Of a DNA stretch of 64,000 bases, positions 1 to 64,000 are shown piece after piece. Source of the stretch: Blastocatellia bacterium (lineage in GTDB: Bacteria > Acidobacteriota > Blastocatellia > Pyrinomonadales > Pyrinomonadaceae); contig PMSM01000005.1 in NCBI GenBank assembly GCA_003168335.1, positions 62,001 through 126,000 of the forward strand. The letters run 5' to 3'. Positions within the stretch are counted from its first letter, which is position 1. Each line of letters begins with the position of its first letter. The notes under the pieces were generated by a model. It did not search any database, was not told where the DNA came from, and saw only the letters and a program-made list of their open reading frames with translations. Made by a program: the position numbers and the translations under genes.

Positions 1-736
1 GTCCGCACTTGTTGCTGAGCTCTGAGCGCGCCGGATCCATATAACTGTCGGAATCGCGAATTGTCTGTGGTTCGTGGTGCGCCCGCAGGGATTCGTAATC
101 GCAAAGCCCGACGGCCACCGATTTGTGACCGCCATCCATCGGTACAAAATTGATGTTGGCGTAAATGAGCAGATCGCTTTCGGCTGCGCGGCGGTTGAGC
201 GTCAACGGTTCCTTGTGGCGCGTCTCGCCAATCTTGATCAGGCCTTCCTTCCATTCAGCATCGTGGTTGTAATAACGATCGGGATAGTACCCATCAAAGA
301 TCTTCTGGCCCACCATCCGTTTCATTTCCCAGGCCGTCATTTTGCGGTGCAGGGAATTGGCGATGATGATGTGGACATCGTCCACGCCGTTTCCGGCGAG
401 CATGTCCAGCACTATCTCAAGCATGGTCTGGCGAATGTCCGGCGTGGCCATGGGCGGCAAAGGCAGACTGATGTCGTCGACCGCGATGGTGACTTTCATC
501 CCCGGCTCAAGCTGAGCAAAGAGCGGATCGCAACCGAGCGGATGATTCAGCGCATAGCGAATCGCCGCTTCGCGATTTGGCAGGCCTTTGACCGGTGGAT
601 TGGGATAAAGGACGCGCGTGCCGACCGGCAAATCCTCAAGAATAAAATCTTCTCCCGAAGGCATGATGCGCGGCGCGCTGTCGCTGTCGATGTACACGAT
701 CGATTCGTGTGTTTTTCTTCTTAGTTGAAGTGCCAT
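1..736 (-). CDS. larA: LarA-like nickel-dependent racemase, N-terminal part (partial)
   Basis: This is an open frame on the minus strand that starts at ATG 736 and runs off the left edge, giving about 245 residues. It matches the N-terminal domain of the lactate racemase (LarA, DUF2088) family. [10 protein letters not shown] stretch lies where the family has its DDxTRP motif. The segment NSLHRKM lies where LarA has the GTHRPM-type loop that carries a catalytic histidine. Known LarA enzymes racemise 2-hydroxy acids using a nickel-pincer nucleotide made by LarB, LarC and LarE, and those three genes are in this window on the same strand at 46946-49864. The departure from DDxTRP suggests a LarA paralogue whose substrate need not be lactate. 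The C-terminal half is not visible. Confidence 0.8.
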
Positions 737-749
737 AGTCAGAATCCGG

Positions 750-815
750 TCACAGATAAACGCGGATGGCCACAGATAGACCAAAATACTTGTGTAAATC
801 TGTGTTCATCGGTGG
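750..815. repeat. CACAGAT-type palindromic repeat
   Basis: Two outward-facing arms (cacagataaacgcgg and aaatctgtgttcatcgg) make an imperfect palindrome in the gap between the larA-like and HAD genes. It belongs to the same family as the elements at 15356, 42428 and 44097. Confidence 0.6.
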
Positions 816-816
816 C

Positions 817-1479
817 TCATTTCAAGTTCAAGATCGGCCAATCATGATGCAGCGCTGTTTGCCGCAAGCGAAAATCAGGATTCACAACAGCCGGATGACC
901 AACAATCGAGAGCATAGGCAGATCGCTCATGCTGTCTGAGTACGCGAAAGACTCGCTTAGGTTGATGCCTTCGCGCTCGGCGAACGTGCGAATCCACGAA
1001 GCTTTGGTTGCTGACGCCAGCACCGGCGGCAACAAACGTCCGGTCGCCACCCCTTTGACAAATTCCAGACGGTTCGCGACATAGTCGATGATTCCCAGGT
1101 ACTCCATCAGCGGCTTTACCGAAACATCCAAAGCGCCGGTTACGACGACCTGTCGCAATCCAATGCTGCGTGATTTCTCGATCAATTCAAACGTACCGGG
1201 AAACACAGCCGGTTTGAGAACCTTCTCAAACAACTCGTCGGCGAAGAACCGCATCCGATCCTCGGTTTCGCCTTTGTATCGCTTGAAGAAAAGATCGTTA
1301 AAGACTTTTCGGCTATACTGATCGCTGACGGCGAACAGAGGCACGCTTAGTAAAGTGGCCGCGCTCTTGGTGAAGCTGCGAACCAGATTGGGCTGATTGC
1401 GTGCATAGAAGCCCAGAGTATGGACCAGGTTCGTACTGACCAGGGTTCCTTCGAGATCGTAGAATGCTGCCGCTGCCAC
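817..1479 (-). CDS. HAD-IB family phosphatase-like hydrolase
   Basis: A protein of about 220 residues from the HAD superfamily, subfamily IB (SerB-like). Motif I is D8-L-E10-G-T, where most members have DxDGT, so the general acid/base aspartate is replaced by glutamate. Motif II is VVVTGA near residue 113 and motif IV is YSDSMSDLPML near residue 180, which should hold the Mg2+-binding aspartates. I chose GTG 1479 because a purine-rich gaaggggg lies just upstream and the conserved fold begins there; TTG 1482 is also possible. A longer in-frame start at 1623 would overlap the divergent TPR gene and adds only low-complexity sequence. The substrate is unknown; phosphoserine-like and phospholipid head-group phosphatases share this architecture. 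Confidence 0.8.
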   Translation of the reverse strand: MAAAAFYDLEGTLVSTNLVHTLGFYARNQPNLVRSFTKSAATLLSVPLFAVSDQYSRKVFNDLFFKRYKGETEDRMRFFADELFEKVLKPAVFPGTFELIEKSRSIGLRQVVVTGALDVSVKPLMEYLGIIDYVANRLEFVKGVATGRLLPPVLASATKASWIRTFAEREGINLSESFAYSDSMSDLPMLSIVGHPAVVNPDFRLRQTALHHDWPILNLK

Positions 1480-1565
1480 CAAGCCCCCTTCGTGCGCTCT
1501 GCTGGTTGTTCGAGCGCGCCAATATACCTTATTCTGCTGATGAGGGAAAGGCAAAGTGACCGTGT

Positions 1566-2390
1566 ATGAAGAGACTATACAATAGATGCTTAGAGGTGGG
1601 CTGTTTGTGCAGGAATGCTGCAAAACTTGAGCTTTTGCTCATCGTAATTGCTTTGGCGATGGCCGGGATATCGTGCCGAAAAGCGGCTATTGCCAACGTA
1701 GATCGTCCGGCTGGACGTCCCTCAACCGAGGCGATCGCTGAGGCCGAGCAGTTATACGCCGGCAGGGCGGATCTGGTGAAAGTCCGGCAGGGACTTGTGG
1801 TGCTGCGGCAGGCCCAGGCCGATGGTCAGGCGAACTATGACCTCGCCTGGCAGCTATCGAAGTTCAACTACTATCTCGGCGCACACAGTCCCGATTCGAC
1901 TGAGCAGGGCAAGGCATTTCATGATGGCATCGAAGCCGGAAAGCTCGCGGTGAAACTGCAGGATGGCAAGCCTGACGGTCACTTCTGGCTGGGCGCGAAT
2001 TACGGTGGCAACGCGAAAATCAGCATGCTCGCGGGTCTCTCAGATTTCAATGATATAAGGCACGAGATGGAAACTGTCATCAAGCTGGATGAAGGGTATC
2101 AATCGGGAAGCGCATACCTGGCTCTGGGACAACTGTATCTCGAAGCACCGGGCTTTCTGGGTGGGGACACACAAAAGGCGATTCAGTATCTGGAAAAGGG
2201 ATTGAAGTTGGGACCGGACAATGCGCTATTGCGGGCGCAGCTCGCCGCCGCGTATGTGGAGGCACATAGAAATGAGGACGCGCGCAAACAGATAGATGCT
2301 GTGGTGGCGATGAAACCCGAGGCGGGATCCGAGCCGGAATACAACGAGGCGGTGGCAGAAGTTAAGAAGCTTCAAGAGAAGATTAAGTAG
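1566..2390 (+). CDS. TPR-repeat lipoprotein (TRAP T-component-like)
   Basis: A 274-residue protein with a hydrophobic N-terminal segment ending in a lipobox-like A-G-I-S-C near residue 37, so it is probably a lipoprotein facing the periplasm. The rest is helical, with tetratricopeptide-like units; the clearest is the stretch with YLALGQLYLEAPGF followed by AIQYLEKGLKLGPDN near residues 183-222. The GGD after the APGFL motif is typical of the TatT/T-component family associated with TRAP transporters, though no TRAP transporter gene is nearby. It is divergent from the HAD gene. A scaffold role is inferred from the repeats only. Confidence 0.7.
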   Translation: MKRLYNRCLEVGCLCRNAAKLELLLIVIALAMAGISCRKAAIANVDRPAGRPSTEAIAEAEQLYAGRADLVKVRQGLVVLRQAQADGQANYDLAWQLSKFNYYLGAHSPDSTEQGKAFHDGIEAGKLAVKLQDGKPDGHFWLGANYGGNAKISMLAGLSDFNDIRHEMETVIKLDEGYQSGSAYLALGQLYLEAPGFLGGDTQKAIQYLEKGLKLGPDNALLRAQLAAAYVEAHRNEDARKQIDAVVAMKPEAGSEPEYNEAVAEVKKLQEKIK

Positions 2391-2542
2391 GAAAGCTTTT
2401 CGGGGAAGGTCTCTGATTTAGGTCGGGCGCTTGACCGCGCCTCCGCTCATAAACGTCTTACACAGCCTTGCACCACAGGCATTTAGCCTCTGAGATAGCC
2501 GAGCCTGGCTTCTGGTCTTTGTCTGAGAAATGGGAGGTTGAA

Positions 2543-3403
2543 ATGGATAGAGCGTCAAGGAAGACCGGCATCGGGGTCATCGGCGACATGCCCTGGGGCA
2601 CCCACTTTTGTTATTTCTACGAAACGAGAGAAGATTTACTCCATACTCTAATCCCCTACTTTAAAGCTGGTTTGGAGAACAACGAGTTTTGCCTATGGAT
2701 TGTCTCGAAAAGCGAATTACTGACCGTGGCCGAAGCTAAAGATGCCTTGCGACAAGCTGTGCCAAATCTTGACCGCTATTTGGCTCAGGGAAGCATAGAG
2801 ATACTAAATCACGATGAGGGGTACTCCCCCGGGGGCACTTTCGATTTGCACAAAGTCATTGATCAATTTATCGAGAAACTCAATCAAGCCCTGGCCAGCG
2901 GGTATGACGGAATGAGAATCAACGGAAGCTCGAGCTGGATTCTAAAGCAGGATGACAGGGAGTTTCGCGAATACGAGGGAGAATTGGACGCGCTAATCTC
3001 TGACCAAGCCATGATTGTTCTCTGTACTTTCCCGTTAGTTGCGAGCGGCGCGGAAGACATCCTTGATGCGGCCCGCACCCACCAGTTTGCCATAGCTTTG
3101 CGTCACGGAAGTTGGGAGGTGGTCGAGACGCCCGGGCTTGTGAAGGCCAGGGAAGAGAAAAAGAGACAAAGGCTGAAAGGCTCTGTGGCGAGTTCACTTG
3201 AGCGGCTCACACCACGTCAGCGCGAGGTCTTAGGTTTGATTGCAGAAGGTCACACGATGAAAGAAGTTGGGCTGATTCTTAGCATCAGTGTGAAAACAGT
3301 CGAGGCGCATCGGGCAAACTTGATGAATAGCCTGGATATGCATGACGTTCCGACCCTGGTGCGTTATGCGATCAAAGCCGGCCTAATCGATCTTGAGAAA
3401 TAG
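2543..3403 (+). CDS. MEDS-domain LuxR-family regulator
   Basis: A 286-residue regulator. The N-terminal about 170 residues match the MEDS sensory domain (DcmR-like), with the characteristic opening GTHFCYFYET and the following helix of the 'HLIPYFKAGLENNEFCLWI' type. The C-terminal about 65 residues are a LuxR/NarL helix-turn-helix: LTPRQREVLGLIAEG, then VKTVEAHRANLM as the recognition helix. ATG 2543 is preceded by gggagg seven bases upstream, which favours it over an in-frame start 75 bases earlier. MEDS domains are thought to bind small organic ligands; the ligand and targets here are unknown. It stands alone. Confidence 0.85.
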   Translation: MDRASRKTGIGVIGDMPWGTHFCYFYETREDLLHTLIPYFKAGLENNEFCLWIVSKSELLTVAEAKDALRQAVPNLDRYLAQGSIEILNHDEGYSPGGTFDLHKVIDQFIEKLNQALASGYDGMRINGSSSWILKQDDREFREYEGELDALISDQAMIVLCTFPLVASGAEDILDAARTHQFAIALRHGSWEVVETPGLVKAREEKKRQRLKGSVASSLERLTPRQREVLGLIAEGHTMKEVGLILSISVKTVEAHRANLMNSLDMHDVPTLVRYAIKAGLIDLEK

Positions 3404-3456
3404 CGATCCCCACCTCGTCTGTGAATCTTATCGTATGAGCGGGGGGACCGGAGGAT

Positions 3457-3669
3457 TCATCGTTGTAAGCGGCGGGAGCGAACTGAAGCGACGGGACATG
3501 TAATGGTGGTCAGACAGTTAGGACACGTCAGGTTCAAAACCACTCCGTCGATCAGAAACTCACCTTTACCGGCGCCTGGGTCTTTAACTAACGGTAGTTG
3601 CGCGTTGCAGCTTGAGCAGATGATAGTAAAGTACCATTCCTCCGCCTCGGGCGATTCCTTTGATTTCAT
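3457..3669 (-). CDS. Small CxxC zinc-finger-like protein
   Basis: A 70-residue frame with two CxxC pairs (CSSC near residue 18 and CPNC near residue 50) spaced as in a zinc ribbon, with beta-strand-like sequence between them. I do not recognise a named family. The Shine-Dalgarno signal is weak, and the gene sits between two larger genes. The paired cysteines are the main reason to accept it. Confidence 0.45.
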   Translation of the reverse strand: MKSKESPEAEEWYFTIICSSCNAQLPLVKDPGAGKGEFLIDGVVLNLTCPNCLTTITCPVASVRSRRLQR

Positions 3670-3905
3670 GGTGTGGCCATCTTTGTAACACCACGACGGC
3701 CGCCTTGATATTAGGAAAAGGCTTGGTTTTATGAGGAGAAGGCTGAAGCGGGAAACGAAAATGAAAAAGCGTCGGCGTTAGTTTCCTCGCCGAGTTCGGA
3801 GACCCGGTAAAGCGAGAGACTGAATGTCGGAGCTAGATTCAGGAGATTGCCACGGCTTGCATCAGGCTTCTCCGGATAAGTCGGTCGTTGGGTGGGAACA
3901 AAGAG

Positions 3906-6782
3906 CTATGGCTTGCCCGTAGCTTTCCTCAGCTCTTCAAGCGTGCGCTTGTGATCTTCAAGTTTTTTTCCGGCCTCGGAGAGTTTACCTTCGGCGGTCA
4001 ATCGCTGATACTCCTCAAACTCCTGAATCGCGCGATTAATTAACTGTTGGACGTTCGGCGCACCCAGGGCTTGAGGCGATGGGGAAGCCTGTGGAGACGC
4101 GCCAGGTTTTGGCTTAGCCGGCTCACCTTTCTGCTCGCCCTTCTGTTCGGGCGCGGCTTGCGCGACTTCGCCAAACAACTTATTGAGAGCTTCTTCGAAG
4201 TTGGCGCCGTAGGCCAGGCGATCTTGCGTGGCCAGGACAACAAGTCGCAATTCCGGCATTGGACTGCTCTCGGCCCTGAGATAGATGGGCTCGACATAGA
4301 GGAGCGACCGGCCTATGGGAATAACCAGAAGATGGCCACGAACTACCCGCGAGCCCTGCTGATTCCAAAGGCTGAACTGGCCCGAGAGTTGGGCGTTTTG
4401 ATCGATGCGGGCTTCAATTTGCAGCGGCCCGTCAATCAGACGGGATTTGGGAAAGTCATAAACCAGAAGCTTGCCATAGTTCTCGCCATCACTTCGCCCG
4501 GCCATCCAGCCGATCATGTTGTTTCGACTACCGGGAGTAAACGGAAGGATTAAGGCGAACTCGCTCTTCTGTTGCTCGCCAGGCAATTGCATCAGGACGT
4601 AATAAGGATCAATCGGCTGTACCTGTTTCTTTTCCTGCTCATCCAGGACCAGTTGCTGGGCGACGCTCCAGACGTCTTCTCTTTGAAAAAGAACCTTAGC
4701 GTTCGGCGTATGATAGAGGCTAAAGACCTCGCCCTGTGCACGCACCAGGGTCTCGGGGTAGCGAACGTGCCCGCGCAGGTCGGCCGGCATTTGACTGGCG
4801 TCCTGAAACAGTGTGGGAAAGATCGCGCGGTACGCTGCGATTAGTGGATCCAGCGGATCGAATACGTAGAAATGAACAGTGCCGTTATAAGCATCGATAA
4901 CCACTTTGACGCTGTTGCGGATGTAATTGATCTCGTTAGTGTCGACCTTGTGGTGGGTCGAATAGGGGTAAGTCGAAGACTCCGTGAAGGCATCGATCAT
5001 CCAGTAAAGGCCGCCATCATTGCCCACGACGATATAGGGATCGTGATCGTAGATCAGAAAAGGCGCGATGCCGTCCACGATCTCCCGGATGTTGCGGTGA
5101 ATCATGACCCGGCTTTCCGCCGTGACATCGTCTGAGAAGGGCAGCTTGGTTAAATCGCCGAGCGCCCAGGCGAGCAGCAACCGGCGTAAGCCGCCGCCAA
5201 GTCGGATCCCGCCGGAACCTTCATAGCTCGTGTAGGTATTGGATTCGCCCTGCGGAAAGTCAAACTCTTTCTGTTTGGTTTTGACGTAGACATCGGTGTT
5301 GGTCTCCTGCCCGAAATAGATTTGCGGGCGAGTGACTTTGATCTCCGGGGCCGTGGATTCAAGCGGCATGTTTGAGAGGATGAACCGGGGCATACCCTCC
5401 GGCGTAAATCCGTTTGCCGTGTTCATGGTCACACCGTAACCATGAGTGTAAATCAGCTTCTCGTTAATCCAGTTTCGCGATGCTTCCGGCAGCTTGGTGT
5501 CGTTTAGCTCTCGCGCGGCGACCATTACCTGTCGCCCCTGTCCGCCGATCTGGTAACGATCAACATCGACATCGGGAAAGTCATAGTAAGTTCGAATTGC
5601 CTGGATTTGCTTCAGCGTGTCTTGCAGCGCGTGCCAGTCCCAGAGACGAATGTTGTCGAGCGTGGGGCGATTATTTTGGATATCGAACGCTTCGATCGAA
5701 TTTTCCGCTTCATAATTTCTTTGCTCGATGCGATCGATGCCAAAGGCGCGTCGCGTCCAGATGATGTTTTGTTCAATGTACGGCGTCTCGCGGCCCAGTT
5801 CGTTTGGCTTCACGATAAAGCTGGTTACATATGCCGGAACCAGCACAGTTCCGATCAAATAGACAGCCAGAGGAATCGCGACAGCGACAATCAAGACGCG
5901 CACCCTGCGCATCGCGAATGCGTTCACCAGCGAAATTGCCGCCGCCAGAACCAGGGCGACCGCCACCCACTTCAATCCGGGCAGCAGGTAATTCGCTTCC
6001 ACATAGGTGACGCCCGAAAACGTTTGATGGTCGTCCCAAAGGTAAGGATAGCGGGAAAGCAGAAAGCGCCAGGCCAGTATCACCAGCCAGACAGCCAACG
6101 CGCATGAGCCTGTCGCCAGGCTTGTCTTGCGTGCCTTGGCGATGTCGCCGGCGTTCGATAGGCCCTGCTGAGTTACGGCCAGCAGCGCGTAAACAAGGGC
6201 GCCGATCAGGATGATGAATGAAAGATAAAGCAGCCAGCTGCTGAAGGCTTCATAGACGGGAAGCGTAAACAGGTAGAAGCCAAGCGGCTTGTTAAAGACC
6301 GGATCGGACAAGTCGCCAGCGGATCCATGAAAATAGAGGGCGAAACTGCGCCATGCTTCCCGCATGCCGAGCCCGAAAACCAACCCGGCGAGCACGGAGA
6401 CGATCCAGGCCAACGGCCGGAGCAAGCGTGAAGGCGAGAAGTTGACCGGCTGTTGGTTGACGAAGATCGTGCGCCGGTCCAGGGCGATCGATGCGAAAGC
6501 CCGCTCAACCATCCAAAAGCCGCCGCGCAGAATTAGTACCGTGAGCACAAAGAAGATCGCGAAGAGCGCGATCTTCAGCTTGAACATGTACCAATAGACC
6601 GCGGAGTAACCGAGCGAGCCGAACCAAAGTGCTGAAATGTAAATGGATAATCCGCGAGAGGCGGCGAAGATAAAGAGCACGATTGCCCCCAACGGCCACC
6701 ATACCCAACGACGCCGTCGCGGTTTGGTGTGGCCGACGTCGATGATCTCGCCGCCCGAGTCGAGCGAAATTGGTTGGCTCAT
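3906..6782 (-). CDS. UPF0182 family large membrane protein
   Basis: A 958-residue protein of the UPF0182 (COG1615) family, which is widespread in Actinobacteria, Cyanobacteria and Acidobacteria and has no firm function. The first about 320 residues carry about seven hydrophobic segments, including the diagnostic ISALWFGSLGYSAVYWYMF region. A long extracytoplasmic part follows, with conserved blocks such as TPYIEQNIIWTRRAFG, YTHGYGVTMN and VPIGRSLLYVEPIYL. The C-terminal about 90 residues are Lys/Pro/Ala-rich (KPKPGASPQASP), then a charged coiled coil. Length and layout match the family. The gene stands alone upstream of the transposon insertion at 6836. Confidence 0.93.
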   Translation of the reverse strand: MSQPISLDSGGEIIDVGHTKPRRRRWVWWPLGAIVLFIFAASRGLSIYISALWFGSLGYSAVYWYMFKLKIALFAIFFVLTVLILRGGFWMVERAFASIALDRRTIFVNQQPVNFSPSRLLRPLAWIVSVLAGLVFGLGMREAWRSFALYFHGSAGDLSDPVFNKPLGFYLFTLPVYEAFSSWLLYLSFIILIGALVYALLAVTQQGLSNAGDIAKARKTSLATGSCALAVWLVILAWRFLLSRYPYLWDDHQTFSGVTYVEANYLLPGLKWVAVALVLAAAISLVNAFAMRRVRVLIVAVAIPLAVYLIGTVLVPAYVTSFIVKPNELGRETPYIEQNIIWTRRAFGIDRIEQRNYEAENSIEAFDIQNNRPTLDNIRLWDWHALQDTLKQIQAIRTYYDFPDVDVDRYQIGGQGRQVMVAARELNDTKLPEASRNWINEKLIYTHGYGVTMNTANGFTPEGMPRFILSNMPLESTAPEIKVTRPQIYFGQETNTDVYVKTKQKEFDFPQGESNTYTSYEGSGGIRLGGGLRRLLLAWALGDLTKLPFSDDVTAESRVMIHRNIREIVDGIAPFLIYDHDPYIVVGNDGGLYWMIDAFTESSTYPYSTHHKVDTNEINYIRNSVKVVIDAYNGTVHFYVFDPLDPLIAAYRAIFPTLFQDASQMPADLRGHVRYPETLVRAQGEVFSLYHTPNAKVLFQREDVWSVAQQLVLDEQEKKQVQPIDPYYVLMQLPGEQQKSEFALILPFTPGSRNNMIGWMAGRSDGENYGKLLVYDFPKSRLIDGPLQIEARIDQNAQLSGQFSLWNQQGSRVVRGHLLVIPIGRSLLYVEPIYLRAESSPMPELRLVVLATQDRLAYGANFEEALNKLFGEVAQAAPEQKGEQKGEPAKPKPGASPQASPSPQALGAPNVQQLINRAIQEFEEYQRLTAEGKLSEAGKKLEDHKRTLEELRKATGKP

Positions 6783-6835
6783 GCGCGCTTAGCATACGCC
6801 GAAACCCTCGCACCTCCAAAGACAACGGCTCGCTC

Positions 6836-6855
6836 GGTAGTGTCCTAATTTGAAA
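6836..6855 (+). repeat. Left terminal inverted repeat (IRL)
   Basis: Twenty bases starting GGTAGTGTCC and identical to the complement of 10287-10306. Similarity continues weakly for about 12 more bases inward. The 9-bp target duplication copy GGCTCGCTC lies at 6827-6835. Confidence 0.95.
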
Positions 6856-6856
6856 T

Positions 6857-7222
6857 CTAAAGGTGACGGATAAGTTTGGATGAACTTTGAAACCTTTTTT
6901 GCTCCCACGCCTTCTGCATTTGCAGCCTGAATCGTTCTTTGCTGCGCTTAGTCAACCGCAATGCCTGCTGCCACGCATAGCCCTTTTCACCGTAGCGGCT
7001 ATATCGCTCGATCCGAAACCCAATCGTCTCTACCAGAAACCACCCACCCAGACCCAAGACCAGCGCAAGAGCGATGCAAATTAACAGTGTCCATACTTCC
7101 GAGAGGCCAGCGGCCATAAGAGCCACGCCTAAAATCCCAGCCGGAATCGAAGCGATGGCTATAGCCAAGTATTGCGACCAAATTTTCAGTGTACTACGCA
7201 ACCAATAGGGCATTGCCGCCAC
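6857..7222 (-). CDS. Transposon passenger: small two-helix membrane protein
   Basis: A 121-residue protein with two hydrophobic segments (about residues 18-38 and 43-65) and a strongly basic C-terminal tail (KRSKERFRLQMQKAWEQKRF) probably on the cytoplasmic side. The stop codon lies one base inside the left inverted repeat, so the gene is tightly fitted to the element end. Its start overlaps the end of the next upstream frame by 29 bases, so the two may be co-translated. I do not recognise a family. Coding is supported by clear membrane topology and by the lack of any other use for the segment. Confidence 0.55.
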   Translation of the reverse strand: MAAMPYWLRSTLKIWSQYLAIAIASIPAGILGVALMAAGLSEVWTLLICIALALVLGLGGWFLVETIGFRIERYSRYGEKGYAWQQALRLTKRSKERFRLQMQKAWEQKRFQSSSKLIRHL

Positions 7223-7487
7223 CTTTCCACATCGCCCTAAAGCGCCGGAATCGCCTTACCAGCGCCGTTAGCAGTTCCAATACGATAATAACAGCAAGGT
7301 AAATAATACACGCAGAGATCACGATCTTGTCGGTTAAGCGAATCACAGTGAGGGCATACCCGACACCCAAGACCCGTTCAGCAACAAACCCAACTCCGGC
7401 AGAAATCAAGATCATACAAAGCGCGCCAGACCCGTGTCTGGTATTCAGGGCTATGAACTCATAATCGATAAGGTTAGAGCGACGCAT
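7194..7487 (-). CDS. Transposon passenger: small membrane protein
   Basis: A 97-residue frame with two hydrophobic stretches (about residues 24-48 and 55-76) and an Arg-rich segment (RRFRRFR) afterwards. It is divergent from the transposase and overlaps the start of the 121-residue membrane protein. The true start could be ATG 7415, which would drop the first 24 residues. No family is recognised. The pair looks like a two-gene membrane module carried by the transposon. Confidence 0.45.
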   Translation of the reverse strand: MRRSNLIDYEFIALNTRHGSGALCMILISAGVGFVAERVLGVGYALTVIRLTDKIVISACIIYLAVIIVLELLTALVRRFRRFRAMWKGGGNALLVA

Positions 7488-7517
7488 GTGATATTCCCGT
7501 ACTACGCAAATGGTATA

Positions 7518-7546
7518 TTGACGGATTACTATTTCGGTAGTACAGT
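7518..7546 (+). promoter_or_regulatory. Sigma70-like promoter of the transposase
   Basis: TTGACG (7518-7523), a 17-base spacer and TACAGT (7541-7546) are close to consensus. The start codon at 7554 lies only 7 bases past the -10 box, so the transcript would be leaderless or nearly so. Confidence 0.6.
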
Positions 7547-7553
7547 ATCTCTC

Positions 7554-8393
7554 ATGGCAAACGCACTACCGAAAGATAAACAGATTGCAGTTACAGCGGC
7601 CCTAGCTGAAGGTTCTAGTATCCGGTCGATTGAACGTATGACTGGGATTCACCGGGACACGATCATGCGCTTAGGCGTTCGGATCGGTCAAGGGTGCGCC
7701 AGAGTGCTTGACGCGAAGATGCGCGGCCTTGATTGCAAGCGTCTGGAGCTAGACGAAATTTGGGGCTACGTGGGTAAGAAAATGCGCCATGTCAAAGAGA
7801 ATGACGATCCTCAGTTGGGTGACGTTTGGACGTACTGCGCGATTGACGCCGATACTAAATTAGTCCCGGCCTATCACGTTTCGAGTTCGCGCAACCATGA
7901 GGAAACAACCGCTTTCCTGACTGACCTAGCATCGCGCCTTAATAATCGCGTCCAGATTTCAACGGATGCCATGAATTCTTATGAGGATGCGATTGAATTG
8001 GTTTTCGGTAATGAGGTTGATTACGCGCAAATTGTAAAAGCCTACGCGTCGGAGGATCGTAGGTACGACAATCCAGAACGTAAGTACAGCCCAACCCGTA
8101 TTAGTTCGAGCAAAAAGAATTGGATCATGGGTTCGCCTGATCACAACCTGATTTCAACGTCCTACGTTGAGCGGCTGAATGCTTCCACTCGTTTGCACGT
8201 CAAAAGGCTTGGCCGTCTCACGCTGGCCTTCTCGAAAAAGAAAGCGAATTTCGAGGCCGCGGTTGCTCTTCACTTCGCCAGCTACAACTTTGTTAAGACG
8301 CATCGTACATTGAAAATGACGCCAGCAATGGCCGCAGGAGTGACGCGAGAGTTTTGGAGTTATGGCGATCTAGTCGAGGCGGCTAATGGTTGA
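7554..8393 (+). CDS. IS1-family DDE transposase
   Basis: A 279-residue transposase. Residues about 13-45 form a helix-turn-helix (IRSIERMTGIHRDTIMRLG). The catalytic core shows the first aspartate in LELDEIWGYVG, the second in STDAMNSYEDA and the glutamate in TSYVERLNAS, the IS1-type D-D-E arrangement with the ERxN signature. The single uninterrupted frame, without the InsA/InsB frameshift of classic IS1, resembles the ISMhu11-type subgroup. I chose ATG 7554 because the HTH begins soon after and a promoter sits just upstream; an in-frame ATG at 7434 would place that promoter inside the gene. The stop overlaps the next gene by 8 bases. Confidence 0.9.
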   Translation: MANALPKDKQIAVTAALAEGSSIRSIERMTGIHRDTIMRLGVRIGQGCARVLDAKMRGLDCKRLELDEIWGYVGKKMRHVKENDDPQLGDVWTYCAIDADTKLVPAYHVSSSRNHEETTAFLTDLASRLNNRVQISTDAMNSYEDAIELVFGNEVDYAQIVKAYASEDRRYDNPERKYSPTRISSSKKNWIMGSPDHNLISTSYVERLNASTRLHVKRLGRLTLAFSKKKANFEAAVALHFASYNFVKTHRTLKMTPAMAAGVTREFWSYGDLVEAANG

Positions 8394-8712
8394 TTACATC
8401 GCAGAGCTAAAGGCCGTCATTCTCAACTTACACGGCTGCAATGCCACACACGTTGAGAGTGTGCCAGTGGTCGAGGAGTTTCAGGGCGAAACCGTTTGGG
8501 AAGGCACGGTCGAAGTGTTTGAGACACGCGACCATCCGAAGGCCAAGCGAATTTACGCGTGGGGCCACGTAACAGGCGAAGATGATCAAGCGCGGCGGTA
8601 TGTATGCGTTCTGGAATTGCCGCCCGTTACGTCGCCACAGACCGCAGTTAAAGCCGGTATCATTTCGGAGATAAAAAATGCCAGAGAGAAAACCAAAGGT
8701 AGGCCGTCCTAA
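8386..8712 (+). CDS. Transposon passenger, unknown 108-aa protein
   Basis: A 108-residue acidic alpha/beta protein. Its ATG overlaps the end of the transposase gene (aATGgttga), so it is probably translated by coupling from the same mRNA. The middle part (ETVWEGTVEVFETRDHPKAKRIYAWGH) looks like a beta-sheet with alternating hydrophobic residues, and the C-terminus is basic. I do not recognise a domain. Coupling to the transposase suggests a transposition accessory or regulator; that is inference. It overlaps the next frame by 35 bases. Confidence 0.6.
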   Translation: MVDYIAELKAVILNLHGCNATHVESVPVVEEFQGETVWEGTVEVFETRDHPKAKRIYAWGHVTGEDDQARRYVCVLELPPVTSPQTAVKAGIISEIKNAREKTKGRPS

Positions 8713-8860
8713 GCTGCCGAAGGGCGAAGCGAGGGCAATCGTATTGCAGTCTCGCGTACAGCCGAACGAGAAGGTCGCATATCAGCGAGCGGCCAAGACT
8801 AGCGGCGTAGACTTGTCTACCTGGATTCGGCAAACCTTGAACCAAGCGATCAAAGCGTGA
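8678..8860 (+). CDS. Transposon passenger: ribbon-helix-helix-like DNA-binding protein
   Basis: A 60-residue protein with a basic N-terminus carrying GRPKLPKGEAR, a short beta-strand (AIVLQSRV) and two helices (NEKVAYQRAAKTSG, then DLSTWIRQTLNQAIKA). This is the layout of small RHH (CopG/MobC-like) proteins that bind DNA as dimers. It overlaps the preceding 108-residue gene and is probably in the same operon as the transposase. It may repress the transposase promoter or help bind the element ends; neither can be shown from sequence alone. Confidence 0.65.
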   Translation: MPERKPKVGRPKLPKGEARAIVLQSRVQPNEKVAYQRAAKTSGVDLSTWIRQTLNQAIKA

Positions 8861-9228
8861 TAACCTTTGGTTGGGTTCGGAAGATGTAGGAGTCGAACCT
8901 AACGCTGGTATCAGCAGCGTCCGCTATCAGGGTGTAAAGACCTTACGTGGAACCGACCACGGCGACACCTTCCGTATTTTGAAAACTTGGAAGCCTAGAG
9001 CCTCAGAGGGTTCGCGTGAACGATTTGCCCTCTGAGGTTTTTCTGTTTTGCGCCTCACTGAGTCGGCAGCCCAGCAAGACTTTCGCTTCTTACCATTCCA
9101 CTTGTCCCTCCAATGTTCACATTGAAGCACATGCGTCTTGTGTGCTCATTGAAGTAAATAATCAGACGGTTTTCCTGTGTACGCACACAAGAATTACGGT
9201 TGAATTAGCGTAGGGGTACAACAGAAAC
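8861..9228. other. Gene-free segment inside the transposon
   Basis: This 368-base stretch holds no convincing gene. It carries the intrinsic terminator at 9001-9049 closing the rightward operon. A short tRNA-T-arm-like piece near 8886-8925 has no matching acceptor stem. The remaining A/T-rich 9050-9228 could hold 3' sequence of the convergent 292-residue gene. Confidence 0.5.
9001..9049 (+). terminator. Intrinsic terminator of the transposase operon
   Basis: CCTCAGAGGG (9001-9010) pairs perfectly with CCCTCTGAGG (9028-9037), followed by TTTTTCTGTTTT. It lies 140 bases after the RHH gene and ends the rightward transposase transcript. Confidence 0.85.
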
Positions 9229-10107
9229 TTAGTCGGAGTTTTTGTGTAGGTCAGATTCGACTTTCGCGACGATCTCCTCATAACTAACTCCCAAACGCGA
9301 AAGCTTAAGATTAAACGTATTCAATCTGGAGTCTGTCCCTGTTTTGAAATTCCTGCCGCCTTCGCCTAGTGCTTCAGCAACACTGGTCTTGGTAGGTGGT
9401 TTCCCTGCGGCAATCCGTTGCGCCCTATAAGCATCCTCAACTGCGCACGCATACTCGGTGGCGTCTCGTTTGACCTCAAATACGGTCTTGGCTTTGCGCC
9501 CGGGACCGCGTGTAGCTATCACATGTTGCGCGTTGCTTAGCCTCTCTTGAAGGTACTTCCGCCGTCGCTCCCCTGCCCGAAGTGCCGCTTGTTCGACCGT
9601 CTCGCTCATGTCGGTTTTGGCGTGACTAAGCACCTCATCTGGAGAATCGGGTGAGTTTGCAACGGTCATTATTAGCACGCCCTCGGCGATCATCTTGCCG
9701 TCTTCGAAGCCGTCTTCTAGCATTTCCGTAAGCCTAGGGAAGATAGCCCCTACCATGCACAAAGCGGCCACCAGTGACATAGAGCGAATAATCTTATCGC
9801 GGTCTTCACCGGCACAGTCCTTAAGAGATTTTTCGTGGGATTGATTCGTTCGCTTATTGGTCAGAGTGACTTCAAAACCATCAAAAATGAGTTGACTCTC
9901 AGCGATCAATGTTTTGATCGACTCAAGGGGGTCGTAACGACAGCTAAACGAGCCTAACCCTTGCTTGCTTGTGCCAACGAACTCCATAAAAGGATCGCCG
10001 TTTGCTTTTCGTAGCACGCGACAAGCTTGGGGAGCGATTTTGTTGACGTCCGCGACTACTATTGTGAGTATGTCTTCGGCGAGCGCGTGGATCTCCGCGT
10101 CTGTCAT
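9229..10107 (-). CDS. Transposon passenger, unknown 292-aa protein
   Basis: A 292-residue soluble protein convergent with the transposase operon. It is mostly helical. A hydrophobic helix near residue 110 (SLVAALCMVGAIF) is probably buried rather than a membrane span. The C-terminal about 90 residues (from FEVKRDATEYACAV on) are basic, and PTKTSVAEALGEGG looks like a helix-turn-helix. I do not recognise a family. A DNA-binding or host-interaction role is possible. The region upstream of its start holds a long inverted repeat, which hints at a structured 5' leader. Confidence 0.65.
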   Translation of the reverse strand: MTDAEIHALAEDILTIVVADVNKIAPQACRVLRKANGDPFMEFVGTSKQGLGSFSCRYDPLESIKTLIAESQLIFDGFEVTLTNKRTNQSHEKSLKDCAGEDRDKIIRSMSLVAALCMVGAIFPRLTEMLEDGFEDGKMIAEGVLIMTVANSPDSPDEVLSHAKTDMSETVEQAALRAGERRRKYLQERLSNAQHVIATRGPGRKAKTVFEVKRDATEYACAVEDAYRAQRIAAGKPPTKTSVAEALGEGGRNFKTGTDSRLNTFNLKLSRLGVSYEEIVAKVESDLHKNSD

Positions 10108-10144
10108 AATTGGCTTTCCTGTTAGCCCGTCCTGAAAAAGTAAT

Positions 10145-10226
10145 CGGCTCGCCTGATGCGTTCAGGAATGCGCGTCTTGTCCTCTGGGTCTATCTGGCCG
10201 GACAGACTAAGAGTTAAGGCGAGCCG
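10145..10226. promoter_or_regulatory. Long inverted repeat upstream of the 292-aa passenger gene
   Basis: CGGCTCGCCT (10145-10154) and AGGCGAGCCG (10217-10226) are perfectly complementary, with a 62-base loop that itself holds a small hairpin (cctgatgcgttcagg). It lies 38 bases upstream of the gene start at 10107. It could be a structured mRNA leader or a transposase/regulator binding region near the right end. Confidence 0.5.
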
Positions 10227-10286
10227 AAATTGAATGTTAGGATTGTAACTCAGGACAAGCACCGTGCCACAATAGTGACCGTTGCT

Positions 10287-10306
10287 TTTCAAATTAGGAC
10301 ACTACC
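10287..10306 (-). repeat. Right terminal inverted repeat (IRR)
   Basis: The exact complement of the left repeat at 6836-6855, followed directly by the second copy of the 9-bp target duplication GGCTCGCTC (10307-10315). Confidence 0.95.
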
Positions 10307-10446
10307 GGCTCGCTCTGTTCGTCTTAGGAACGGAGCATTCGGGTTGCGAACAGCCTTCGATTTTGAATGGCCGGGATAAGTTCGACGATGTTGGCCTTGG
10401 GTTGCGCGGGATGATAAACTCGTCAGGCGTACTGAGCCTTCGATTC

Positions 10447-12087
10447 ATGCTAACAGCAGACATAATTTTGCAGGGGCGCTACCGGATCGTTCGCCAGCTC
10501 GGCCAGGGTGGCATGGGGGCCGTGTATGAAGCGGTGGACGAGCGTCTCGACACGGTAGTGGCGTTGAAAGAGACGCTTTTTTCTGACGAGAAACTACGCA
10601 AGCAATTCGAGCGAGAAGCACGTTTGCTCGCGCGCATGCACCACCCCGCTCTGCCGCGCGTGAGCGATCATTTTAATGAAGCTGACGGGCAGTTTCTGGT
10701 GATGCAATACATTGCCGGCGAGGATCTCTCCGTTATGCTCACGCAAAAGAACGGTCCTTTTCCGCAGGAGGAAGTGCTGGTCTGGGCGGATCAACTCTGC
10801 GACGCTCTCGACTATCTGCATACGCAAGATCCGCAAATCATTCACCGCGATATTAAGCCGCAGAATCTCAAGCTGACCACGCGTGGACAGATTGTGCTGC
10901 TCGATTTTGGACTGGCAAAAGGTTCGGTGGGGCAGATGTCAGTCGTGACCACCTCGGCCAGCATCTTCGGCTACACGCCGAACTATGCGCCGCTCGAGCA
11001 GGTCCAGGGTTTGGGGACCGACCCGCGCAGCGACATCTATGCACTCGCCGCCACGCTCTTCCATTTAATGACCAACGTTAAGCCGCCGGACGCGCTTAGT
11101 CGGGCCTCGGCGATCGTCAACGGTCTACCCGATCCATTGCCTGAGGCGAACCATGTCACGACGCAAGTGAGCAGTGCGGTGGCCGCGGTGCTCAGCAAAG
11201 GGATGTCGCAGAAACGCGATGACCGCTTTGCGTCCGCGAATGCGATGCGCGAGGCTTTGCGGATCGCTGCTGTACGGCCGCTCGGCGAAGCGGCAACGGT
11301 TTTGATTGCGGGAGCGGCTGGCCAGGCAGATGCCGGCACGGTGGCGTCCGACCGCGGCACCAAACTCACGGGTGATCAAACAAGTCCATTGGGAAGTGAA
11401 GCCCAAACTTTGGTGGGCGCGGATGCGACCAATGTCCGGAAACCAACTTTAGCAAGCGAGACCGCGACTCTGGTTCAATCCCCATCGCGGGGAAAGACTT
11501 CGCGCGCGTGGTTGGGAGCATTGCTGCTGTTGGTCCTGCTCGCTGGAGGCGCCGGCGGATTTTACGCTTACCGGGCGCGCCGTCAGGCGCAACAGGCTGC
11601 TACGACTCCGGAAAACGCGGCGCAGGCCCCAGATTCGAATCAGCCGGCGAATAGTTCGCAGATCAATTCGGCTCGGGCGGATCCAGCGAAAGCGATTGAA
11701 TCAAAGACCGAAAAGAAAGTTGACAGCAGTCAGCGTACGGCTACCTCAAAACAACCGGTAGAAAAGACTGACACCAGCCAGCCGGCGAAAGAAGGGCCCG
11801 GTAATCCGTCGTCGACTGCGCATGATGCCGAACGAAGTACTGATCGTAGTCCTAATACCGGACCTCAACCGCAAGCTCCGCCGCCTCTCGATCCGGCCCG
11901 CAATGCGCAAGGCCGCCAGCCCGGCCATCCGCCCGGTACCAGCGAAACGCCTTCAGTCAAGCAATTGCCAAACGGCGGTCGAATGGTGACCCAGCCTGAC
12001 GGCACGCGCATAGTGACCGGCCCTAAGGGTAAGGTAACAGTGATTCCTCCGGGTCAAAAACGTCAGCGGAACCCAAACCGTCCTTGA
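10447..12087 (+). CDS. Membrane-anchored Ser/Thr protein kinase
   Basis: A 546-residue PknB-type kinase. The glycine loop is GQGGMGAVYEA (about residues 19-29), the ATP-binding lysine is K41 in VALKE, the catalytic loop is HRDIKPQN and the metal site is DFGLAK. After the kinase domain (to about residue 275) comes an Ala/Thr-rich linker with repeated ETATLV-like blocks. A transmembrane helix (about 350-372, LGALLLLVLLAGGAGG) leads to a Pro/Asn/Thr-rich extracytoplasmic tail ending in a basic patch. ATG 10447 was chosen because the kinase fold starts nine residues later; the longer frame begins inside the transposon's right repeat. The tail lacks PASTA units, so any sensing role is unknown. Confidence 0.92.
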   Translation: MLTADIILQGRYRIVRQLGQGGMGAVYEAVDERLDTVVALKETLFSDEKLRKQFEREARLLARMHHPALPRVSDHFNEADGQFLVMQYIAGEDLSVMLTQKNGPFPQEEVLVWADQLCDALDYLHTQDPQIIHRDIKPQNLKLTTRGQIVLLDFGLAKGSVGQMSVVTTSASIFGYTPNYAPLEQVQGLGTDPRSDIYALAATLFHLMTNVKPPDALSRASAIVNGLPDPLPEANHVTTQVSSAVAAVLSKGMSQKRDDRFASANAMREALRIAAVRPLGEAATVLIAGAAGQADAGTVASDRGTKLTGDQTSPLGSEAQTLVGADATNVRKPTLASETATLVQSPSRGKTSRAWLGALLLLVLLAGGAGGFYAYRARRQAQQAATTPENAAQAPDSNQPANSSQINSARADPAKAIESKTEKKVDSSQRTATSKQPVEKTDTSQPAKEGPGNPSSTAHDAERSTDRSPNTGPQPQAPPPLDPARNAQGRQPGHPPGTSETPSVKQLPNGGRMVTQPDGTRIVTGPKGKVTVIPPGQKRQRNPNRP

Positions 12088-12176
12088 AAGCCCGCGTCGG
12101 GCTAATAACGAATTCGATGCTGATGTTGTCGCGTAAGAGTTTGCCTCACCGATCACAAAGCTTTAAGGAGTTGAAG

Positions 12177-13772
12177 ATGAATAGAAGAGTTGCGCTTCGC
12201 ATAGTGCCGGCGTTCGTGCTCGGCATCATGCTCTCAGTTTTTGCTTTTTCTCTGGTCCAGGCGAGCGGTGGGAAAGAACCGGCGCCGCCTCCGGCGATTC
12301 GCATGACGCCTCCGGCGCCCGTCTTTGAAGAGGCGAAGCGTCTGGATGAACTGGCCGCCCGGCGCAAGCACGTCGCGGAAGCGATCGGACCAAAGGCCGT
12401 GCTGGTACTGTTCAGCGGCGAGCCGCGGGTCTACGCGAACGATGTCGATTATCAGTTTCGCCAGGAGAACAATCTTTTCTATCTTACTAACCTGAATCAG
12501 AAGCTCGCGACCCTGGTGCTGCTGCCGGGCAACAGCGTGACGCCTGAAATTCTTTTTCTGCCCCGACGGAGTCCCGGCGCCGAGACCTGGACCGGCCACA
12601 TGTACAGCCCTCAGGAGGCGGCGCAACTTTCTGGCATAAAGGAAATCTGGGAAGCAAACGAGTTCGGCCCGTTTGTGAGCGCTTTGGCTAAGCACGACGC
12701 TTATCGTCCCAAGCCCGAGAACATTCTGCTTTCGTCCGCGCAGACGACGGGAAATGGGAGCGGCTCTGACACTTTGTTTGGCGCGGCAGGTAAGAATGAA
12801 GCCGCGTTGTACCTGCTCGCGTTTCCCCGCGAAGGCGAGAGTCCCGAATATCGCCAGGAGCAGCGATTCGCGGCTGCCTGGACCAAAGAGTCGGGCTTCG
12901 CGATTCAGAACGCTTCACCGATCTTTAGCCAGATGCGCCTGCGAAAGTCGCCGATGGAACTTGAGCTGATGCAGCACGCGATCGACATCAGCATCGAAGC
13001 CCATCAACGTGCCGAAGCCTTTGCGTCGCAAGCTAAATGGGAATACGAGGTGGATGCGCAGGTGGCTTACACCTTCAAACTACGCAATGCCGACAACTGG
13101 GGTTATCCGGACATCGTCGGTTGCGGGCCCAACGCTACGACTTTGCATTACGAAGAATCTCAGGGGCCGGTGCAGACAGGTCAACTAATGTTAATGGACG
13201 TCGGCGCCGAGTACGATCATTATTCCGCCGATGTGACGCGGACGTTTCCGGTCAGCGGGAAGTTTAGTAAAGAGCAGGCCGAGATTTACCAGATTGTTTA
13301 CGACGCGCAGGAAGCTGCGGCGAAGGCTTCGAAACCGGGAGCGAGCCTGTTAACTGCACACAACGCGTCTCTGGAAGTAATCAAGGATGGATTGTTGAAG
13401 CTCGGCTTGATCACTGATCGCGATTCCGAACAATACCGGACTTGGTTCATGCACGGCAACGGTCACTGGCTCGGAATGAACGTGCATGACGTTGGCGGCG
13501 GCGCGCGGTTCGAGCCAGGCATGACCTTCACGAATGAACCCGGCATCTACGTTCGCGTCGACGCGCTGGATAACCTGCCCAGGAATCCCGCAAACGAAAA
13601 ATTCATCGCCGCGATTAGACCGGCGTTCGAGAAGTACAAAGGCATCGGCGTGCGCATCGAAGACGACATGGTGATCACACCTGAGGGCGTACGCTGGATG
13701 ACTGCGGCGTTGCCGCGCAGCATCGCCGACATCGAAGCGTTTATCGCGAAGGCCAGGCGTGATATGCGCTAG
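12177..13772 (+). CDS. Secreted Xaa-Pro aminopeptidase (M24B)
   Basis: A 531-residue metallopeptidase of the aminopeptidase P family, which removes an N-terminal residue preceding proline. A signal peptide occupies about residues 1-26 (VPAFVLGIMLSVFAFSLVQA). The N-terminal creatinase-like domain is followed by the pita-bread catalytic domain with metal ligands in MDVGAEYDHYSADVTR (two Asp), HGNGHWLGMNVHD (His), NEPGIYV (Glu) and RIEDDMVIT (Glu). Start ATG 12177 has aaggag six bases upstream. It follows the kinase gene by 90 bases on the same strand and may be co-transcribed. The product is probably periplasmic. Confidence 0.93.
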   Translation: MNRRVALRIVPAFVLGIMLSVFAFSLVQASGGKEPAPPPAIRMTPPAPVFEEAKRLDELAARRKHVAEAIGPKAVLVLFSGEPRVYANDVDYQFRQENNLFYLTNLNQKLATLVLLPGNSVTPEILFLPRRSPGAETWTGHMYSPQEAAQLSGIKEIWEANEFGPFVSALAKHDAYRPKPENILLSSAQTTGNGSGSDTLFGAAGKNEAALYLLAFPREGESPEYRQEQRFAAAWTKESGFAIQNASPIFSQMRLRKSPMELELMQHAIDISIEAHQRAEAFASQAKWEYEVDAQVAYTFKLRNADNWGYPDIVGCGPNATTLHYEESQGPVQTGQLMLMDVGAEYDHYSADVTRTFPVSGKFSKEQAEIYQIVYDAQEAAAKASKPGASLLTAHNASLEVIKDGLLKLGLITDRDSEQYRTWFMHGNGHWLGMNVHDVGGGARFEPGMTFTNEPGIYVRVDALDNLPRNPANEKFIAAIRPAFEKYKGIGVRIEDDMVITPEGVRWMTAALPRSIADIEAFIAKARRDMR

Positions 13773-13842
13773 TCCTTGGTTAGATTATTTCCTCGAGCGA
13801 TACGTTCACACACAACTCCCCACAACAGAGAGAGAGCACGAC

Positions 13843-14670
13843 ATGGAAGTGACCCATTCCTTGAAAACGCGATGGCTGTATGCCGGTTTCGCGATCTTAT
13901 TTCTGACCTGGTCACCTGGTGCGATAGCGCAGTCGAATCAGCCGCCAGCCGACAACAAATACATTGAAGGCGCGACCCTCTGGCAGCAGACATCCGGTGA
14001 AAGACGCGCGTTGTCATATCAGGCATTCGCGCTGGCGCGCATGATGCTGGATCGCGATCTGAGAATGAAGCGCAATAGAAAACCGCGCGCCGTCATTGTT
14101 GATTTGGACGAGACGATTCTGGACAACAGCCGGTTCGAAGGAATGCTGCTGAAAAATCGAGTCAACTATAACCAGAAGGACTGGACTGAATGGATCGATC
14201 GCGTTGAAGCGACCGCCGTGCCCGGCGCGGTTGAGTTCCTGCGTTATGCGGCGGCGCGGCGCGTGACCGTCTTTTACATCACGAATCGGAATGATATCCA
14301 GAAGGCGGGCACGGCGGCGAACTTGAAGAAGCTTGGTTTTCCGAACGTCAACGATCAGACGTTGCTGGTGCAAACCGATCCGAAGGATTCGAGCAAGGAG
14401 CCGCGCCGGCAAAGCGTCGGCGCACAGTATCGCATCGTGCTGCTGATGGGCGACGACCTCAACGACTTTTCCGACGTTTTTGAGAACAGCAAGACGATCG
14501 ACAGCCGCGCGGCGATTGCGGATCGCTACAGAGAAGAATTCGGCAAGCGCTTTATCATGTTGCCCAACGCGATGTACGGCGACTGGGAGAGTGCGATCTA
14601 TGATTACAATTTCAAACTTACCGAAGCCGAGAAAACGGAGAAGAGAACGAGGCTGCGAAAGGACTATTAA
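13843..14670 (+). CDS. Lipoprotein e(P4)-family acid phosphatase (HAD IIIB)
   Basis: A 275-residue secreted phosphatase of the class C/e(P4) 5'-nucleotidase family. The signal peptide spans about residues 10-29 and ends at AIAQ, without a lipobox cysteine, so it is probably soluble in the periplasm. The HAD signature DLDET (D87, D89) gives the nucleophile and acid. NRND near residue 145 and MGDDLNDF near 205 match motifs II-IV. ATG 13843 follows a purine-rich agagagagcacgac. It lies 70 bases after the aminopeptidase and may be in the same unit. Family members release phosphate from nucleotides such as NMN outside the cytoplasm. Confidence 0.9.
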   Translation: MEVTHSLKTRWLYAGFAILFLTWSPGAIAQSNQPPADNKYIEGATLWQQTSGERRALSYQAFALARMMLDRDLRMKRNRKPRAVIVDLDETILDNSRFEGMLLKNRVNYNQKDWTEWIDRVEATAVPGAVEFLRYAAARRVTVFYITNRNDIQKAGTAANLKKLGFPNVNDQTLLVQTDPKDSSKEPRRQSVGAQYRIVLLMGDDLNDFSDVFENSKTIDSRAAIADRYREEFGKRFIMLPNAMYGDWESAIYDYNFKLTEAEKTEKRTRLRKDY

Positions 14671-14748
14671 CGGGCTTGATAACTGCGCGAGGCTGCACAC
14701 TTAAGACGTTGGTACTCACGCGTGAGGTTGTCGCCACGTAGTGGCGAG

Positions 14749-14876
14749 ATGTTTATAGCAAACATCGACGCATTTGCTTCAAGCTCTGGCAGGAGCGAAA
14801 TAATCTTCCGCCCATAAATGGGCTAATGATAAATAGGGTTGGCTGGTTACTATAAACATTACGTCCCTACGGGACT
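14749..14876. repeat. TGTTTATAG palindromic repeat, copy 1
   Basis: ATGTTTATAG (14749) and CTATAAACAT (14850) close an imperfect palindrome followed by cgtccctacgggact. A second copy with the same ends and the same trailing block lies at 62875-63014. Confidence 0.8.
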
Positions 14877-14878
14877 GG

Positions 14879-15346
14879 CTAAACTAGATCTGCTTCGCCT
14901 ATCGCGGTCGTCCTTTGGACTTCAGCCTCCAACGCCGCGAAGAATCTCGAGGCCATCATTTTCGCCGCTCCCTGGATCATTCGCTGTCCGACTCCGGCAA
15001 TCGTGCCGCCAATCTGGAGTTCGCCGGAGTACTTGATTAGCGTAGCGCCATCATTCTCTTCCAGATCAAAATCGGCTGAGCCTTTCGCGAATCCAACCCC
15101 ACCTTTACCTTCGACCACGATGCGATAGTGCTCGGGCGGACGCATGTCTTCCAGGCGCACCTCGCCTTTGAAAGTGCCTTTGATGGCGCCGACGCCGGCC
15201 TTGAGCATGGCCGCAAATAAATTCTCGCCAATCTTTTCAAGTGCTTCGCATCCGGGGATGCAACGCTGGAGAATTCCTGGATTAGTCAGCGCTGAGTAGA
15301 CTCGATCTCGTGGCGCGTGCAGTTCCTGGGTGCCTTCGATTTTCAT
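14879..15346 (-). CDS. CoxG-like SRPBCC protein
   Basis: A 155-residue protein of the CoxG (CO dehydrogenase subunit G) group of the START/SRPBCC superfamily. The N-terminus MKIEGTQELHAPRDRVYSAL, PGCEALEKIG near residue 32 and the Gly-rich GTIAGVGQRMIQGAAKMMASRFF near 115-137 are typical. It is the last gene of the minus-strand operon coding for a molybdenum hydroxylase. Characterised CoxG proteins tether the enzyme to the membrane or aid its maturation; here that role is inferred. The upstream gap to the medium-subunit gene carries a palindromic repeat. Confidence 0.88.
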   Translation of the reverse strand: MKIEGTQELHAPRDRVYSALTNPGILQRCIPGCEALEKIGENLFAAMLKAGVGAIKGTFKGEVRLEDMRPPEHYRIVVEGKGGVGFAKGSADFDLEENDGATLIKYSGELQIGGTIAGVGQRMIQGAAKMMASRFFAALEAEVQRTTAIGEADLV

Positions 15347-15355
15347 GCCTTAGAC

Positions 15356-15495
15356 GGCTATCCGCAGATTGCGCAGATTACTCAGATAAGAACTCAGACC
15401 GCGGAAGCAGAGGAGTTGTGCCGAAGACCAATGCGACCTGCTCTTTTTCAGATATTGACTGTTTATCTGTGTAGTCTGGGCAATCTGCGGATGTG
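15356..15495. repeat. CAGATTGCGCAGATT palindromic repeat
   Basis: The arms 'ccgcagattgcgcagattactcagat' shape (15362-15387) and its near-complement at 15463-15492 form a long imperfect hairpin between two operon genes. It is the same family as 42428 and 44097. Confidence 0.8.
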
Positions 15496-15496
15496 C

Positions 15497-16360
15497 TTAT
15501 CCCGCTCTTTCCGTTGCAGCCGCTATGGCACGCTTCGTAAACACCTGGGCCAGGTGCCGGCGATAATCTTCGGAAGCAAACAGATCGCCATTGATATCGA
15601 CGCCGTCGGCCGCATGCGCTGCGGCGTTGGCGATCTTCTGCTCATCAAGCGCGCTGCCAGTTAACGCTGACTCAACCGCAAGCGCACGATAGGCTTTCGA
15701 CGAAACTCCCGTGATGCCGATGCTTGCCTTCTCACAGCCACCGTTTCGATCCAGCGTGAGATTGGCCGCGACGCCCACTACGGCAAAGCCGGACGCCGGA
15801 TGATGCATCTTTGCATACGCCTGACCGGTTCGGTCATTCGATTTGTTGATGCGGATCTCGCGCAGAATCTCGCCCGCTTCGAGTGCGGTGGTCATGAGGT
15901 CGACAAAAAAATCATCTGCCTTGACGAGGCGTTCGCCGTTCTTGCTGACAGCGACTAGCTCAGCGTTCAGCGCGATTATCGCCGCCGGCCAGTCACCCGA
16001 AGGATCAGAGTGAGCGACGCTGCCGCCGATTGTTCCCTTGTTGCGAACCTGAACATCGCCGATGTGACCGGCGCACTCAGGCAGCAGCGGACAAATCTTT
16101 TTCAGCAGATCCGATGACTCGATCTGGTAATGCGTCGTCATAGCACCAATTTGAATCTGTCCATGGTCTTCGCGGATGTATGAAAGGTCTTTGATGCGAC
16201 CGATATCGACGAGCAAGGGCGGCATCGCCAGGCGTAGCTTCATCGCTGGGATCAAACTGTGTCCGCCGGCGAGAATCTTGGCGTCTTCGTTTTGCGCCAG
16301 GAGCGCCAAAGCCTCATCGAGCGTGTTGGCGCGAACGTAATCAAATGGTGCTGAGATCAT
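15497..16360 (-). CDS. Molybdenum hydroxylase medium (FAD) subunit, CoxM-like
   Basis: A 287-residue FAD-binding subunit of the xanthine dehydrogenase/CO dehydrogenase family. The two FAD-binding blocks are AGGHSLIPAMKLRL (about residues 31-44) and TIGGSVAHSDPSGDWPA (about 110-126). The C-terminal CO_deh_flav_C domain ends with YRRHLAQVFTKRAI. It passes electrons from the Fe-S subunit to an acceptor. It lies between the large-subunit gene upstream and the CoxG-like gene downstream, all on the minus strand. Confidence 0.92.
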   Translation of the reverse strand: MISAPFDYVRANTLDEALALLAQNEDAKILAGGHSLIPAMKLRLAMPPLLVDIGRIKDLSYIREDHGQIQIGAMTTHYQIESSDLLKKICPLLPECAGHIGDVQVRNKGTIGGSVAHSDPSGDWPAAIIALNAELVAVSKNGERLVKADDFFVDLMTTALEAGEILREIRINKSNDRTGQAYAKMHHPASGFAVVGVAANLTLDRNGGCEKASIGITGVSSKAYRALAVESALTGSALDEQKIANAAAHAADGVDINGDLFASEDYRRHLAQVFTKRAIAAATERAG

Positions 16361-16371
16361 GAGTCCCCCTT

Positions 16372-16431
16372 TTTGGAGTGCGGCGACTAGTCGCCGCTTT
16401 CCAAAGCGCTGACTAGTCAGCGCACTCCAAA
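16372..16431. repeat. GGAGTGCGGCGACT palindromic repeat, copy 1
   Basis: A 60-base palindrome made of two nested hairpins, with arms tttggagtgcggcgact and agtcagcgcactccaaa. It lies between the large- and medium-subunit genes. A longer relative is at 53102-53232. Confidence 0.85.
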
Positions 16432-16433
16432 TG

Positions 16434-18827
16434 CTAGCCCGTTATAAGCTTCCAAACAGCTTCCGGCCTCGCCGGCATATCCAAATGCTTCACTCCATAC
16501 GGCGACAGCGCATCGACGATCGCGTTAACGACCGCCGGAGTGGCGCCGATGGTTCCCGCCTCGCCTACGCCTTTGACGCCCAGCGGATTTACCGGTGAAG
16601 GCGTCTCGGTGCGATCGAGTTCGAACCAGGGCATTTGCGAGGCCTTTGGCAGGGCATAGTCCATCAGTTCGCCGGTGACCAACTGTCCCTGTTCGTCGTA
16701 CACGACTTCTTCATAAAGGGCCTGTCCGATTGCTTGCACGATGCCGCCATGAATTTGTCCGTCGACCAGCAAGGGATTTATCACTTTGCCGCAATCATCA
16801 ACCGCGACATAGCGCAGGAACTTTGTCTCACCGGTTTCTTTATCGATCTCCACGACGCAGATGTGCGTGCCGAACGGAAACGTAAAGTTCTTTGGTTCAA
16901 AAAAGTAAGTTGCGGACAGGCCTGGCTCGGTATCCGGAGGCAACTCCTTTGCGATGTGAGCTATCAGAGCAATCTCCTGAATGGTCAGAGTAGACCGGCC
17001 TTCTGTATCTGGCTCCGGCAGAGCCCCGGCAGGCGCCTCGCCGACCGCAACGTCAGGTTCAGAAACTGCGGAGGCGGCAGCCGCAGATGGTCGAGAATAC
17101 CGGCCACCTTCAAAAGCTAAACTTGATGCTTCGCACCGCAGGACATGGGCGGCGATTTTCGCGGCTTTCTCTTTCAGCTTTTGAATTGCGATCAGCACCG
17201 CAGTGCCGCCAACCGCGGTCGCGCGGCTGCCAAAAGTGCCGATGCCGTATTGCACAATCGCGGTGTCTCCGTGAATCACAGTCACGGCGTTGAGATCCAC
17301 GCCCAGTTCGTCGGCGGCGATTTGCGCAAATGAAGTTTCCTGACCTTGTCCATGCGGCGATGCTCCGGTCAGGACCGTTACCGTGCCGGTCGGCTCAATG
17401 CGCACCGTCGCGCTCTCCCACCCGCCGGCGGGCATGGCCTGCGATGGACCCAACGCACAAATCTCGACATAGCTCGACATCCCAATTCCGATTAGCTTTC
17501 CGGCAGCGCGTGCTTTCGCTTGTTCCGCGCGCAGCTTTGCATAGCCGGAGAGGTTAAGGGCTTTGTCGAGAGCGGCTTCATAATCTCCGCTGTCGTAATC
17601 CAGCCCGGTGGCGGTGTGAAAAGGGAACTCGGTCTTTGCCGGAAAGTTCTTGCGCCGCACCTCAACGGGATCGATTTTCAATTCAGCCGCGACGATGTCC
17701 ATCGCGCGCTCGACCACGTAAGTCGCTTCCGGCCGGCCCGCGCCGCGATAAGCGTCGGTGGACATCTTGTTGGTGAAGACGCCGGTCACGTTCATCTGGA
17801 TCGCCGGTATCCGGTAAGCGCCGGACAGCATGAGGCCCGTCAGAGTAGGAATCGCGGGCGTCAGCAATTGGTGATAGGCGCCGAGATCGGCAACGACGTT
17901 GTAGCGAAGCCCAGTGATCGTGCCATCGTTTTTGCAACCGACTTCGACGGTGCCGACCTGCGCGCGACCATGAATCGTCGCCTGCATGTTTTCGCGTCGC
18001 GATTCGATCCATTTCACCGGCTTGCCGAGTTGAATCGAGATCCAAGCCAATAAGGCTTCTTCCGCGTAGACATTTAGTTTCGAGCCGAAACCGCCGCCCA
18101 CTTCTGGGGTTATCACTCGCAACTTGTTTTCCGGCAGGCCAATCATCAACGCGACCTGGGTGCGCATCAGGTGCGGAATCTGCGTCGAGGACCAAAGCGT
18201 CAATTCTTCTTCACCGGGAAAATAACGCGCCAGCACACCGCGACCCTCCATCGCAACCGGCGCCAGGCGCTGATGCACCATTCGTTGAGTGACGATGTGA
18301 TCTGCGGACTTCAACGCCGCCTCGATGTCGCCTTCGCCCGAGGTGAGCGTGTACGCGATATTGGAGCCAAACTGCTCATGAATTACCGGGCCGCCTTTGG
18401 CGGAAGCTTCGACATCAACCGCGACAGGCAATTCTTCATAATCAACTGAGATCAGATCGGCCGCATCCCGAGCAAGATAGCGATCCGTCGCCACGACCGC
18501 GGCGATCGGGTGGCCGACAAACAGGGCCTTGCCGGTGGCGAGCACTCGATAATCGGGAATCTTCAGATCAGGAAGCGCAGCAGCGCAGGGTACTGGGCCG
18601 ACCGTAGTGGCGATGTCTTTGCCGGTGTAGACGGCCACCACGCCCGGGGCCTTCAACGCCTCAGTCACGTCAATGCTCGTGATACGCGCGTGGGCATAGA
18701 TCGAACGCACGAAAGCGACGTGTAGTGTGTCGGGCAGCCGCACGTCATCAACGTAATGCGCGAGGCCCTTGATCAGTCGCGGGTCTTCAGTGCGCTTAAT
18801 TCTTTTTCCGACGTATTTAGCAGCCAT
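16434..18827 (-). CDS. Form II CoxL-type molybdenum hydroxylase large subunit
   Basis: A 797-residue molybdopterin-cytosine-dinucleotide subunit. The active-site loop reads AYRGAGR near residue 362, the form II signature, not the AYxCSFR of true form I CO dehydrogenase, so CO oxidation should not be assumed. Other landmarks are GGGFGSK near 250 and the C-terminal GVKGVGEAGTIGA with the catalytic glutamate. Around residues 580-612 there is an Ala/Pro/Glu-rich insertion (about 35 residues) that looks like a disordered loop and is unusual for the family. The gene follows the Fe-S subunit gene and precedes the FAD subunit gene. The substrate is unknown; form II enzymes include various aldehyde and N-heterocycle oxidases. 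Confidence 0.92.
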   Translation of the reverse strand: MAAKYVGKRIKRTEDPRLIKGLAHYVDDVRLPDTLHVAFVRSIYAHARITSIDVTEALKAPGVVAVYTGKDIATTVGPVPCAAALPDLKIPDYRVLATGKALFVGHPIAAVVATDRYLARDAADLISVDYEELPVAVDVEASAKGGPVIHEQFGSNIAYTLTSGEGDIEAALKSADHIVTQRMVHQRLAPVAMEGRGVLARYFPGEEELTLWSSTQIPHLMRTQVALMIGLPENKLRVITPEVGGGFGSKLNVYAEEALLAWISIQLGKPVKWIESRRENMQATIHGRAQVGTVEVGCKNDGTITGLRYNVVADLGAYHQLLTPAIPTLTGLMLSGAYRIPAIQMNVTGVFTNKMSTDAYRGAGRPEATYVVERAMDIVAAELKIDPVEVRRKNFPAKTEFPFHTATGLDYDSGDYEAALDKALNLSGYAKLRAEQAKARAAGKLIGIGMSSYVEICALGPSQAMPAGGWESATVRIEPTGTVTVLTGASPHGQGQETSFAQIAADELGVDLNAVTVIHGDTAIVQYGIGTFGSRATAVGGTAVLIAIQKLKEKAAKIAAHVLRCEASSLAFEGGRYSRPSAAAASAVSEPDVAVGEAPAGALPEPDTEGRSTLTIQEIALIAHIAKELPPDTEPGLSATYFFEPKNFTFPFGTHICVVEIDKETGETKFLRYVAVDDCGKVINPLLVDGQIHGGIVQAIGQALYEEVVYDEQGQLVTGELMDYALPKASQMPWFELDRTETPSPVNPLGVKGVGEAGTIGATPAVVNAIVDALSPYGVKHLDMPARPEAVWKLITG

Positions 18828-18849
18828 AATGTCTCCGCAAAACGGGCTT

Positions 18850-18962
18850 TGATCTTCGAACTTCGATCTTTGGTCTTTGAACCTTGGCTTCTGCGTTTGG
18901 AACCGGGAACCCCGCCCTAACGCAAATCAAAGATCGAAGTTCAAAGACCAAAGATCAAAGAT
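18850..18962. repeat. GATCTTTGGTCTTTGAAC inverted repeat
   Basis: The 18-mer GATCTTTGGTCTTTGAAC near 18865 recurs inverted near 18936-18953, within a larger A/T-biased palindrome between the small- and large-subunit genes. The repeat supplies the last codons and stop of the small-subunit gene. Confidence 0.75.
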
Positions 18963-19428
18963 CAGCCTTTTTCTTCGCTGCATACTCGACGGCTTCGACG
19001 ATGTGCTGGTACCCGGTGCAGCGGCACAGGTTTCCTTCCAGGCCGTGACGAATTTCGTCGCGCGACGGATTGGGATTGCGATCGATGAGTTGGGTGGCCG
19101 CGATGATCATTCCCGGCGTGCAGTAACCGCACTGCAGGCCGTGCTTCTCCCAGAAACCCTCCTGCATCGGATGGAGGTTTCCATTGGTGGCCAGGCCTTC
19201 GATGGTCGTGATGTTTGCGCCATCGGCCTGGACGGCAAACATCGTGCACGACTTAACGGCTTGCCCATCGACCAGAATGGTGCAAGCGCCGCAGATCGAA
19301 GTCTCACAGCCGACGTGCGTGCCGGTCAGTCCCAACAAATCGCGCAGGTAATGGACCAGCAGCAGGCGCGGCTCGACCTCGTCGCGGTGATCGACCTCAT
19401 TCACGTTGATACTGATGGCCTGTTTCAT
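18955..19428 (-). CDS. Molybdenum hydroxylase small [2Fe-2S] subunit, CoxS-like
   Basis: A 157-residue two-cluster iron-sulfur subunit. The plant-type [2Fe-2S] ligands are in GCETSICGACTILVDG (Cys near 40, 45, 48) with a fourth Cys in SCTMF. The second cluster uses the CGYC and CRC pairs in QCGYCTPGM and NLCRCTGYQ. It is the first gene of the operon (small, large, medium, CoxG-like, running leftward). A purine-rich gagaggtagc lies just before ATG 19428. Confidence 0.93.
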   Translation of the reverse strand: MKQAISINVNEVDHRDEVEPRLLLVHYLRDLLGLTGTHVGCETSICGACTILVDGQAVKSCTMFAVQADGANITTIEGLATNGNLHPMQEGFWEKHGLQCGYCTPGMIIAATQLIDRNPNPSRDEIRHGLEGNLCRCTGYQHIVEAVEYAAKKKADL

Positions 19429-19544
19429 TAGCTACCTCTCTTGATTTCGAAAACGTTAGCAGGCGAATTACTTTGTGCGAGGTTTTCTATGCCAGTTTGC
19501 ACCGAAAGTCAACTCGAAGTCAGGAAGGAATCTCGCGGGCAGAT

Positions 19545-20084
19545 CTAATCGATCAAATCGGAAAATGTGATGTCTGGATCAGTCCGATTGATGATTCGAT
19601 AGAGTTCGGCAACTAAGAAAACTGAGGCCTGATACAACGGATCAGTTTTCAGTTTGCGGTCAGTGCGTGGCGCCTTGATCGAAATGGCGCCTGCTTTGCC
19701 GGCCAGTTTCGAGGCGATCGATAACCCAAAGTCTCGGCTTAGTCCCTTTTCTTCAGACGATCTCGATATCGTCTTAGTCGTCAGCAGGGCCTTGTCTTTC
19801 AGCAAGCCGATAAGTCCGTCCAGGTCATCGTTCGTTAGTTTGTATTCCTTCTTCACCGGTTTTTGCCGGTTGGCATGGGCACCGTGGTAGGTTTCTTCGT
19901 ACACCAGCGTGTTGCCGGAAACTCTCAGATTCGTAGTTACCGAATTCGAGTCTCGGCTGTGTTCGCTCGTGGTTACCGTGACGTCGAGGGAGAACTCGTT
20001 CCGCGGAAATGTGGCGTGCGTATTGAACGGGCAAGCCGCTGCGAGTGAAGTGAACAGTGCCAGCTGGAAAAGTGAAACCTTCAT
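19545..20084 (-). CDS. Exported protein of unknown function
   Basis: A 179-residue protein with an N-terminal signal ending in LAAAC near residue 18, which fits a lipobox, so it may be a lipoprotein. The rest is mixed alpha/beta with a run of basic residues (NRQKPVKKEYKLTNDDLDGLI) near 72-92. I do not recognise a domain. The stretch NDDLDGLIGLLKDKALL resembles small domains found in other exported proteins that compare substrate levels, but this is only an impression. It stands alone. Confidence 0.6.
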   Translation of the reverse strand: MKVSLFQLALFTSLAAACPFNTHATFPRNEFSLDVTVTTSEHSRDSNSVTTNLRVSGNTLVYEETYHGAHANRQKPVKKEYKLTNDDLDGLIGLLKDKALLTTKTISRSSEEKGLSRDFGLSIASKLAGKAGAISIKAPRTDRKLKTDPLYQASVFLVAELYRIINRTDPDITFSDLID

Positions 20085-20102
20085 TGTGAGGTTTCCAGAT
20101 CT

Positions 20103-20426
20103 CTACACGGTCGCTTTGTGAATCTGCCGCTTCAGACGATGGATGCGACGGCGCACGCCCTTAAGTTGCGCGTGATCGTGGGCAGCGATGGCGCCCGTGC
20201 GACGCTGTTTCAGTTCCTTGATGCGCGATTTGATGGCAGCCTTGTCGATGCCCACAACGTCGTGATGCGCGTGCATCTCGATGTTCAGGGCTTTGCAGAT
20301 GGCAACGATCAAATGTTCTTTGTTTAGCTGGGTGTAGCCCTGCACGGCTTCGTGCTCGATGTCTTTGGTTATCTCGCGCAGCTCCGCCAGAGTCTTGTGT
20401 CTGAGTTCGTCGTGTGTGTACGCCAT
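20103..20426 (-). CDS. Small basic protein with Rho-N/SAP-like domain
   Basis: A 107-residue protein. The start MAYTHDELRHKTLAELREI is followed by EAVQGYTQLNKEHLIVAICKALN, which matches the Rho N-terminal (SAP-like) helix-extended fold that binds nucleic acid. The C-terminal half is very basic and helical (IKSRIKELKQRR, LKGVRRRIHRLKRQIHK). ATG 20426 has gaggagaac upstream, which favours it over a longer frame. A nucleic-acid-binding role is likely; the partner is unknown. Confidence 0.75.
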   Translation of the reverse strand: MAYTHDELRHKTLAELREITKDIEHEAVQGYTQLNKEHLIVAICKALNIEMHAHHDVVGIDKAAIKSRIKELKQRRTGAIAAHDHAQLKGVRRRIHRLKRQIHKATV

Positions 20427-20479
20427 GGTTGCTCGGTTCTCCTCGGTCCCGCGGGGCCGATCTCCCTGAAAGTAGTTTG

Positions 20480-20488
20480 TGGTATAAG
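20480..20488 (+). promoter_or_regulatory. Possible extended -10 promoter
   Basis: TGGTATAAG (extended -10 form) lies 32 bases before the small open frame at 20521, in the divergent gap after the Rho-N-like gene. No clear -35 box is seen. Confidence 0.4.
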
Positions 20489-20520
20489 GGCGCTTCTGAA
20501 ATACCACGCCGAGGCAACCA

Positions 20521-20673
20521 ATGTCGAGTCAAACGCGAACCGCAACCGGAAAGTTTTTCATCCGCGCGCTCGCCCTGGAAGACGTCGACACGATCGTCCC
20601 CCCGGACAGCCCCGCCTTGACCATGCTCGCAGCCTTTTGTTATAAAAATTGTTCCTGCTCAGCACAAGATTGA
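20521..20673 (+). CDS. Small Cys-rich peptide, possible secreted or modified peptide
   Basis: A 50-codon frame. ATG 20521 is preceded by gagg seven bases upstream and by a possible extended -10 box at 20483. The first about 38 residues are Ala/Leu/Asp-rich (FFIRALALEDVDTIVPPD). The last 12 contain three cysteines (FCYKNCSCSAQD). The leader-like front and Cys-rich tail resemble precursors of ribosomally made peptides, but no modification enzyme is nearby. It ends 21 bases before tRNA-Asn. It could also be a chance frame. Confidence 0.35.
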   Translation: MSSQTRTATGKFFIRALALEDVDTIVPPDSPALTMLAAFCYKNCSCSAQD

Positions 20674-20694
20674 ATGCTGTGCAGCCGCAATTAT

Positions 20695-20769
20695 TCCGCA
20701 GTAGCTCAATGGCAGAGCATCCGGCTGTTAACCGGAGGGTTGTAAGTTCGAGTCTTACCTGCGGAGCCA
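20695..20769 (+). tRNA. tRNA-Asn (GTT)
   Basis: A full cloverleaf: acceptor TCCGCAG pairs with CTGCGGA (20759-20765), the D arm has GCTCAATGGCAGAGC, and the anticodon loop CTGTTAA gives anticodon GTT (20727-20729) on a 5-bp stem. The T arm is GTAAGTTCGAGTCTTAC. The discriminator is G and the CCA end is encoded (20767-20769). Confidence 0.97.
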
Positions 20770-20784
20770 TTCCTATCAATGAAT

Positions 20785-20816
20785 TGGGGCGGTTTTGGAC
20801 TGCCCCATTTTCTTTT
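20785..20816 (+). terminator. Intrinsic terminator after tRNA-Asn
   Basis: TGGGGC (20785-20790) pairs with GCCCCA (20802-20807), followed by TTTTCTTTT. Confidence 0.8.
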
Positions 20817-20975
20817 GTACCCGCTTTGATACCCGCATTCGAGAAACTCGAGGAGCTCGCGCTGTCCGTAGCCCAGCATCACCTAAAAACGATTGAACTT
20901 TTTGGGGCAATAATCGGTTTCTTTATTGGTGTCGGACAAGCCATTTACTTTTGGTTCACTTATCATCCTCGATGA
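20817..20975 (+). pseudogene. C-terminal remnant resembling DUF445
   Basis: An open stretch of about 52 codons without its own start signal, just after the tRNA-Asn terminator. The piece LALSVAQHHLKTIELFGAII followed by a Gly/Phe-rich hydrophobic run resembles the C-terminal end of DUF445 (COG4399) membrane proteins, where a basic helix precedes a final LGxxxGxxIGLxQ-type membrane helix. If right, only the last about 50 of several hundred residues remain, as would be left by a deletion or an integration event at the tRNA gene. An intact small gene is unlikely without a start. Confidence 0.4.
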
Positions 20976-21001
20976 TCTAAGGTAAGGGAAAGGAGTTTTA
21001 T

Positions 21002-21430
21002 ATGTACTGCGCAAATTGCGGCACGCAGCTCGTGCAGGGACTGAGTTATTGCAATCGGTGCGGCTTCGATGTGAGAACGCGAACTCAGTCGAGCACCGGC
21101 TCTATTGCGGCGTTTCTCACAGCCATCACTCTGCTCGGCGTGATTGGTCTGGGGCTTATGTTTGGCGGAGCATTGTCCTTTAAGAAAGCCGGCTTCGCTG
21201 AGGACTTCATCGGCTTGTTCATAGTCTGTATGTTTGTGCTCGTCGGATTCACAGAATTCATGCTGGTGAAAAACCTGTCGAAGCTCTCAGGCGCACAGGA
21301 GAGCAAGAAACGTTCGCTGCCGCCGGTTGATCAGGATCTTCGCCTGCCGCAGGCTTCGAACCTCGGTGAGCCTGTACCGAGCGTGACGGAGAACACGACT
21401 CGCACGCTCGAGTACGAGCGACGTAAATGA
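21002..21430 (+). CDS. Zinc-ribbon membrane protein
   Basis: A 142-residue protein. The N-terminal zinc ribbon has CANC (residues 3-6) and CNRC (17-20). Two hydrophobic segments follow (about 37-58 and 68-90), then a polar tail with many Ser/Pro/Glu. ATG 21002 has aaggag eight bases upstream. Such short zinc-ribbon plus two-helix proteins are common next to regulatory genes and have no agreed function. A short RNA-like element and the second kinase gene follow. Confidence 0.85.
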   Translation: MYCANCGTQLVQGLSYCNRCGFDVRTRTQSSTGSIAAFLTAITLLGVIGLGLMFGGALSFKKAGFAEDFIGLFIVCMFVLVGFTEFMLVKNLSKLSGAQESKKRSLPPVDQDLRLPQASNLGEPVPSVTENTTRTLEYERRK

Positions 21431-21511
21431 TAGCCGAGCCGGCGCTGAATGATTAAGGAGGACGTTAGCCAGCTAGTGAACCTTGCCGCAGAAGGTCAAA
21501 GGTGATCTTCA

Positions 21512-21612
21512 TCTCCGCTGTCGGTGCATAGAAAAAGTTGCGAAGAGTGTCCAGTGTGGGGAGCCAATTATTGTTAGGAAAGTGCCGCCAGCTTTGGCGG
21601 CTTTTCCTTTTT
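21512..21612 (+). ncRNA. Candidate short RNA element, copy 1, with terminator
   Basis: The block from TCTCC (21512) to GGGGAGCCA (about 21565) shares AAAAAGTTGCGAAGAGTGTCCA-like sequence, exact spacing included, with 27851-27904. Both copies are followed about 20 bases later by a strong GC hairpin. Here the hairpin is GCCGCCA/TGGCGGC (21584-21601) with TTTTCCTTTTT, a good intrinsic terminator. The 442-base gap 21431-21872 holds nothing else I can name. Confidence 0.5.
21584..21612 (+). terminator. Intrinsic terminator
   Basis: GCCGCCA (21584-21590) pairs with TGGCGGC (21595-21601), followed by ttttcctttttg. It ends either the zinc-ribbon transcript or the candidate RNA. Confidence 0.8.
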
Positions 21613-21872
21613 GTGACGTGGAACGTGACGTAACCTAAGTTTCCAGGGTCTCTTCCACCGGGCGTTGAGAATCCCCCTGAGCAAGGGACTGGCCGAACAC
21701 AATTGCAGGCGTTGCGCGTTACAATTGGGGGCGCGCCTCAAACAACTCGTTGGACGCGAGTGGAATCAGATCGTTTCTTATCGACAACTAGACCGTTGCG
21801 CGGTTGTGTCTCGCCGCGGCAACTCGAACGTTCGGCTGCATGTGGCCTGAGGTGTAGAGTAGAAATCCATAT

Positions 21873-23147
21873 ATGGCAGAAGCAGAGCGAAAACTCGGGC
21901 CCTACACGCTGGTGAGCAAGATTGGGCGCGGAGCTTTCGGCGTCGTCTGGCTGGCGGAAAGACGATCTTCCATCGCCACCACGCGGTTCGCTCTGAAACT
22001 ACCCCGCGACGAGGACATCGACCTCGAGGCCTTCAAACAGGAAGCGACCATCTGGTTGCAAGCGAGCGGGCATCCGAACGTCGTGCCGATGATTGAGGCG
22101 GAAATTTACGACGAGCAGCTCGTCATCGTCAGCGAGTATGTGCCTGATGGTTCACTGGCCGGTTGGCTCGAGCAGCATAGCGGCCGCGCGCCGTCGATTG
22201 AAACGGCCAGCGAACTGATAGACGGTGTGCTGGCCGGACTCGTGCACCTACACGGGCGGCGCATCATTCACCGCGACCTCAAGCCTGATAATATTTTGCT
22301 GCAACATGAGACGCCGCGTCTCGCCGATTTCGGCATCGCCCGCCTGCTCAAGACAGGGTCGCACAGCTCGAACGTCAGCGGCACGTTCGCCTACATGGCC
22401 CCCGAAGCCTTTGACGGTAAGCGCAACGAACAGACGGACGTGTGGTCGGCGGGCGTCATCTTCTATCAAATGCTCGCCGGGCGTCTGCCCTACGACCAAC
22501 CCGATACGCCATCATTGGTCGCAGCGATCTTGCTTAACGACCCGCCGCCCTTGCCTGAGTCTGTGCCTGAAGTTTTGCGGCTCCTGGTGATGAAAGCGTT
22601 GCAGCGCGAACCTGACCAGCGTTATGCAACGGCGAAGGAGATGCGGCGAGATTTACGCGAGGTTGAACACAAATTGTGGCAGCGAGCACAGCCACCGCCG
22701 GTCATAGAGCCGGTAGCGCCACCGCCACCGCTGATTCCTCAACCGACAGTTCCGTACTCGCCGCCCGCCGAAACCGAGAGGTTCAAGCCTGCGATAACAG
22801 TAAAACCGACGGAGCGTTTCGAGCCGCTCGTAATTCCGGACAAAAGGAAATCAAGCGCTCCGTTATGGCTGGCAGGTATCGCTGGCGTTTCGCTGCTAGG
22901 CCTTCTCTTGATAGTGGGAGTTTATCTTTTTGTCAGGTCGTACTCTTCAAGACAAACGTCCCAAAGTGAAGCGAACAAGCAAACCTCGGCCCCTGAAACC
23001 GCCAAACAGTCTCAGAGGCAATATACGTTGAAACAGACCTTGACCGGACATAGTAGTAACGTCCGCTCAGTCGCGTTCTCGCAGGATGGGAAGACGGTGG
23101 CGAGCGGGAGTGATGACAATACGGTGAAGCTATGGCACGTCGAATAA
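21873..23147 (+). CDS. Ser/Thr kinase with a single C-terminal WD40 repeat
   Basis: A 424-residue kinase. The glycine loop is GRGAFGVVWLA (about residues 18-28), the ATP lysine is in RFALKLP, the catalytic loop is HRDLKPDN, then DFGIAR and the APE-like MAPEAF. After a Pro-rich linker (about 260-300) a transmembrane helix spans about 330-352. The extracytoplasmic end carries one complete WD40 unit (LTGHSSNVRSVAFSQDG to TVKLWHVE) and then stops. Kinases of this kind usually carry seven or more WD40 units that close a propeller, so a single unit suggests loss of the rest. Codon use looks normal up to the stop. Confidence 0.9.
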   Translation: MAEAERKLGPYTLVSKIGRGAFGVVWLAERRSSIATTRFALKLPRDEDIDLEAFKQEATIWLQASGHPNVVPMIEAEIYDEQLVIVSEYVPDGSLAGWLEQHSGRAPSIETASELIDGVLAGLVHLHGRRIIHRDLKPDNILLQHETPRLADFGIARLLKTGSHSSNVSGTFAYMAPEAFDGKRNEQTDVWSAGVIFYQMLAGRLPYDQPDTPSLVAAILLNDPPPLPESVPEVLRLLVMKALQREPDQRYATAKEMRRDLREVEHKLWQRAQPPPVIEPVAPPPPLIPQPTVPYSPPAETERFKPAITVKPTERFEPLVIPDKRKSSAPLWLAGIAGVSLLGLLLIVGVYLFVRSYSSRQTSQSEANKQTSAPETAKQSQRQYTLKQTLTGHSSNVRSVAFSQDGKTVASGSDDNTVKLWHVE

Positions 23148-23297
23148 CCGCACCCGCTCAGGGCAGCTCAGAAGGAGTGGCGACGAAGATGGTCTCCGGT
23201 TGGAGCCGGGATTGAGGCGTATCGGAAAGACGTATGACGGCTCGGCTGATTCGGGCGTTCGGCTTTTTTGTTGAGAGTTTCAGAAAGGACAAAAAAG

Positions 23298-23819
23298 ATG
23301 TTCCAGGTACTACTCACCACATTCCTTTGGCTCGTGCTGGCGCCTGGTGCCGGCAGCGAAGTCGGAAATCAGAACGCGTTTGCTCATCTATGGGCGATCC
23401 CGCAGGATGTGCCTTCCGACACGGTGATCACTCTTGTGAGGACAGATTGCTACGGAGGTTGCCCAAATTACTCGCTCACTATTAAGGCAGACGGGAGCGT
23501 CCTCTACGACGGGTACAGCGATGTTAAGCAGAAGGGGAAACTCGAAAGTCGTATCAGCCAGGAAAAACTGAAAGCGTTGATCGCCGCGTTTAAGGAAATC
23601 AACTACTTTGATTTGCAGGGTAGCTACGACAGAAAGAGCGAAGCGTGCCCAAGCTTTTCATTCGACGCACCTTCCGCCAAAACTTCTCTGACCCTGAACG
23701 AAAAAAAGAAAACCATAAACCACAACACCGGTTGCAGCGGCTCAAATGAGCTAGGGCAGCTCACCTGGCTAGAGCGAAAGATTGATGAAGCTGTGAATGC
23801 TAAGCAGTGGATCGAGTAA
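23298..23819 (+). CDS. Exported DUF6438-type protein
   Basis: A 173-residue protein with a short signal peptide (about residues 1-20). The block RTDCYGGCPNYSLTIKADG (near 52-70) is the mark of the DUF6438 group, with two Cys that may form a disulfide and two more Cys later (SEACPSF, NTGCSGS). ATG 23298 has gaaaggac upstream. The function is unknown. It follows the kinase by 150 bases on the same strand. Confidence 0.78.
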   Translation: MFQVLLTTFLWLVLAPGAGSEVGNQNAFAHLWAIPQDVPSDTVITLVRTDCYGGCPNYSLTIKADGSVLYDGYSDVKQKGKLESRISQEKLKALIAAFKEINYFDLQGSYDRKSEACPSFSFDAPSAKTSLTLNEKKKTINHNTGCSGSNELGQLTWLERKIDEAVNAKQWIE

Positions 23820-23986
23820 CCACCGACGAGTTGTTATGCTGTTTCGCCGCCGTGCGACTTTTGCCGAGAGGCAGTTCTAATCCCACGCCAGAACAGTTTC
23901 CGGGAAGAATGCCGGATTTGACGAAGAAACTCTCGCAAGCTTTGTCTTCTGTTCCCGCCACAAAATCCGTCCCTCAGTGAAGCGGC

Positions 23987-26900
23987 CTACTTGCCCCTGC
24001 CAGCCGTCGCCGTGGGCCAAACGAACGTGCACGACGCTGGCACCGCCAGCGCCGTCGGCGTGATCTTGAGCGGCGTCAGGTTGTTCTTCGTTAGCAGGCT
24101 GTTGAATCCGACCAGGTCCACGCCGAGCATAATCTGCCACGCGTTCACCGTCGCGGTGAATCCCTTGCAACCGGATTCCCACGTGTCGACCTCCGCCTTA
24201 CTGGGCGGCATGTCGATGCCGTTCTGCGCGAACGGCGCGAGGACCGTGTAAAACGTCGCGTTGATCGAATTGAACGGGGTCACGCTGCCGGGCGCGCGTG
24301 CGGCGCCGAACCCACCACCGCCACCGCCGCCTCGTCCGCCGCGGACAGTGGCACCGCCGAAGGTCGCCAGCTTCGCCTCGAGCGCGGTCAAGGCCGTCGC
24401 GACATCCGGCGGCAGCGAGCCGCGCGCGATCGCGGCCAGTTGTGCACGCACCGCGGCCACTTCCTCGTTGGCGGCGTGGCTGTCCTTCATGCCCTGCCAG
24501 GCGGCCATGGCCAGCTTGTTCTGTGCCCGCAGCGCCGACATCAACGTCGCACTCTCGCCGACGCGCGGATCGTTGTGCACGACGAGGGTCTGCGTGTACG
24601 TGGCGCCGTCCACCATCAGCTTGACGGTGTACGTGCCCGGCAACGCGAGCGGCCCGTGCGGCCCCGGAGTGACCTGGCCCGGCGCGGAGTTCATCTGGTT
24701 ATTGACGTCCGGATTGTAGCCCGGGGGATCGTCATAACGCAGATCCCAATTGATGCGATTCGTCCCGACGTTCGTCGAGAGCGCGCGCTCAGAAGAGGAC
24801 ATCAGCCAATAATCGGGATACGGCGGCCGCTCGTACATCGGCGGCGGCGTGCTCGTGATCGTCCGCACCAACTTATTCGCCGAGTCGAAGATCTGCAGCT
24901 TGATCTCGCCGGCGGGCTTCTTGCTCAGGTGGTAGTAGAGGAGCGCTCCGAACGGCGGGTTGGGCGCGTGCGGCAGCTCCGGGTTCATCGGTTGATCCCA
25001 GTTCGAGCTCATCCGCGAGCGGATCGCGTCACCCGGTTTGAACAAATACGCCGGTGCCGCCGCGATCTGCTGCGCCTTCGCCGCGATGTCGCGCAGCGGA
25101 CTCATATCGTCGAGCACCCAGAATCCACGGCCGTAGGTGCAGATCACCAGATCGTTCATGTGATCGTCGGTATGAAACACCATGTCGCGAATCGACGTGC
25201 TCGGCAGATTGATCCGCAGAGACTGCCAATGATCTCCATCGTCGAATGATACGTAGACGGTCGTCTCGGTGCCGGCGAATAGCAAGCCCTTCTGTTTGGG
25301 GTCCTCGCGGATGACATGTACCTGACTGCCCGTGCGCTCGTCGGTCGGGAGGCCGCCCGCAATGCGAGTCCATGTCTTGCCGCCGTCGTGCGTGCGATAG
25401 ATGTAGTGCTGCTCCGGGCCCGCGGGAGCGCCGCCACGGACGAAGCCGATGTTCGCGAGCACGTAGGCCGTATTGACGTCGCTGTGTCCGGCCTCGACGG
25501 TGACGAAATTGGCGTTAGCCGGCAGATCGGTGAAGTTGGTGACGTTGTTCCACGTCTTGCCACCGTCCATCGTGTTGTAGATCTGTCCCGTGCTGCTGCC
25601 CGACCAGACAACGCCCTGCTTGACGGTTGAGAGCGAGAAATCGGAGATCGATCCGGGCAGGGCAGGGCGCCCGCCAGCCGGAGCCGCCGGAGTCGGCGTC
25701 GGCGTCGGAGCTCCCAGTCGCTGTGCTCCCGGTGCCGCGGGCGCGACGCCGCACGGGACCATCGGCTGACCTTTTGGTGTGGTGAGGTCGGGGCTGAACG
25801 CCTTCCACGTCTGTGCGCCGTCACGCGTTACGAGAATGCAGTTGTAGCCGACGTACAGCGCCTTCGCATCGAACGCGGTGTCGAATCGTTTCCCGAAATC
25901 GCGGCCTGCGGTATACAGGCCCGAGTCCGTCCCGAAATTTGGCGCGACGTTGCCCCACTGTCCCGTCGCCAGATCGATCTTGATCAGCCCGTTGCCTTGT
26001 CCGGCGCCATAGCCGACGCCGTACACCGTCGTGGGCTTGAGCGGATCGGGCACGACAGTGCCGAACTCGGATGACGGCAGCGGCAGCCAATCGACGACCG
26101 TGATCTGACCCCAATCGCTGCGGCTGCGCGTCATAATCGCGCCGGTATCCTGCTGCGACCCCATCACCCAATACGGATACCGATTGTCGGTCGTGACGTG
26201 ATAGACCTGATCAATCGGGATTTGATAGTAGCCGCTCCAGGTCTGCCCGCCGTCGAGCGTGACTGCCGGACCCTGATCGAAGCCGAACAACATCCGCTGG
26301 CCATTCGTCGGATCGATCCAGATCTCGTGCGGATCCTCACCGCCGGGTGCGCCCTTGAACGCGCTGAACGTTTTGCCGCCGTCGGTCGATCGATACACGG
26401 TGGTGCTGATCGTGTAGAGAATGTCCGGATTCTGGGAGTCGACCCAGACACCTGAGCTGAACGCACCCTGCCCGTTGGCCACTCGCGTGTCGTCGCCTCC
26501 CATGTGCTGCCACGTCGCGCCTTGATCGTCAGACCGATACAAACCCGAGCCGCCCTGGAGCAAACCGCCAACCACGTAGACACGTTGACCCTTCGTGTGC
26601 ATCGCGATCGCTACGCTGATGCGTCCCGTGTACGGCGGCAGCGTGCTGACCTTCGTCCACGTCTGGCCGGCATCGGTCGACTTGAAGAGCGCCGTACCAT
26701 TCGGTCCTTGCGGAGCAGCCGCACCGCCGCCGCCGCCGCCGCCGAATCCCCCACCGAGGCTCTGCGATGTCGCGAACATCACTCGCGGCATGTCGAACGC
26801 GTACTCCAGGTCACGCGTGCCGTTAGCGTTCTCCGGCTTTAAGACATTCGTCCATGTCCTGCCGCCGTCGGTGCTGCGATAGATACCTCGGCCGTTGTGC

Positions 26901-27439
26901 TGCGCGTCGCCTTGAGTCGACACGAGCACGAGATCCGAATCCTTCGGATCGATCGCGATCCTGTTGATCTTGACCGTGTCCTCGAGGCCAATATGCGTCC
27001 ACGTTTTGCCGGCATCGTTCGATTTATACATGCCGTCGCCGAGCGAACCCTGTACCGAGTCACCAGTGCCGGCATACACAATGTTGGGATAGGACGGCGC
27101 CACCTGAATTGCGCCGATGCTGTCGACGTTCGTGAACTGATCGAAGATCGGGAACCACGTCACGCCCGCGCTCGTGGTTTTCCAAATGCCGCCGGCGGGC
27201 GCCCCAATGTAGAACACGCCCGGCTGACCGATCGCGCCGGTGACGGCCGCGATGCGCCCGCCGTGAAATGGGCCGATGTTACGCCAGCGGAGACCGGAAA
27301 TGAGGTCGTCGCCCGGAGCCACATTGGCCTCGACACGATCGCCGTCTGTATTTTTTGGACCCTGAGCGTAAACCGCTGCCGTAAACAGCGCGATTCCGAA
27401 CACAGCAACGATCAACAAAACGCGGTAATTTGTTTTCAT
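23987..27439 (-). CDS. Secreted VPS10/BNR-repeat (sortilin-like) protein
   Basis: A 1150-residue secreted protein. A signal peptide spans about residues 5-25 and ends at VYAQ. Many Asp-box (BNR) blades follow, each with the S/T-x-D-x-G-x-T-W pattern: KSNDAGKTWTHI, RSTDGGRTWTNV, KSTDAGQTWTKV, NTMDGGKTWNNV, RTHDGGKTWTRI. They form one or two large beta-propellers like the VPS10/sortilin and glycosidase-like families. A Gly-rich linker (near 230-240) and a C-terminal FlgD-like/Ig-like part with LPGTYTVKLMVDG end the chain. Members are often annotated only as 'glycosyl hydrolase' without activity shown. The gene looks more GC-rich in third positions than its neighbours. It stands alone. Confidence 0.85.
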   Translation of the reverse strand: MKTNYRVLLIVAVFGIALFTAAVYAQGPKNTDGDRVEANVAPGDDLISGLRWRNIGPFHGGRIAAVTGAIGQPGVFYIGAPAGGIWKTTSAGVTWFPIFDQFTNVDSIGAIQVAPSYPNIVYAGTGDSVQGSLGDGMYKSNDAGKTWTHIGLEDTVKINRIAIDPKDSDLVLVSTQGDAQHNGRGIYRSTDGGRTWTNVLKPENANGTRDLEYAFDMPRVMFATSQSLGGGFGGGGGGGAAAPQGPNGTALFKSTDAGQTWTKVSTLPPYTGRISVAIAMHTKGQRVYVVGGLLQGGSGLYRSDDQGATWQHMGGDDTRVANGQGAFSSGVWVDSQNPDILYTISTTVYRSTDGGKTFSAFKGAPGGEDPHEIWIDPTNGQRMLFGFDQGPAVTLDGGQTWSGYYQIPIDQVYHVTTDNRYPYWVMGSQQDTGAIMTRSRSDWGQITVVDWLPLPSSEFGTVVPDPLKPTTVYGVGYGAGQGNGLIKIDLATGQWGNVAPNFGTDSGLYTAGRDFGKRFDTAFDAKALYVGYNCILVTRDGAQTWKAFSPDLTTPKGQPMVPCGVAPAAPGAQRLGAPTPTPTPAAPAGGRPALPGSISDFSLSTVKQGVVWSGSSTGQIYNTMDGGKTWNNVTNFTDLPANANFVTVEAGHSDVNTAYVLANIGFVRGGAPAGPEQHYIYRTHDGGKTWTRIAGGLPTDERTGSQVHVIREDPKQKGLLFAGTETTVYVSFDDGDHWQSLRINLPSTSIRDMVFHTDDHMNDLVICTYGRGFWVLDDMSPLRDIAAKAQQIAAAPAYLFKPGDAIRSRMSSNWDQPMNPELPHAPNPPFGALLYYHLSKKPAGEIKLQIFDSANKLVRTITSTPPPMYERPPYPDYWLMSSSERALSTNVGTNRINWDLRYDDPPGYNPDVNNQMNSAPGQVTPGPHGPLALPGTYTVKLMVDGATYTQTLVVHNDPRVGESATLMSALRAQNKLAMAAWQGMKDSHAANEEVAAVRAQLAAIARGSLPPDVATALTALEAKLATFGGATVRGGRGGGGGGGFGAARAPGSVTPFNSINATFYTVLAPFAQNGIDMPPSKAEVDTWESGCKGFTATVNAWQIMLGVDLVGFNSLLTKNNLTPLKITPTALAVPASCTFVWPTATAGRGK

Positions 27440-27850
27440 TTAGGAATTGACCTCGGTTTGAAGACATGCAGCTCGGTAAGATCGCCAGCGGTGAGCGACA
27501 AGAGAGCGGCAATGCGATCAAGGGCTGGCTACTGTCCCTATGAACTTTCAGCGATCCATGTCCTCGGGTTACGTGTTGCGAAGCGGCACACCAAATGAAT
27601 CTCCCGGGGATCATCCAGCATTTGCCCTACCTTAAATTCAATCACCATAACTTATCACGGGAGACGACGAAAGGTAAGAAAAAACCTGCGAAACGAAGCC
27701 TCCGCGGCACAACTGGCGGCGGGTGAAATTTCGCCTGTTTTCCTGTAATGGGCAACACGTTTATCGCCGTGATAAAACTCCCGGTTTGGATTCTCTGAGT
27801 CTCGTTGGAGATGAAGGCGGAGCGGGCCCGCTGTTCGAATAACCCCAATA

Positions 27851-27943
27851 TCTCCACAGTTGGCATCAAGAAAAAGTTGCGAAGAGTGTCCACTGCGGGG
27901 AGCCAGATTATGCAGAAAGGGCCACCGGTCACGGCGGCCCTTT
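27851..27943 (+). ncRNA. Candidate short RNA element, copy 2
   Basis: The same conserved block as at 21512: TCTCC, 18 bases later AGAAAAAGTTGCGAAGAGTG, then GGGGAGCCA. It is followed by a near-perfect GC hairpin (aaagggcc...ggccctttt-like, 27916-27943). A helix CAGTTGG/CCACTG can form across the conserved block. No clear promoter was seen. Confidence 0.45.
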
Positions 27944-27961
27944 GGGGTTAGTGATGCCGTT

Positions 27962-28032
27962 TGAGCGCGGCCCGCGCATTTTGCGCGTGATTCACGGCCC
28001 AGCCGAGGTGCTCGGCCGGGGACCCCGTACAC
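27962..28032. repeat. GC-rich palindromic repeat (PGRAARLG-type), partial
   Basis: It shares ccagccg...gctcggccggggacccc with the elements at 42062 and 50640. Read on the minus strand it gives GVPGRAPRLG, close to GVPGRAARLG at 50640. Confidence 0.55.
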
Positions 28033-28054
28033 CAGTGCCACTCAATACCGGCCT

Positions 28055-29872
28055 TCACATATCTTTCTTTTTCGGCCGTTCATTCTCGCGCAATACCCGC
28101 TTGCGCAGCCGAATGCTCTTGGGCGTCACTTCTACCAATTCATCGTCAGCGATGAACTCCAGCGCCTGCTCCAGGGAAAGGTCTTTGACGGGCACCAGCC
28201 GCAACGCTTCGTCCGCCGAAGCGGCGCGCATGTTCGTCAGCTTCTTTTCCTTGATCGCATTCACGTCCAGATCGACAGCCCGCGCATTTTCGCCTATGAC
28301 CATGCCCTCGTAAACCTTGGTGACCGGCCGCACAAAAAGCGTTCCGCGTTCTTGAATGTTGTAGAGCGCGTACGTCGTCGTTTCGCCCATGCGATCCGCA
28401 ATCAGCGAACCGGTTGATCGCCCGCGCATCGCGCCCAGCCAATCGCCCCAACGCAGGAACATCGTATTGATCAGGCCGGTGCCCTTTGTTTCGGTGAGGA
28501 ACTCGTTGCGAAAACCGATCAAACCCCTAGACGGAGTTTCGAATTCAAGTCTGACGCGGCCCGTTCCGTGGTTGACCATCTTAATCATTTGCCCCTTGCG
28601 CCGGCCCAGGGCTTCGGTCACGACACCGATGAACTCTTCCGGACAATCAACCACGACCAACTCGATCGGTTCGAGCGTTTTTCCAGCAGAGTGGCGCGTG
28701 ATTACCTCGGGCTTCGAAACCTGCAGCTCGTAACCCTCGCGGCGCATCATTTCGATCAGGATGGCCAGTTGCAGCTCACCGCGACCCGACACCTTGAATT
28801 GATCCGGCGACTCAGTCTGCTCGACCCTGATCGCAACGTTACCCAGGACTTCCTTCTCGAGCCGCTCTTTCAACTGGCGAGAAGTAACAAACCGTCCTTC
28901 CTTTCCCGAGAAGGGAGAGTTGTTTACCCCGAAGATCATCGCGATTGTTGGTTCGTCAACCGCGATTACCGGGAGAGGCTGTGGATTGTCGATGGTCGTG
29001 ATTGTCTCGCCGATCTCGATCTCGTCCATCCCCGCCAGCGCGACGATCTCGCCGAACTGGGCGCGCTCGGCGGGCTCGCGCTTCAATCCCTCGAAGATGT
29101 AAAGCTGAGAGATCTTCGTCTTCTGGATCGTGCCATCGCGTTTTGCGATCGCGACTTGATCTCCGACTGCGATCTCGCCTGAGAAGATGCGGCCGATAGC
29201 CAGGCGCCCGACGTAATCGCTGTAATCAAGATTGGCGACCAGCAACTGCAGACTGTCCTGCCGGATCTGATGAGGCGCCGGGATCGTTTCCACGATCTGA
29301 TCGAACAGTGGCTGCAAGTCACGAGACTCGTCCGCCAGTTGTTTTTTCGCCGTGCCTTCTCGTGAGACTGCATACAGAATTGGAAACTCGATCTGATCAT
29401 CGGTGGCGTCAAGATCCAGAAAGAGTTCATAGATTTCGTTGACCACTTCTTCGGGGCGCGCGTCATGACGGTCAATCTTGTTGACGACCGCGATGGCCGG
29501 GAGCCGAGCTTCCAGCGCTTTGCGCAAGACGAAACGCGTCTGCGGCAGGCAGCCTTCAGCGGCGTCAACCAGTAGCATCACGCCATCGACCATCTTCAGC
29601 ACGCGTTCGACCTCGCCGCCAAAGTCCGCGTGGCCGGGCGTATCCAGGATGTTGATTTTCACGCCTCGATAATGTACCGAGGTGTTTTTGGCCATGATGG
29701 TAATACCGCGCTCGCGCTCGAGGTCCATGGAATCCATCACCCGGTCGCGGACCTGTTCGTTCTCGCGGAAGGTCCCCGACTGGCGCAGCATCGCGTCAAC
29801 CAGCGTGGTTTTGCCGTGATCGACGTGGGCGATAATCGCAATATTTCGAATGTCTTTTCTTTGTTCAGTCAT
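28055..29872 (-). CDS. typA: Ribosome-associated GTPase TypA/BipA
   Basis: A 605-residue translational GTPase. G1 is AHVDHGKTT (about 11-19), the switch II/G3 region is [14 protein letters not shown] (near 76-89) and G4 is NKID. EF-Tu/EF-G-like domains follow, then the TypA-specific C-terminal domain with [20 protein letters not shown] and a basic end. The start is ATG 29872; a frame extending further upstream has no family match. BipA helps 50S assembly and stress adaptation at low temperature. It stands alone on the minus strand. Confidence 0.97.
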
Positions 29873-30024
29873 GATAATCAAGCCACAGAGCGCAACTCCA
29901 AATTTTCGCGGCTGTGAGCAAACTTCTGATTCTAACACGCGTTGGTCGATTACTCCCGGCGCGGAGAGAGCTGCCTCCTCTCTGTTAGTTGACCTTATTC
30001 GCTCCTAATGTGATAAGAGAACAT

Positions 30025-30123
30025 TGTCGGGATGCTCGGCGCGTAGCGTCGGGATGAATTTAGCCTGGCGTTTCAACGCCGGGAAATGCGGATCGGCGGC
30101 GTGTTTCGTCGCGTTAGCGACGA
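30025..30123. repeat. Tandem palindromic hairpins upstream of the amidohydrolase
   Basis: Two perfect or near-perfect hairpins: CCTGGCGTT/AACGCCGGG (30064-30083) and TCGTCGC-GTTA-GCGACGA (30106-30123). The 344-base gap 29873-30216 holds these and no gene. Confidence 0.7.
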
Positions 30124-30216
30124 TTGAGAGAGAACGCTCTAAGGCGTCACTCGGCGCCGCTCGAACAACCATTCGTAGCCCGCTTGCCACAACCCAATAA
30201 CCATTTGGAGAAATCC

Positions 30217-31656
30217 ATGAAAACCATAACCGTGCTCTTCTTGCTATTCACTGTTTCCATCAGTTGCTTCGCGCAAGGGCCGGCGTCTGACCGCCAACAG
30301 TTCATCCGCGTCGAAGCGCCGGTAATCGCTCTGACCCATGTGCGCGTGATTGATGGCACCGGCGCCGCGCCACTCGACGATCAGACCATCGTGATCGCTG
30401 AGGGCAAGATCCAATCAATAGCGCCGAGCGGAACTGCGACTGCGCCGACCAGCGCTCAGATACTCGATCTAAAAGGCTACACCGTCCTGCCGGGATTGGT
30501 GGGCATGCACGACCACATGTTCTTTCCGATGGGCGGCACGCCGCCGATGTATTCGAACATGGGGACAAGTTTCCCGCGCCTTTATCTCGCGCTCGGCGTC
30601 ACCACGATTCGCACCACCGGCAGCGTGGCGCCGTATACCGATCTTGAGATCAAGCGGCTGATTGATGGGGGGAGGATGATCGGGCCCAAGATGCACATCA
30701 CCGCGCCATATCTTGAAGGCGCTGGAGCATTCACGCCGGTGATGCATCAGCTCACGGGCCCTGAAGACGCGCGCCGCATGGTGAACTTCTGGGCTGATTC
30801 TGGCGCGACCTCTTTCAAGGCATACATGAACATCACCCGCGACGAGCTGCGCGCGGCCGTAGAAGAAGCGCACAAGCGCGGGCTGAAAGTTACCGGTCAT
30901 CTCTGCTCGATCGGTTATCGCGAAGCCGCGGAGATCGGCATCGACAATCTCGAGCATGGACTGCTCCCCGATTCGGAATTTGTTCCCAACAAACAACCAG
31001 ACAAATGTCCGGGCGCTGCAGTCAACGCCAGCCTGCGGCAACTGGATGTGAACGGCGATGCGGTGAAGGAAACGATTCGCACGCTCGTCGCAAAGAACGT
31101 CGCGCTCACTTCCACTTTGCCGGTCTTCGAAGCCGGCGCGCCGTTGACTCAAAGCGGGATTGGCGCCGCCGGCGCCGTCCTGAATCCGCGGATGCTGAAT
31201 GTAATGAACACCGACGCGCGCGTGCGTTACCTGACCGCGCGTTCGCGCATCGCGGTTGATTCGCCCACGGCTGCGCTGGTGCGCAAGTCGATGGATTTTG
31301 AGCGGGCCTTTGTCGCGGCCGGTGGTTTACTAATAGCCGGCCTCGATCCCACCGGCAACGGCGGCATCGTCGCCGGCTTCGGCGATCTGCGCGAGGTCGA
31401 GCTCCTGGTCGAAGCGGGTTTTACTCCCTTAGAGGCGATCAAGATCGCCAGCTTCAACGGCGCAAAATTCCTCGGCGAGGACGCGCGCATCGGCTCGATC
31501 GCACCGGGCAAACAGGCTGACTTGATGATTGTAAAAGGAAATCCCGCTGCCAACATCGCCGACATCGAGAAGGTCGAGATCGTTTTCAAAGACGGCGTCG
31601 GCTACGACTCAGAGAAGTTGATCCAGTCGGTGCAGGGATTGGTAGGGATACGCTGA
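30217..31656 (+). CDS. Secreted amidohydrolase
   Basis: A 479-residue metal-dependent hydrolase of the amidohydrolase superfamily (imidazolonepropionase/prolidase-like). A signal peptide spans residues 1-19, ending at CFAQ. Metal-site residues visible are HDH in GLVGMHDHMF (near 101-107), a likely carbamylated lysine in SFKAYMN, His in VTGHLCS and DNLEHG, and Asp in AGLDPTGNGG. The C-terminal GSIAPGKQADLMIVKG closes the family's beta-sandwich domain. ATG 30217 has ggag upstream. The substrate is unknown; many periplasmic members act on peptides or cyclic amides. Confidence 0.9.
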   Translation: MKTITVLFLLFTVSISCFAQGPASDRQQFIRVEAPVIALTHVRVIDGTGAAPLDDQTIVIAEGKIQSIAPSGTATAPTSAQILDLKGYTVLPGLVGMHDHMFFPMGGTPPMYSNMGTSFPRLYLALGVTTIRTTGSVAPYTDLEIKRLIDGGRMIGPKMHITAPYLEGAGAFTPVMHQLTGPEDARRMVNFWADSGATSFKAYMNITRDELRAAVEEAHKRGLKVTGHLCSIGYREAAEIGIDNLEHGLLPDSEFVPNKQPDKCPGAAVNASLRQLDVNGDAVKETIRTLVAKNVALTSTLPVFEAGAPLTQSGIGAAGAVLNPRMLNVMNTDARVRYLTARSRIAVDSPTAALVRKSMDFERAFVAAGGLLIAGLDPTGNGGIVAGFGDLREVELLVEAGFTPLEAIKIASFNGAKFLGEDARIGSIAPGKQADLMIVKGNPAANIADIEKVEIVFKDGVGYDSEKLIQSVQGLVGIR

Positions 31657-31657
31657 G

Positions 31658-31972
31658 CACGGCGTAGCCGTGAAAGAAAGTACCCGGGGGTAAGTGCGAA
31701 GCACGCCACCCCCGGACCACGCCAGCATCAATTCCCTGAAGCCCGCGGAGCGGGCGACAGATTCAGAACGACGGCTCGGTATTATTTTCGACGCTCTCGT
31801 TCCAGTTCCCAACTCAGAATCGCTTGAGATATCGCGTTGCAACTAATTCGCCAGGCTATCGCATTTCGACCTCTGTCGCCCGCTTCGCGGGCTAGGAAAT
31901 ATTTCTTACGTGATCCGGGGGTGACGCGCTTCGCACTTACCCCCGGCTACTGTCTGTCACGGCTACGCCGTG
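31658..31972. repeat. Long palindrome with CACGGCGTAGCCGTG ends
   Basis: The arms at 31658-31720 and 31910-31972 are nearly complementary (cacggcgtagccgtg, ccgggggtaagtgcgaagc and their complements). Inner arms carry agcccgcggagcgggcgac and its complement. The whole gap 31657-32047 is this element plus a short promoter region; no gene is present. Confidence 0.9.
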
Positions 31973-32047
31973 AAAACCGGTCCGCTCCCGTCGCTGACCT
32001 TATTCGCGAAACTTTGATAACCTATACGTAAACTCAAACATAGGCGT

Positions 32048-32665
32048 ATGCGCTCACTCCAGCAACTGTTCGAAAATAACCGCACCTGGGCTGCTGACAT
32101 GACTCGGCAGGACCCTGAGTTCTTTCGCCGGCTGTCGACTCAGCAGTCGCCGCACTACCTCTGGATCGGTTGCTCGGACAGCCGCGTGCCGGCAAACCAG
32201 GTTGTCGGATTGGTACCCGGCGAGATGTTTGTGCACCGCAACGTCGCTAATGTAGTGGTGCACACCGATCTCAACTGCCTTTCGGCAATTCAGTTCGCGG
32301 TTGATGTGCTGCGCGTTGACCATATCATCGTCTGCGGTCACTACAGTTGCGGTGGAATACTGGCTGCGTTGCAGGACAACAAGCTCGGGCTGATCGAGAA
32401 CTGGCTGCGCCACGTTCAGGATGTACGCGCAAAGCATCGGGCGGAACTCGACGCGCTGGAAACCGAAGAAAAGCAGCACGCTCGCCTTTGCGAGCTGAAT
32501 GCAATTGAGCAGGTCACAAACTTAAGTCGGACTACGGTCGTCCGCGACGCCTGGTCGCGGGGCCAGGCTGTGGCCGTTCATGGTTGGATTTATGATCTCA
32601 GTGATGGGCTGCTCCGAGACCTTGATGTTACGGTGGCTTCAGAGCTGGAGGTTGAAAGAAAGTGA
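32048..32665 (+). CDS. Beta-class carbonic anhydrase
   Basis: A 205-residue enzyme converting CO2 and bicarbonate. Zinc ligands are Cys in GCSDSRVPAN (near 42), His and Cys in VCGHYSCGG (near 98-101), with the Asp-Arg dyad in SDSR. The block GEMFVHRNVAN is typical of the type that includes E. coli Can. The gene starts at ATG 32048 and overlaps the next gene by four bases, which suggests a two-gene operon. Confidence 0.95.
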   Translation: MRSLQQLFENNRTWAADMTRQDPEFFRRLSTQQSPHYLWIGCSDSRVPANQVVGLVPGEMFVHRNVANVVVHTDLNCLSAIQFAVDVLRVDHIIVCGHYSCGGILAALQDNKLGLIENWLRHVQDVRAKHRAELDALETEEKQHARLCELNAIEQVTNLSRTTVVRDAWSRGQAVAVHGWIYDLSDGLLRDLDVTVASELEVERK

Positions 32666-33507
32666 TCACCCGTTTCGCTCTCGCCATCGTACTGCTGCTT
32701 CTCTGCCACGTACTCGCCCCGGCCCAAACACCACAGCTTGTCGAGGTCAACGGGTATCATCTCGATGTAGTGCGCGCCGGTGCCGGAACGCCGCCGGTAA
32801 TTCTGGTCGCTGGTCTTGGGAACGCCGTTGACACCTGGGCGCAGATCGTTCCGTCCGCTGCGCAGTTCAGCACAGTAGTCGCGTACTCGCGATCTGGGCT
32901 CGGTCGATCTGAGCCGGGGCCGTCAAAACACACGGCCAAAGACTCAGTGCTCGAACTTCATGCGTTGCTGGCAAAGCTGAACTTGAAACCGCCTTACGTT
33001 TTGGTGGGAGGGTCCTATGGCGGAATTCTTGTTCGTCTTTACACGTCGCTCTATCCGAATGAGGTCGCGGGGCTCGTACTTGTGGACGCAAGCCACGAAC
33101 AGCAGGTCGCGCGTTTCGGTAAGCTCGACCCGAAATACCCGGTGGAGTTTCGTGCCTTCTTCGAAGAAAGGTTAAAGAGTCTTAAAGGCGCTGAAGCTGA
33201 TGAGACTCGTGAGTCGGTGCGCATTCAGAACGCGGGCGCGGTCGAAGGATTGAAACCGCTGCCGGATATTCCCATCGCCGTACTCACGAGTATGAAGGCT
33301 GATCCGAAGCCAGAGTTCGTGAACCAGACAGCGCAGGGTTACGACGCGTGGCGAGCGATGCATGAGGAGTGGTTTCGCCGTTCGCGGAATGGCTGGCATA
33401 TCGTGACCGAGCGCAGCGGTCATCACATCCAGGACGACGAGCCTCAGCTGGTCATTGAGGCAATCAGGTTTGTTTTGGATCACGTGCGAACGCAAGCCGG
33501 TTCCTGA
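32662..33507 (+). CDS. Secreted alpha/beta hydrolase
   Basis: A 281-residue alpha/beta-fold hydrolase starting at GTG 32662, overlapping the carbonic anhydrase stop (gtga). A signal peptide spans residues 1-20 (FALAIVLLLLCHVLAPAQ). The nucleophile elbow is GGSYGG (Ser near 116), an Asp is in LVDASHEQ, and the catalytic His is in SGHHIQDDEP near 256. The oxyanion-side motif is VAGLGNAVDTW. The substrate is unknown. The coupling to carbonic anhydrase appears positional only. Confidence 0.88.
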   Translation: MITRFALAIVLLLLCHVLAPAQTPQLVEVNGYHLDVVRAGAGTPPVILVAGLGNAVDTWAQIVPSAAQFSTVVAYSRSGLGRSEPGPSKHTAKDSVLELHALLAKLNLKPPYVLVGGSYGGILVRLYTSLYPNEVAGLVLVDASHEQQVARFGKLDPKYPVEFRAFFEERLKSLKGAEADETRESVRIQNAGAVEGLKPLPDIPIAVLTSMKADPKPEFVNQTAQGYDAWRAMHEEWFRRSRNGWHIVTERSGHHIQDDEPQLVIEAIRFVLDHVRTQAGS

Positions 33508-33590
33508 GCTGGTCATCTTTGTTTGCAATTCAATCCCACCTGAGTTAAATAGACAGACATAATCAGCCGAGTGCGAGGGGAGTTGACATC

Positions 33591-34076
33591 ATGCCGTTCA
33601 AAATAACTGTTAATGGTCAGCCCAGGACCGTTGACGTGCCCGGTGATATGCCTTTGCTGTGGGTGATCAGAGACGTCCTGGATCTTCACGGCACAAAGTT
33701 CGGATGTGGGATATCGATGTGTGGCGCGTGCACGGTCCATGTCGAGGGCGAGGCCACTCGCTCATGTGTCACCTCGATCGCCGAAGTTAACGGCAAGCGC
33801 GTTACGACGATTGAAGGACTATCGCCCAGCGGCAATCACCCGCTCCAAAAAGCCTGGATGGAGATCGACGTTCCCCAGTGCGGCTATTGTCAGGCCGGCC
33901 AGATAATGAACGCCGCCGCCCTGCTGAAAAAGAATCCTAAGCCAACCGACGCCCAGATTGACAGTGCCATGGAGGGCAACCTCTGTCGCTGTGGAACCTA
34001 CCTCCGCATCCGCGAGGCGATTCATCAGGCTGCAGGCAATGGCGCGGCGAAGGCTGGTTCTAAATCAGAAGAGTGA
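33591..34076 (+). CDS. Isoquinoline 1-oxidoreductase-type [2Fe-2S] subunit (IorA-like)
   Basis: A 161-residue two-cluster Fe-S subunit of a molybdenum hydroxylase. First-cluster ligands are in [16 protein letters not shown] with a following SCVTS; the second cluster uses QCGYCQAGQ and NLCRCGTY. It lies 43 bases before the large-subunit gene, which carries a Tat signal. This subunit has none, as expected if it is exported by piggy-back on the large subunit. Confidence 0.92.
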
Positions 34077-34119
34077 ATTCCAAATTCCAGAAGTTCATCA
34101 GTGACGGCAGGAGGCGACC

Positions 34120-36336
34120 GTGAAGACCAGATCGATTAGCCGGAGAGCATTCTTACAAGTTACCGCGGTCGGAGGCGGCGGCATGCTGCTTGGTTTGTAC
34201 CTCAAACCTTTGTGGGCATTCGCGCAAGGTCAACCCGCTCCCGTCATTCCGGTCCCCAGTTCGTTCATTCGGATCGCGCCCGACGGGGTCGTTACGATCA
34301 TCGCCAAGAATCCGGAGATTGGCCAGGGCGTGAAGACTTCCTTACCGATGGTGATCGCCGACGAGCTGGACGTTGATTGGAAAGATGTGCGGATAGAACA
34401 GGCCGATTTGGACGCCACGAAGTATGCGAGCCAGTTCGCCGGCGGGAGCACTGCTACGCCCAACAGCTGGAACCCAATGCGACAGGTCGGCGCCGCCGCG
34501 CGTCAGATGCTGATCGCCGCCGCGGCGCAAACGTGGGGCGTGCCGGAGTCTGAATGCACGACTTCATCCGGCAAGGTATTCCATCAAACATCAAAACGCT
34601 CGCTTGGATACGGCGCGCTCGCCGCGAAGGCTGCGAAGCTGACTCCGCCTGATCTGCAAAAAGTTAAGCTTAAAGATCCAAAGGACTACAAGATTATCGG
34701 CACGCCGCGAGCGGGCGTCGACAACTTTGCGATCGTGACCGGCAAGCCAATCTACGGGATTGATTTCACTTTGCCGGGAATGTTGTGGGCCGTGTTTGCC
34801 AAGTGTCCGGTTTTTGGTGGCAAGGCGGTTTCGGCGAACCTCGACACGATCAAGGCCATGCCGGGTGTTCGCCATGCCTTTGTGGTCGACGGCGGCACTG
34901 AACTCAGTGGACTGCTGAGCGGAGTGGCGATTGTTGCCGATCGTTGGTGGCAGGCAAAGTCCGCGCGCGAGAGGTTGGAAGTGAAATGGGATGAAGGGCC
35001 AACGGCTTCGCAGAGCAGCGAAGGATTCGCGCGCCAGGCCGAAGCCCTCTCGAAAGAGAAGCCCATGCGATCACTTCGCAGCGATGGAGACGTCGAAGCT
35101 GCACTGGGCAGCGCGGCAAAAGTGGTCGAGGCTGCTTACGCTTATCCCTTTATCGCTCATGCTCCGATGGAGCCGCAGAACTGCACGGCACACTTCAAAG
35201 ATGGCAAGTTGGAAATCTGGGCGCCCAGCCAAACACCACAGGCCGGCCTTAGCCTCGTCGCCAGGACGACAGGTCTGGCGCCGGCTGACATAAAGCTTCA
35301 TCTCACCCGCATCGGGGGCGGCTTTGGCCGGCGTCTCAGCAACGATTACGTCGTTGAGGCCGCTTGGATCGCGAAGGAGATCGGAGTCCCGGTCAAGGTG
35401 TTGTGGACTCGTGAAGACGATATGGCGCACGATTTTTATCGGCCGGCCGGATTTCATTTCTTCAAAGGCGGCATCGACGCAGCTGGAAAGCTGATCGCCT
35501 GGCGGAATCACTTTGTAACTTTTGGTGCGGGAGAAAGATTTGGCAACAGTGCCGGAATCAACGCGACTGAGTTTCCCTCTCGCTTTGTGCCGAATTTCGC
35601 TCTTGATACATCGGTGATGGCTTCGGGTGTACCGACCGGGGCGATGCGTGCTCCCGGAAGTAACGCCATCGCCTTTGTGATGCAATCATTCATCGACGAG
35701 CTCGCACAAGCTGCCGGCAAAGACCCGATCGAATTTCGCTATTCGATTCTCGACACGACACCTATTCCCTTGCCCACGACCGGCGGCCCGGGCGGCGGCG
35801 GCGGTGGATTCAACGCGAAGCGAATGCGCGGCGTGCTGGAATTGGTGGCCGCCAAATCGAACTGGGGAAAGCGCAAGCTTCCGAAAGGAACCGGCGAAGG
35901 CGTTGCTTTTCACTTCAGTCACGCCGGATATTTTGCTGAAGTTGCCGAAGTCAGCGTCGATAGCTCGAACAAGGTGCGAGTGAACAAGGTTTGGGTGGCG
36001 GCGGATATCGGAAGCCAGGTCATCAATCCGCTGAACGCCCTAAACCAGGTTCAGGGCTCAGTCATTGAGGGGCTCAGCCATTTGATGGGATATCAGATCA
36101 CCATTAAAAATGGCCGCGCGGTCGAGAAAAATTTTGACGAATACACTCCAGTCCGAATTTCAGAAGCGCCCGCGGAAATCGAAGCGCACTTCCTCAAGAC
36201 TGACTTCCCGCCCACCGGCTTGGGAGAGCCGGCGCTGCCTCCGCTCCTGCCGGCGGTATGCAACGCGATCTTTGCGATCACGGGAAAACGAATTCGGTCC
36301 TTGCCACTGTCGAAGCAGGGCTTTAGTTGGGCTTAG
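34120..36336 (+). CDS. Isoquinoline 1-oxidoreductase-type molybdopterin subunit (IorB-like)
   Basis: A 738-residue molybdenum-binding subunit of the IorB/aldehyde-oxidase type. The N-terminus has a Tat signal (SRRAFLQ, then a hydrophobic Gly-rich stretch to about residue 35), so the holoenzyme is exported folded. Landmarks are [10 protein letters not shown]-type [14 protein letters not shown] near 396, [15 protein letters not shown] near 508-522 and the C-terminal [18 protein letters not shown] holding the catalytic glutamate. No FAD subunit is next to it, which fits the IorAB type that passes electrons to a cytochrome. The substrate is unknown. Confidence 0.92.
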
Positions 36337-36340
36337 GTAC

Positions 36341-36431
36341 AGCGTTACAGACCCCGAGCGGTAGCGAGGTGATATTGCCACTCAAGTTGAGTTCATGATC
36401 CGGTCGCTACCGCTCCCGGTTTTGTAACGCT
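36341..36431. repeat. AGCGTTACA palindrome
   Basis: AGCGTTACA (36341) and TGTAACGCT (36423) close a palindrome with inner arms gagcggtagcga and tcgctaccgctc. The gap 36337-36676 holds this repeat and the hairpin at 36599, and no gene. Confidence 0.85.
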
Positions 36432-36598
36432 GATTCTACTTCCCGCCATCCATATGCCAGCCCGGATTTACCCGTTGCCCTTTGCGCGGAACGAAGACCT
36501 CAGTGACGCGGCCGGAGTGAGCGCTGGCCGCCTGTTTCCAACTCGTATGAATAGGTCGAGTACACCGCCGGTCGAAATAGCAGTACCCGTGAACAATC

Positions 36599-36630
36599 AG
36601 GGCTTGCTTCGGTTTCCCGAGGCAAGCCCT
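36599..36630 (-). terminator. Strong hairpin downstream of the beta-barrel gene
   Basis: A 14-bp stem with one G-T wobble (AGGGCTTGC...GCAAGCCCT) and a 4-base loop, 47 bases past the stop of the minus-strand gene at 36677. No clear T run follows on either strand, so it may stabilise the mRNA end instead of terminating transcription. Confidence 0.5.
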
Positions 36631-36676
36631 GAAGTCTTCCGACAGACGGCTGTCAAAATCAGCAAACGGCTGCAGT

Positions 36677-37567
36677 TCAGAAATGGAAGTTCACACCAAA
36701 GTTAATGGTATGGGCCTTTGTCTGCCAGGTGTACGCAACCTGGAAAGGCGGGTTTACCGGAGTCGGGTTCGCGGTGAACGACTCATTGCCCAGATTGTAG
36801 TAGAGATACTCTCCCTTGACGCTCCAATGCGGTGTGACGACGACTTCGCCACCGCCTCCGACGGTCCATCCTATCTTCGTCTTGCCGAAGGCAGCGGGAT
36901 ATTGAATAGTTCCCTGAGGGTTGAAGTTTGCGTTAGCTGAATAGTTCACATGCCCGTAGGCCAGTCCGCCGGTCCCATAGAGAAACACCTTGCTGGTCGG
37001 CGTGAAGCCCGCGCGCGGGCGCAACGTCCCAAACCACTTGGTGTCCTGATGAGCTGTCAGGCTGCCGTTCCACGCAGCGCCGTTGTTCTGTGTGAAGCCA
37101 ACGACGACCTGGGTCCCGCTCATTTTAGACCATGACAGATCCGCCTCGAGTCCGGCGACGAATTTTCCCCACTGGTGGTTGTAGCCAATCTGTCCGCCGC
37201 CATTGAACCCTTTCGGATCTGGACGGAGTGTTGTCGGCGCGAGGCTAATGAACGCCACCGCAGTCGGCAACGGAGTAAAAGTTGTGTCCGCTTTGCCCCA
37301 GCCGTAACCGAAGTGGCCGCCGACGTAAAAGCCAGTCCAGGTGCCCGGAGGAGGAGGCAGGGTCGGTTCGGGAACCGGCTTGGCCGCAAGCGTGGCGGCG
37401 CCGGACGAACCAGACTCGACGATCGTGGCGCCGTCAGTCGCTTTGTCCTGACCAGGCGTTTGATTCTGTGCCTGCGGTGAAAGCGCAAGCAACGCACCGA
37501 TGGTAAGCACCAGCGCACACTGGGCAAACCAGGTAAATAACTTATGAGAGCTTGTCTTGATATTCAT
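36677..37567 (-). CDS. Outer-membrane beta-barrel protein (opacity/Omp25-like)
   Basis: A 296-residue protein with a signal peptide (about 10-36). A low-complexity linker rich in Ala/Pro/Thr (to about 75) is followed by an eight-strand-type barrel. The barrel begins TWTGFYVGGHFGYGWG, contains GFNGGGQIGYNHQWGKFVAGLEAD, and ends in the aromatic F (TINFGVNFHF), as outer-membrane barrels do. ATG 37567 has aaggagaaacaag upstream and is preferred to a start 57 bases earlier. It matches the Omp25/31/opacity family of small surface barrels. It stands alone, followed by a strong hairpin. Confidence 0.88.
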   Translation of the reverse strand: MNIKTSSHKLFTWFAQCALVLTIGALLALSPQAQNQTPGQDKATDGATIVESGSSGAATLAAKPVPEPTLPPPPGTWTGFYVGGHFGYGWGKADTTFTPLPTAVAFISLAPTTLRPDPKGFNGGGQIGYNHQWGKFVAGLEADLSWSKMSGTQVVVGFTQNNGAAWNGSLTAHQDTKWFGTLRPRAGFTPTSKVFLYGTGGLAYGHVNYSANANFNPQGTIQYPAAFGKTKIGWTVGGGGEVVVTPHWSVKGEYLYYNLGNESFTANPTPVNPPFQVAYTWQTKAHTINFGVNFHF

Positions 37568-37886
37568 TACTTGTTTCTCCTTGGTTGAGGTTTCCTTGAA
37601 AGACTCTCGAACGCATGGTATCACACGATTAGATTGCCCTCCCTCCCTTTAGGCAGTGAAGAAAGTAAGCAGGTCTCATACCGCAGCGAGGGCGTTGGTG
37701 ACGTGTAACCAGAGTCCCGGCTTATCAGGTTTTGCCGATCCTATTTTCATCTGCCTTGATGTGTTTCTGCGGCCAATTACACAGTGCCAGCGCGATTTCT
37801 CCCGGCCGAAAGGCGCCTTTATCTGTCTCTGAATCAAAGCTCGCGCAAGTCTCAGAGACGATTGATTGGAAAGTTCGTCGCGGTTG
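37568..37886. other. Intergenic gap
   Basis: I see no gene in this 319-base gap. It should hold the promoter of the beta-barrel gene on the minus strand. A pyrimidine-rich ccctccctcccttt lies at 37638-37651. I see no repeat or clear promoter boxes. Confidence 0.4.
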
Positions 37887-38378
37887 TTACCGGGTCTTAG
37901 CCAGTCTGCCCATCACTACTAACACGCCGAGATGGTAGGCGTTGTGATCGGCGACCAGGAGGGCTTCGCGCAGGATCGTTTGGCCGTTACCGTGAGGGAT
38001 TTTGGTGAAGAGATCGGTTGCGGGATCCGCGACTAGATCTTCCATCTGCTTCAGATCGCCGCGAAACTTCTCAATGGTTTCTTTCCAAAGGTCGGCATTG
38101 CCGAGACGTCCCGGCTTTGGCCAATAACCTGCGGGCCATTTTGGCGAGACGTGATTCGAAGCGCGGCAGAATTCCAGGATGTCCCACTGCGCGATCCGCA
38201 GGTGCTCGAGCACCTGCCACGCCGTGTAGGGCAGGCCTTCAATCTTCTGGCCGCAATCTTCGGCGGGAAAGTCCGCGACGAAGTCATCAAAGCTGATATG
38301 CGCGTTGCCGCCACGTAAGAGCGAAAGCAAGTGATCGCGCAGTGACCGGTCGTTGTTAACCTTTTGGGTGACTGTCAT
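37887..38378 (-). CDS. DinB-like metal-dependent protein
   Basis: A 163-residue four-helix protein of the DinB/YfiT superfamily. The usual metal-binding histidines can be placed in VLEHLRIAQWDI (near 58) and VADHNAYHLGVLV (near 144-148). DinB-family proteins include thiol transferases and damage-induced proteins with no known activity. It stands alone on the minus strand. Confidence 0.82.
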   Translation of the reverse strand: MTVTQKVNNDRSLRDHLLSLLRGGNAHISFDDFVADFPAEDCGQKIEGLPYTAWQVLEHLRIAQWDILEFCRASNHVSPKWPAGYWPKPGRLGNADLWKETIEKFRGDLKQMEDLVADPATDLFTKIPHGNGQTILREALLVADHNAYHLGVLVVMGRLAKTR

Positions 38379-38394
38379 AACCCGTTATTCCCAG

Positions 38395-38570
38395 GTCCGA
38401 AGGACCGCCATGTAATAGCCCCGCCCGTAAGGGCGGGGGTGACGAACCGGTCGGAATATCGAGGCCCGAAGGGCCGGCACTGAGTTGTGCCGCGCCTTCG
38501 GCGCTCGAATTCATTTGTTGATGCGCCGACCACGCCCTCACGGACGTGGCTATTGCCTGCCGGCTCTTCG
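38395..38570. repeat. Cluster of small GC-rich palindromes
   Basis: Several short hairpins follow one another: ccgcccgtaagggcgg, ggcccgaagggcc, gcgccttcggcgc and cacgccctcacggacgtgg. They fill the gap before the AddB-like gene's stop codon. Confidence 0.65.
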
Positions 38571-38574
38571 AGCC

Positions 38575-41500
38575 TCAGCGCTTCCGACTAATTCGGTAAG
38601 CATCGTACCGGCATACGGCTGAATAATCACAAAACTTGCACGTTAGTTTCCCCAGCGAAGGTTGCACGCGAAAATGTCCGCCGCGCATGCCGTCGATGAA
38701 TTCCCAAACTCGGCGGCGCACTTCGTCGCGAATACGATCCATCTCAGCATCGTCAACCTGGGTCGCCTTGGTTGTGTCTGTGCAGTCGGCGAACATGCGG
38801 CGGTACAAACCCTGATTTAGCCGCGGCCCGCGGGCCTTCAATTTGTAATAGCCGCCGCCGGCCAGTGTGTACCCCGGCAGAAACAATTGTTCGAGGGCCG
38901 CGAGATAAATCGGAATCTGCACCTGCCGCCCCGATTCAATGTCGTCGAGCTTCGCTCCCTGCGACAGTTTATAGTCGTAGGCCACGGCGACCTGGTCGCG
39001 CTCGCTGATATCAACCCGATCGATTTGGCCCTGGAAGAGCGCGGTCTCAGTTGCCCCAGCGCGGGAACGTGACACCTTCAAGTAATCAGTAGACGAACTT
39101 GGATCGCTGGCTTGTGAAGCACGACCGAAGGCGAGTTCAAAGTAAGCGGGTCGAATACCGCGTTGGTTGGTGCGCTCTTGCAGCCGGAGTTCGTAGCGCA
39201 GGACTTGATCGAGAATCAGCTTGCGAATCTCGCAATCGATTTTCCAGATGCGTTGATTCAGGGGCGGCACCATTCGTTCATGCTCTTTGAAAACGTCATC
39301 CGCAGTCTCACCCAGACGCCGCCGCAATTCTTCCCGATCCAAACCAGGCAAGTATTGTTTGCGATATCCTTCGAAGAACCGCCGCAGGATGTCATGCAGA
39401 AGTTTGCCGGCATCGATGGCCTGCAGATCGAGCGCAGCCTCGCTGCGAGGTTCAAGGCGCAGCACGCGCGCGGCCATAAAACGGAACGCGCAGTTTCCGT
39501 AGGCGCTCAAACCGCTGGCGCTGTAGACGTGCTCAGGACCAAAAGTTCTGGCCAGCAGGGCACGCAAATCAGGGTTCGTGATCTCGCCGTCGAAAGGGCT
39601 AAACCGGGCGCTGTTTCGCTCGCGCTCAATCGCCACTCGCCTCACGGCGGCATTTGAGATGTGGCCCTGCGCCTCGGCGCGCGCGAGCAAATCCTTAATC
39701 TGAGCCTGTGACAAGGCGCGCTTGCGGCCGGCGCCGGGATCAAGATGTTCGCTTTGCCGAATCAGGAAGGTGGAGAGCTCAGCAGCGGTGGAAGCTTGCA
39801 TCAAGTCGCGCGCATCAAGATCGCCGCGAATCTGTTCAGTCTTAAATTCAGCCGGGTCAATTGCCCGTTTCAGTTCTTCGATATAGTAGGACGCCACAGT
39901 TTCGCTGGCCGCACTGGTCTGAAGCGGTCGGGTCAGGTACAAGCGCTCAGTTGCGCGACAGGCAGCCTGGTAGAAATAGTGTTCTTCTTTCAGCAGAGTG
40001 TCAGTAGAAATGTCTTCCAAATAAATCCCGTGCTTCTGTAGTCGCACGCGTTCTTCATGAGGGTACAGCCAGTCGCGCGACGTTCGCAGCGGAAAGCCAC
40101 CTTCGATCAAGCCGGCGATAAAGACCGTGCGAAAGCGCAAGCCGCGCACGTCCGTCGCTTCCAACACACGCAAGCCATCACGGTTCGCGGCGCCGATCGA
40201 AAGCACCTGCGAACGCAGAGAGCGCTCGACCTCGTCAATGAAACTCGAAAGAGTGATGCTGGGTGACTCGCCAGTACGGGCTTCTGATACGACTTGGGCA
40301 GCGAACCCATAACTGCGTACGGCCGCAGCCATGGCGCGTCGCAAGCCCTCCAACCCGCGCACGTCGAGGGTCGCTTGCGGCACATCGGCCGCGGGCCCAG
40401 CCTGATGGAAAGATCGCCGGACTTGATTTGAGAATTCCAATCTTTCGAGTAATAGCATCAGCGCCCGGCGCAATCCTTCGGGCTCTCCCGCTTCGGGCAG
40501 ACTCGCCACCAGGTCTTTCATGTGTTCCATCAGAATCACCGTCCAGGCAATGGCCGCTGGATGGACAGGCGCGGGCTTCTGACGTTTGGCGCTCGCGGCC
40601 GGCGCATCTGGAAGCGCTTCGTCTTCCGCGGCCGCCGCCGGGTCCTCACCTTCGCGGCCGGCGATTAGCGTCCGCGCCGCCTCGGGGGAAGGGAACATAT
40701 CGATCAGACGCTGCGCGCGTTCGATCCATGCCGCCACTCGCAGCTCGCTGCCGACATATGCGATCACGTTTTCAAGTACGTCCGGGAGCCAGCGTCCGAT
40801 GCCCAGTTCGGCCCGCAGTCGTTCGATACGTCTTTGTTCGTCCTGATCCGAAACATTTCGGACTGACGGTGATCGCGGTTCATTCTTTGCCAGCAGCAAT
40901 GCGTACTTCGCATCGAAGGTTTTGGTTAGCTCAGGCAAGTCGTCGGTTGAGACGCGAAAATATTCCGTCTTAACCAGGTGCGCGAGTTCGCTGGCCTTTG
41001 GATCACGGAGGTGTTCGCGCGAGGTGTCTTTGAGAAGTTGAAATAACTTTCCACAGGCGCGCACGGCGGGCACGTCCACGGCCTCGACGCGGCGTTCCAG
41101 ATTGGTGGGGATCGATTCGTCGGCGCACACGCGCAGGATCGTGTCGGCATAAGCGGCCCGCTCGCGGACGACCAGGGCGATTTCAGCCAGCTTGTGGCCT
41201 TCGATCAGAATCAGTCGCTTAATCTCTTTGGCGATAGACCGAATTTCAACTTCACGATCGCCGCATTCGAGAAGCTTGATGTGGCGCAAGTTGTTAACTT
41301 GCGATGGGTCTATCATCGTACGCAAGTTGCCAACTTGCGCTACATTGAATAGCCCAGCGCGCAACGGCGCCAGCGCCTCGCTTACCTCAACGCCTCCTTC
41401 GTGGGTTTCAGTTGTGAAATCGGCGATTGACTCGAGGTGTTCGATCGTTGATTGAAAGGGACGAAAGATATCTTCATTTCGATTGTCGCCGTTGAGATTG

Positions 41501-42423
41501 ACGATCGCGTTCGGCACCGCCGGGATCAGGTACTTCAGAATTTCGCCCTGCACCGGCGTGAAATCGAAGAACCCATCCAGCACCAGCAGCTCAAGGTCGT
41601 CCAGCCAAGGCAGGGAAACCGCGCGGCCATTAACCTCGCCGCGCAGAACCTGTAGCGCTCGCAGTTGGTCTGCGTCTTCATCGGTCAAGCCGAAACGATC
41701 AAGGGCTGCGGCATACGCGGCATAGATCAGCCCGACCTCGCGATCAAAATCGAGCTGCGAACGTGGCTGGCCCACAAGCTTAAGCGTGTCGCCTTCGTTG
41801 TCTCCGTCGCCATACTCACCGGCGCGCGCATCGATGGCGGTTTGAAACTCTGCGGGCGTCTTCCCCGCGCGCTGCAGCTCGCCAATCAGCGAGGCAATCG
41901 TGTTGACGCAACCATCGCGGTTAGCCAGCGGTCTGATGGCTTTAAGTCTCCCGGCGGCGCTAAGTTGTTTGATGATTTGAGAGATCAGGCTGCGCCGCAG
42001 CGGCAGCTCTTCGCGATCGATCGCTACGCGAGGAGAAAGTGTACTCTCCGTTGGTTCAGCGGACGTTTGAGTCAGAAGGCCGCGCGTCAGCAAGGGCTCC
42101 GTACCGATACTAGCCCTCCCTAACCGTCCCACCCCAGCCGGGCTGCCCGGCTGGGGACCCCGGGGTCGGGCTTCTGACACCACTGCACTCGCGAGGATGC
42201 GCCTGACAAAACCTCGGAAGAGATAGACAGGAAATTCGCCCCACACACCGCGGCCTTCGTTACCATCCAGCAGTTTCTCTGTGACCAGATCGAGCAGCGG
42301 GTGCGAAGCGGCGATGTAAAGCAGGCGTCCGGCCTGGCCCTGCGAAACGTATTCAGCGCAGCGCGCCAGCAAACGCTCGCGATTGTTACCCAGTACCGGC
42401 CCTAACCAAATTTCTTTTGACAA
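38575..42423 (-). CDS. AddB/RecB-like PD-(D/E)XK nuclease
   Basis: A 1282-residue protein like AddB: a helicase-like fold without a clear Walker A motif at the N-terminus, ending in a RecB-type nuclease. Nuclease residues are visible in QIDRVDI..., AYDYKLSQG (catalytic Lys) and RQVQIPIY (QxxxY). Four cysteines for a [4Fe-4S] staple are GNCAF plus CKFC and VC at 1262, 1265 and 1271. AddB works with AddA in recombination of double-strand breaks; no addA is in this window. The gene carries two repeat-derived in-frame insertions, at about residues 82-121 (42062-42180) and 362-380 (41284-41340). It is the last of a minus-strand nuclease cluster. Confidence 0.85.
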   Translation of the reverse strand: MSKEIWLGPVLGNNRERLLARCAEYVSQGQAGRLLYIAASHPLLDLVTEKLLDGNEGRGVWGEFPVYLFRGFVRRILASAVVSEARPRGPQPGSPAGVGRLGRASIGTEPLLTRGLLTQTSAEPTESTLSPRVAIDREELPLRRSLISQIIKQLSAAGRLKAIRPLANRDGCVNTIASLIGELQRAGKTPAEFQTAIDARAGEYGDGDNEGDTLKLVGQPRSQLDFDREVGLIYAAYAAALDRFGLTDEDADQLRALQVLRGEVNGRAVSLPWLDDLELLVLDGFFDFTPVQGEILKYLIPAVPNAIVNLNGDNRNEDIFRPFQSTIEHLESIADFTTETHEGGVEVSEALAPLRAGLFNVAQVGNLRTMIDPSQVNNLRHIKLLECGDREVEIRSIAKEIKRLILIEGHKLAEIALVVRERAAYADTILRVCADESIPTNLERRVEAVDVPAVRACGKLFQLLKDTSREHLRDPKASELAHLVKTEYFRVSTDDLPELTKTFDAKYALLLAKNEPRSPSVRNVSDQDEQRRIERLRAELGIGRWLPDVLENVIAYVGSELRVAAWIERAQRLIDMFPSPEAARTLIAGREGEDPAAAAEDEALPDAPAASAKRQKPAPVHPAAIAWTVILMEHMKDLVASLPEAGEPEGLRRALMLLLERLEFSNQVRRSFHQAGPAADVPQATLDVRGLEGLRRAMAAAVRSYGFAAQVVSEARTGESPSITLSSFIDEVERSLRSQVLSIGAANRDGLRVLEATDVRGLRFRTVFIAGLIEGGFPLRTSRDWLYPHEERVRLQKHGIYLEDISTDTLLKEEHYFYQAACRATERLYLTRPLQTSAASETVASYYIEELKRAIDPAEFKTEQIRGDLDARDLMQASTAAELSTFLIRQSEHLDPGAGRKRALSQAQIKDLLARAEAQGHISNAAVRRVAIERERNSARFSPFDGEITNPDLRALLARTFGPEHVYSASGLSAYGNCAFRFMAARVLRLEPRSEAALDLQAIDAGKLLHDILRRFFEGYRKQYLPGLDREELRRRLGETADDVFKEHERMVPPLNQRIWKIDCEIRKLILDQVLRYELRLQERTNQRGIRPAYFELAFGRASQASDPSSSTDYLKVSRSRAGATETALFQGQIDRVDISERDQVAVAYDYKLSQGAKLDDIESGRQVQIPIYLAALEQLFLPGYTLAGGGYYKLKARGPRLNQGLYRRMFADCTDTTKATQVDDAEMDRIRDEVRRRVWEFIDGMRGGHFRVQPSLGKLTCKFCDYSAVCRYDAYRISRKR
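41284..41340. repeat. GCAAGTTG palindrome inside the AddB-like gene
   Basis: GCGCAAGTTGTTAACTTGCG (41284-41303) and CGCAAGTTGCCAACTTGCGC (41321-41340) are two similar palindromes 17 bases apart, read in frame as VGNLR...VNNLR. The length and frame are kept. Confidence 0.85.
42062..42180. repeat. PGSPAG-type repeat inserted in the AddB-like gene
   Basis: This 119-base stretch matches the intergenic element at 50640-50745: both carry gcaagggctc, ccctccc, ccaccccagccgggctgcccggc and ggggacccc in the same order. In the gene it encodes RGPQPGSPAGVGRLGRA through EPLLTRGLL. At 50640 the same frame would read GVPGRAARLGWGG and EPLLTRGLM. Confidence 0.88.
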
Positions 42424-42427
42424 AGTG

Positions 42428-42540
42428 ATCTATCCACAGATTACGCAGATTACACAGAAACAGAGAAGGTTTGTTGCGGGCCGCGACTGCGCCTCAATTC
42501 AGACGTCTGCGGAATCTGTGAAATCTGCGGATCGCTCTGG
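42428..42540. repeat. CACAGATTACGCAGATT palindrome, copy 2
   Basis: The arms at about 42432-42457 (tatccacagattacgcagat) and 42512-42533 (complement, imperfect) enclose a unique loop between the AddB-like and rmuC genes. Confidence 0.85.
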
Positions 42541-42555
42541 CGCCGAACCGTTGAC

Positions 42556-44034
42556 TCAACCCTGGCCTGTTGCGTGTTTAGAACTGAGCAGCGGCAGCGT
42601 ATCTTCCTCTTCAGCGGGCTCTGCGGGAGCCACTAATTCCGGAAACAGTCCGCCCTCATCCAGGCTCAATGCGCGCGCCGACTTATCGATCGGCTCGAGT
42701 ATTTCGATCTCCTCACCGGCAATAGCGCCGATTTCTTTGAACTTTCGCGCGGTCACCAGCACCCGAGCTTCCAGCGAGCCGACGCCCTTGTTATACGACT
42801 CGAGTGCGCGATCGAGACCCCTGCCAATGTCAGCGAAATGATTTGTGAAGGTCCGCAAACGATCGTACAGGTCCTTGCCGAGACGGCTGACCTCCTGCGC
42901 ATTCGCGGCCATTTGTTCCTGTCGCCATCCGTATGAGACGGCTTTGAGCAGGGCAATCAAAGTAGTCGGGGTCGCTATGATAACGCCCTGGTTCACGCCG
43001 TCTTCGATCAACTTCGGATCGTGCTCCAGCGCGGCGCTGTAAAAATTCTCGCCCGGCAGAAACATCAAAACAAATTCAGGAGTCGGTTGCACCGTCTCCC
43101 AATAAGATTTCTTACTCAACGCGCCGATGTGCGCGCGCACCAGCCGCGCGTGATCTTTCAGCCTTTCAATCCGCACCGCCTCGTCCGTTGTCGAGATCGA
43201 TTCATAAAAAGCATCGAAGGGGACTTTCGCATCGACCACAATGGTCCGGTTGCCCGGCAAGCGCACGATTAGATCGGGCCGTATCCGGCCGTCTTCACTC
43301 GCGAGCGTCTCCTGCTCGGTAAAATCGCAGTACTGAAGCATGCCCGCGAGTTCGACCACTCGTCGCAGTTGAATCTCTCCCCAGCGTCCGCGAATGTGTG
43401 GAGTGCGTAACGCCTTCACCAGGTTTCCGGTTTCGGACTGAAGCTGCGATTGGGAAGTTACGAGCGCCCGCACCTGTTCGCGCAGTTCGGAGTAAGCTCC
43501 GGCCCGCGCTTTTTCCATCTCGCCGATCTTGCCGTCAACTCTCTCCAGCGATTCTTTCAGAGGTTTGACGAGTTGATCGATTGCTCTTTGTCTGAGTTCG
43601 AGATCCCCTTTGGCGCTGGTTTGAAACTTTTCCAATGTGGCGCGCGCCAGATCGAGAAACGATTGATTGTTGTCCTTGAGCGCATCGCGTGAGAGCGCCT
43701 TAAATTTTTCTGAGAGTTCTTCAGCGGCTTGCTTAAACGACTCTGATCTTTCCTGGGCAGCGCGACGCTCGCCTTCCAGTTGGGCCTTGAGATCGGCGTT
43801 GTCCTCTCTCAACTGCTCGCGCTGGACGACTTCTTTGTCGAACGACTGTTGCAGTTTCTGAACTTCCTGATCCCTGGCCGCGAGCCGCTCCTGAAGGGCT
43901 GCCAGCTGGGTAGCGCTGTCTGCTTTGCCGTCTTCGTAACTGCGCTGTGACTGTGCGCGCAGGATCAGCCAGACAACGACCGCGCCCACGACGGCCCCGA
44001 TCAGGATCATCAGCACTGGAATCAAGCTATCCAT
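42556..44034 (-). CDS. rmuC: DNA recombination protein RmuC
   Basis: A 492-residue RmuC-family protein. An N-terminal membrane anchor (about 5-25), a long coiled coil (about 30-180) and a nuclease-like core follow. The core starts at [22 protein letters not shown] (near 215) and holds [28 protein letters not shown] (near 252-280). RmuC limits inversions at short inverted repeats in E. coli, of interest in a genome so rich in palindromes. It lies between the OB-exonuclease gene and the AddB-like gene, all minus strand. Confidence 0.95.
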
Positions 44035-44096
44035 CGTTTTCGCAGTCTATCAGAGTCTGTTTCGGAAATGAAACAGCGTCGCAGAGACGGCAACTC

Positions 44097-44198
44097 ATCC
44101 ACAGATTACGCAGATTTCACAGATTAAAGGGAAAGCGCGAAGCAGGTGAACAGATCATTTCACAGTCTTAATCTGTGAAATCTGCGTAATCTGTGGAT
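44097..44198. repeat. CACAGATTACGCAGATT palindrome, copy 3 (perfect arms)
   Basis: A 31-base arm (44097-44127) beginning ATCCACAGATTACGCAG is exactly complementary to 44168-44198, with a 40-base loop. Confidence 0.95.
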
Positions 44199-44211
44199 TC
44201 CAGTAAAAACG

Positions 44212-45243
44212 TTACCGGCCAAAGCACGCAATCAGCCGCTCGTAAACTTTGCGCGTGACGCGCACGTCGTTCAGGTTGTATTCGCGAATCTCGGCGAGCC
44301 GCCCCGCCTGATAGAGCTCGAATACTTTGCTGCCTTCGACACTCGCAGTCTTGCTCGATTCGAGCCCCAGCGCCCAGGCAATGTCGTCGAGACCGACCCG
44401 GTTGCGACTGCCCAGCCACCAGCCCTTCATGGTGTCGAAAACTCCACGCACATTGTATTCGCCCAGATTGATCGGAGGCCGAACCGAAATGTTGTTTACC
44501 AGGCAGCGCTGAAAGATGAACGGCAGATCAAATCCGATGACGTTGTGGCCGACGATCTCGTCGCATTCGAGATCAAAGTCAGATATGAGCGCCAGAAAAT
44601 TGCTGAGCGCCTGCGCTTCCTCCTGCTCGTTACCGGCTGCATCGATCCCAAAAGCGTGCTCGCTCTGATCCGAAGTTAAGCCTTCGATCTCAAAACCCGG
44701 AATCGGCCCGATGTGTACGGCGATCGACAGGACGCGACCCGACGTGGCGTTCAAAGAACCGAGTTGATAGACGCGTTCTTCCTCGGCGGCAATATCTTCC
44801 AGGTAACGCTGCTGCTGTTCCAGTCGCATGTAGCCGAGGCGCAGCTCCCGTTCCAGTTTTGGCCCCACGCGATCGCGAAAGCCGGGCAGCGCGAGCGTCT
44901 CGATATCCAAAGTGAACGCGCGCGGCAAAGCTGGATCGCCACCCTGATACTCGCGGTATTGATCGATCGTGATCGGCTTGTATTCAGAAACAACGAACTG
45001 CGAACGGTCCTGAAAAGATTCCAGCTTGCCGGTTACGCCCCACAACCCGGGCCTTAGATCTTCGCGGTCTGCGAGAACTTCTCCCCAAATTTTCAGCGCC
45101 AGGCTACCGGTCGCGTTGCGCGCGCTGGCATCGCGAAAGGGTTTGCCTTGTTGCGTGCGGCGCTCGCGGACGGAAGTGACCGCCACCATCAGCCACACTT
45201 CTTCTGAGAATGGGAGTTCGGGGATGGGAATGTTGCCTTTCAT
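44212..45243 (-). CDS. OB-fold plus PolB-type 3'-5' exonuclease
   Basis: A 343-residue protein. The N-terminal about 95 residues look like an OB-fold (VRERRTQQGKPFRDASARNATGS, then ALKIWGEV), as in YhaM-type nucleases. The C-terminal part is a DnaQ-like 3'-5' exonuclease of the DNA polymerase B exo2 group: Exo I FTLDIETLALPG, Exo II VGHNVIGFDLPFI and Exo III EYNLNDVRVTRKVY. The fusion suggests trimming of single-stranded ends. It lies upstream of rmuC and the AddB-like gene on the same strand. Confidence 0.85.
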   Translation of the reverse strand: MKGNIPIPELPFSEEVWLMVAVTSVRERRTQQGKPFRDASARNATGSLALKIWGEVLADREDLRPGLWGVTGKLESFQDRSQFVVSEYKPITIDQYREYQGGDPALPRAFTLDIETLALPGFRDRVGPKLERELRLGYMRLEQQQRYLEDIAAEEERVYQLGSLNATSGRVLSIAVHIGPIPGFEIEGLTSDQSEHAFGIDAAGNEQEEAQALSNFLALISDFDLECDEIVGHNVIGFDLPFIFQRCLVNNISVRPPINLGEYNVRGVFDTMKGWWLGSRNRVGLDDIAWALGLESSKTASVEGSKVFELYQAGRLAEIREYNLNDVRVTRKVYERLIACFGR

Positions 45244-45275
45244 AGGTTAATCAGGAAATAGATCGGACCAAAAAC

Positions 45276-45464
45276 ATTTTCCATTTCTCATTTGTCAGTT
45301 TTCATCTGTCATGCGCGAATTTGTGTCCGTGCGTGTGATTTCGTGGATCGTTGTTCATTTCCCAACCGGGCGAACGATCCACGAAGTGACACGAATCAAC
45401 GCGAATCAACGCGAATTATACGCAGCAATGACAAATCAAACATTCGAAATGACAAATGGAAAAT
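45276..45464. repeat. Long palindrome with ATTTTCCATTT ends
   Basis: ATTTTCCATTT (45276) pairs with AAATGGAAAAT (45454-45464). Inner arms pair gtggatcgttgttc with gaacgatccac. It fills the 232-base gap between the OB-exonuclease and the Cys-cluster protein genes. Confidence 0.85.
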
Positions 45465-45475
45465 AGTAATTTGTT

Positions 45476-46318
45476 CTAGCTCACAAAATCGGACATAACC
45501 TCATCAAAACCGGGGCGGATAAAGTCTCGCGCGTGCGGAAAGATTTGTTCGGTCGTGCGTCTCAATCGCTCGAGTTCAATGAGCATCAGCAAGATCGATT
45601 CCGCTTTTTCAGGGAGTGAGCTCTGCATCACCCGCCAGGCGCTCAATGAACGATCGATAGCGATCAGCGCAATCTTGGCTGAGCCATCCGAATCATCATT
45701 CCCGCCGGCCGCAAACATTTCTTCGGCATCGTCGCTTTCCGGGCCGGCAAAGATATCGTCCGTGGTCAGGGTTTCGTCTGCGGCCTCATCGTCAAGGCCC
45801 ATCAAGGCCCGAAAAACTTTTGCCGCTACAAAGAACTGGTACCAGCGAATCACTTCGATCGCGTCGCTTACGTCTATGTCTTCTTCCGTGTTCTTTGACT
45901 TGCCGGTGGTGTCGTCGTGCACGTGTTGTTCGACGGCGAATTCTTCGGTGAACCACCGCTGGACCATCTCGGCATAGCGGCGCGCGGCAAGTGAAAGATC
46001 GTGTTGCTTGGCGTCTTGTCTTTGTTGGTCGCGGCCGGCCGCTTCATCTGTGATCGCCACATCAACGCCGGCTTCTTCCGCCCACTCCAGAATCATTTCA
46101 TGCGCCTCCTGGAACATCGATTCCAACCGGCTCCAAAACCTCGCGCTGTTGATGTCGTGGGCCTCTGGATCGGCAGCCACGTCGTCGGCTTTCTCGGTCG
46201 CATACACCAGACAGCGCGCCGTGAGTGGGCAGCGCTCGCACCAACGGTCGCAATAGTTGTAGATGCCCAGGATGAAATCACCGCTTCCGACAAGCTCTCG
46301 CAATTCATTCTTGTGCAT
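45476..46318 (-). CDS. Unknown protein with N-terminal four-Cys cluster
   Basis: A 280-residue acidic protein. Near residues 22-36 it has C-x3-C-x2-C-x5-C (YCDRWCERCPLTARC), fit for a zinc or Fe-S site. The rest is helical and acidic with a central low-complexity stretch (DDIFAGPESDDAEEM) and a C-terminal helical bundle (SLSAWRVMQSSLPEKAESILLMLIELERL). I do not recognise a family. It is the first gene of the minus-strand run leading into the nuclease cluster, though a long palindrome separates it from the next gene. Confidence 0.75.
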   Translation of the reverse strand: MHKNELRELVGSGDFILGIYNYCDRWCERCPLTARCLVYATEKADDVAADPEAHDINSARFWSRLESMFQEAHEMILEWAEEAGVDVAITDEAAGRDQQRQDAKQHDLSLAARRYAEMVQRWFTEEFAVEQHVHDDTTGKSKNTEEDIDVSDAIEVIRWYQFFVAAKVFRALMGLDDEAADETLTTDDIFAGPESDDAEEMFAAGGNDDSDGSAKIALIAIDRSLSAWRVMQSSLPEKAESILLMLIELERLRRTTEQIFPHARDFIRPGFDEVMSDFVS

Positions 46319-46455
46319 AGCGATTCTCGACCTTCCAGCGGTCAGCTTTCAGGCGCTGCCCCGACAGACTACCAGCAGTCGCAAAAAGGTAACCGGCATC
46401 AACACAAACCCGTCACAAGTGACGGGCATTGTAATGTATTATTGGCACAGTAACC

Positions 46456-46798
46456 ATGACAACCGCCAACTCTTGTCAAAAGATCACACTGGGCCAAGCG
46501 CTGGATCGTTTGCCTGGTCCTCAGGCCGAACGCTCAGTGAGCTTGTTCGAGCATGGTTCGCTGGTTGTGAAGCTGTACGCGCCGCGCGGCGACGACCCGC
46601 AGATCCCGCCTTCGCGTGATGAGGTCTACGTCGTGGCGCAGGGCAGCGGCGACTTCGTTTGCGCCGGAGCACGCCAGACTTTCGCACCCACGACGTCTTG
46701 TTCGCGGCCATCGAACATCGCTTTGAAAACTTCAGCGATGATTTCGCGGTCTGGGTCTTTTTCTATGGACCGGCAGGCGGCGAGATAGATCGGGGTTA
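46456..46798 (+). pseudogene. Cupin protein gene broken by a one-base frameshift
   Basis: The frame from ATG 46456 reads as a cupin (LVVKLYAPRGDDPQIPPSRDEVYVVAQGSGDF) until about 46687. The natural continuation DVLFAAIEHRFENFSDDFAVW, ending FFYGPAGGEIDRG with a stop at 46796-46798, lies in another frame. One missing base at the run ccc near 46687-46689 explains the break (FAP then HDVLF). A sequencing error would look the same. Confidence 0.75.
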
Positions 46799-46817
46799 GG
46801 AAAAACGCCACAGATTT

Positions 46818-46949
46818 ATGGGGATCTGCGCGGTCAAAAATAAGATTGAAATCAAAATGCCTCTGCGCAAACAAGGTTATGGTGATTGGGAGTTTGAGGC
46901 AAAGGACCCGAATGGCTACCTGCTGGTGTTCAGCGAACTGATCGATTAG
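46818..46949 (+). pseudogene. VOC/glyoxalase C-terminal remnant
   Basis: A 43-codon open stretch ends GDWEFEAKDPNGYLLVFSELID, the final beta-strands of a VOC (glyoxalase/dioxygenase-like) domain. The first two-thirds of the domain are absent. The upstream junction contains cacagatttatggggatctgcg, a piece of the CACAGATT repeat family, suggesting decay around a repeat. Confidence 0.65.
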
Positions 46950-48250
46950 CCTCGGCCATCGGTTTCCCAGATGGAACGCACGTCTGCGAATTCAGGCTTT
47001 TCTTTTAAGACTTCGCCCGTCGTGGTCATGCCGATCTTGTAGGTCACCTCGCCACGTGGAGTGTCCCGCTTCTCAAATCTGCGCGCCAGTTTGAGTCTGT
47101 CCCACTCTTTCATCCGCACTCCAAACGTAGTGCCATGGCGCAACAGAAAATCCGCCAGGATATTCCGATCGTCAACCCGAGCCAACAGCGAAAGACAAAA
47201 CCCAGTCCGGCCCTTTTTCCCGGTTACCGTTGTCGTCCAAACGTCGAGCGCGCCTTTTTGCAAAAGCATCTCAGCGAGCCAGGCCATGTGTTCAGAGGTG
47301 TCGTCATCTATGTTGCAGGCGATTTCGACAACCGTATCTCTGGCGTAAGGCAGGGGGTCGGGCGCTGTTGAGGCTTCGAGCAAGGTCACCCGAAAAACAT
47401 TGGGATAAGAATCCAGGTCCATCGAGCCCGCGCCCATGCCTTGTTTAAGAACTACGCCCGATGGCATTTCGTTTACGAACTGCGGCGACAAGGCCTTCAG
47501 AATGGCGATCCCGGTTGGCGTTGAAAGCTCGACATCGGTCCGAGTGATTTCATTCGGCGTTTTGGCGATGGGCATTCCGATCAAAAGTCGCGCGCTCGCG
47601 GGTGGCGGAACAGGGTGTGTCCCGTGTTGCATGCGCACGACGCCTCGGCCGACTTTCACTGGCGTCGCAAACACTCGCGCCGGGCTAACTCTACTGAAAC
47701 AGTAGGCGGCCATGACAACATCCAGAATCGAATCAATTGTGCCGACTTCGTGAAATGCGACATCTTCGATCGACATTCCGTGGGCCGCGGATTCGGCTTC
47801 GGCTATGAGGTGAAAAATGTCCAGCGCCAGTTTTTTCGTATCCTGATCGAGCTTTGAGTCGGCGATCAATCGTTTGATATCAACGTAGTGTGTGTGCCAG
47901 TGGGAATGAGCATCTTCGCCTAACAAGAGGTTTGTGCTCTGGTCGTGATGATGATGAGAATGCTCGTGGCCGTGCGCGTCGCCATCCGCGTGGCTATGCT
48001 CGTTGTTATGCGCGTGGTTTTTGCCAAAAGCGTGTTTCCACGCTTCATCGTTCCACTTAACCACGATGCGCGCCGCTTTCATCGTCGCTCTGATTGCGCT
48101 GCCAGCCTCAATCTCGACGCCTGCAAGGTTGAGCAGCGAAGGCAACGATTGAAACTCCTCGATCGATACCAGACCGGCATCAAGAAAGCTCGCCGCAAAC
48201 ATGTCGCCGGCGATGCCGGCCACACTTTCGAGAAAGAGAGTCTTAGTCAT
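46946..48250 (-). CDS. larC: LarC, nickel insertion protein for the pincer cofactor
   Basis: A 434-residue protein of the LarC (DUF111) family, which inserts nickel into the pincer nucleotide by CTP-dependent cyclometallation. The N-terminus KTLFLESVAGIAGDMFAASFLDAG is diagnostic. Residues about 78-118 are extremely His-rich (HAHNNEHSHADGDAHGHEHS, then HHHHD), consistent with nickel binding. The conserved AYCFSRVSPARVFATPVKVGRG lies near 180-200. In lactobacilli larC is split and needs a frameshift; here it is one continuous frame. It overlaps the larB end by 8 bases, so the two are probably translationally coupled. Confidence 0.95.
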   Translation of the reverse strand: MTKTLFLESVAGIAGDMFAASFLDAGLVSIEEFQSLPSLLNLAGVEIEAGSAIRATMKAARIVVKWNDEAWKHAFGKNHAHNNEHSHADGDAHGHEHSHHHHDQSTNLLLGEDAHSHWHTHYVDIKRLIADSKLDQDTKKLALDIFHLIAEAESAAHGMSIEDVAFHEVGTIDSILDVVMAAYCFSRVSPARVFATPVKVGRGVVRMQHGTHPVPPPASARLLIGMPIAKTPNEITRTDVELSTPTGIAILKALSPQFVNEMPSGVVLKQGMGAGSMDLDSYPNVFRVTLLEASTAPDPLPYARDTVVEIACNIDDDTSEHMAWLAEMLLQKGALDVWTTTVTGKKGRTGFCLSLLARVDDRNILADFLLRHGTTFGVRMKEWDRLKLARRFEKRDTPRGEVTYKIGMTTTGEVLKEKPEFADVRSIWETDGRG

Positions 48251-49025
48251 CGCGACTTCTCAAGACTTGTCTGATCACCTGGCAGGCAGCGAAGCCAGCA
48301 GAGAAACCATTGTCGATGTTGACGACGGCAACACCAGGCGCGCACGAATTGATCATCGCCAGGAGCGCGGCCACTCCGCCAAAGCTCGCGCCGTAACCTA
48401 CGCTCGTAGGCACGGCAAAGAGCGGTTTGCCGAATAGCCCTCCGACGACGCTGGGCAGGGCGCCATCCATTCCGGCGACTACGACCAGCGCGGATGCTCC
48501 CTGAATCTCTTCCGTCCGGTTCAGCAACCGATGCAGGCCGGCCACGCCGACGTCGTAGAATTTTTCAAACGCCGTGTTCATGGCGATGCAGACCTCACAA
48601 GCCTCTTCGGCAACGGATAAATCACCTGTTCCTGCCGCGAGAACCGCGACGTACGGTTCGCCGCACAACCAGTCTTTTACGGGATGAGCGTTGACGATAA
48701 ACGTGCGGCCGGCGTTGTTCGCACGACCTTGTGGGTATCGCTGCTGCAACGCTGAGAGCTTTTCTGCTGCCAGCCGCGTGATCAAAACGGGCGAGCCCGA
48801 ATGGGCCAGCCGTTCGGTGATGGAAAGGATTTGCTCGATCGTCTTGGCTTCGCCGTAGATCACTTCGCCCAGTCCGTGGCGAATCGAACGATGATGGTCG
48901 ACGTCGGCAAACTCCAGGTTGCTTTGACGAAACGGGCCCGCGCGCAAAACGCGCGCAGCCTGATCAGGCGTGACCGCGCCGGTTCGTACGCTTTCAAGCA
49001 CCGCAATCAGTTCAGCGTCCTGCAT
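48243..49025 (-). CDS. larB: LarB, pyridinium carboxylase of pincer cofactor synthesis
   Basis: A 260-residue LarB enzyme, which carboxylates and hydrolyses nicotinic acid adenine dinucleotide in the first step of pincer cofactor synthesis. The C-terminal half is PurE-like, with VVVAGMDGALPSVVGGLF and VGYGASFGGVAALLAMINS. The N-terminal block FADVDHHRSIRHGLGEVIYGEAKT is diagnostic. ATG 49025 lies 17 bases past the larE stop with a weak ribosome site; an upstream in-frame start at 49094 would overlap larE. Order on the minus strand is larE, larB, larC. Confidence 0.95.
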   Translation of the reverse strand: MQDAELIAVLESVRTGAVTPDQAARVLRAGPFRQSNLEFADVDHHRSIRHGLGEVIYGEAKTIEQILSITERLAHSGSPVLITRLAAEKLSALQQRYPQGRANNAGRTFIVNAHPVKDWLCGEPYVAVLAAGTGDLSVAEEACEVCIAMNTAFEKFYDVGVAGLHRLLNRTEEIQGASALVVVAGMDGALPSVVGGLFGKPLFAVPTSVGYGASFGGVAALLAMINSCAPGVAVVNIDNGFSAGFAACQVIRQVLRSRDD

Positions 49026-49042
49026 ACAACACCGTCGATGCG

Positions 49043-49864
49043 TTACAGGTTCCCTCCACCGGTTCGATAGCCGGCCAGGTCCAGAGTTACCCAACGATAG
49101 CCCAGACGTCGACCCAGGCCTACGAGTTCATCGCGCATTTCTGTCGCGCGGGAAAGTTCATCAGGCGCAACCTCCAGACGAAGAAAACGACTATCGCCGT
49201 TTTCATGCAGTCGCACGCGAAACACATTCAAGCCGCCGCGGCGCAAGAGCATTTCCATTTCTTCCACGTCTTTGAGCTTTTGGGGGGTAATTTGAACGCC
49301 CGTCATCAGGCGGGAACTCAGGCAGGGACTCGCAGGTTTGTCTGCAAGATCGAGATGGTTAAGACGCATCAACCCGCGGATATCTTCTTTTGTTAAGTTC
49401 GCGTCATTGAGCGGGGAAAGGACTTTGTTTTCAAGCGCGGCCGCGTGGCCCGGCCGGAAATCGCCCCGGTCGGATGCGTTGTAGCCATAAGCTATCCACT
49501 TGTATCCGCGCCGTTGGCTCAGCGCGCCGCTCAATCTAAACAGCTCCGTCTTGCAGTGGAAACAACGATTGCCGTCGTTGCTGAGATACTCCTGGTTTGA
49601 AAATTCCGCGCTCTCCTCAAGAACATGCTCGACGCCTAAGCTCTCGGCGAACGATCGTGCGTCTTCCTTTTCCACTTGCGCCAGACTCGCGCTGACCGAG
49701 GTGATTGCCAGCAGACGCCCGCCGTAACGCTGACGCGTCTGTTCCGCGGCCCACAATAGGAACGAGCTATCAACGCCACCCGAAAAGGCGACAATCAAAC
49801 CTTCCGCAAGTCGTGGCCGCAAAAGGCCGGTTAGTTCCTGGTACTTGCTCTGTTGAGACTTCAC
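49043..49864 (-). CDS. larE: LarE, sulfur transferase of pincer cofactor synthesis
   Basis: A 273-residue PP-loop ATPase-like sulfur insertase. The P-loop is FSGGVDSS (residues 27-34). Three cysteines stand at 101, 104 (RCFHCK) and 181 (SPCLSSR). In the known [4Fe-4S] type of LarE three cysteines hold a cluster, while the Lactobacillus type sacrifices one cysteine. A CxxC pair plus the later Cys suggests the Fe-S type here. It is the first gene of the larEBC operon on the minus strand. Confidence 0.94.
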   Translation of the reverse strand: MKSQQSKYQELTGLLRPRLAEGLIVAFSGGVDSSFLLWAAEQTRQRYGGRLLAITSVSASLAQVEKEDARSFAESLGVEHVLEESAEFSNQEYLSNDGNRCFHCKTELFRLSGALSQRRGYKWIAYGYNASDRGDFRPGHAAALENKVLSPLNDANLTKEDIRGLMRLNHLDLADKPASPCLSSRLMTGVQITPQKLKDVEEMEMLLRRGGLNVFRVRLHENGDSRFLRLEVAPDELSRATEMRDELVGLGRRLGYRWVTLDLAGYRTGGGNL

Positions 49865-50035
49865 TGAAGAACCCCCTGCACTCGGAGTTGCGATGGTAGC
49901 ATTCGGATTTGGCGAGCACCAAACACAGAAAGAATTGCCCCAAGCGTATTTCGCCGCAGGTTATTGACGAGCGAAAGATGTAGAATTAGAAATCGACCAT
50001 CAAAGATCGATTGACGCCGCTTCGGGTTTGCGCAC

Positions 50036-50629
50036 TTGCACATGGCTTTAGAGACACTTTCGGTACAGTCACAGCCCCATCGTTGTCATTGGGCCAAAAC
50101 TGAATTGTCCATCGCCTATCACGATTGCGAGTGGGGCGTGCCCTCGCATGACGATCGCACACTGTTTGAGTTCCTGATTCTCGAAGGCGCACAGGCCGGG
50201 TTGAGTTGGGAGACTATTCTGCGGAAGCGCGAGAACTACCGGGCGGCCTTCAATGACTTCGATCCACGCAAGGTCGCGAAATACGACGAACGCAAGATTG
50301 CGAAATTGCTCGGCGACGCCGGCATCATCCGTAATCGTCTCAAGATTAATTCTGCCGTGCGGAACGCCAAAGCATTTCTTGAAATCCAGAAAGAGTTTGG
50401 CAGCTTCGATAATTATGTCTGGCGCTTCGTACACGGACGGACTATTAAGCGCAAGCGCGGTGCGGCGGCGCAGGCCCATACTCTGGACTCGGATGCGCTC
50501 AGCCGGGACCTCATGCGCCGCGGTTTCAAATTTGTCGGTTCGACGATCTGCTATTCATTCATGCAGGCCGTGGGAATGGTGAACGATCACGAGCCAACTT
50601 GCTTTCGGTACCATCAGGTTGCCAAATGA
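50036..50629 (+). CDS. tag: 3-methyladenine DNA glycosylase I (Tag)
   Basis: A 197-residue Tag-family glycosylase that removes 3-methyladenine. Diagnostic blocks are RCHWAKTELSIAYHDCEWGVP (zinc-site Cys and His), FEFLILEGAQAGLSWETIL (active-site Glu and Trp) and STICYSFMQAVGMVNDHEPTCF with the final zinc-site Cys. The start is ATG 50036 or 50042; neither has a clear ribosome site. It is divergent from the larE gene. Confidence 0.93.
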   Translation: MHMALETLSVQSQPHRCHWAKTELSIAYHDCEWGVPSHDDRTLFEFLILEGAQAGLSWETILRKRENYRAAFNDFDPRKVAKYDERKIAKLLGDAGIIRNRLKINSAVRNAKAFLEIQKEFGSFDNYVWRFVHGRTIKRKRGAAAQAHTLDSDALSRDLMRRGFKFVGSTICYSFMQAVGMVNDHEPTCFRYHQVAK

Positions 50630-50639
50630 GTTGCGGGGC

Positions 50640-50745
50640 ATTAGCCCGCGCGTAAGCAAGGGCTCGAATTCTCTGAGCCCTCCCCTCTCACCGCCCCACC
50701 CCAGCCGGGCTGCCCGGCCGGGGACCCCGGAGTCGGGATACTGCC
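50640..50745. repeat. PGRAARLG-type GC-rich repeat, intergenic copy
   Basis: It carries the same ordered blocks as the copy inside the AddB-like gene (ccgcgcgtaagcaagggctc, ccctccc, ccaccccagccgggctgccc, ggggaccccgg, gtcggg). It fills the gap between tag and the HIT gene. Confidence 0.88.
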
Positions 50746-50761
50746 CCATTCCCTGAGAAAC

Positions 50762-51202
50762 ATGCTAACCAAAAATGATGCCACGTGTCTTTTTTGTAGG
50801 ATCGCCGGCGGGGAAGTCTCTGCTGGTCTGGTTTTTGAAGACGAGATATCGCTGGCCTTTCTTGATCATCGTCCCGTCTTTCCCGGCCATTGCCTTTTGA
50901 TTCCGAAAGGGCACTATGAAACCCTGGCTGATTTGCCCGAAGAGCTGATCGCGCCTTTCTTTAAGAATGCCCAGCTTCTCGCGCGCGCCGTCGAAGCTGC
51001 GATGGATGCGCACGGGACGTTCGTAGCGATGAACAATCGCGTCAGCCAGAGCGTGCCGCATCTGCATATCCACATTGTGCCGCGACGCCGCAAAGACGGC
51101 CTGAAAGGCTTCTTTTGGCCCCGTTCTCCATACAAAAGCGAGGAAGAGGCTAATGCAGTTCAGTCGGCTATTCGCAGCGCGGTGCATGCTCTCATCCAAT
51201 AG
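50762..51202 (+). CDS. HIT-family hydrolase
   Basis: A 146-residue histidine-triad protein. The triad is HLHIHIV near residue 98-104, and a CLFCRIAGGE opening supplies the zinc-site pair seen in many members. The lid helix block PKGHYETLADLPEELIAPFF fits the Hint/GalT-like branch. HIT proteins hydrolyse nucleotidyl-phosphoramidates or dinucleoside polyphosphates; the substrate is not fixed by sequence. A 1-kb gene-free region follows. Confidence 0.92.
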   Translation: MLTKNDATCLFCRIAGGEVSAGLVFEDEISLAFLDHRPVFPGHCLLIPKGHYETLADLPEELIAPFFKNAQLLARAVEAAMDAHGTFVAMNNRVSQSVPHLHIHIVPRRRKDGLKGFFWPRSPYKSEEEANAVQSAIRSAVHALIQ

Positions 51203-51483
51203 CGGAACCGCTGAACAAGTAACGATGGTTGCGAAAGTAAGAGCCCGCGAGGAAGTCCTTGCGCCGATTCCTGACATTGTCGGCCCTGCGGGCCTCAGCT
51301 CAGAGAACCGCCCTCTGCGCAACAATCCCAAATTCTCCCGCCATCACCTTCCTCAGAGCTTCCTAAAATATTTCCCGAATGTTTCTTGTTTTGGTTTCTC
51401 TTTTGCTCCGCGCCGAAAATGCTGAGGGTTTTCTTGAGAAAAGAAAAAGAGATCGCTTTTCGAAAAATAAAACACACAAAAAA
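51203..51483. other. Upstream gap of the large RNA candidate
   Basis: No gene is seen here. The right part (51430-51483) is strikingly A-rich (aaaagaaaaaga, cgaaaaataaaacacacaaaaa) and sits directly in front of a -35 box, as an UP element does at strongly expressed genes. The left part contains small palindromes such as ccctgcgggcc. Confidence 0.55.
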
Positions 51484-51512
51484 TTGACGAGAAAAAATCT
51501 TTTAGGTATAAG
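51484..51512 (+). promoter_or_regulatory. Strong sigma70-like promoter with A-rich upstream element
   Basis: TTGACG (51484-51489), exactly 17 bases, TATAAG (51507-51512), preceded by A-tracts. Transcription should start near 51519. No open reading frame of note follows for 740 bases. Confidence 0.75.
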
Positions 51513-51518
51513 TCTCCC

Positions 51519-52062
51519 CGTCGCGGAGGTCACGGCCTTTGAGACCAGCGAAGGGATCGGCGAACAGAGTGGTGACATTCTGGGAGAGAGCAGCAGCAGA
51601 GCGGTTTGTGGTTGCTATTGACGCCCAGCGCTGAAGCCGAAAGGCTTGCTAGGGAAAGATCGAAAGGTTTTTTCCGAGCGCCCGGATAAAAACGGGTAGC
51701 ACCCTTTGGGAAGGACCCGCTGAAGGGGAGCAATGTCGCTCGACGAAAGTTGAGCCTCGTTGCCGGGAACGTAACCGGCGGTGGAGGACAGCCACCAAAA
51801 AAACTACCTAAAGGCACCACGTTCCGCAAGGAATGTGAGATTCGTGAAAGCGAGTCGAATGTCCCGCAAGGGATGTGAGGTAAGTGGAAACAGATCGCGT
51901 GCCGACCGGGAAGCATCGACCGCCGATCGCTTGTCGGAATACAAATTGGCAGCTTGTGCTTGGCCAAGCCAGGCTGCCATCTTAGAAATCACTTCGGTGG
52001 TTTATAAGACTTGAGGTTGCGCTGCTATCAGCTTCGGTTGAGAGCAGCGCAATTTCGCTTTT
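51519..52062 (+). ncRNA. Large structured non-coding RNA candidate (about 540 nt)
   Basis: This promoter-to-terminator unit has no plausible gene on either strand. It is packed with hairpins capped by GNRA or UUCG loops: AAGCC-GAAA-GGCTT (51634-51647), GCTCGAC-GAAA-GTTGAGC (51738-51755), TTCC-GCAA-GGAA (51822-51833), TCGT-GAAA-GCGA (51842-51853), GTCCC-GCAA-GGGAT (51861-51874) and AAATCAC-TTCG-GTGGTTT (51986-52003). Further stems are GGTGG/CCACC (51780-51796) and TGGCAGC/GCTGCCA (51947-51979). GATCGGCG (51555-51562) can pair with CGCCGATC (51921-51928), closing a domain of about 370 nt. I looked for hallmarks of RNase P RNA, tmRNA, SRP RNA and group II introns and did not find them. The identity is unknown. 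Confidence 0.7.
52017..52062 (+). terminator. Intrinsic terminator of the large RNA candidate
   Basis: TTGCGCTGCT (52017-52026) pairs perfectly with AGCAGCGCAA (52043-52052). Inside, TCAGC-TTCG-GTTGA extends the stem past one mismatch. A tttcgctttt tract follows. Confidence 0.8.
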
Positions 52063-52079
52063 GGGGGCCCCAAATAATC

Positions 52080-52147
52080 CTGTTTAGAGGCGGGCCACTG
52101 CCCGCCAACCTCTGCCTATCGGCGAGCGGTAGCCCGCCGCTAAACAG
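52080..52147. repeat. CTGTTTAG palindrome
   Basis: CTGTTTAG (52080) and CTAAACAG (52140) close a palindrome with inner gcgggc/gcccgc hairpins. It lies between the RNA candidate and the VOC gene; the rest of this gap is an ordinary upstream region. Confidence 0.8.
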
Positions 52148-52257
52148 TTTCTTCAATCGACCCTCCATCTCCAACTGGCTTTTCCCACCGCTCGCTGATA
52201 AAGTTTCAGCCCCTTAGACACCAATTACCATCAATCCAAATTAAGGAGAAAACCGAG

Positions 52258-53064
52258 ATGAGCGAAACGGGAGCGCAAACACAAATACAACATGCGCCTG
52301 GTAGTTTTTGCTGGGCTGAGCTGGCCACAACCGACGGGCCGGGCGCCAAGAAGTTTTATTCCGAACTATTTGGTTGGGAGGCGCACGACAGTCCTGTCGG
52401 CCCCGACATGGTTTACACCATGCTGAAACTCAACGGGAAAGACATCGGCGCGCTCTATCAGAAGGGTGAGATGATGAAAGACGTGCCCACCCATTGGGCC
52501 TCGTACATCAGCGTGGCCAGCGCCGACGAAATTGCTGCGAAGGCTAAATCGCTTGGCGGCACCGTCATGAAAGAACCTTTCGATGTCATGGACGCGGGCC
52601 GCATGGCAGTGATCATCGATCCGACTGGCGCCGCTTTCTGCATTTGGCAACCGGGCGGAAACACTGGCTTTGGGGTTAAGGGCGAACCGAATTCGGTGTC
52701 CTGGAACGAACTGCTTACGACCGACACTGCGCGGGCGATTGATTTCTACACGAAGTTGTTCGGTTGGGAAGCGAACACTCACGGCGCTCCGATGGAATAC
52801 ACAGAATGGATGAACGGTACTGAACACGCCGGCGGGATGATGCAAATCGCTCCGCACATGGGACCGGTGCCGCCCAACTGGGGAATCTATTTTGCGGTCG
52901 ACGATTGCGACGCGGCATTTCAAAAAGCGACGTCGCTGGGCGCCCGGGCGTATGTGCCGCCGATGGACATTGAGAACGTCGGCCGCTTCGCAGTCCTTAG
53001 TGATCCGCAGGGCGCGGTGTTTTCGATCATCAAGTTGAAGCCGCAGCAGCAAGAGAAGAAGTAG
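52258..53064 (+). CDS. Two-domain VOC family protein
   Basis: A 268-residue protein made of two similar VOC (glyoxalase/bleomycin-resistance fold) halves. Each half opens with an AELATTDGPGAKKFYSELFGWE-like block (near 20 and near 150) and closes with DPTGAAFCIWQP or DPQGAVFSIIKL. Proteins of this layout (CFP30/27-kDa antigen-like) have no proven reaction. ATG 52258 has aaggagaaaac upstream. It stands alone. Confidence 0.9.
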   Translation: MSETGAQTQIQHAPGSFCWAELATTDGPGAKKFYSELFGWEAHDSPVGPDMVYTMLKLNGKDIGALYQKGEMMKDVPTHWASYISVASADEIAAKAKSLGGTVMKEPFDVMDAGRMAVIIDPTGAAFCIWQPGGNTGFGVKGEPNSVSWNELLTTDTARAIDFYTKLFGWEANTHGAPMEYTEWMNGTEHAGGMMQIAPHMGPVPPNWGIYFAVDDCDAAFQKATSLGARAYVPPMDIENVGRFAVLSDPQGAVFSIIKLKPQQQEKK

Positions 53065-53101
53065 GTAGTAGTAATAGTCCGCCGTAGCGGACGAACGACT
53101 T

Positions 53102-53232
53102 TTTGGAGTGCGGCGACTTGTCGCCGCTTTGGTATGCGGAGCCTTGGCGCCGCAGCGTCTCAAAGACATCTGTCTACCTGGTCGCGACAAGTCGCGGCCT
53201 ACCAAAGCGCTGACAAGTCAGCGCACTCCAAA
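53102..53232. repeat. GGAGTGCGGCGACT palindromic repeat, copy 2 (long form)
   Basis: It has the same ends as 16372-16431 (tttggagtgcggcgact, agtcagcgcactccaaa) but with about 70 extra bases in the middle, including gtcgcgacaagtcgcgg. Confidence 0.88.
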
Positions 53233-53293
53233 TTCAGTCGTCCGCCGCGCGGACGCTTTGACCAATCGATTGCCCTCACGTACAAATGAATAA

Positions 53294-54196
53294 ATGAAAG
53301 CGCGCGTCGTCTGGCTGATCCTTTGCTGCATTTGGGGATCGACCTGGCTGTTCATCAAGATCGGTCTCGCTGATTTGCCACCGCTGACGTTTGCGGGCAT
53401 TCGGTTTGTCCTCGCCTCTCTAATCTTAACGGCGCTCGTCTTGCTCCGTCGGGTACGACTACCGCGCAGCGGCAAAGAGTTGGCGCTGATTGCGATTACC
53501 GGGGTGCTGACCTTCGCTCTTAACTACGGCCTCGTGTTTTGGGGCGAGCAGTACATTTCTTCGGGACTCGCGGCCGTGCTGCAATCGACTTTTCCCGCGT
53601 TTGGTTTGGTAATAGCGCATTTCTACCTCCCCCACGAACGCCTGACTACAGCGCGAGTCTTGGGTGTCCTGCTGGGCGTCTGTGGTGTGGCCGTAATCTT
53701 TTCAGATCAGCTGAGCATTGCCGGGTCGATGGCGTTGCTTGGCAGCATGGCGCTGGTGCTGAGTGCGCTCTTTGGTTCTTACGGCAACGTTCTGGTGAAA
53801 GCCTACGGTGGCAAGATCGATCCGCAGGTGCTGGCCGCCGGCCAGATGGTCTGTGGGTTCGTGCCGCTGTTCATGATCGGAATTCCCACTGAAGGCAATC
53901 CAGTGCATTTCCACTGGACCACGATGGCTGTAGTTTCTTTGCTGTATCTGGTTGTGGTTGGTTCCGTGATTGCGTTCGCACTTTACTACTGGTTGGTGCG
54001 CCACATGGACGTGACCAATACCATGCTGATTGCGTTGGTAACTCCTGCAATCGCGGTGATTCTCGGCATGATTGTGTTGCACGAAAAACTCAACTGGCGT
54101 CTGCTGGCCGGCGGCGCTTGTATCATTTCGGGTTTGGCGCTGATTGTGTTTCGTAAGCGGCACAAGAGTGTGTCAATGATTGAAGAAGAACCCTAG
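53294..54196 (+). CDS. EamA-family drug/metabolite transporter
   Basis: A 300-residue membrane protein with about ten hydrophobic segments forming two EamA halves. The first half begins WLILCCIWGSTWLFIKIGL, with the usual GSTW motif and PPLTFAGIRFVLA. The second half holds LLYLVVVGSVIAFALYYWLV and ends in a basic tail (FRKRHKSV). Such transporters export small metabolites or amino acids; the substrate is unknown. It is 40 bases upstream of the aldehyde dehydrogenase and may be co-transcribed. Confidence 0.92.
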   Translation: MKARVVWLILCCIWGSTWLFIKIGLADLPPLTFAGIRFVLASLILTALVLLRRVRLPRSGKELALIAITGVLTFALNYGLVFWGEQYISSGLAAVLQSTFPAFGLVIAHFYLPHERLTTARVLGVLLGVCGVAVIFSDQLSIAGSMALLGSMALVLSALFGSYGNVLVKAYGGKIDPQVLAAGQMVCGFVPLFMIGIPTEGNPVHFHWTTMAVVSLLYLVVVGSVIAFALYYWLVRHMDVTNTMLIALVTPAIAVILGMIVLHEKLNWRLLAGGACIISGLALIVFRKRHKSVSMIEEEP

Positions 54197-54236
54197 TTGA
54201 TACCTAAACCCTGACACCAGTCGGTATAATTCTTTC

Positions 54237-55628
54237 ATGGCCATAGCATCTATCAATCCAGCCACCGGCGAGACGCTAAAGACTTTCGAGCCGCTCAGCC
54301 ACCAGCAGCTCAACGAAAAACTTCAGCGTGCTCACGAGGCATTTCAGACTTATCAACGGACTGGCTTCGCTGAGCGGGCCCCGTTTATGGTGCGCGCAGC
54401 CGAGATTCTGGAAAGTGAAAAGAGGGACTTTGCCCGACTGATGACTCTTGAGATGGGCAAGCCGATCAACGCCGCCGTTCAGGAAGCAGAGAAGTGCGCC
54501 TGGGTTTGCCGGTACTATGCCGAGAATGCCGAGCAGCATCTGGCCGATGAGATTGTCGAAACCAACGCCACCAAGAGCTATGTTCATTTTCAGCCGCTCG
54601 GTGTGGTGCTCGCCGTCATGCCCTGGAATTTTCCGTTCTGGCAAGTCTTTCGTTTCGCCGCGCCCGGTTTGATGGCCGGCAACGTGGGATTGCTCAAGCA
54701 TTCTTCAAACGTACCGCAATGTGCGTTGGCGATCGAAGACATCTTCCGCCGTGCGGGCTTTCCTGAAGGCGCATTTCAGACGCTGTTGATTGGATCGGAT
54801 TTGATCCAAAGCGTGCTGGAAGATCCGCGAGTGGCCGCGGCAACACTCACCGGCAGCGAACCCGCCGGTCGCAGCGTGGCGAGCATCGCCGGAAAGCAGA
54901 TCAAGAAAACCGTGCTGGAACTCGGCGGCAGCGATCCTTTCATCGTGATGCCTTCGGCTGATTTGGAAACAGCAACCACGACTGCCGTTAAGGCCCGCAC
55001 GATGAACAACGGCCAGTCATGCATCGCCGCAAAGCGTTTCATCGTTCACGCTCAAATTTATGATGAGTTCGAAAAGCGTTTTGTTGAAGCGATGAAGAAG
55101 TTGCGCCTCGGTGATCCAATGAGTGAATCGACCGACATCGGCCCATTGGCGACTGAGGAGATTCTGAAGGACCTTGAGGAGCAGGTGCAGGTGACGGTCG
55201 CGGCCGGCGCAAAAATTCTCACCGGCGGCCAAAAGTTTAGGGCAGAGGGTGATTTAGCGCGGGGCAATTTCTACGAACCAACCGTCCTGGTGGACATCCC
55301 GAAAGGATCGCCGGCCTACTGGGACGAAATCTTTGGGCCAGTCGCTTCGTTGTTTCGCGTCGGCAATATCGATGAAGCAATCGAACTCGCAAATGCGACG
55401 CCCTTTGGCCTGGGTGCCGCTGGCTGGACTAATGACGAGAGCGAGATCAAGCGCTTCATTGACGAACTGGAAGCCGGCTCGGTCTTTATCAACGGGATGG
55501 TTGCTTCCGATCCGCGTCTGCCGTTTGGCGGGGTGAAGCATTCCGGCTACGGAAGAGAACTTGGTGAGTTCGGCATTCGCGAGTTCGTGAACATCAAGAC
55601 AGTTTGGATCAAGTCTGAGCGGGCCTGA
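54237..55628 (+). CDS. NAD(P)-dependent succinate-semialdehyde dehydrogenase-like
   Basis: A 463-residue aldehyde dehydrogenase. The N-terminus [37 protein letters not shown] near 124 and LELGGSDPF (catalytic Glu) near 225 are typical of the short succinate-semialdehyde dehydrogenase group. The catalytic Cys is in [12 protein letters not shown] near 262. It would feed succinate into the citric acid cycle. The Kgd enzyme encoded at 58078-61878 can produce succinate semialdehyde from 2-oxoglutarate, so the two could form an alternative route; that link is inference. Confidence 0.9.
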
Positions 55629-56735
55629 TTAATCGGTGGCTGCCTTTTTGCGTTGCTGCTCGCGTTCCAACAAGTTTCTTTTACGATCCAATCCCCAACG
55701 ATAGCCACCCAGTCCTTTGTTTTCACGAATCACGCGATGGCAGGGAATGACCAGCGCCACGTGGTTGCCGGCGCAGGCGCCGGCCACAGCGCGCACAGCT
55801 TTCGGTTTGCCAATTGCTTTGGCTATTTCCTGGTAAGAACGCGTCGTGCCCGAGGGAATGCGTTGTAACTCTTCCCACACGCGCCACTGAAACGCCGTTG
55901 CCTGGATGTCTAGCGGCAGATCGATGCGCGGACTCTTGCCGCTGATGTGGTCCAGTACTTTGCTTAGCCACAGGTTCAACGAAGGGCTAATCACGGTGTC
56001 ACGGGAATCGATCGAGGCATTAGGATACTCGGCGAAGAGCGACGTGGTTAGTTCTGAGTCCGAATCGCCTAGCGCAACTGAACACACACCGCGCTCTGTG
56101 GCGGCGACGAGTACGCGCCCGAGCGGACAGCCGGCAATCGTGTAGATGATGCGCATCCCCTGTCCACCGCGGCCGTAAGTCGCCGGCGTCATGCCCAGCC
56201 GCGCAGAAGATTTTTCATAAAGACCGCGACTCGATCCGTATCCCGCGTCGTACATCGCATCAGTCACCGAGGCCCCGCTCTTAACTTTTGTTTTGAACTG
56301 ATCAAGCCGGCGCGATTCCGCATACTGTCGCGGTGTAATACCCATGACGTTTTTGAACGTGCGTTGCAGGTGGTGAGCGCTGACGCCCGTTTCCGTGCTC
56401 AGCGTCTTTAGCGTGAGCGGCTCTTCATCATGTTCGTCGATCGCGTGACAAATGCGCCGGACGAGTTCGATTTGCGGATCGGTTCCTTCAGCGCGACGAG
56501 GATGGCAGCGTCGACAGGCGCGAAAGCCGGCTTGCTCGGCGGCCTCGGGAAGCTGAAAGAAACTGACTTGCTCGCGGCGCGGCCGGCGCGCGGGGCAGGA
56601 AGGTCGACAGTAGATGCCGGTCGATCGCACGGCAAAGACAAAGCTACCGTCGCGCGAAGCATCGCGTGAGAGCACCGCCTGCCACAGTTCGGGGTTATTC
56701 ATAATAGCGGCCACGTTAGTTGATATCTGCAACAT
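55629..56735 (-). CDS. ada: Ada: methylphosphotriester sensor and O6-methylguanine methyltransferase
   Basis: A 368-residue adaptive-response protein. The N-terminal zinc domain has four cysteines (YCRPSC, then FRACRRC), one of which accepts methyl groups from phosphotriesters. An AraC-type DNA-binding domain follows (TLKTLSTETGVSAHHLQRTFKNVMG, near 108-132). The C-terminal MGMT domain has the active site IPCHRVI near 332 and ends with GGYRWGLDRKRNLLE. ATG 56735 has gaggtgaag upstream. In E. coli methylated Ada activates its own gene. Tag, another alkylation-repair enzyme, lies at 50036. Confidence 0.94.
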   Translation of the reverse strand: MLQISTNVAAIMNNPELWQAVLSRDASRDGSFVFAVRSTGIYCRPSCPARRPRREQVSFFQLPEAAEQAGFRACRRCHPRRAEGTDPQIELVRRICHAIDEHDEEPLTLKTLSTETGVSAHHLQRTFKNVMGITPRQYAESRRLDQFKTKVKSGASVTDAMYDAGYGSSRGLYEKSSARLGMTPATYGRGGQGMRIIYTIAGCPLGRVLVAATERGVCSVALGDSDSELTTSLFAEYPNASIDSRDTVISPSLNLWLSKVLDHISGKSPRIDLPLDIQATAFQWRVWEELQRIPSGTTRSYQEIAKAIGKPKAVRAVAGACAGNHVALVIPCHRVIRENKGLGGYRWGLDRKRNLLEREQQRKKAATD

Positions 56736-56876
56736 GTTACTTCACCTCAGGTAGATTTGATGAGGCGATAATAAAGCTCAGCGGTGCGGGGCATCTATCC
56801 GAAGTTTGCGGTCAAACTTTAGCCAATAGAGTGGCAGGCATTTCCCAAACAGTGTATAAGGCAATGTCTGACCAAT

Positions 56877-57419
56877 ATGCAGAACGAACTCGACGTCATC
56901 CGTGACCTCACAACCAGATTTTCGGGGGCTGGGTTTGAGTACATGCTGACCGGCTCCGTGGCCATGAACTACTATGTATTACCCCGGATGACCAGGGACA
57001 TTGATGTCGTTGTTGCTCTCGAACCAAAGGATGCTGAGAGAATTGTGGCGTTGTTCGAGAATGATTACTACATTGACCGCGTCGCGGTTGCAAGAGCTAT
57101 CACCAACGAGACGCTCTTCAATGCTATCCACAACGAGAGCGTGATTAAAGTAGACTGCATCATCAGAAAGAGTACTGAGTACCGCCAGCTTGAATTTGCT
57201 CGACGCCGGGAGATGCAAATTCAAGATGTTAAAGTCTGGATCGTGAGCAAAGAGGATTTGATCCTGTCCAAACTCTATTGGGCCAGGGATTCTCATTCTG
57301 AGTTTCAGCTTCGCGACGTGAAAAACTTGTTGGCTTCGGGGTATGACGCGGAGTATCTCGAAAGATGGACACACAACCTTGGACTTGATGACCTGTTGAA
57401 GGAATGTCTGCATGAATGA
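56877..57419 (+). CDS. Nucleotidyltransferase-fold protein
   Basis: A 180-residue protein of the nucleotidyltransferase superfamily (AbiEii/MNT-like). The core is LTGSVAMNYYVLPRMTRDIDVVV near 23-45, with the G-S and D-x-D metal motif, and VDCIIRK near 95 giving the third acidic residue. ATG 56877 has no strong ribosome site. It overlaps the next small gene by 8 bases, so the two are probably coupled. Such pairs occur as toxin-antitoxin or housekeeping modules; which applies here is unknown. Confidence 0.8.
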   Translation: MQNELDVIRDLTTRFSGAGFEYMLTGSVAMNYYVLPRMTRDIDVVVALEPKDAERIVALFENDYYIDRVAVARAITNETLFNAIHNESVIKVDCIIRKSTEYRQLEFARRREMQIQDVKVWIVSKEDLILSKLYWARDSHSEFQLRDVKNLLASGYDAEYLERWTHNLGLDDLLKECLHE

Positions 57420-57654
57420 TACGTCACCCGAAATTGAACGAAAGGTCTTCGAGATGATCATGGCCCGGTCGGGAGAAGAGCGCTTCATGATGGGCGTTCG
57501 GTCATTCGACGCGGCACGGGAAATCGTATTGGCTTCATTGCCAAAAGATTTGCCTGAGCACGAACTGAAACGCATGCTATTTGAGCGAATCTACGGCGCC
57601 CCAATGGAAGAGTTTGTAGCCACTGCCTTGCCGTCGTCGAAACAATCACGATGA
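57412..57654 (+). CDS. Small partner of the nucleotidyltransferase
   Basis: An 80-residue helical, mildly acidic protein (ERKVFEMIMARSGEERFMMG and LPEHELKRMLFERIYG). Its ATG lies inside the end of the nucleotidyltransferase gene and its stop overlaps the DUF4199 gene start. I do not recognise a family. Two-gene overlap suggests joint function with the nucleotidyltransferase. Confidence 0.7.
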   Translation: MNDTSPEIERKVFEMIMARSGEERFMMGVRSFDAAREIVLASLPKDLPEHELKRMLFERIYGAPMEEFVATALPSSKQSR

Positions 57655-58088
57655 GACGCGCCCTCAAGTACGGAATCGCCGTGACGGTAGTCATCGCCGC
57701 CTGGGTGGCGCTGAAGCAGTTTGTGCTGCACCTGGAACCGCGCCCGCCGGCCCAGATCGCCGACGTTGCAGTCTTCAATCTCGCTGCGATTGTCGGGTTG
57801 GTGCTCGGAATTAAATCAAGGCGGGCGGCCAATGGCGGCTCGCTGACTTTCGTGGATGGATGGAAGACGGGAATATCGATCGCGGTTACATACGCGATAT
57901 CGATCAGTCTTTACTTTCTTTTCCTTCTGGCTCTGGTTGGATCTACTCTGATGCAACAAAAAGGTGAGACGAGCTATGTCAAAGCCCTCGTGGGAGCCCC
58001 AATTGGTTTTGCACTGTTCGGGACAGCGTTCTCAGCGGTCATCTCGCTGCTCTTGAAGAAAAAGCCCGCCATGGGTATCAACGAATGA
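57651..58088 (+). CDS. DUF4199-like membrane protein
   Basis: A 145-residue protein with four hydrophobic segments (about 5-25, 37-55, 70-95, 108-135). It matches the DUF4199 layout, including KYGIAVTVVIAAWVALK and SLTFVDGWKTGISIAVTYA. The start overlaps the previous stop (atga). Its end overlaps the convergent Kgd gene end by 11 bases. The function is unknown. Confidence 0.78.
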   Translation: MRRALKYGIAVTVVIAAWVALKQFVLHLEPRPPAQIADVAVFNLAAIVGLVLGIKSRRAANGGSLTFVDGWKTGISIAVTYAISISLYFLFLLALVGSTLMQQKGETSYVKALVGAPIGFALFGTAFSAVISLLLKKKPAMGINE

Positions 58089-61000
58089 TAAGCGCTTCCT
58101 GCACCAGACGCTGCTGCTCTTGCGTGTGCACCGCGTAACTACCGGTGGCCGGACTCGCTGAGGCTGCGCGGCCGACATAACGCGGACGCTCGCAGCGTGA
58201 CAGCAAATTCTCGAGTCGCGATTCCATAAACGTCCAGCCGCCCATGTTCTTCGGCTCTTCCTGACACCATACGAGTTCCTTTGCATTCGGATAACCGGCG
58301 AGCACCCTGGTTAAAGCGGTCAAAGGAAACGGATAGAATTGTTCGCACCGGACGATGGCCACGCGATCGTCTTCCACGTTCGCTGAGCCCTCCCTGACGG
58401 TCGGGCTACTGCCCCGCGCACCTTCGGTCGGGCTACTGCCCCGCGCTTTTTTCCGCGCATCGCTGAGATCGTAAAAGACCTTGCCGCTGCAGAGAACGAC
58501 TCGCTCCACTCGATCTGGATCGGTTAACTCCACGTCATTGATCAGCGGGCGAAATCCACCGCTCGTTAATTCATCCAGCGAAGATCCGGCCGCCGGCAGA
58601 CGCAGCAAGCTCTTTGGCGTCATGACAATCAGAGGGCGCTCGAAACCGGTGCGGACCTGGCGGCGAAGCAAATGGAAGTACTGCGCAGGTGAAGTTGGAT
58701 AGCAAACCGAAAAGTTGTTGGCGGCACAGAGCTGCAGAAAGCGCTCGAGACGCGCACTGGAATGTTCCGGGCCCTGGCCTTCGTAACCGTGCGGCAGCAG
58801 CATGGTCAGACGCGACGTTTGTTGCCACTTGTCCTCGCTGGCCGCCACGTACTGGTCGATGATCGACTGGGCGACATTGTTGAAATCGCCGAATTGCGCT
58901 TCCCACATCACCAGCGCGTCTTTGGCCACCACCGAGTAACCATATTCGAAGCCGAGCACGCCGGCTTCGGAAAGCGAGCTGTCGAAAACTTCAAAGCGGC
59001 CCCGTGGAGAGTCTGACGAACGCAATTCAGCCAGCGGCGCCCAGGCCGCGCCGGTTTGGGTGTCGTACAAAACCGCGTGACGTTGGCTGAACGTGCCGCG
59101 GCCGGAATCCTGTCCACTCAAACGCACGCGCGTGCCTTCGATTGCCAGCGCGCCGAACGCGATCGCCTCTGCGAATGCCCAGTCCATGGGCAAGCCGCCT
59201 TCGCCCATCTTTGCCCGCCGCGCCAGTTGACTTACCATTTTCGGATTCAGATTGAACCCTTCGGGCACAACTGAAATCTGGCGCGCGATGTTCTTAACCA
59301 CGTCCGAATCGACGGCCGTATCGACTACCTCTGAACCGTCAAGTTCCGTTGTTTGCGGCACGACTGCTTCCGCGGATTTTTGCGTTGCGGCTATTTCCTT
59401 GGCGCGGGTCAGCGCATCTTCGTAGCGACGGATGCGCTCTTCGATCAATTTATTCACTCCGGCTTCATCAATCACGCCTTCGCGCACGAGTCGCTTTGCA
59501 TACAAGGTGCGCACACCGGTATGGGCCTTCACCCGCTGATACATCAGCGGCTGCGTGTAGCTCGGCTCGTCGGTCTCGTTGTGTCCCAGACGGCGAAAGC
59601 CGACCACGTCCAGAACGACGTCCTTCTTGTACTTCTGCCGGTAGTCGAGCGCGATGCGCAGAGTCCGATATGCGGCTTCCGGATCGTCGCCGTTGATGTG
59701 AAAGATGGGCGACTGGGTCATGCGCGCAACGTCAGTGGAATAGATTGACGAGCGGCCGGCTTCGGGCGAGGTCGTGAAGCCAATCTGGTTATTGATGATG
59801 ATGTGAATGGTGCCGCCCGTGCGATAGCCGCGCAACTGCGCGAGCTGCAGCGTCTCCATCACAATACCCTGGCCGGCAAAGGCGGCGTCGCCGTGCAACA
59901 GCACTGGCAGCGCATTATTCATCACTTCATCGCGTGAAATATCAGCATGCTCCATCATCTCGTCCTGCGTGGCCCGGGTCATCCCTTCGACGACCGGATC
60001 GACTGCTTCAAGATGACTTGGATTCGGCGAGAGAGTGAGACGGACTTTCTTGCCGCCGGCAGTTTCGCGTTCGCCGGCCGCGCCCTGGTGATATTTTACG
60101 TCGCCCTCGTCCGCTGGAAACGATGGGTGCACAGAGCCCTCGAAAGCCGTGAAGATGCGTTCGCAGAAATGTCCGATGACGTTCGCCAGGACATTCAGAC
60201 GGCCACGGTGCGCCATTCCCATCTTGATGTCGGCGACCCCGAGATCGCCGGCGCGCTCGATCAACTGATCGAGCAGGGGAATGATTGTTTCGCAGCCTTC
60301 AATCGAAAAGCGTTTTTGGCCGAGGAACTTGGTGTTCAAAAAGCGTTCGAACTGCTCGGCGGAAATCAATTTCCAGAGGATTCGTTTCTTGATCTCCAGC
60401 TCGATCGGCTCAGGCTGCACGAACTCGCGCCGAATCTGCTCGCGCAGCCAGAGCTTTTCTTCTTTGCTCTGAATGTGCCGGTACTCAGTCCCAACTTTGC
60501 CGCAGTAGGCGCGTTGCAGAATGTCGAGGATCTCGCGCAGCGTGCCCGTCTCAGTACCTCCGAGGCCGCCGGTAATGAACATACGATCCAGGTCCCAGAT
60601 GGTCAGGTTGTACGTCTCGATATCCAGCTCGGGGTGATAAAGCAGAGGCATCGCATGCAGCGGATCTATGTCGGCGATCAAATGACCGCGCACGCGATAG
60701 GCATTGATCAGCTCCATGACGCGCGCCTGGCGGATCGATTGCTCGTGCATCTGATCGGCGCCCAAAAAGAGAGGATTCCGATCGACATTCCAACGGAGCG
60801 GGGCGTGAGGAATTCCTAGATCGGAAAAAATCTCGTCATAGAACTTGTCTTTGCCTAAGAGCAGTTCATGCACGCTGGCCAGAAATGCGCCGGACTCAGC
60901 GCCCTGAATGATGCGATGATCGTAGGTGCTGCTGATGGTTATGGCTTTGCTGATACCGAGTTGCGGCAGGATTGCCGGCGCCATCGACTGATATTCGGCC

Positions 61001-61878
61001 GGATACTCAATCGCGCCGGTGGCGACAATCAGTGATTGTCCGGGCATCAGGCGCGGCGTGGACGCGACCGTGCCGATTGTTCCCGGATTAGTCAAAGACA
61101 TCGTCGTGCCCTGAAAGTCTGAGACCTGCAGCTTGCCTTCACGGGCGCGCGTGACCACGTCGTCGTAAGCTGCCAGGAATTCTGAGAAGCGAAGCTTGTT
61201 TGCGTTCTTGATGTTGGGGACCAGCAGAGTGCGCGTCCCGTCCTTCTTTTCCACGTCGATCGCGATGCCGAGGTTCACCGATTCGCGTCGCACGCGCGCC
61301 GGCTGTTTGTCGAACACTCCAAAGCCATCGTTGAGCTGAGGAAGGCGATCGATTGCGCGTAGGATCGCGTAGGCGATCAAGTGTGTGTACGAAGCTTTGC
61401 GGCGATCGTTCTCCTGCAAGTGCCGGTTAATGATGCGACGGTTTTCGTCGAGGAGCTTAACTGGGATGCGCCGCTGCGAAGTCGCCGTCGGAACTGAAAG
61501 GCTTGCTTCCATGTTCTCGACGATCTTGAGCGCGGCGCCGCGAATCGGAACTATCTCTCCTGGTGCTGGTGCGGGCGACTGCTTTGCTGCTGCGGGCTTG
61601 GGGACAGTTGCCGGCGCCACGCCGGGACCGCTCGCGTCGCGCTTTGGCGCGGCAGATCCGCCATCGCTTTTTGGCTGGGTCACAACGGGGCCTGCGTCGG
61701 CAGGAACCGACGTGCCGTTCTCACTGAACAGTTCTTCAAAATACGTCCGCCACGATTCATCAACCAGCGCGGGATCGCTGCGCCAGCGCGCGAGCAAGCC
61801 CTCTACGTAGGTCGCGTTGGCGCCGAAGTTCTCGGCGATAAGTTCAGATAGGTCAGGTTTTGTTTGCTCTTGAGCCAA
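58078..61878 (-). CDS. kgd: Fused 2-oxoglutarate decarboxylase/dehydrogenase (Kgd-type E2-E1)
   Basis: A 1266-residue multifunctional enzyme of the citric acid cycle. An N-terminal OGDH-type helix (SELIAENFGANATYVEGLLA), a Pro/Ala-rich linker (about 60-110) and a succinyltransferase core without lipoyl domain (about 125-355, with YDHRIIQGAESGAF) come first. The thiamine-diphosphate E1 part follows: MAHRGRLNVLAN near 565 and HGDAAFAGQGIV near 655. This layout matches mycobacterial Kgd. A repeat-derived insertion (ARGSSPT twice, 9 residues apart) sits near 1145-1160. It is the only gene on the minus strand in this part. Confidence 0.95.
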   Translation of the reverse strand: MAQEQTKPDLSELIAENFGANATYVEGLLARWRSDPALVDESWRTYFEELFSENGTSVPADAGPVVTQPKSDGGSAAPKRDASGPGVAPATVPKPAAAKQSPAPAPGEIVPIRGAALKIVENMEASLSVPTATSQRRIPVKLLDENRRIINRHLQENDRRKASYTHLIAYAILRAIDRLPQLNDGFGVFDKQPARVRRESVNLGIAIDVEKKDGTRTLLVPNIKNANKLRFSEFLAAYDDVVTRAREGKLQVSDFQGTTMSLTNPGTIGTVASTPRLMPGQSLIVATGAIEYPAEYQSMAPAILPQLGISKAITISSTYDHRIIQGAESGAFLASVHELLLGKDKFYDEIFSDLGIPHAPLRWNVDRNPLFLGADQMHEQSIRQARVMELINAYRVRGHLIADIDPLHAMPLLYHPELDIETYNLTIWDLDRMFITGGLGGTETGTLREILDILQRAYCGKVGTEYRHIQSKEEKLWLREQIRREFVQPEPIELEIKKRILWKLISAEQFERFLNTKFLGQKRFSIEGCETIIPLLDQLIERAGDLGVADIKMGMAHRGRLNVLANVIGHFCERIFTAFEGSVHPSFPADEGDVKYHQGAAGERETAGGKKVRLTLSPNPSHLEAVDPVVEGMTRATQDEMMEHADISRDEVMNNALPVLLHGDAAFAGQGIVMETLQLAQLRGYRTGGTIHIIINNQIGFTTSPEAGRSSIYSTDVARMTQSPIFHINGDDPEAAYRTLRIALDYRQKYKKDVVLDVVGFRRLGHNETDEPSYTQPLMYQRVKAHTGVRTLYAKRLVREGVIDEAGVNKLIEERIRRYEDALTRAKEIAATQKSAEAVVPQTTELDGSEVVDTAVDSDVVKNIARQISVVPEGFNLNPKMVSQLARRAKMGEGGLPMDWAFAEAIAFGALAIEGTRVRLSGQDSGRGTFSQRHAVLYDTQTGAAWAPLAELRSSDSPRGRFEVFDSSLSEAGVLGFEYGYSVVAKDALVMWEAQFGDFNNVAQSIIDQYVAASEDKWQQTSRLTMLLPHGYEGQGPEHSSARLERFLQLCAANNFSVCYPTSPAQYFHLLRRQVRTGFERPLIVMTPKSLLRLPAAGSSLDELTSGGFRPLINDVELTDPDRVERVVLCSGKVFYDLSDARKKARGSSPTEGARGSSPTVREGSANVEDDRVAIVRCEQFYPFPLTALTRVLAGYPNAKELVWCQEEPKNMGGWTFMESRLENLLSRCERPRYVGRAASASPATGSYAVHTQEQQRLVQEALIIR
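58400..58446. repeat. Duplicated GTCGGGCTACTGCC unit inside kgd
   Basis: The 20-base unit at 58400-58419 recurs exactly at 58427-58446, a 27-base step that keeps frame. The preceding ccctccctgacg and the unit itself echo the end of the intergenic element at 50640-50755 (ccctccc, gtcgggatactgcccc). Confidence 0.85.
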
Positions 61879-62309
61879 AAGGATTCACCTTGCGCGCCCG
61901 TGCATATTTGCACTTGTTAATGATCAATTCAGTCTTGTCTTTTCGTTTGCGAACAGGTTAGCACCTTCCGTTTCTGATTGCATCCGGCCCTTAGAAATCC
62001 TAGCGATCTGGAAAGCGCCTTTGTTTTGAGAATTCCTGCGCTCCTCAGTCAAGCTATTGCCGGGAGCGCGGACGTCCCGTCCGCACAGCGTGCGCAGCAC
62101 GCTAAATCCCTCTTTTGCGGTGAAATTCAGCAACGCTTTTCGCGCTTCGCGCTCAGTGCGGACGGGACGTCCGCGCTCCCAGGAATAAGGAGCCTCCTTT
62201 TGGAAGTTGAGTCGGCGCCGAAGAAAGTTTTCACTCGAATTCAAGCCCGACCAATGGTATTGTATCCGGCCATTCGCATTACTCAGTTCACGGAGAGTCG
62301 AGTTCATTC
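61879..62309. other. Intergenic gap with palindrome
   Basis: This 431-base gap holds no convincing gene. It has the perfect palindrome at 62062-62180. The kgd promoter should lie just after 61878; I see no strong boxes. Confidence 0.5.
62062..62180. repeat. GGGAGCGCGGACGTCCC palindrome (perfect 25-base arms)
   Basis: The 25-base arm 62062-62086 is exactly complementary to 62156-62180, with a 69-base loop. Confidence 0.95.
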
Positions 62310-62870
62310 ATGGCCGATGAAATGCCCGAATCCAAAGCGGGATTCAGGACCGTCCTGATCTTTTCGATGTTGTTCGCGGTGTTGGGCGCGGTCGTAGTCT
62401 TCGCTTACTTCGTCACCTTCCGGCGTCCCGTGACCACGGTGATTCTGATCCGCCACGCCGAGAAGGTCATCGATCCAAACAACTCTGACCCCGATCTAAG
62501 TCCGGCGGGACAGGCGCGGGCGCAGGAGTTGGTGCGCATGTTCGGCGCTGCGGGCATCAATGCGATCTATGCCACCCAGTACAAACGCACACAGGAAACG
62601 GTGAAGCCTCTGGCCGACAAGTTAGGTCTGCCGGTAAATCAAGTCAACTCGAAGAACACAACGGACCTTTTGGCCCAGATTGGTTCGCAGCACTCGGGCC
62701 AGGTCATATTTGTGGCGGGCCACAACAACAGCGTGCCGGAAATAATCGCCGCACTGGGAGGCCCAACCTTTCCGATTATTCCTGAAACTGAGTACGACAA
62801 TCTTTACATCGTGACAGTGTATCGAACCGGGAAAGCCAAAGTAGTGAAATTGAAATACGGCGCTCCGTAG
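62310..62870 (+). CDS. Membrane-anchored histidine phosphatase (SixA/PGM-like)
   Basis: A 186-residue phosphatase of the histidine phosphatase superfamily. A membrane helix spans about 14-36. The catalytic motif is LIRHAEK near 48-54, a second His-Asn pair is in VAGHNNSVPE near 135, and Arg in YKRTQET supports the active site. The short single-domain form resembles SixA and other cell-envelope phosphatases. The target is unknown. Confidence 0.88.
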   Translation: MADEMPESKAGFRTVLIFSMLFAVLGAVVVFAYFVTFRRPVTTVILIRHAEKVIDPNNSDPDLSPAGQARAQELVRMFGAAGINAIYATQYKRTQETVKPLADKLGLPVNQVNSKNTTDLLAQIGSQHSGQVIFVAGHNNSVPEIIAALGGPTFPIIPETEYDNLYIVTVYRTGKAKVVKLKYGAP

Positions 62871-62874
62871 CGCA

Positions 62875-63014
62875 ATGTTTATAGTTAGCGTCAATTCTGA
62901 TTCTTATCAGCTCTGTCGGAGCGAAATGTTCGCTGGGGTTCGTCTGAATTTCGCTCCGGAGCTTACGAAGCTCTAACGCGCAACGGTCTATAAACATTTC
63001 GTCCCTACGGGACT
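62875..63014. repeat. TGTTTATAG palindromic repeat, copy 2
   Basis: ATGTTTATAG (62875) and CTATAAACAT (62988-62997), then cgtccctacgggact, as at 14749-14876. Inner agctctgtcggagcgaaat also matches copy 1. Confidence 0.85.
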
Positions 63015-63061
63015 GTACGAGCAGGGCTCACGCTTACCGATGAAACCAACTTGAGGATTCT

Positions 63062-64000
63062 ATGAAGAAACCAGGACGCAAGACTCAAAAACACTCCGGC
63101 ATCGACCGCCGCGCCTTCGTCAAACTTCTACCCGCAGCCGGCGCCGCCGGTCTGGCCATCTCGGGCTTACCGTTGCAAGCGCTCGCCCAGACGCCAACCC
63201 CAACGCCTTCGCCGCGGCCGTCACCGACACCCGGGCGCATCACCAAAGACATGATGCACAACGCCGAAAAAGTTATCGGGATCGAGTTGACCGATAAACA
63301 GGAAGACATGGCTTTGCCCGGCGTCAATCGTTCCCTGGACAGCTATGAAGTGGTACGCAAGATGGATGTGCCGCTTGATACTGAGCCGGCAATCGTCTTT
63401 CATCCTGCGCTGCCTGGGTTCCACATCAAGCGGGCCGGCGCGAAAACCAAATTCAAGTTTGGCAAGCACGAACCGGCGCAGTTCAAGTCAGTCGATGACC
63501 TCGCCTTTGCGACCGTGCCGCAACTGGCTGAACTAATTCGCACCAGGAAAGTGTCGTCCGTTGAACTAACAAAGATGTACCTCGGCCGGCTGAAGCGTTA
63601 CGGGCCGAAACTTCTTTGCATAGTCACGCTCACCGAAGAGTTGGCGATGAAGCAGGCTCAGGACGCGGACAGCGATCTTAAGGGCGGCAGGTATCATGGC
63701 CCTCTGCACGGCATTCCCTGGGGTGCGAAAGATCTGTTTGCGACGAAGGGAATCAAGACTACCTGGGGCGCTGAGCCCTATCGCGATCAAGTAATCGATT
63801 ACGACGCGACCGTGGTCCAGCGTCTGCGCGCCGCCGGCGCCGTGCTGGTCGCAAAGCTTTCCATGGGCGCGCTGGCACAAGGACCAAAGTGGTTCGGCGG
63901 CGTGACGCGCAATCCGTGGGCACCCGATGAAGATCGGCAGGGCTCGAGCGGATCATCAGCCGGCCCGGCCTCGGCGACCTCTGCCGGCCTGGTTGGATTT
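63062..64000 (+). CDS. Tat-exported amidase-signature enzyme (partial)
   Basis: The first 313 residues of an amidase-signature protein cut by the right edge. The N-terminus has a Tat signal (DRRAFVKLLPAAGAAGLAI, then LQALAQ), so it is probably periplasmic, followed by a Thr/Pro linker. The catalytic core shows the Lys in GIPWGAKDLFATKG near 223 and the Ser-rich QGSSGSSAGPASA near 298-310, giving the Ser-cisSer-Lys triad. The substrate is unknown; the group includes glutamyl-tRNA amidotransferase relatives that act on amides outside the cell. Confidence 0.9.
   Translation, partial: MKKPGRKTQKHSGIDRRAFVKLLPAAGAAGLAISGLPLQALAQTPTPTPSPRPSPTPGRITKDMMHNAEKVIGIELTDKQEDMALPGVNRSLDSYEVVRKMDVPLDTEPAIVFHPALPGFHIKRAGAKTKFKFGKHEPAQFKSVDDLAFATVPQLAELIRTRKVSSVELTKMYLGRLKRYGPKLLCIVTLTEELAMKQAQDADSDLKGGRYHGPLHGIPWGAKDLFATKGIKTTWGAEPYRDQVIDYDATVVQRLRAAGAVLVAKLSMGALAQGPKWFGGVTRNPWAPDEDRQGSSGSSAGPASATSAGLVGF

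Follow-up and report, generated by a model that had tools for sequence, protein, structure and literature searches.

Bacteria are known to make only a handful of RNAs that exceed 400 nt and have elaborate, conserved folds. GOLLD and ROOL are known mostly from phages and from sites near tRNA genes, and the gene for OLE RNA has a neighbouring protein gene. OLE RNA forms a ribonucleoprotein complex whose precise biochemical function is not known (PMC9723947, PMC12265935), and GOLLD and ROOL have been shown by cryo-EM to form homo-oligomeric complexes (PMC12286853). Here we examine a locus in a 64,000-nucleotide stretch of DNA from a Blastocatellia bacterium (the whole stretch analysed, which we call the window). 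Judging from homologous loci, a covariance model, covariation and an excess of G-U cells, positions 51515-52062 on the plus strand are almost certainly a gene for a structured noncoding RNA of ~540 nt. Well established as an RNA gene, the locus appears to represent a new class of large structured RNA, unnamed in Rfam and so far known from one family. It is longer than 400 nt, covaries, has its own transcription unit and carries no conserved ORF, which places it with the orphan large structured noncoding RNAs, a grouping by functional likeness and not a homologous family, with transcription supported indirectly.

The gene is bounded by signals that can be read directly from the sequence. The core promoter (51484-51512, plus strand) consists of a -35 box TTGACG at 51484-51489, a 17 nt spacer and a -10 box TATAAG at 51507-51512, and is preceded by an A-rich upstream promoter element (51464-51483, plus strand; part of AAAATAAAACACACAAAAAATTGA) that is near-identical in other genera. 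This is the near-consensus promoter with A-rich upstream element that an earlier, sequence-only reading of the window had pointed out; the core promoter is kept in position and sequence in 50 homologues and stands at the same place in the homologues inspected. A strict promoter scanner lists none at 51484-51512 because TATAAG has no T at position 6. Transcription would start near 51518-51520. The RNA ends with P17, the strong terminator of the earlier reading, made of a hairpin (52013-52030/52039-52056) and a T-rich tail (together 52013-52062, plus strand). The 18 pairs of this hairpin are paired in 93% of cells and all 18 show double changes in the 50-homologue alignment; a strict terminator scanner lists none for the 52013-52056 hairpin. 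Just past the terminator, at 52079-52147, CTGTTTAG...CTAAACAG form an imperfect inverted repeat that may be a small palindromic element of the repeat type, and at 53103-53233 there is a ~130-bp imperfect inverted repeat (TTTGGAGTGCGGCGACTTGTCGCC...GCGCTGACAAGTCAGCGCACTCCAAA) that resembles a miniature transposable or REP-like element.

The upstream promoter region (51464-51487 in the window) differs by clade, with AAAATAAAACACACAAAAAnTTGA in the window's clade and TTAAAGTATTTTCTACTTGAC in many others. In the TTAAAGTATTTTCTACTTGAC form, an inverted repeat AAGTA-N5-TACTT abuts the -35 box and looks like an operator. Scanning whole genomes, we find that the window's element occurs once in its own genome, at the RNA gene (3 mismatches allowed), and that the TTAAAGTATTTTCTACTTGAC-type element occurs once each in 8 of 9 genomes, again at the RNA gene, with no match in the ninth (2 mismatches allowed). 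We therefore reject a general UP element used by other genes, since both tested elements are found only at the RNA gene. The upstream elements point to dedicated control rather than to a general strong-promoter element, and their clade-specific forms suggest that a regulator devoted to this gene, or a promoter tuned specially for it, would set the level of the RNA.

Between these boundaries the sequence folds with unusual stability. Interval 51515-52062 reaches -247.8 kcal/mol as its minimum free energy (z = -7.6), a value as low as that of 0 of 100 shuffles, and its minus strand gives z = -2.3. Evidence that this fold is kept in evolution comes from an alignment of 50 homologous sequences, in which RNAalifold proposes 104 pairs; compensatory changes occur at 78 of these. 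For a curated structure of 110 pairs, 93.5% of cells are paired, against 78.1% in shuffled and 33-43% in slid alignments; double-sided changes occur at 88 of the 110 pairs, and the covariation score is 0.523, compared with 0.229 for shuffled (reached in 0 of 500) and 0.08-0.14 for slid controls. Since shared ancestry alone can let sequences outscore simple shuffling, we wrote a phylogeny-aware test resembling R-scape, which uses a G statistic with average-product correction and a null in which inferred substitutions are redistributed along a FastTree tree. Run against all column pairs, it returns five significant pairs, four of which belong to the final structure as base pairs, while the fifth (51885/51890; 92% standard pairs) falls within the variable P12 domain. 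When the test is confined to the proposed structure, 26 of its 110 pairs reach E<=0.05, and 83 reach p<0.05 against an expectation of 5.5; this version is somewhat generous because the structure was partly chosen from the same alignment. The alignment also tells us the strand: G-U cells outnumber A-C cells by 630 to 91, and the RNA therefore lies on the plus strand. Together with the folding energy, this ratio leads us to reject an RNA on the minus strand.

As shown by comparison of the homologues, the predicted fold has multiple domains and ~17 helices (all on the plus strand), supported by covariation and displaying sequence-invariant loops. GNRA- and UUCG-type caps are seen on its stems, as the sequence-only reading had described. 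Hairpin P1 (51520-51545) has 9 pairs, with 96% of cells paired and double changes at 6. It is followed by P2 (51546-51633), a long-range stem whose strands (51546-51549/51630-51633 and 51552-51555/51624-51627) are 96-98% paired with double changes at 8 of 8 pairs, and which closes a domain holding the GUGA-capped P3 (51569-51578) and P4 (51589-51593/51612-51616). The hairpin P5 (51634-51647; AAGCC-GAAA-GGCUU) is 100% paired: its outer pairs covary, its CC-GAAA-GG cap is invariant and its apical CCGAAAGG is identical in 50 of 50 homologues. Then come four more hairpins: P6 (51653-51674), in which 3 pairs covary significantly; P7 (51678-51699), with 7 pairs, 6 of them with double changes, and a nearly invariant loop GAUAAAAA; P8 (51702-51727), with double changes at 6 of 6 pairs; and P9 (51738-51755), 96% paired, with double changes at 5 of 6.

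Next comes P10 (51762-51779), a GCCGG/CCGGC hairpin with a conserved CGUAA loop (91% paired; double changes at 3 of 5 pairs). Directly after it stands P11 (51780-51796), 100% paired and almost invariant in sequence, with 4 of 5 pairs that never vary and the consensus GGUGG-AGGAAAAG-CCACC, which runs into a highly conserved, A-rich segment read from the alignment as single-stranded (51797-51812; consensus ACAACAAAAACC). The P12 domain (51813-51903) is closed by the stem GGCAC/GUGCC (51813-51817/51899-51903; 100% paired, double changes at 4 of 5 pairs). Its interior (51818-51898) appears to hold two tandem copies of a two-hairpin unit in the window's genus; the unit is single in most other genera, and the extra stretch is partly present in two other genomes. 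P14 (51906-51937) pairs CCGG with UCGG (51906-51909/51934-51937), is 100% paired and almost invariant, and holds a candidate local hairpin (51915-51918/51924-51927) read from the alignment. P11, P14 and the A-rich strand are conserved as sequence, and covariation is therefore neutral on pairing there. The remaining hairpins are P15 (51948-51978; 94% paired, double changes at 5 of 6 pairs), whose apical part carries a conserved GUGUACAUGC in most genera and a GGCC loop in the window, and P16 (51980-52009), which has a CUUCGG cap and an apical helix that is 87% paired with double changes at 6 of 6 pairs.

One structural proposal of the earlier reading does not hold across the homologues. It had paired 51555-51562 with 51921-51928 over 8 bp, and the complementarity is indeed perfect in the window sequence, but it is not conserved: 60.5% of cells pair in the 50 homologues versus 58.9% when shuffled, and all covariation scores except one are at or below zero. 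Base 51555 pairs instead with 51624 in P2, and 51924-51927 can instead form the local hairpin with 51915-51918. We reject this long-range pairing as unconserved; its central GGC/GCC triplet is compatible at most.

How does this RNA relate to known families? Searching Rfam 15 (4227 models, including OLE, GOLLD, ROOL, HEARO, introns and SRP) returns nothing at or above the gathering threshold at 51300-52200, nor at six homologous loci. A permissive search of 51300-52200 (E<=10) gives chance matches only, the best being M23 on the opposite strand at 21.1 bits against a threshold of 41.2. Over the whole window, the gathering-threshold matches are a tRNA-Asn and an Acido-Lenti-1 RNA and nothing else. 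The latter (RF01687; 38393-38438, minus strand, 54 bits) is another orphan noncoding RNA of the phylum. Ribonuclease P RNA and tmRNA, which the earlier reading had set aside, are rejected, as is 6S RNA: the genome has its RF00010 match (242.6 bits) at G000:C1:267752-268297, its RF00023 match (150.7 bits) at C2:229969-230361 and its RF00013 match (58.3 bits) at C1:348941-349127, and a run of ARAGORN over the window is negative for tmRNA. A coding gene on either strand is rejected as well, since no ORF is conserved (the best one keeps a common start and stop in 7 of 50 homologues); Pfam has no match for any window ORF overlapping the RNA gene, in agreement with the earlier view that the interval holds no protein gene. 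No account of an RNA of this kind came up in the open-access literature. The passages found in a 2010 survey name only Acido-1 and Acido-Lenti-1 for Acidobacteria, and the phylum is absent from the main text of a 50-genome survey of 2024.

Homologues are found by blastn in 59 of 145 related genomes, and at almost all loci a profile search recovers the greater part or the whole of them. Of 119 genomes of one family, 82 have the RNA according to a covariance model of a 141-position core (window positions 51675-51812); these cover 19 of 29 genera and 53 of 69 good genomes. It is present in one copy in 80 of the 82 carriers and in two copies in 2. These two genomes have the core on separate contigs (L059 and L060 in G083; L101 and L102 in G011), which may reflect duplication or mixed assemblies. 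Across a phylum sample of 396 genomes, all 24 matches fall within the carrier family, and a sensitive search of 26 genomes with no or marginal blastn match, other families included, gives nothing credible. Scanning for a minority form of the core (with an insertion after CGTA) returns 7 matches, all in Acidobacteria MAGs, one of them labelled gp4; the carrier family is probably the Pyrinomonadaceae of Acidobacteriota group 4 (Blastocatellia). About one third of the family's genomes have no detectable copy, 16 good ones out of 69 among them, and the RNA is therefore not universally essential. The sequence-only reading had proposed an uncharacterised large noncoding RNA and had named beforehand three outcomes that would speak against it. 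With no known Rfam class matched, conservation in relatives and covariation far above background, all three came out the other way and the proposal is supported.

The genomic setting of the gene varies. Many genera have it between rpmA (L27) and obgE; in the window's clade it follows a HIT-family gene and precedes VOC-domain and transporter genes; the remaining clades have it in other settings. Its own promoter and terminator accompany it. In most of the non-carriers checked and in other families, rpmA and obgE adjoin without the RNA, and we found no divergent copies at the rpmA-obgE junction of genomes without a match. Because the neighbours vary by clade while promoter, fold and terminator stay, the RNA is read as a stand-alone, trans-acting transcript, and among the homologue loci no conserved neighbour gene suggests a partner protein.

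Taking these observations together, the explanation that we favour, with moderate confidence for the whole, is that this single-copy gene of one acidobacterial family encodes a large structured noncoding RNA that acts in trans and forms a new class. The RNA would be abundant and stable and would scaffold a ribonucleoprotein (or RNA-only) particle. The invariant sites, namely the P5 GAAA cap, the P7 GAUAAAAA loop, P11 with GGUGGAGG..AGCCACC and the ACAACAAAAACC strand, would then make tertiary contacts and bind protein, much as in OLE RNA. The scaffold mechanism is a best guess that draws on analogy with OLE and on elimination, and it carries most of the uncertainty of this explanation. More tentatively, the RNA may be the core of a machine unfamiliar from other bacteria, a catalytic or RNA-scaffolded particle of group-4 Acidobacteriota that would have no counterpart elsewhere and would be under its own promoter control element.

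It is rather unlikely, in our judgement, that the RNA is instead a trans-acting regulator that base-pairs with its targets or serves as a sponge, with A-rich strands and GGA loops binding mRNAs, the ribosome or a translational regulator. The conserved unpaired strands (ACAACAAAAACC) would suit such a role, the promoter elements exclusive to this gene look regulated, and GGA occurs in some of its hairpin loops as it does in sponges of the CsrB/RsmY type. However, the RNA is conserved over its whole fold and not in GGA loops alone, and ~75 invariant columns with several long-range stems across 500 nt are, as far as is known, rare in base-pairing regulators. A CsrA sponge in particular is rejected, since CsrA, the classical protein of GGA-motif sponges, was not found in the genome: a search with PF02599 has no match in this assembly (96.6% complete) and is positive in 3 control genomes.

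Still less probable is a large ribozyme, in which the invariant core of P10, P11 and the A-rich strand would be the active site for cleavage, ligation or another reaction. Size, an almost invariant core and GNRA caps, which commonly dock into receptors, are consistent with such an activity, but no Rfam ribozyme family matches and the alignment bears no sign of self-processing.

We give very little credence to the RNA being cargo of a mobile element or phage (similar to GOLLD or ROOL, or guide-RNA-like), an origin that the differing loci between clades would fit. Pieces of the RNA do occur in two of 2.9 million IMG/VR contigs, at 1-326 of IMGVR_UViG_3300034664_001305 (L163) and at 199-406 of IMGVR_UViG_3300048099_000016 (L164). 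Both contigs have a Pfam match to Phage_mat-A and L164 also to RNA_replicase_B; they are RNA-phage (levivirus-like) genomes. Levivirus-like phages lack a DNA stage, so both contigs must derive from RNA libraries. The pieces share ~90% identity with members of genus g9, both of their ends lie inside the RNA, and the joints sit at different, internal or terminal, points of the phage genomes. They look chimeric and are probably reverse-transcription or assembly chimeras of co-occurring RNAs; natural recombination between phage and host RNA may be the alternative. Both pieces follow the phage plus-strand orientation, which is sense for the RNA. Read as chimeras of co-occurring RNAs, they are therefore indirect evidence for sense transcription in the environment; two same-sense joints could also arise by chance, one time in four. 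Against a mobile or phage origin, blastn finds no match in 50,697 phage and 72,556 plasmid records (on which ground we reject a phage or plasmid RNA), the flanks inspected show no standout mobile-element protein, and the locus is stable within a clade.

Least probable of all is a role in cis as the leader (riboswitch or attenuator) of a downstream gene, which the intrinsic-terminator hairpin ending the RNA upstream of a gene might recall but which we reject for the varying genomic context of the RNA. The downstream gene changes by clade and in some cases lies on the other strand, homologues keep the terminator hairpin, and ~540 nt far exceeds usual leaders.

Large RNAs that so far lack a function, such as OLE, GOLLD and ROOL, are prized targets, and the RNA described here comes with ~80 natural variants, a testable secondary structure and a dedicated promoter, in soil bacteria of a family that has received little study. 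It could already be submitted to Rfam and is a good candidate for an undiscovered RNA-based component of the cell, whose three-dimensional structure and any protein partners lend themselves to direct tests. Like ribonuclease P RNA, tmRNA and 6S RNA, whose copies lie elsewhere in the genome, it is structured and single-copy and would be independently transcribed. It shares with GOLLD and ROOL a large, ornate fold and many GNRA-capped hairpins, but it matches neither Rfam model and is chromosomal, with phages and plasmids negative by blastn. OLE, which forms its ribonucleoprotein at the membrane with dedicated proteins, differs in phylum, in its Rfam model, which the window RNA does not match, and in its neighbouring protein gene, of which there is no conserved equivalent here. 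Yet OLE (~600 nt; from extremophiles of the Bacillota) is alike in size, in being a single-copy chromosomal gene of restricted taxonomic range, and in an intricate covarying structure with highly conserved nucleotide stretches.
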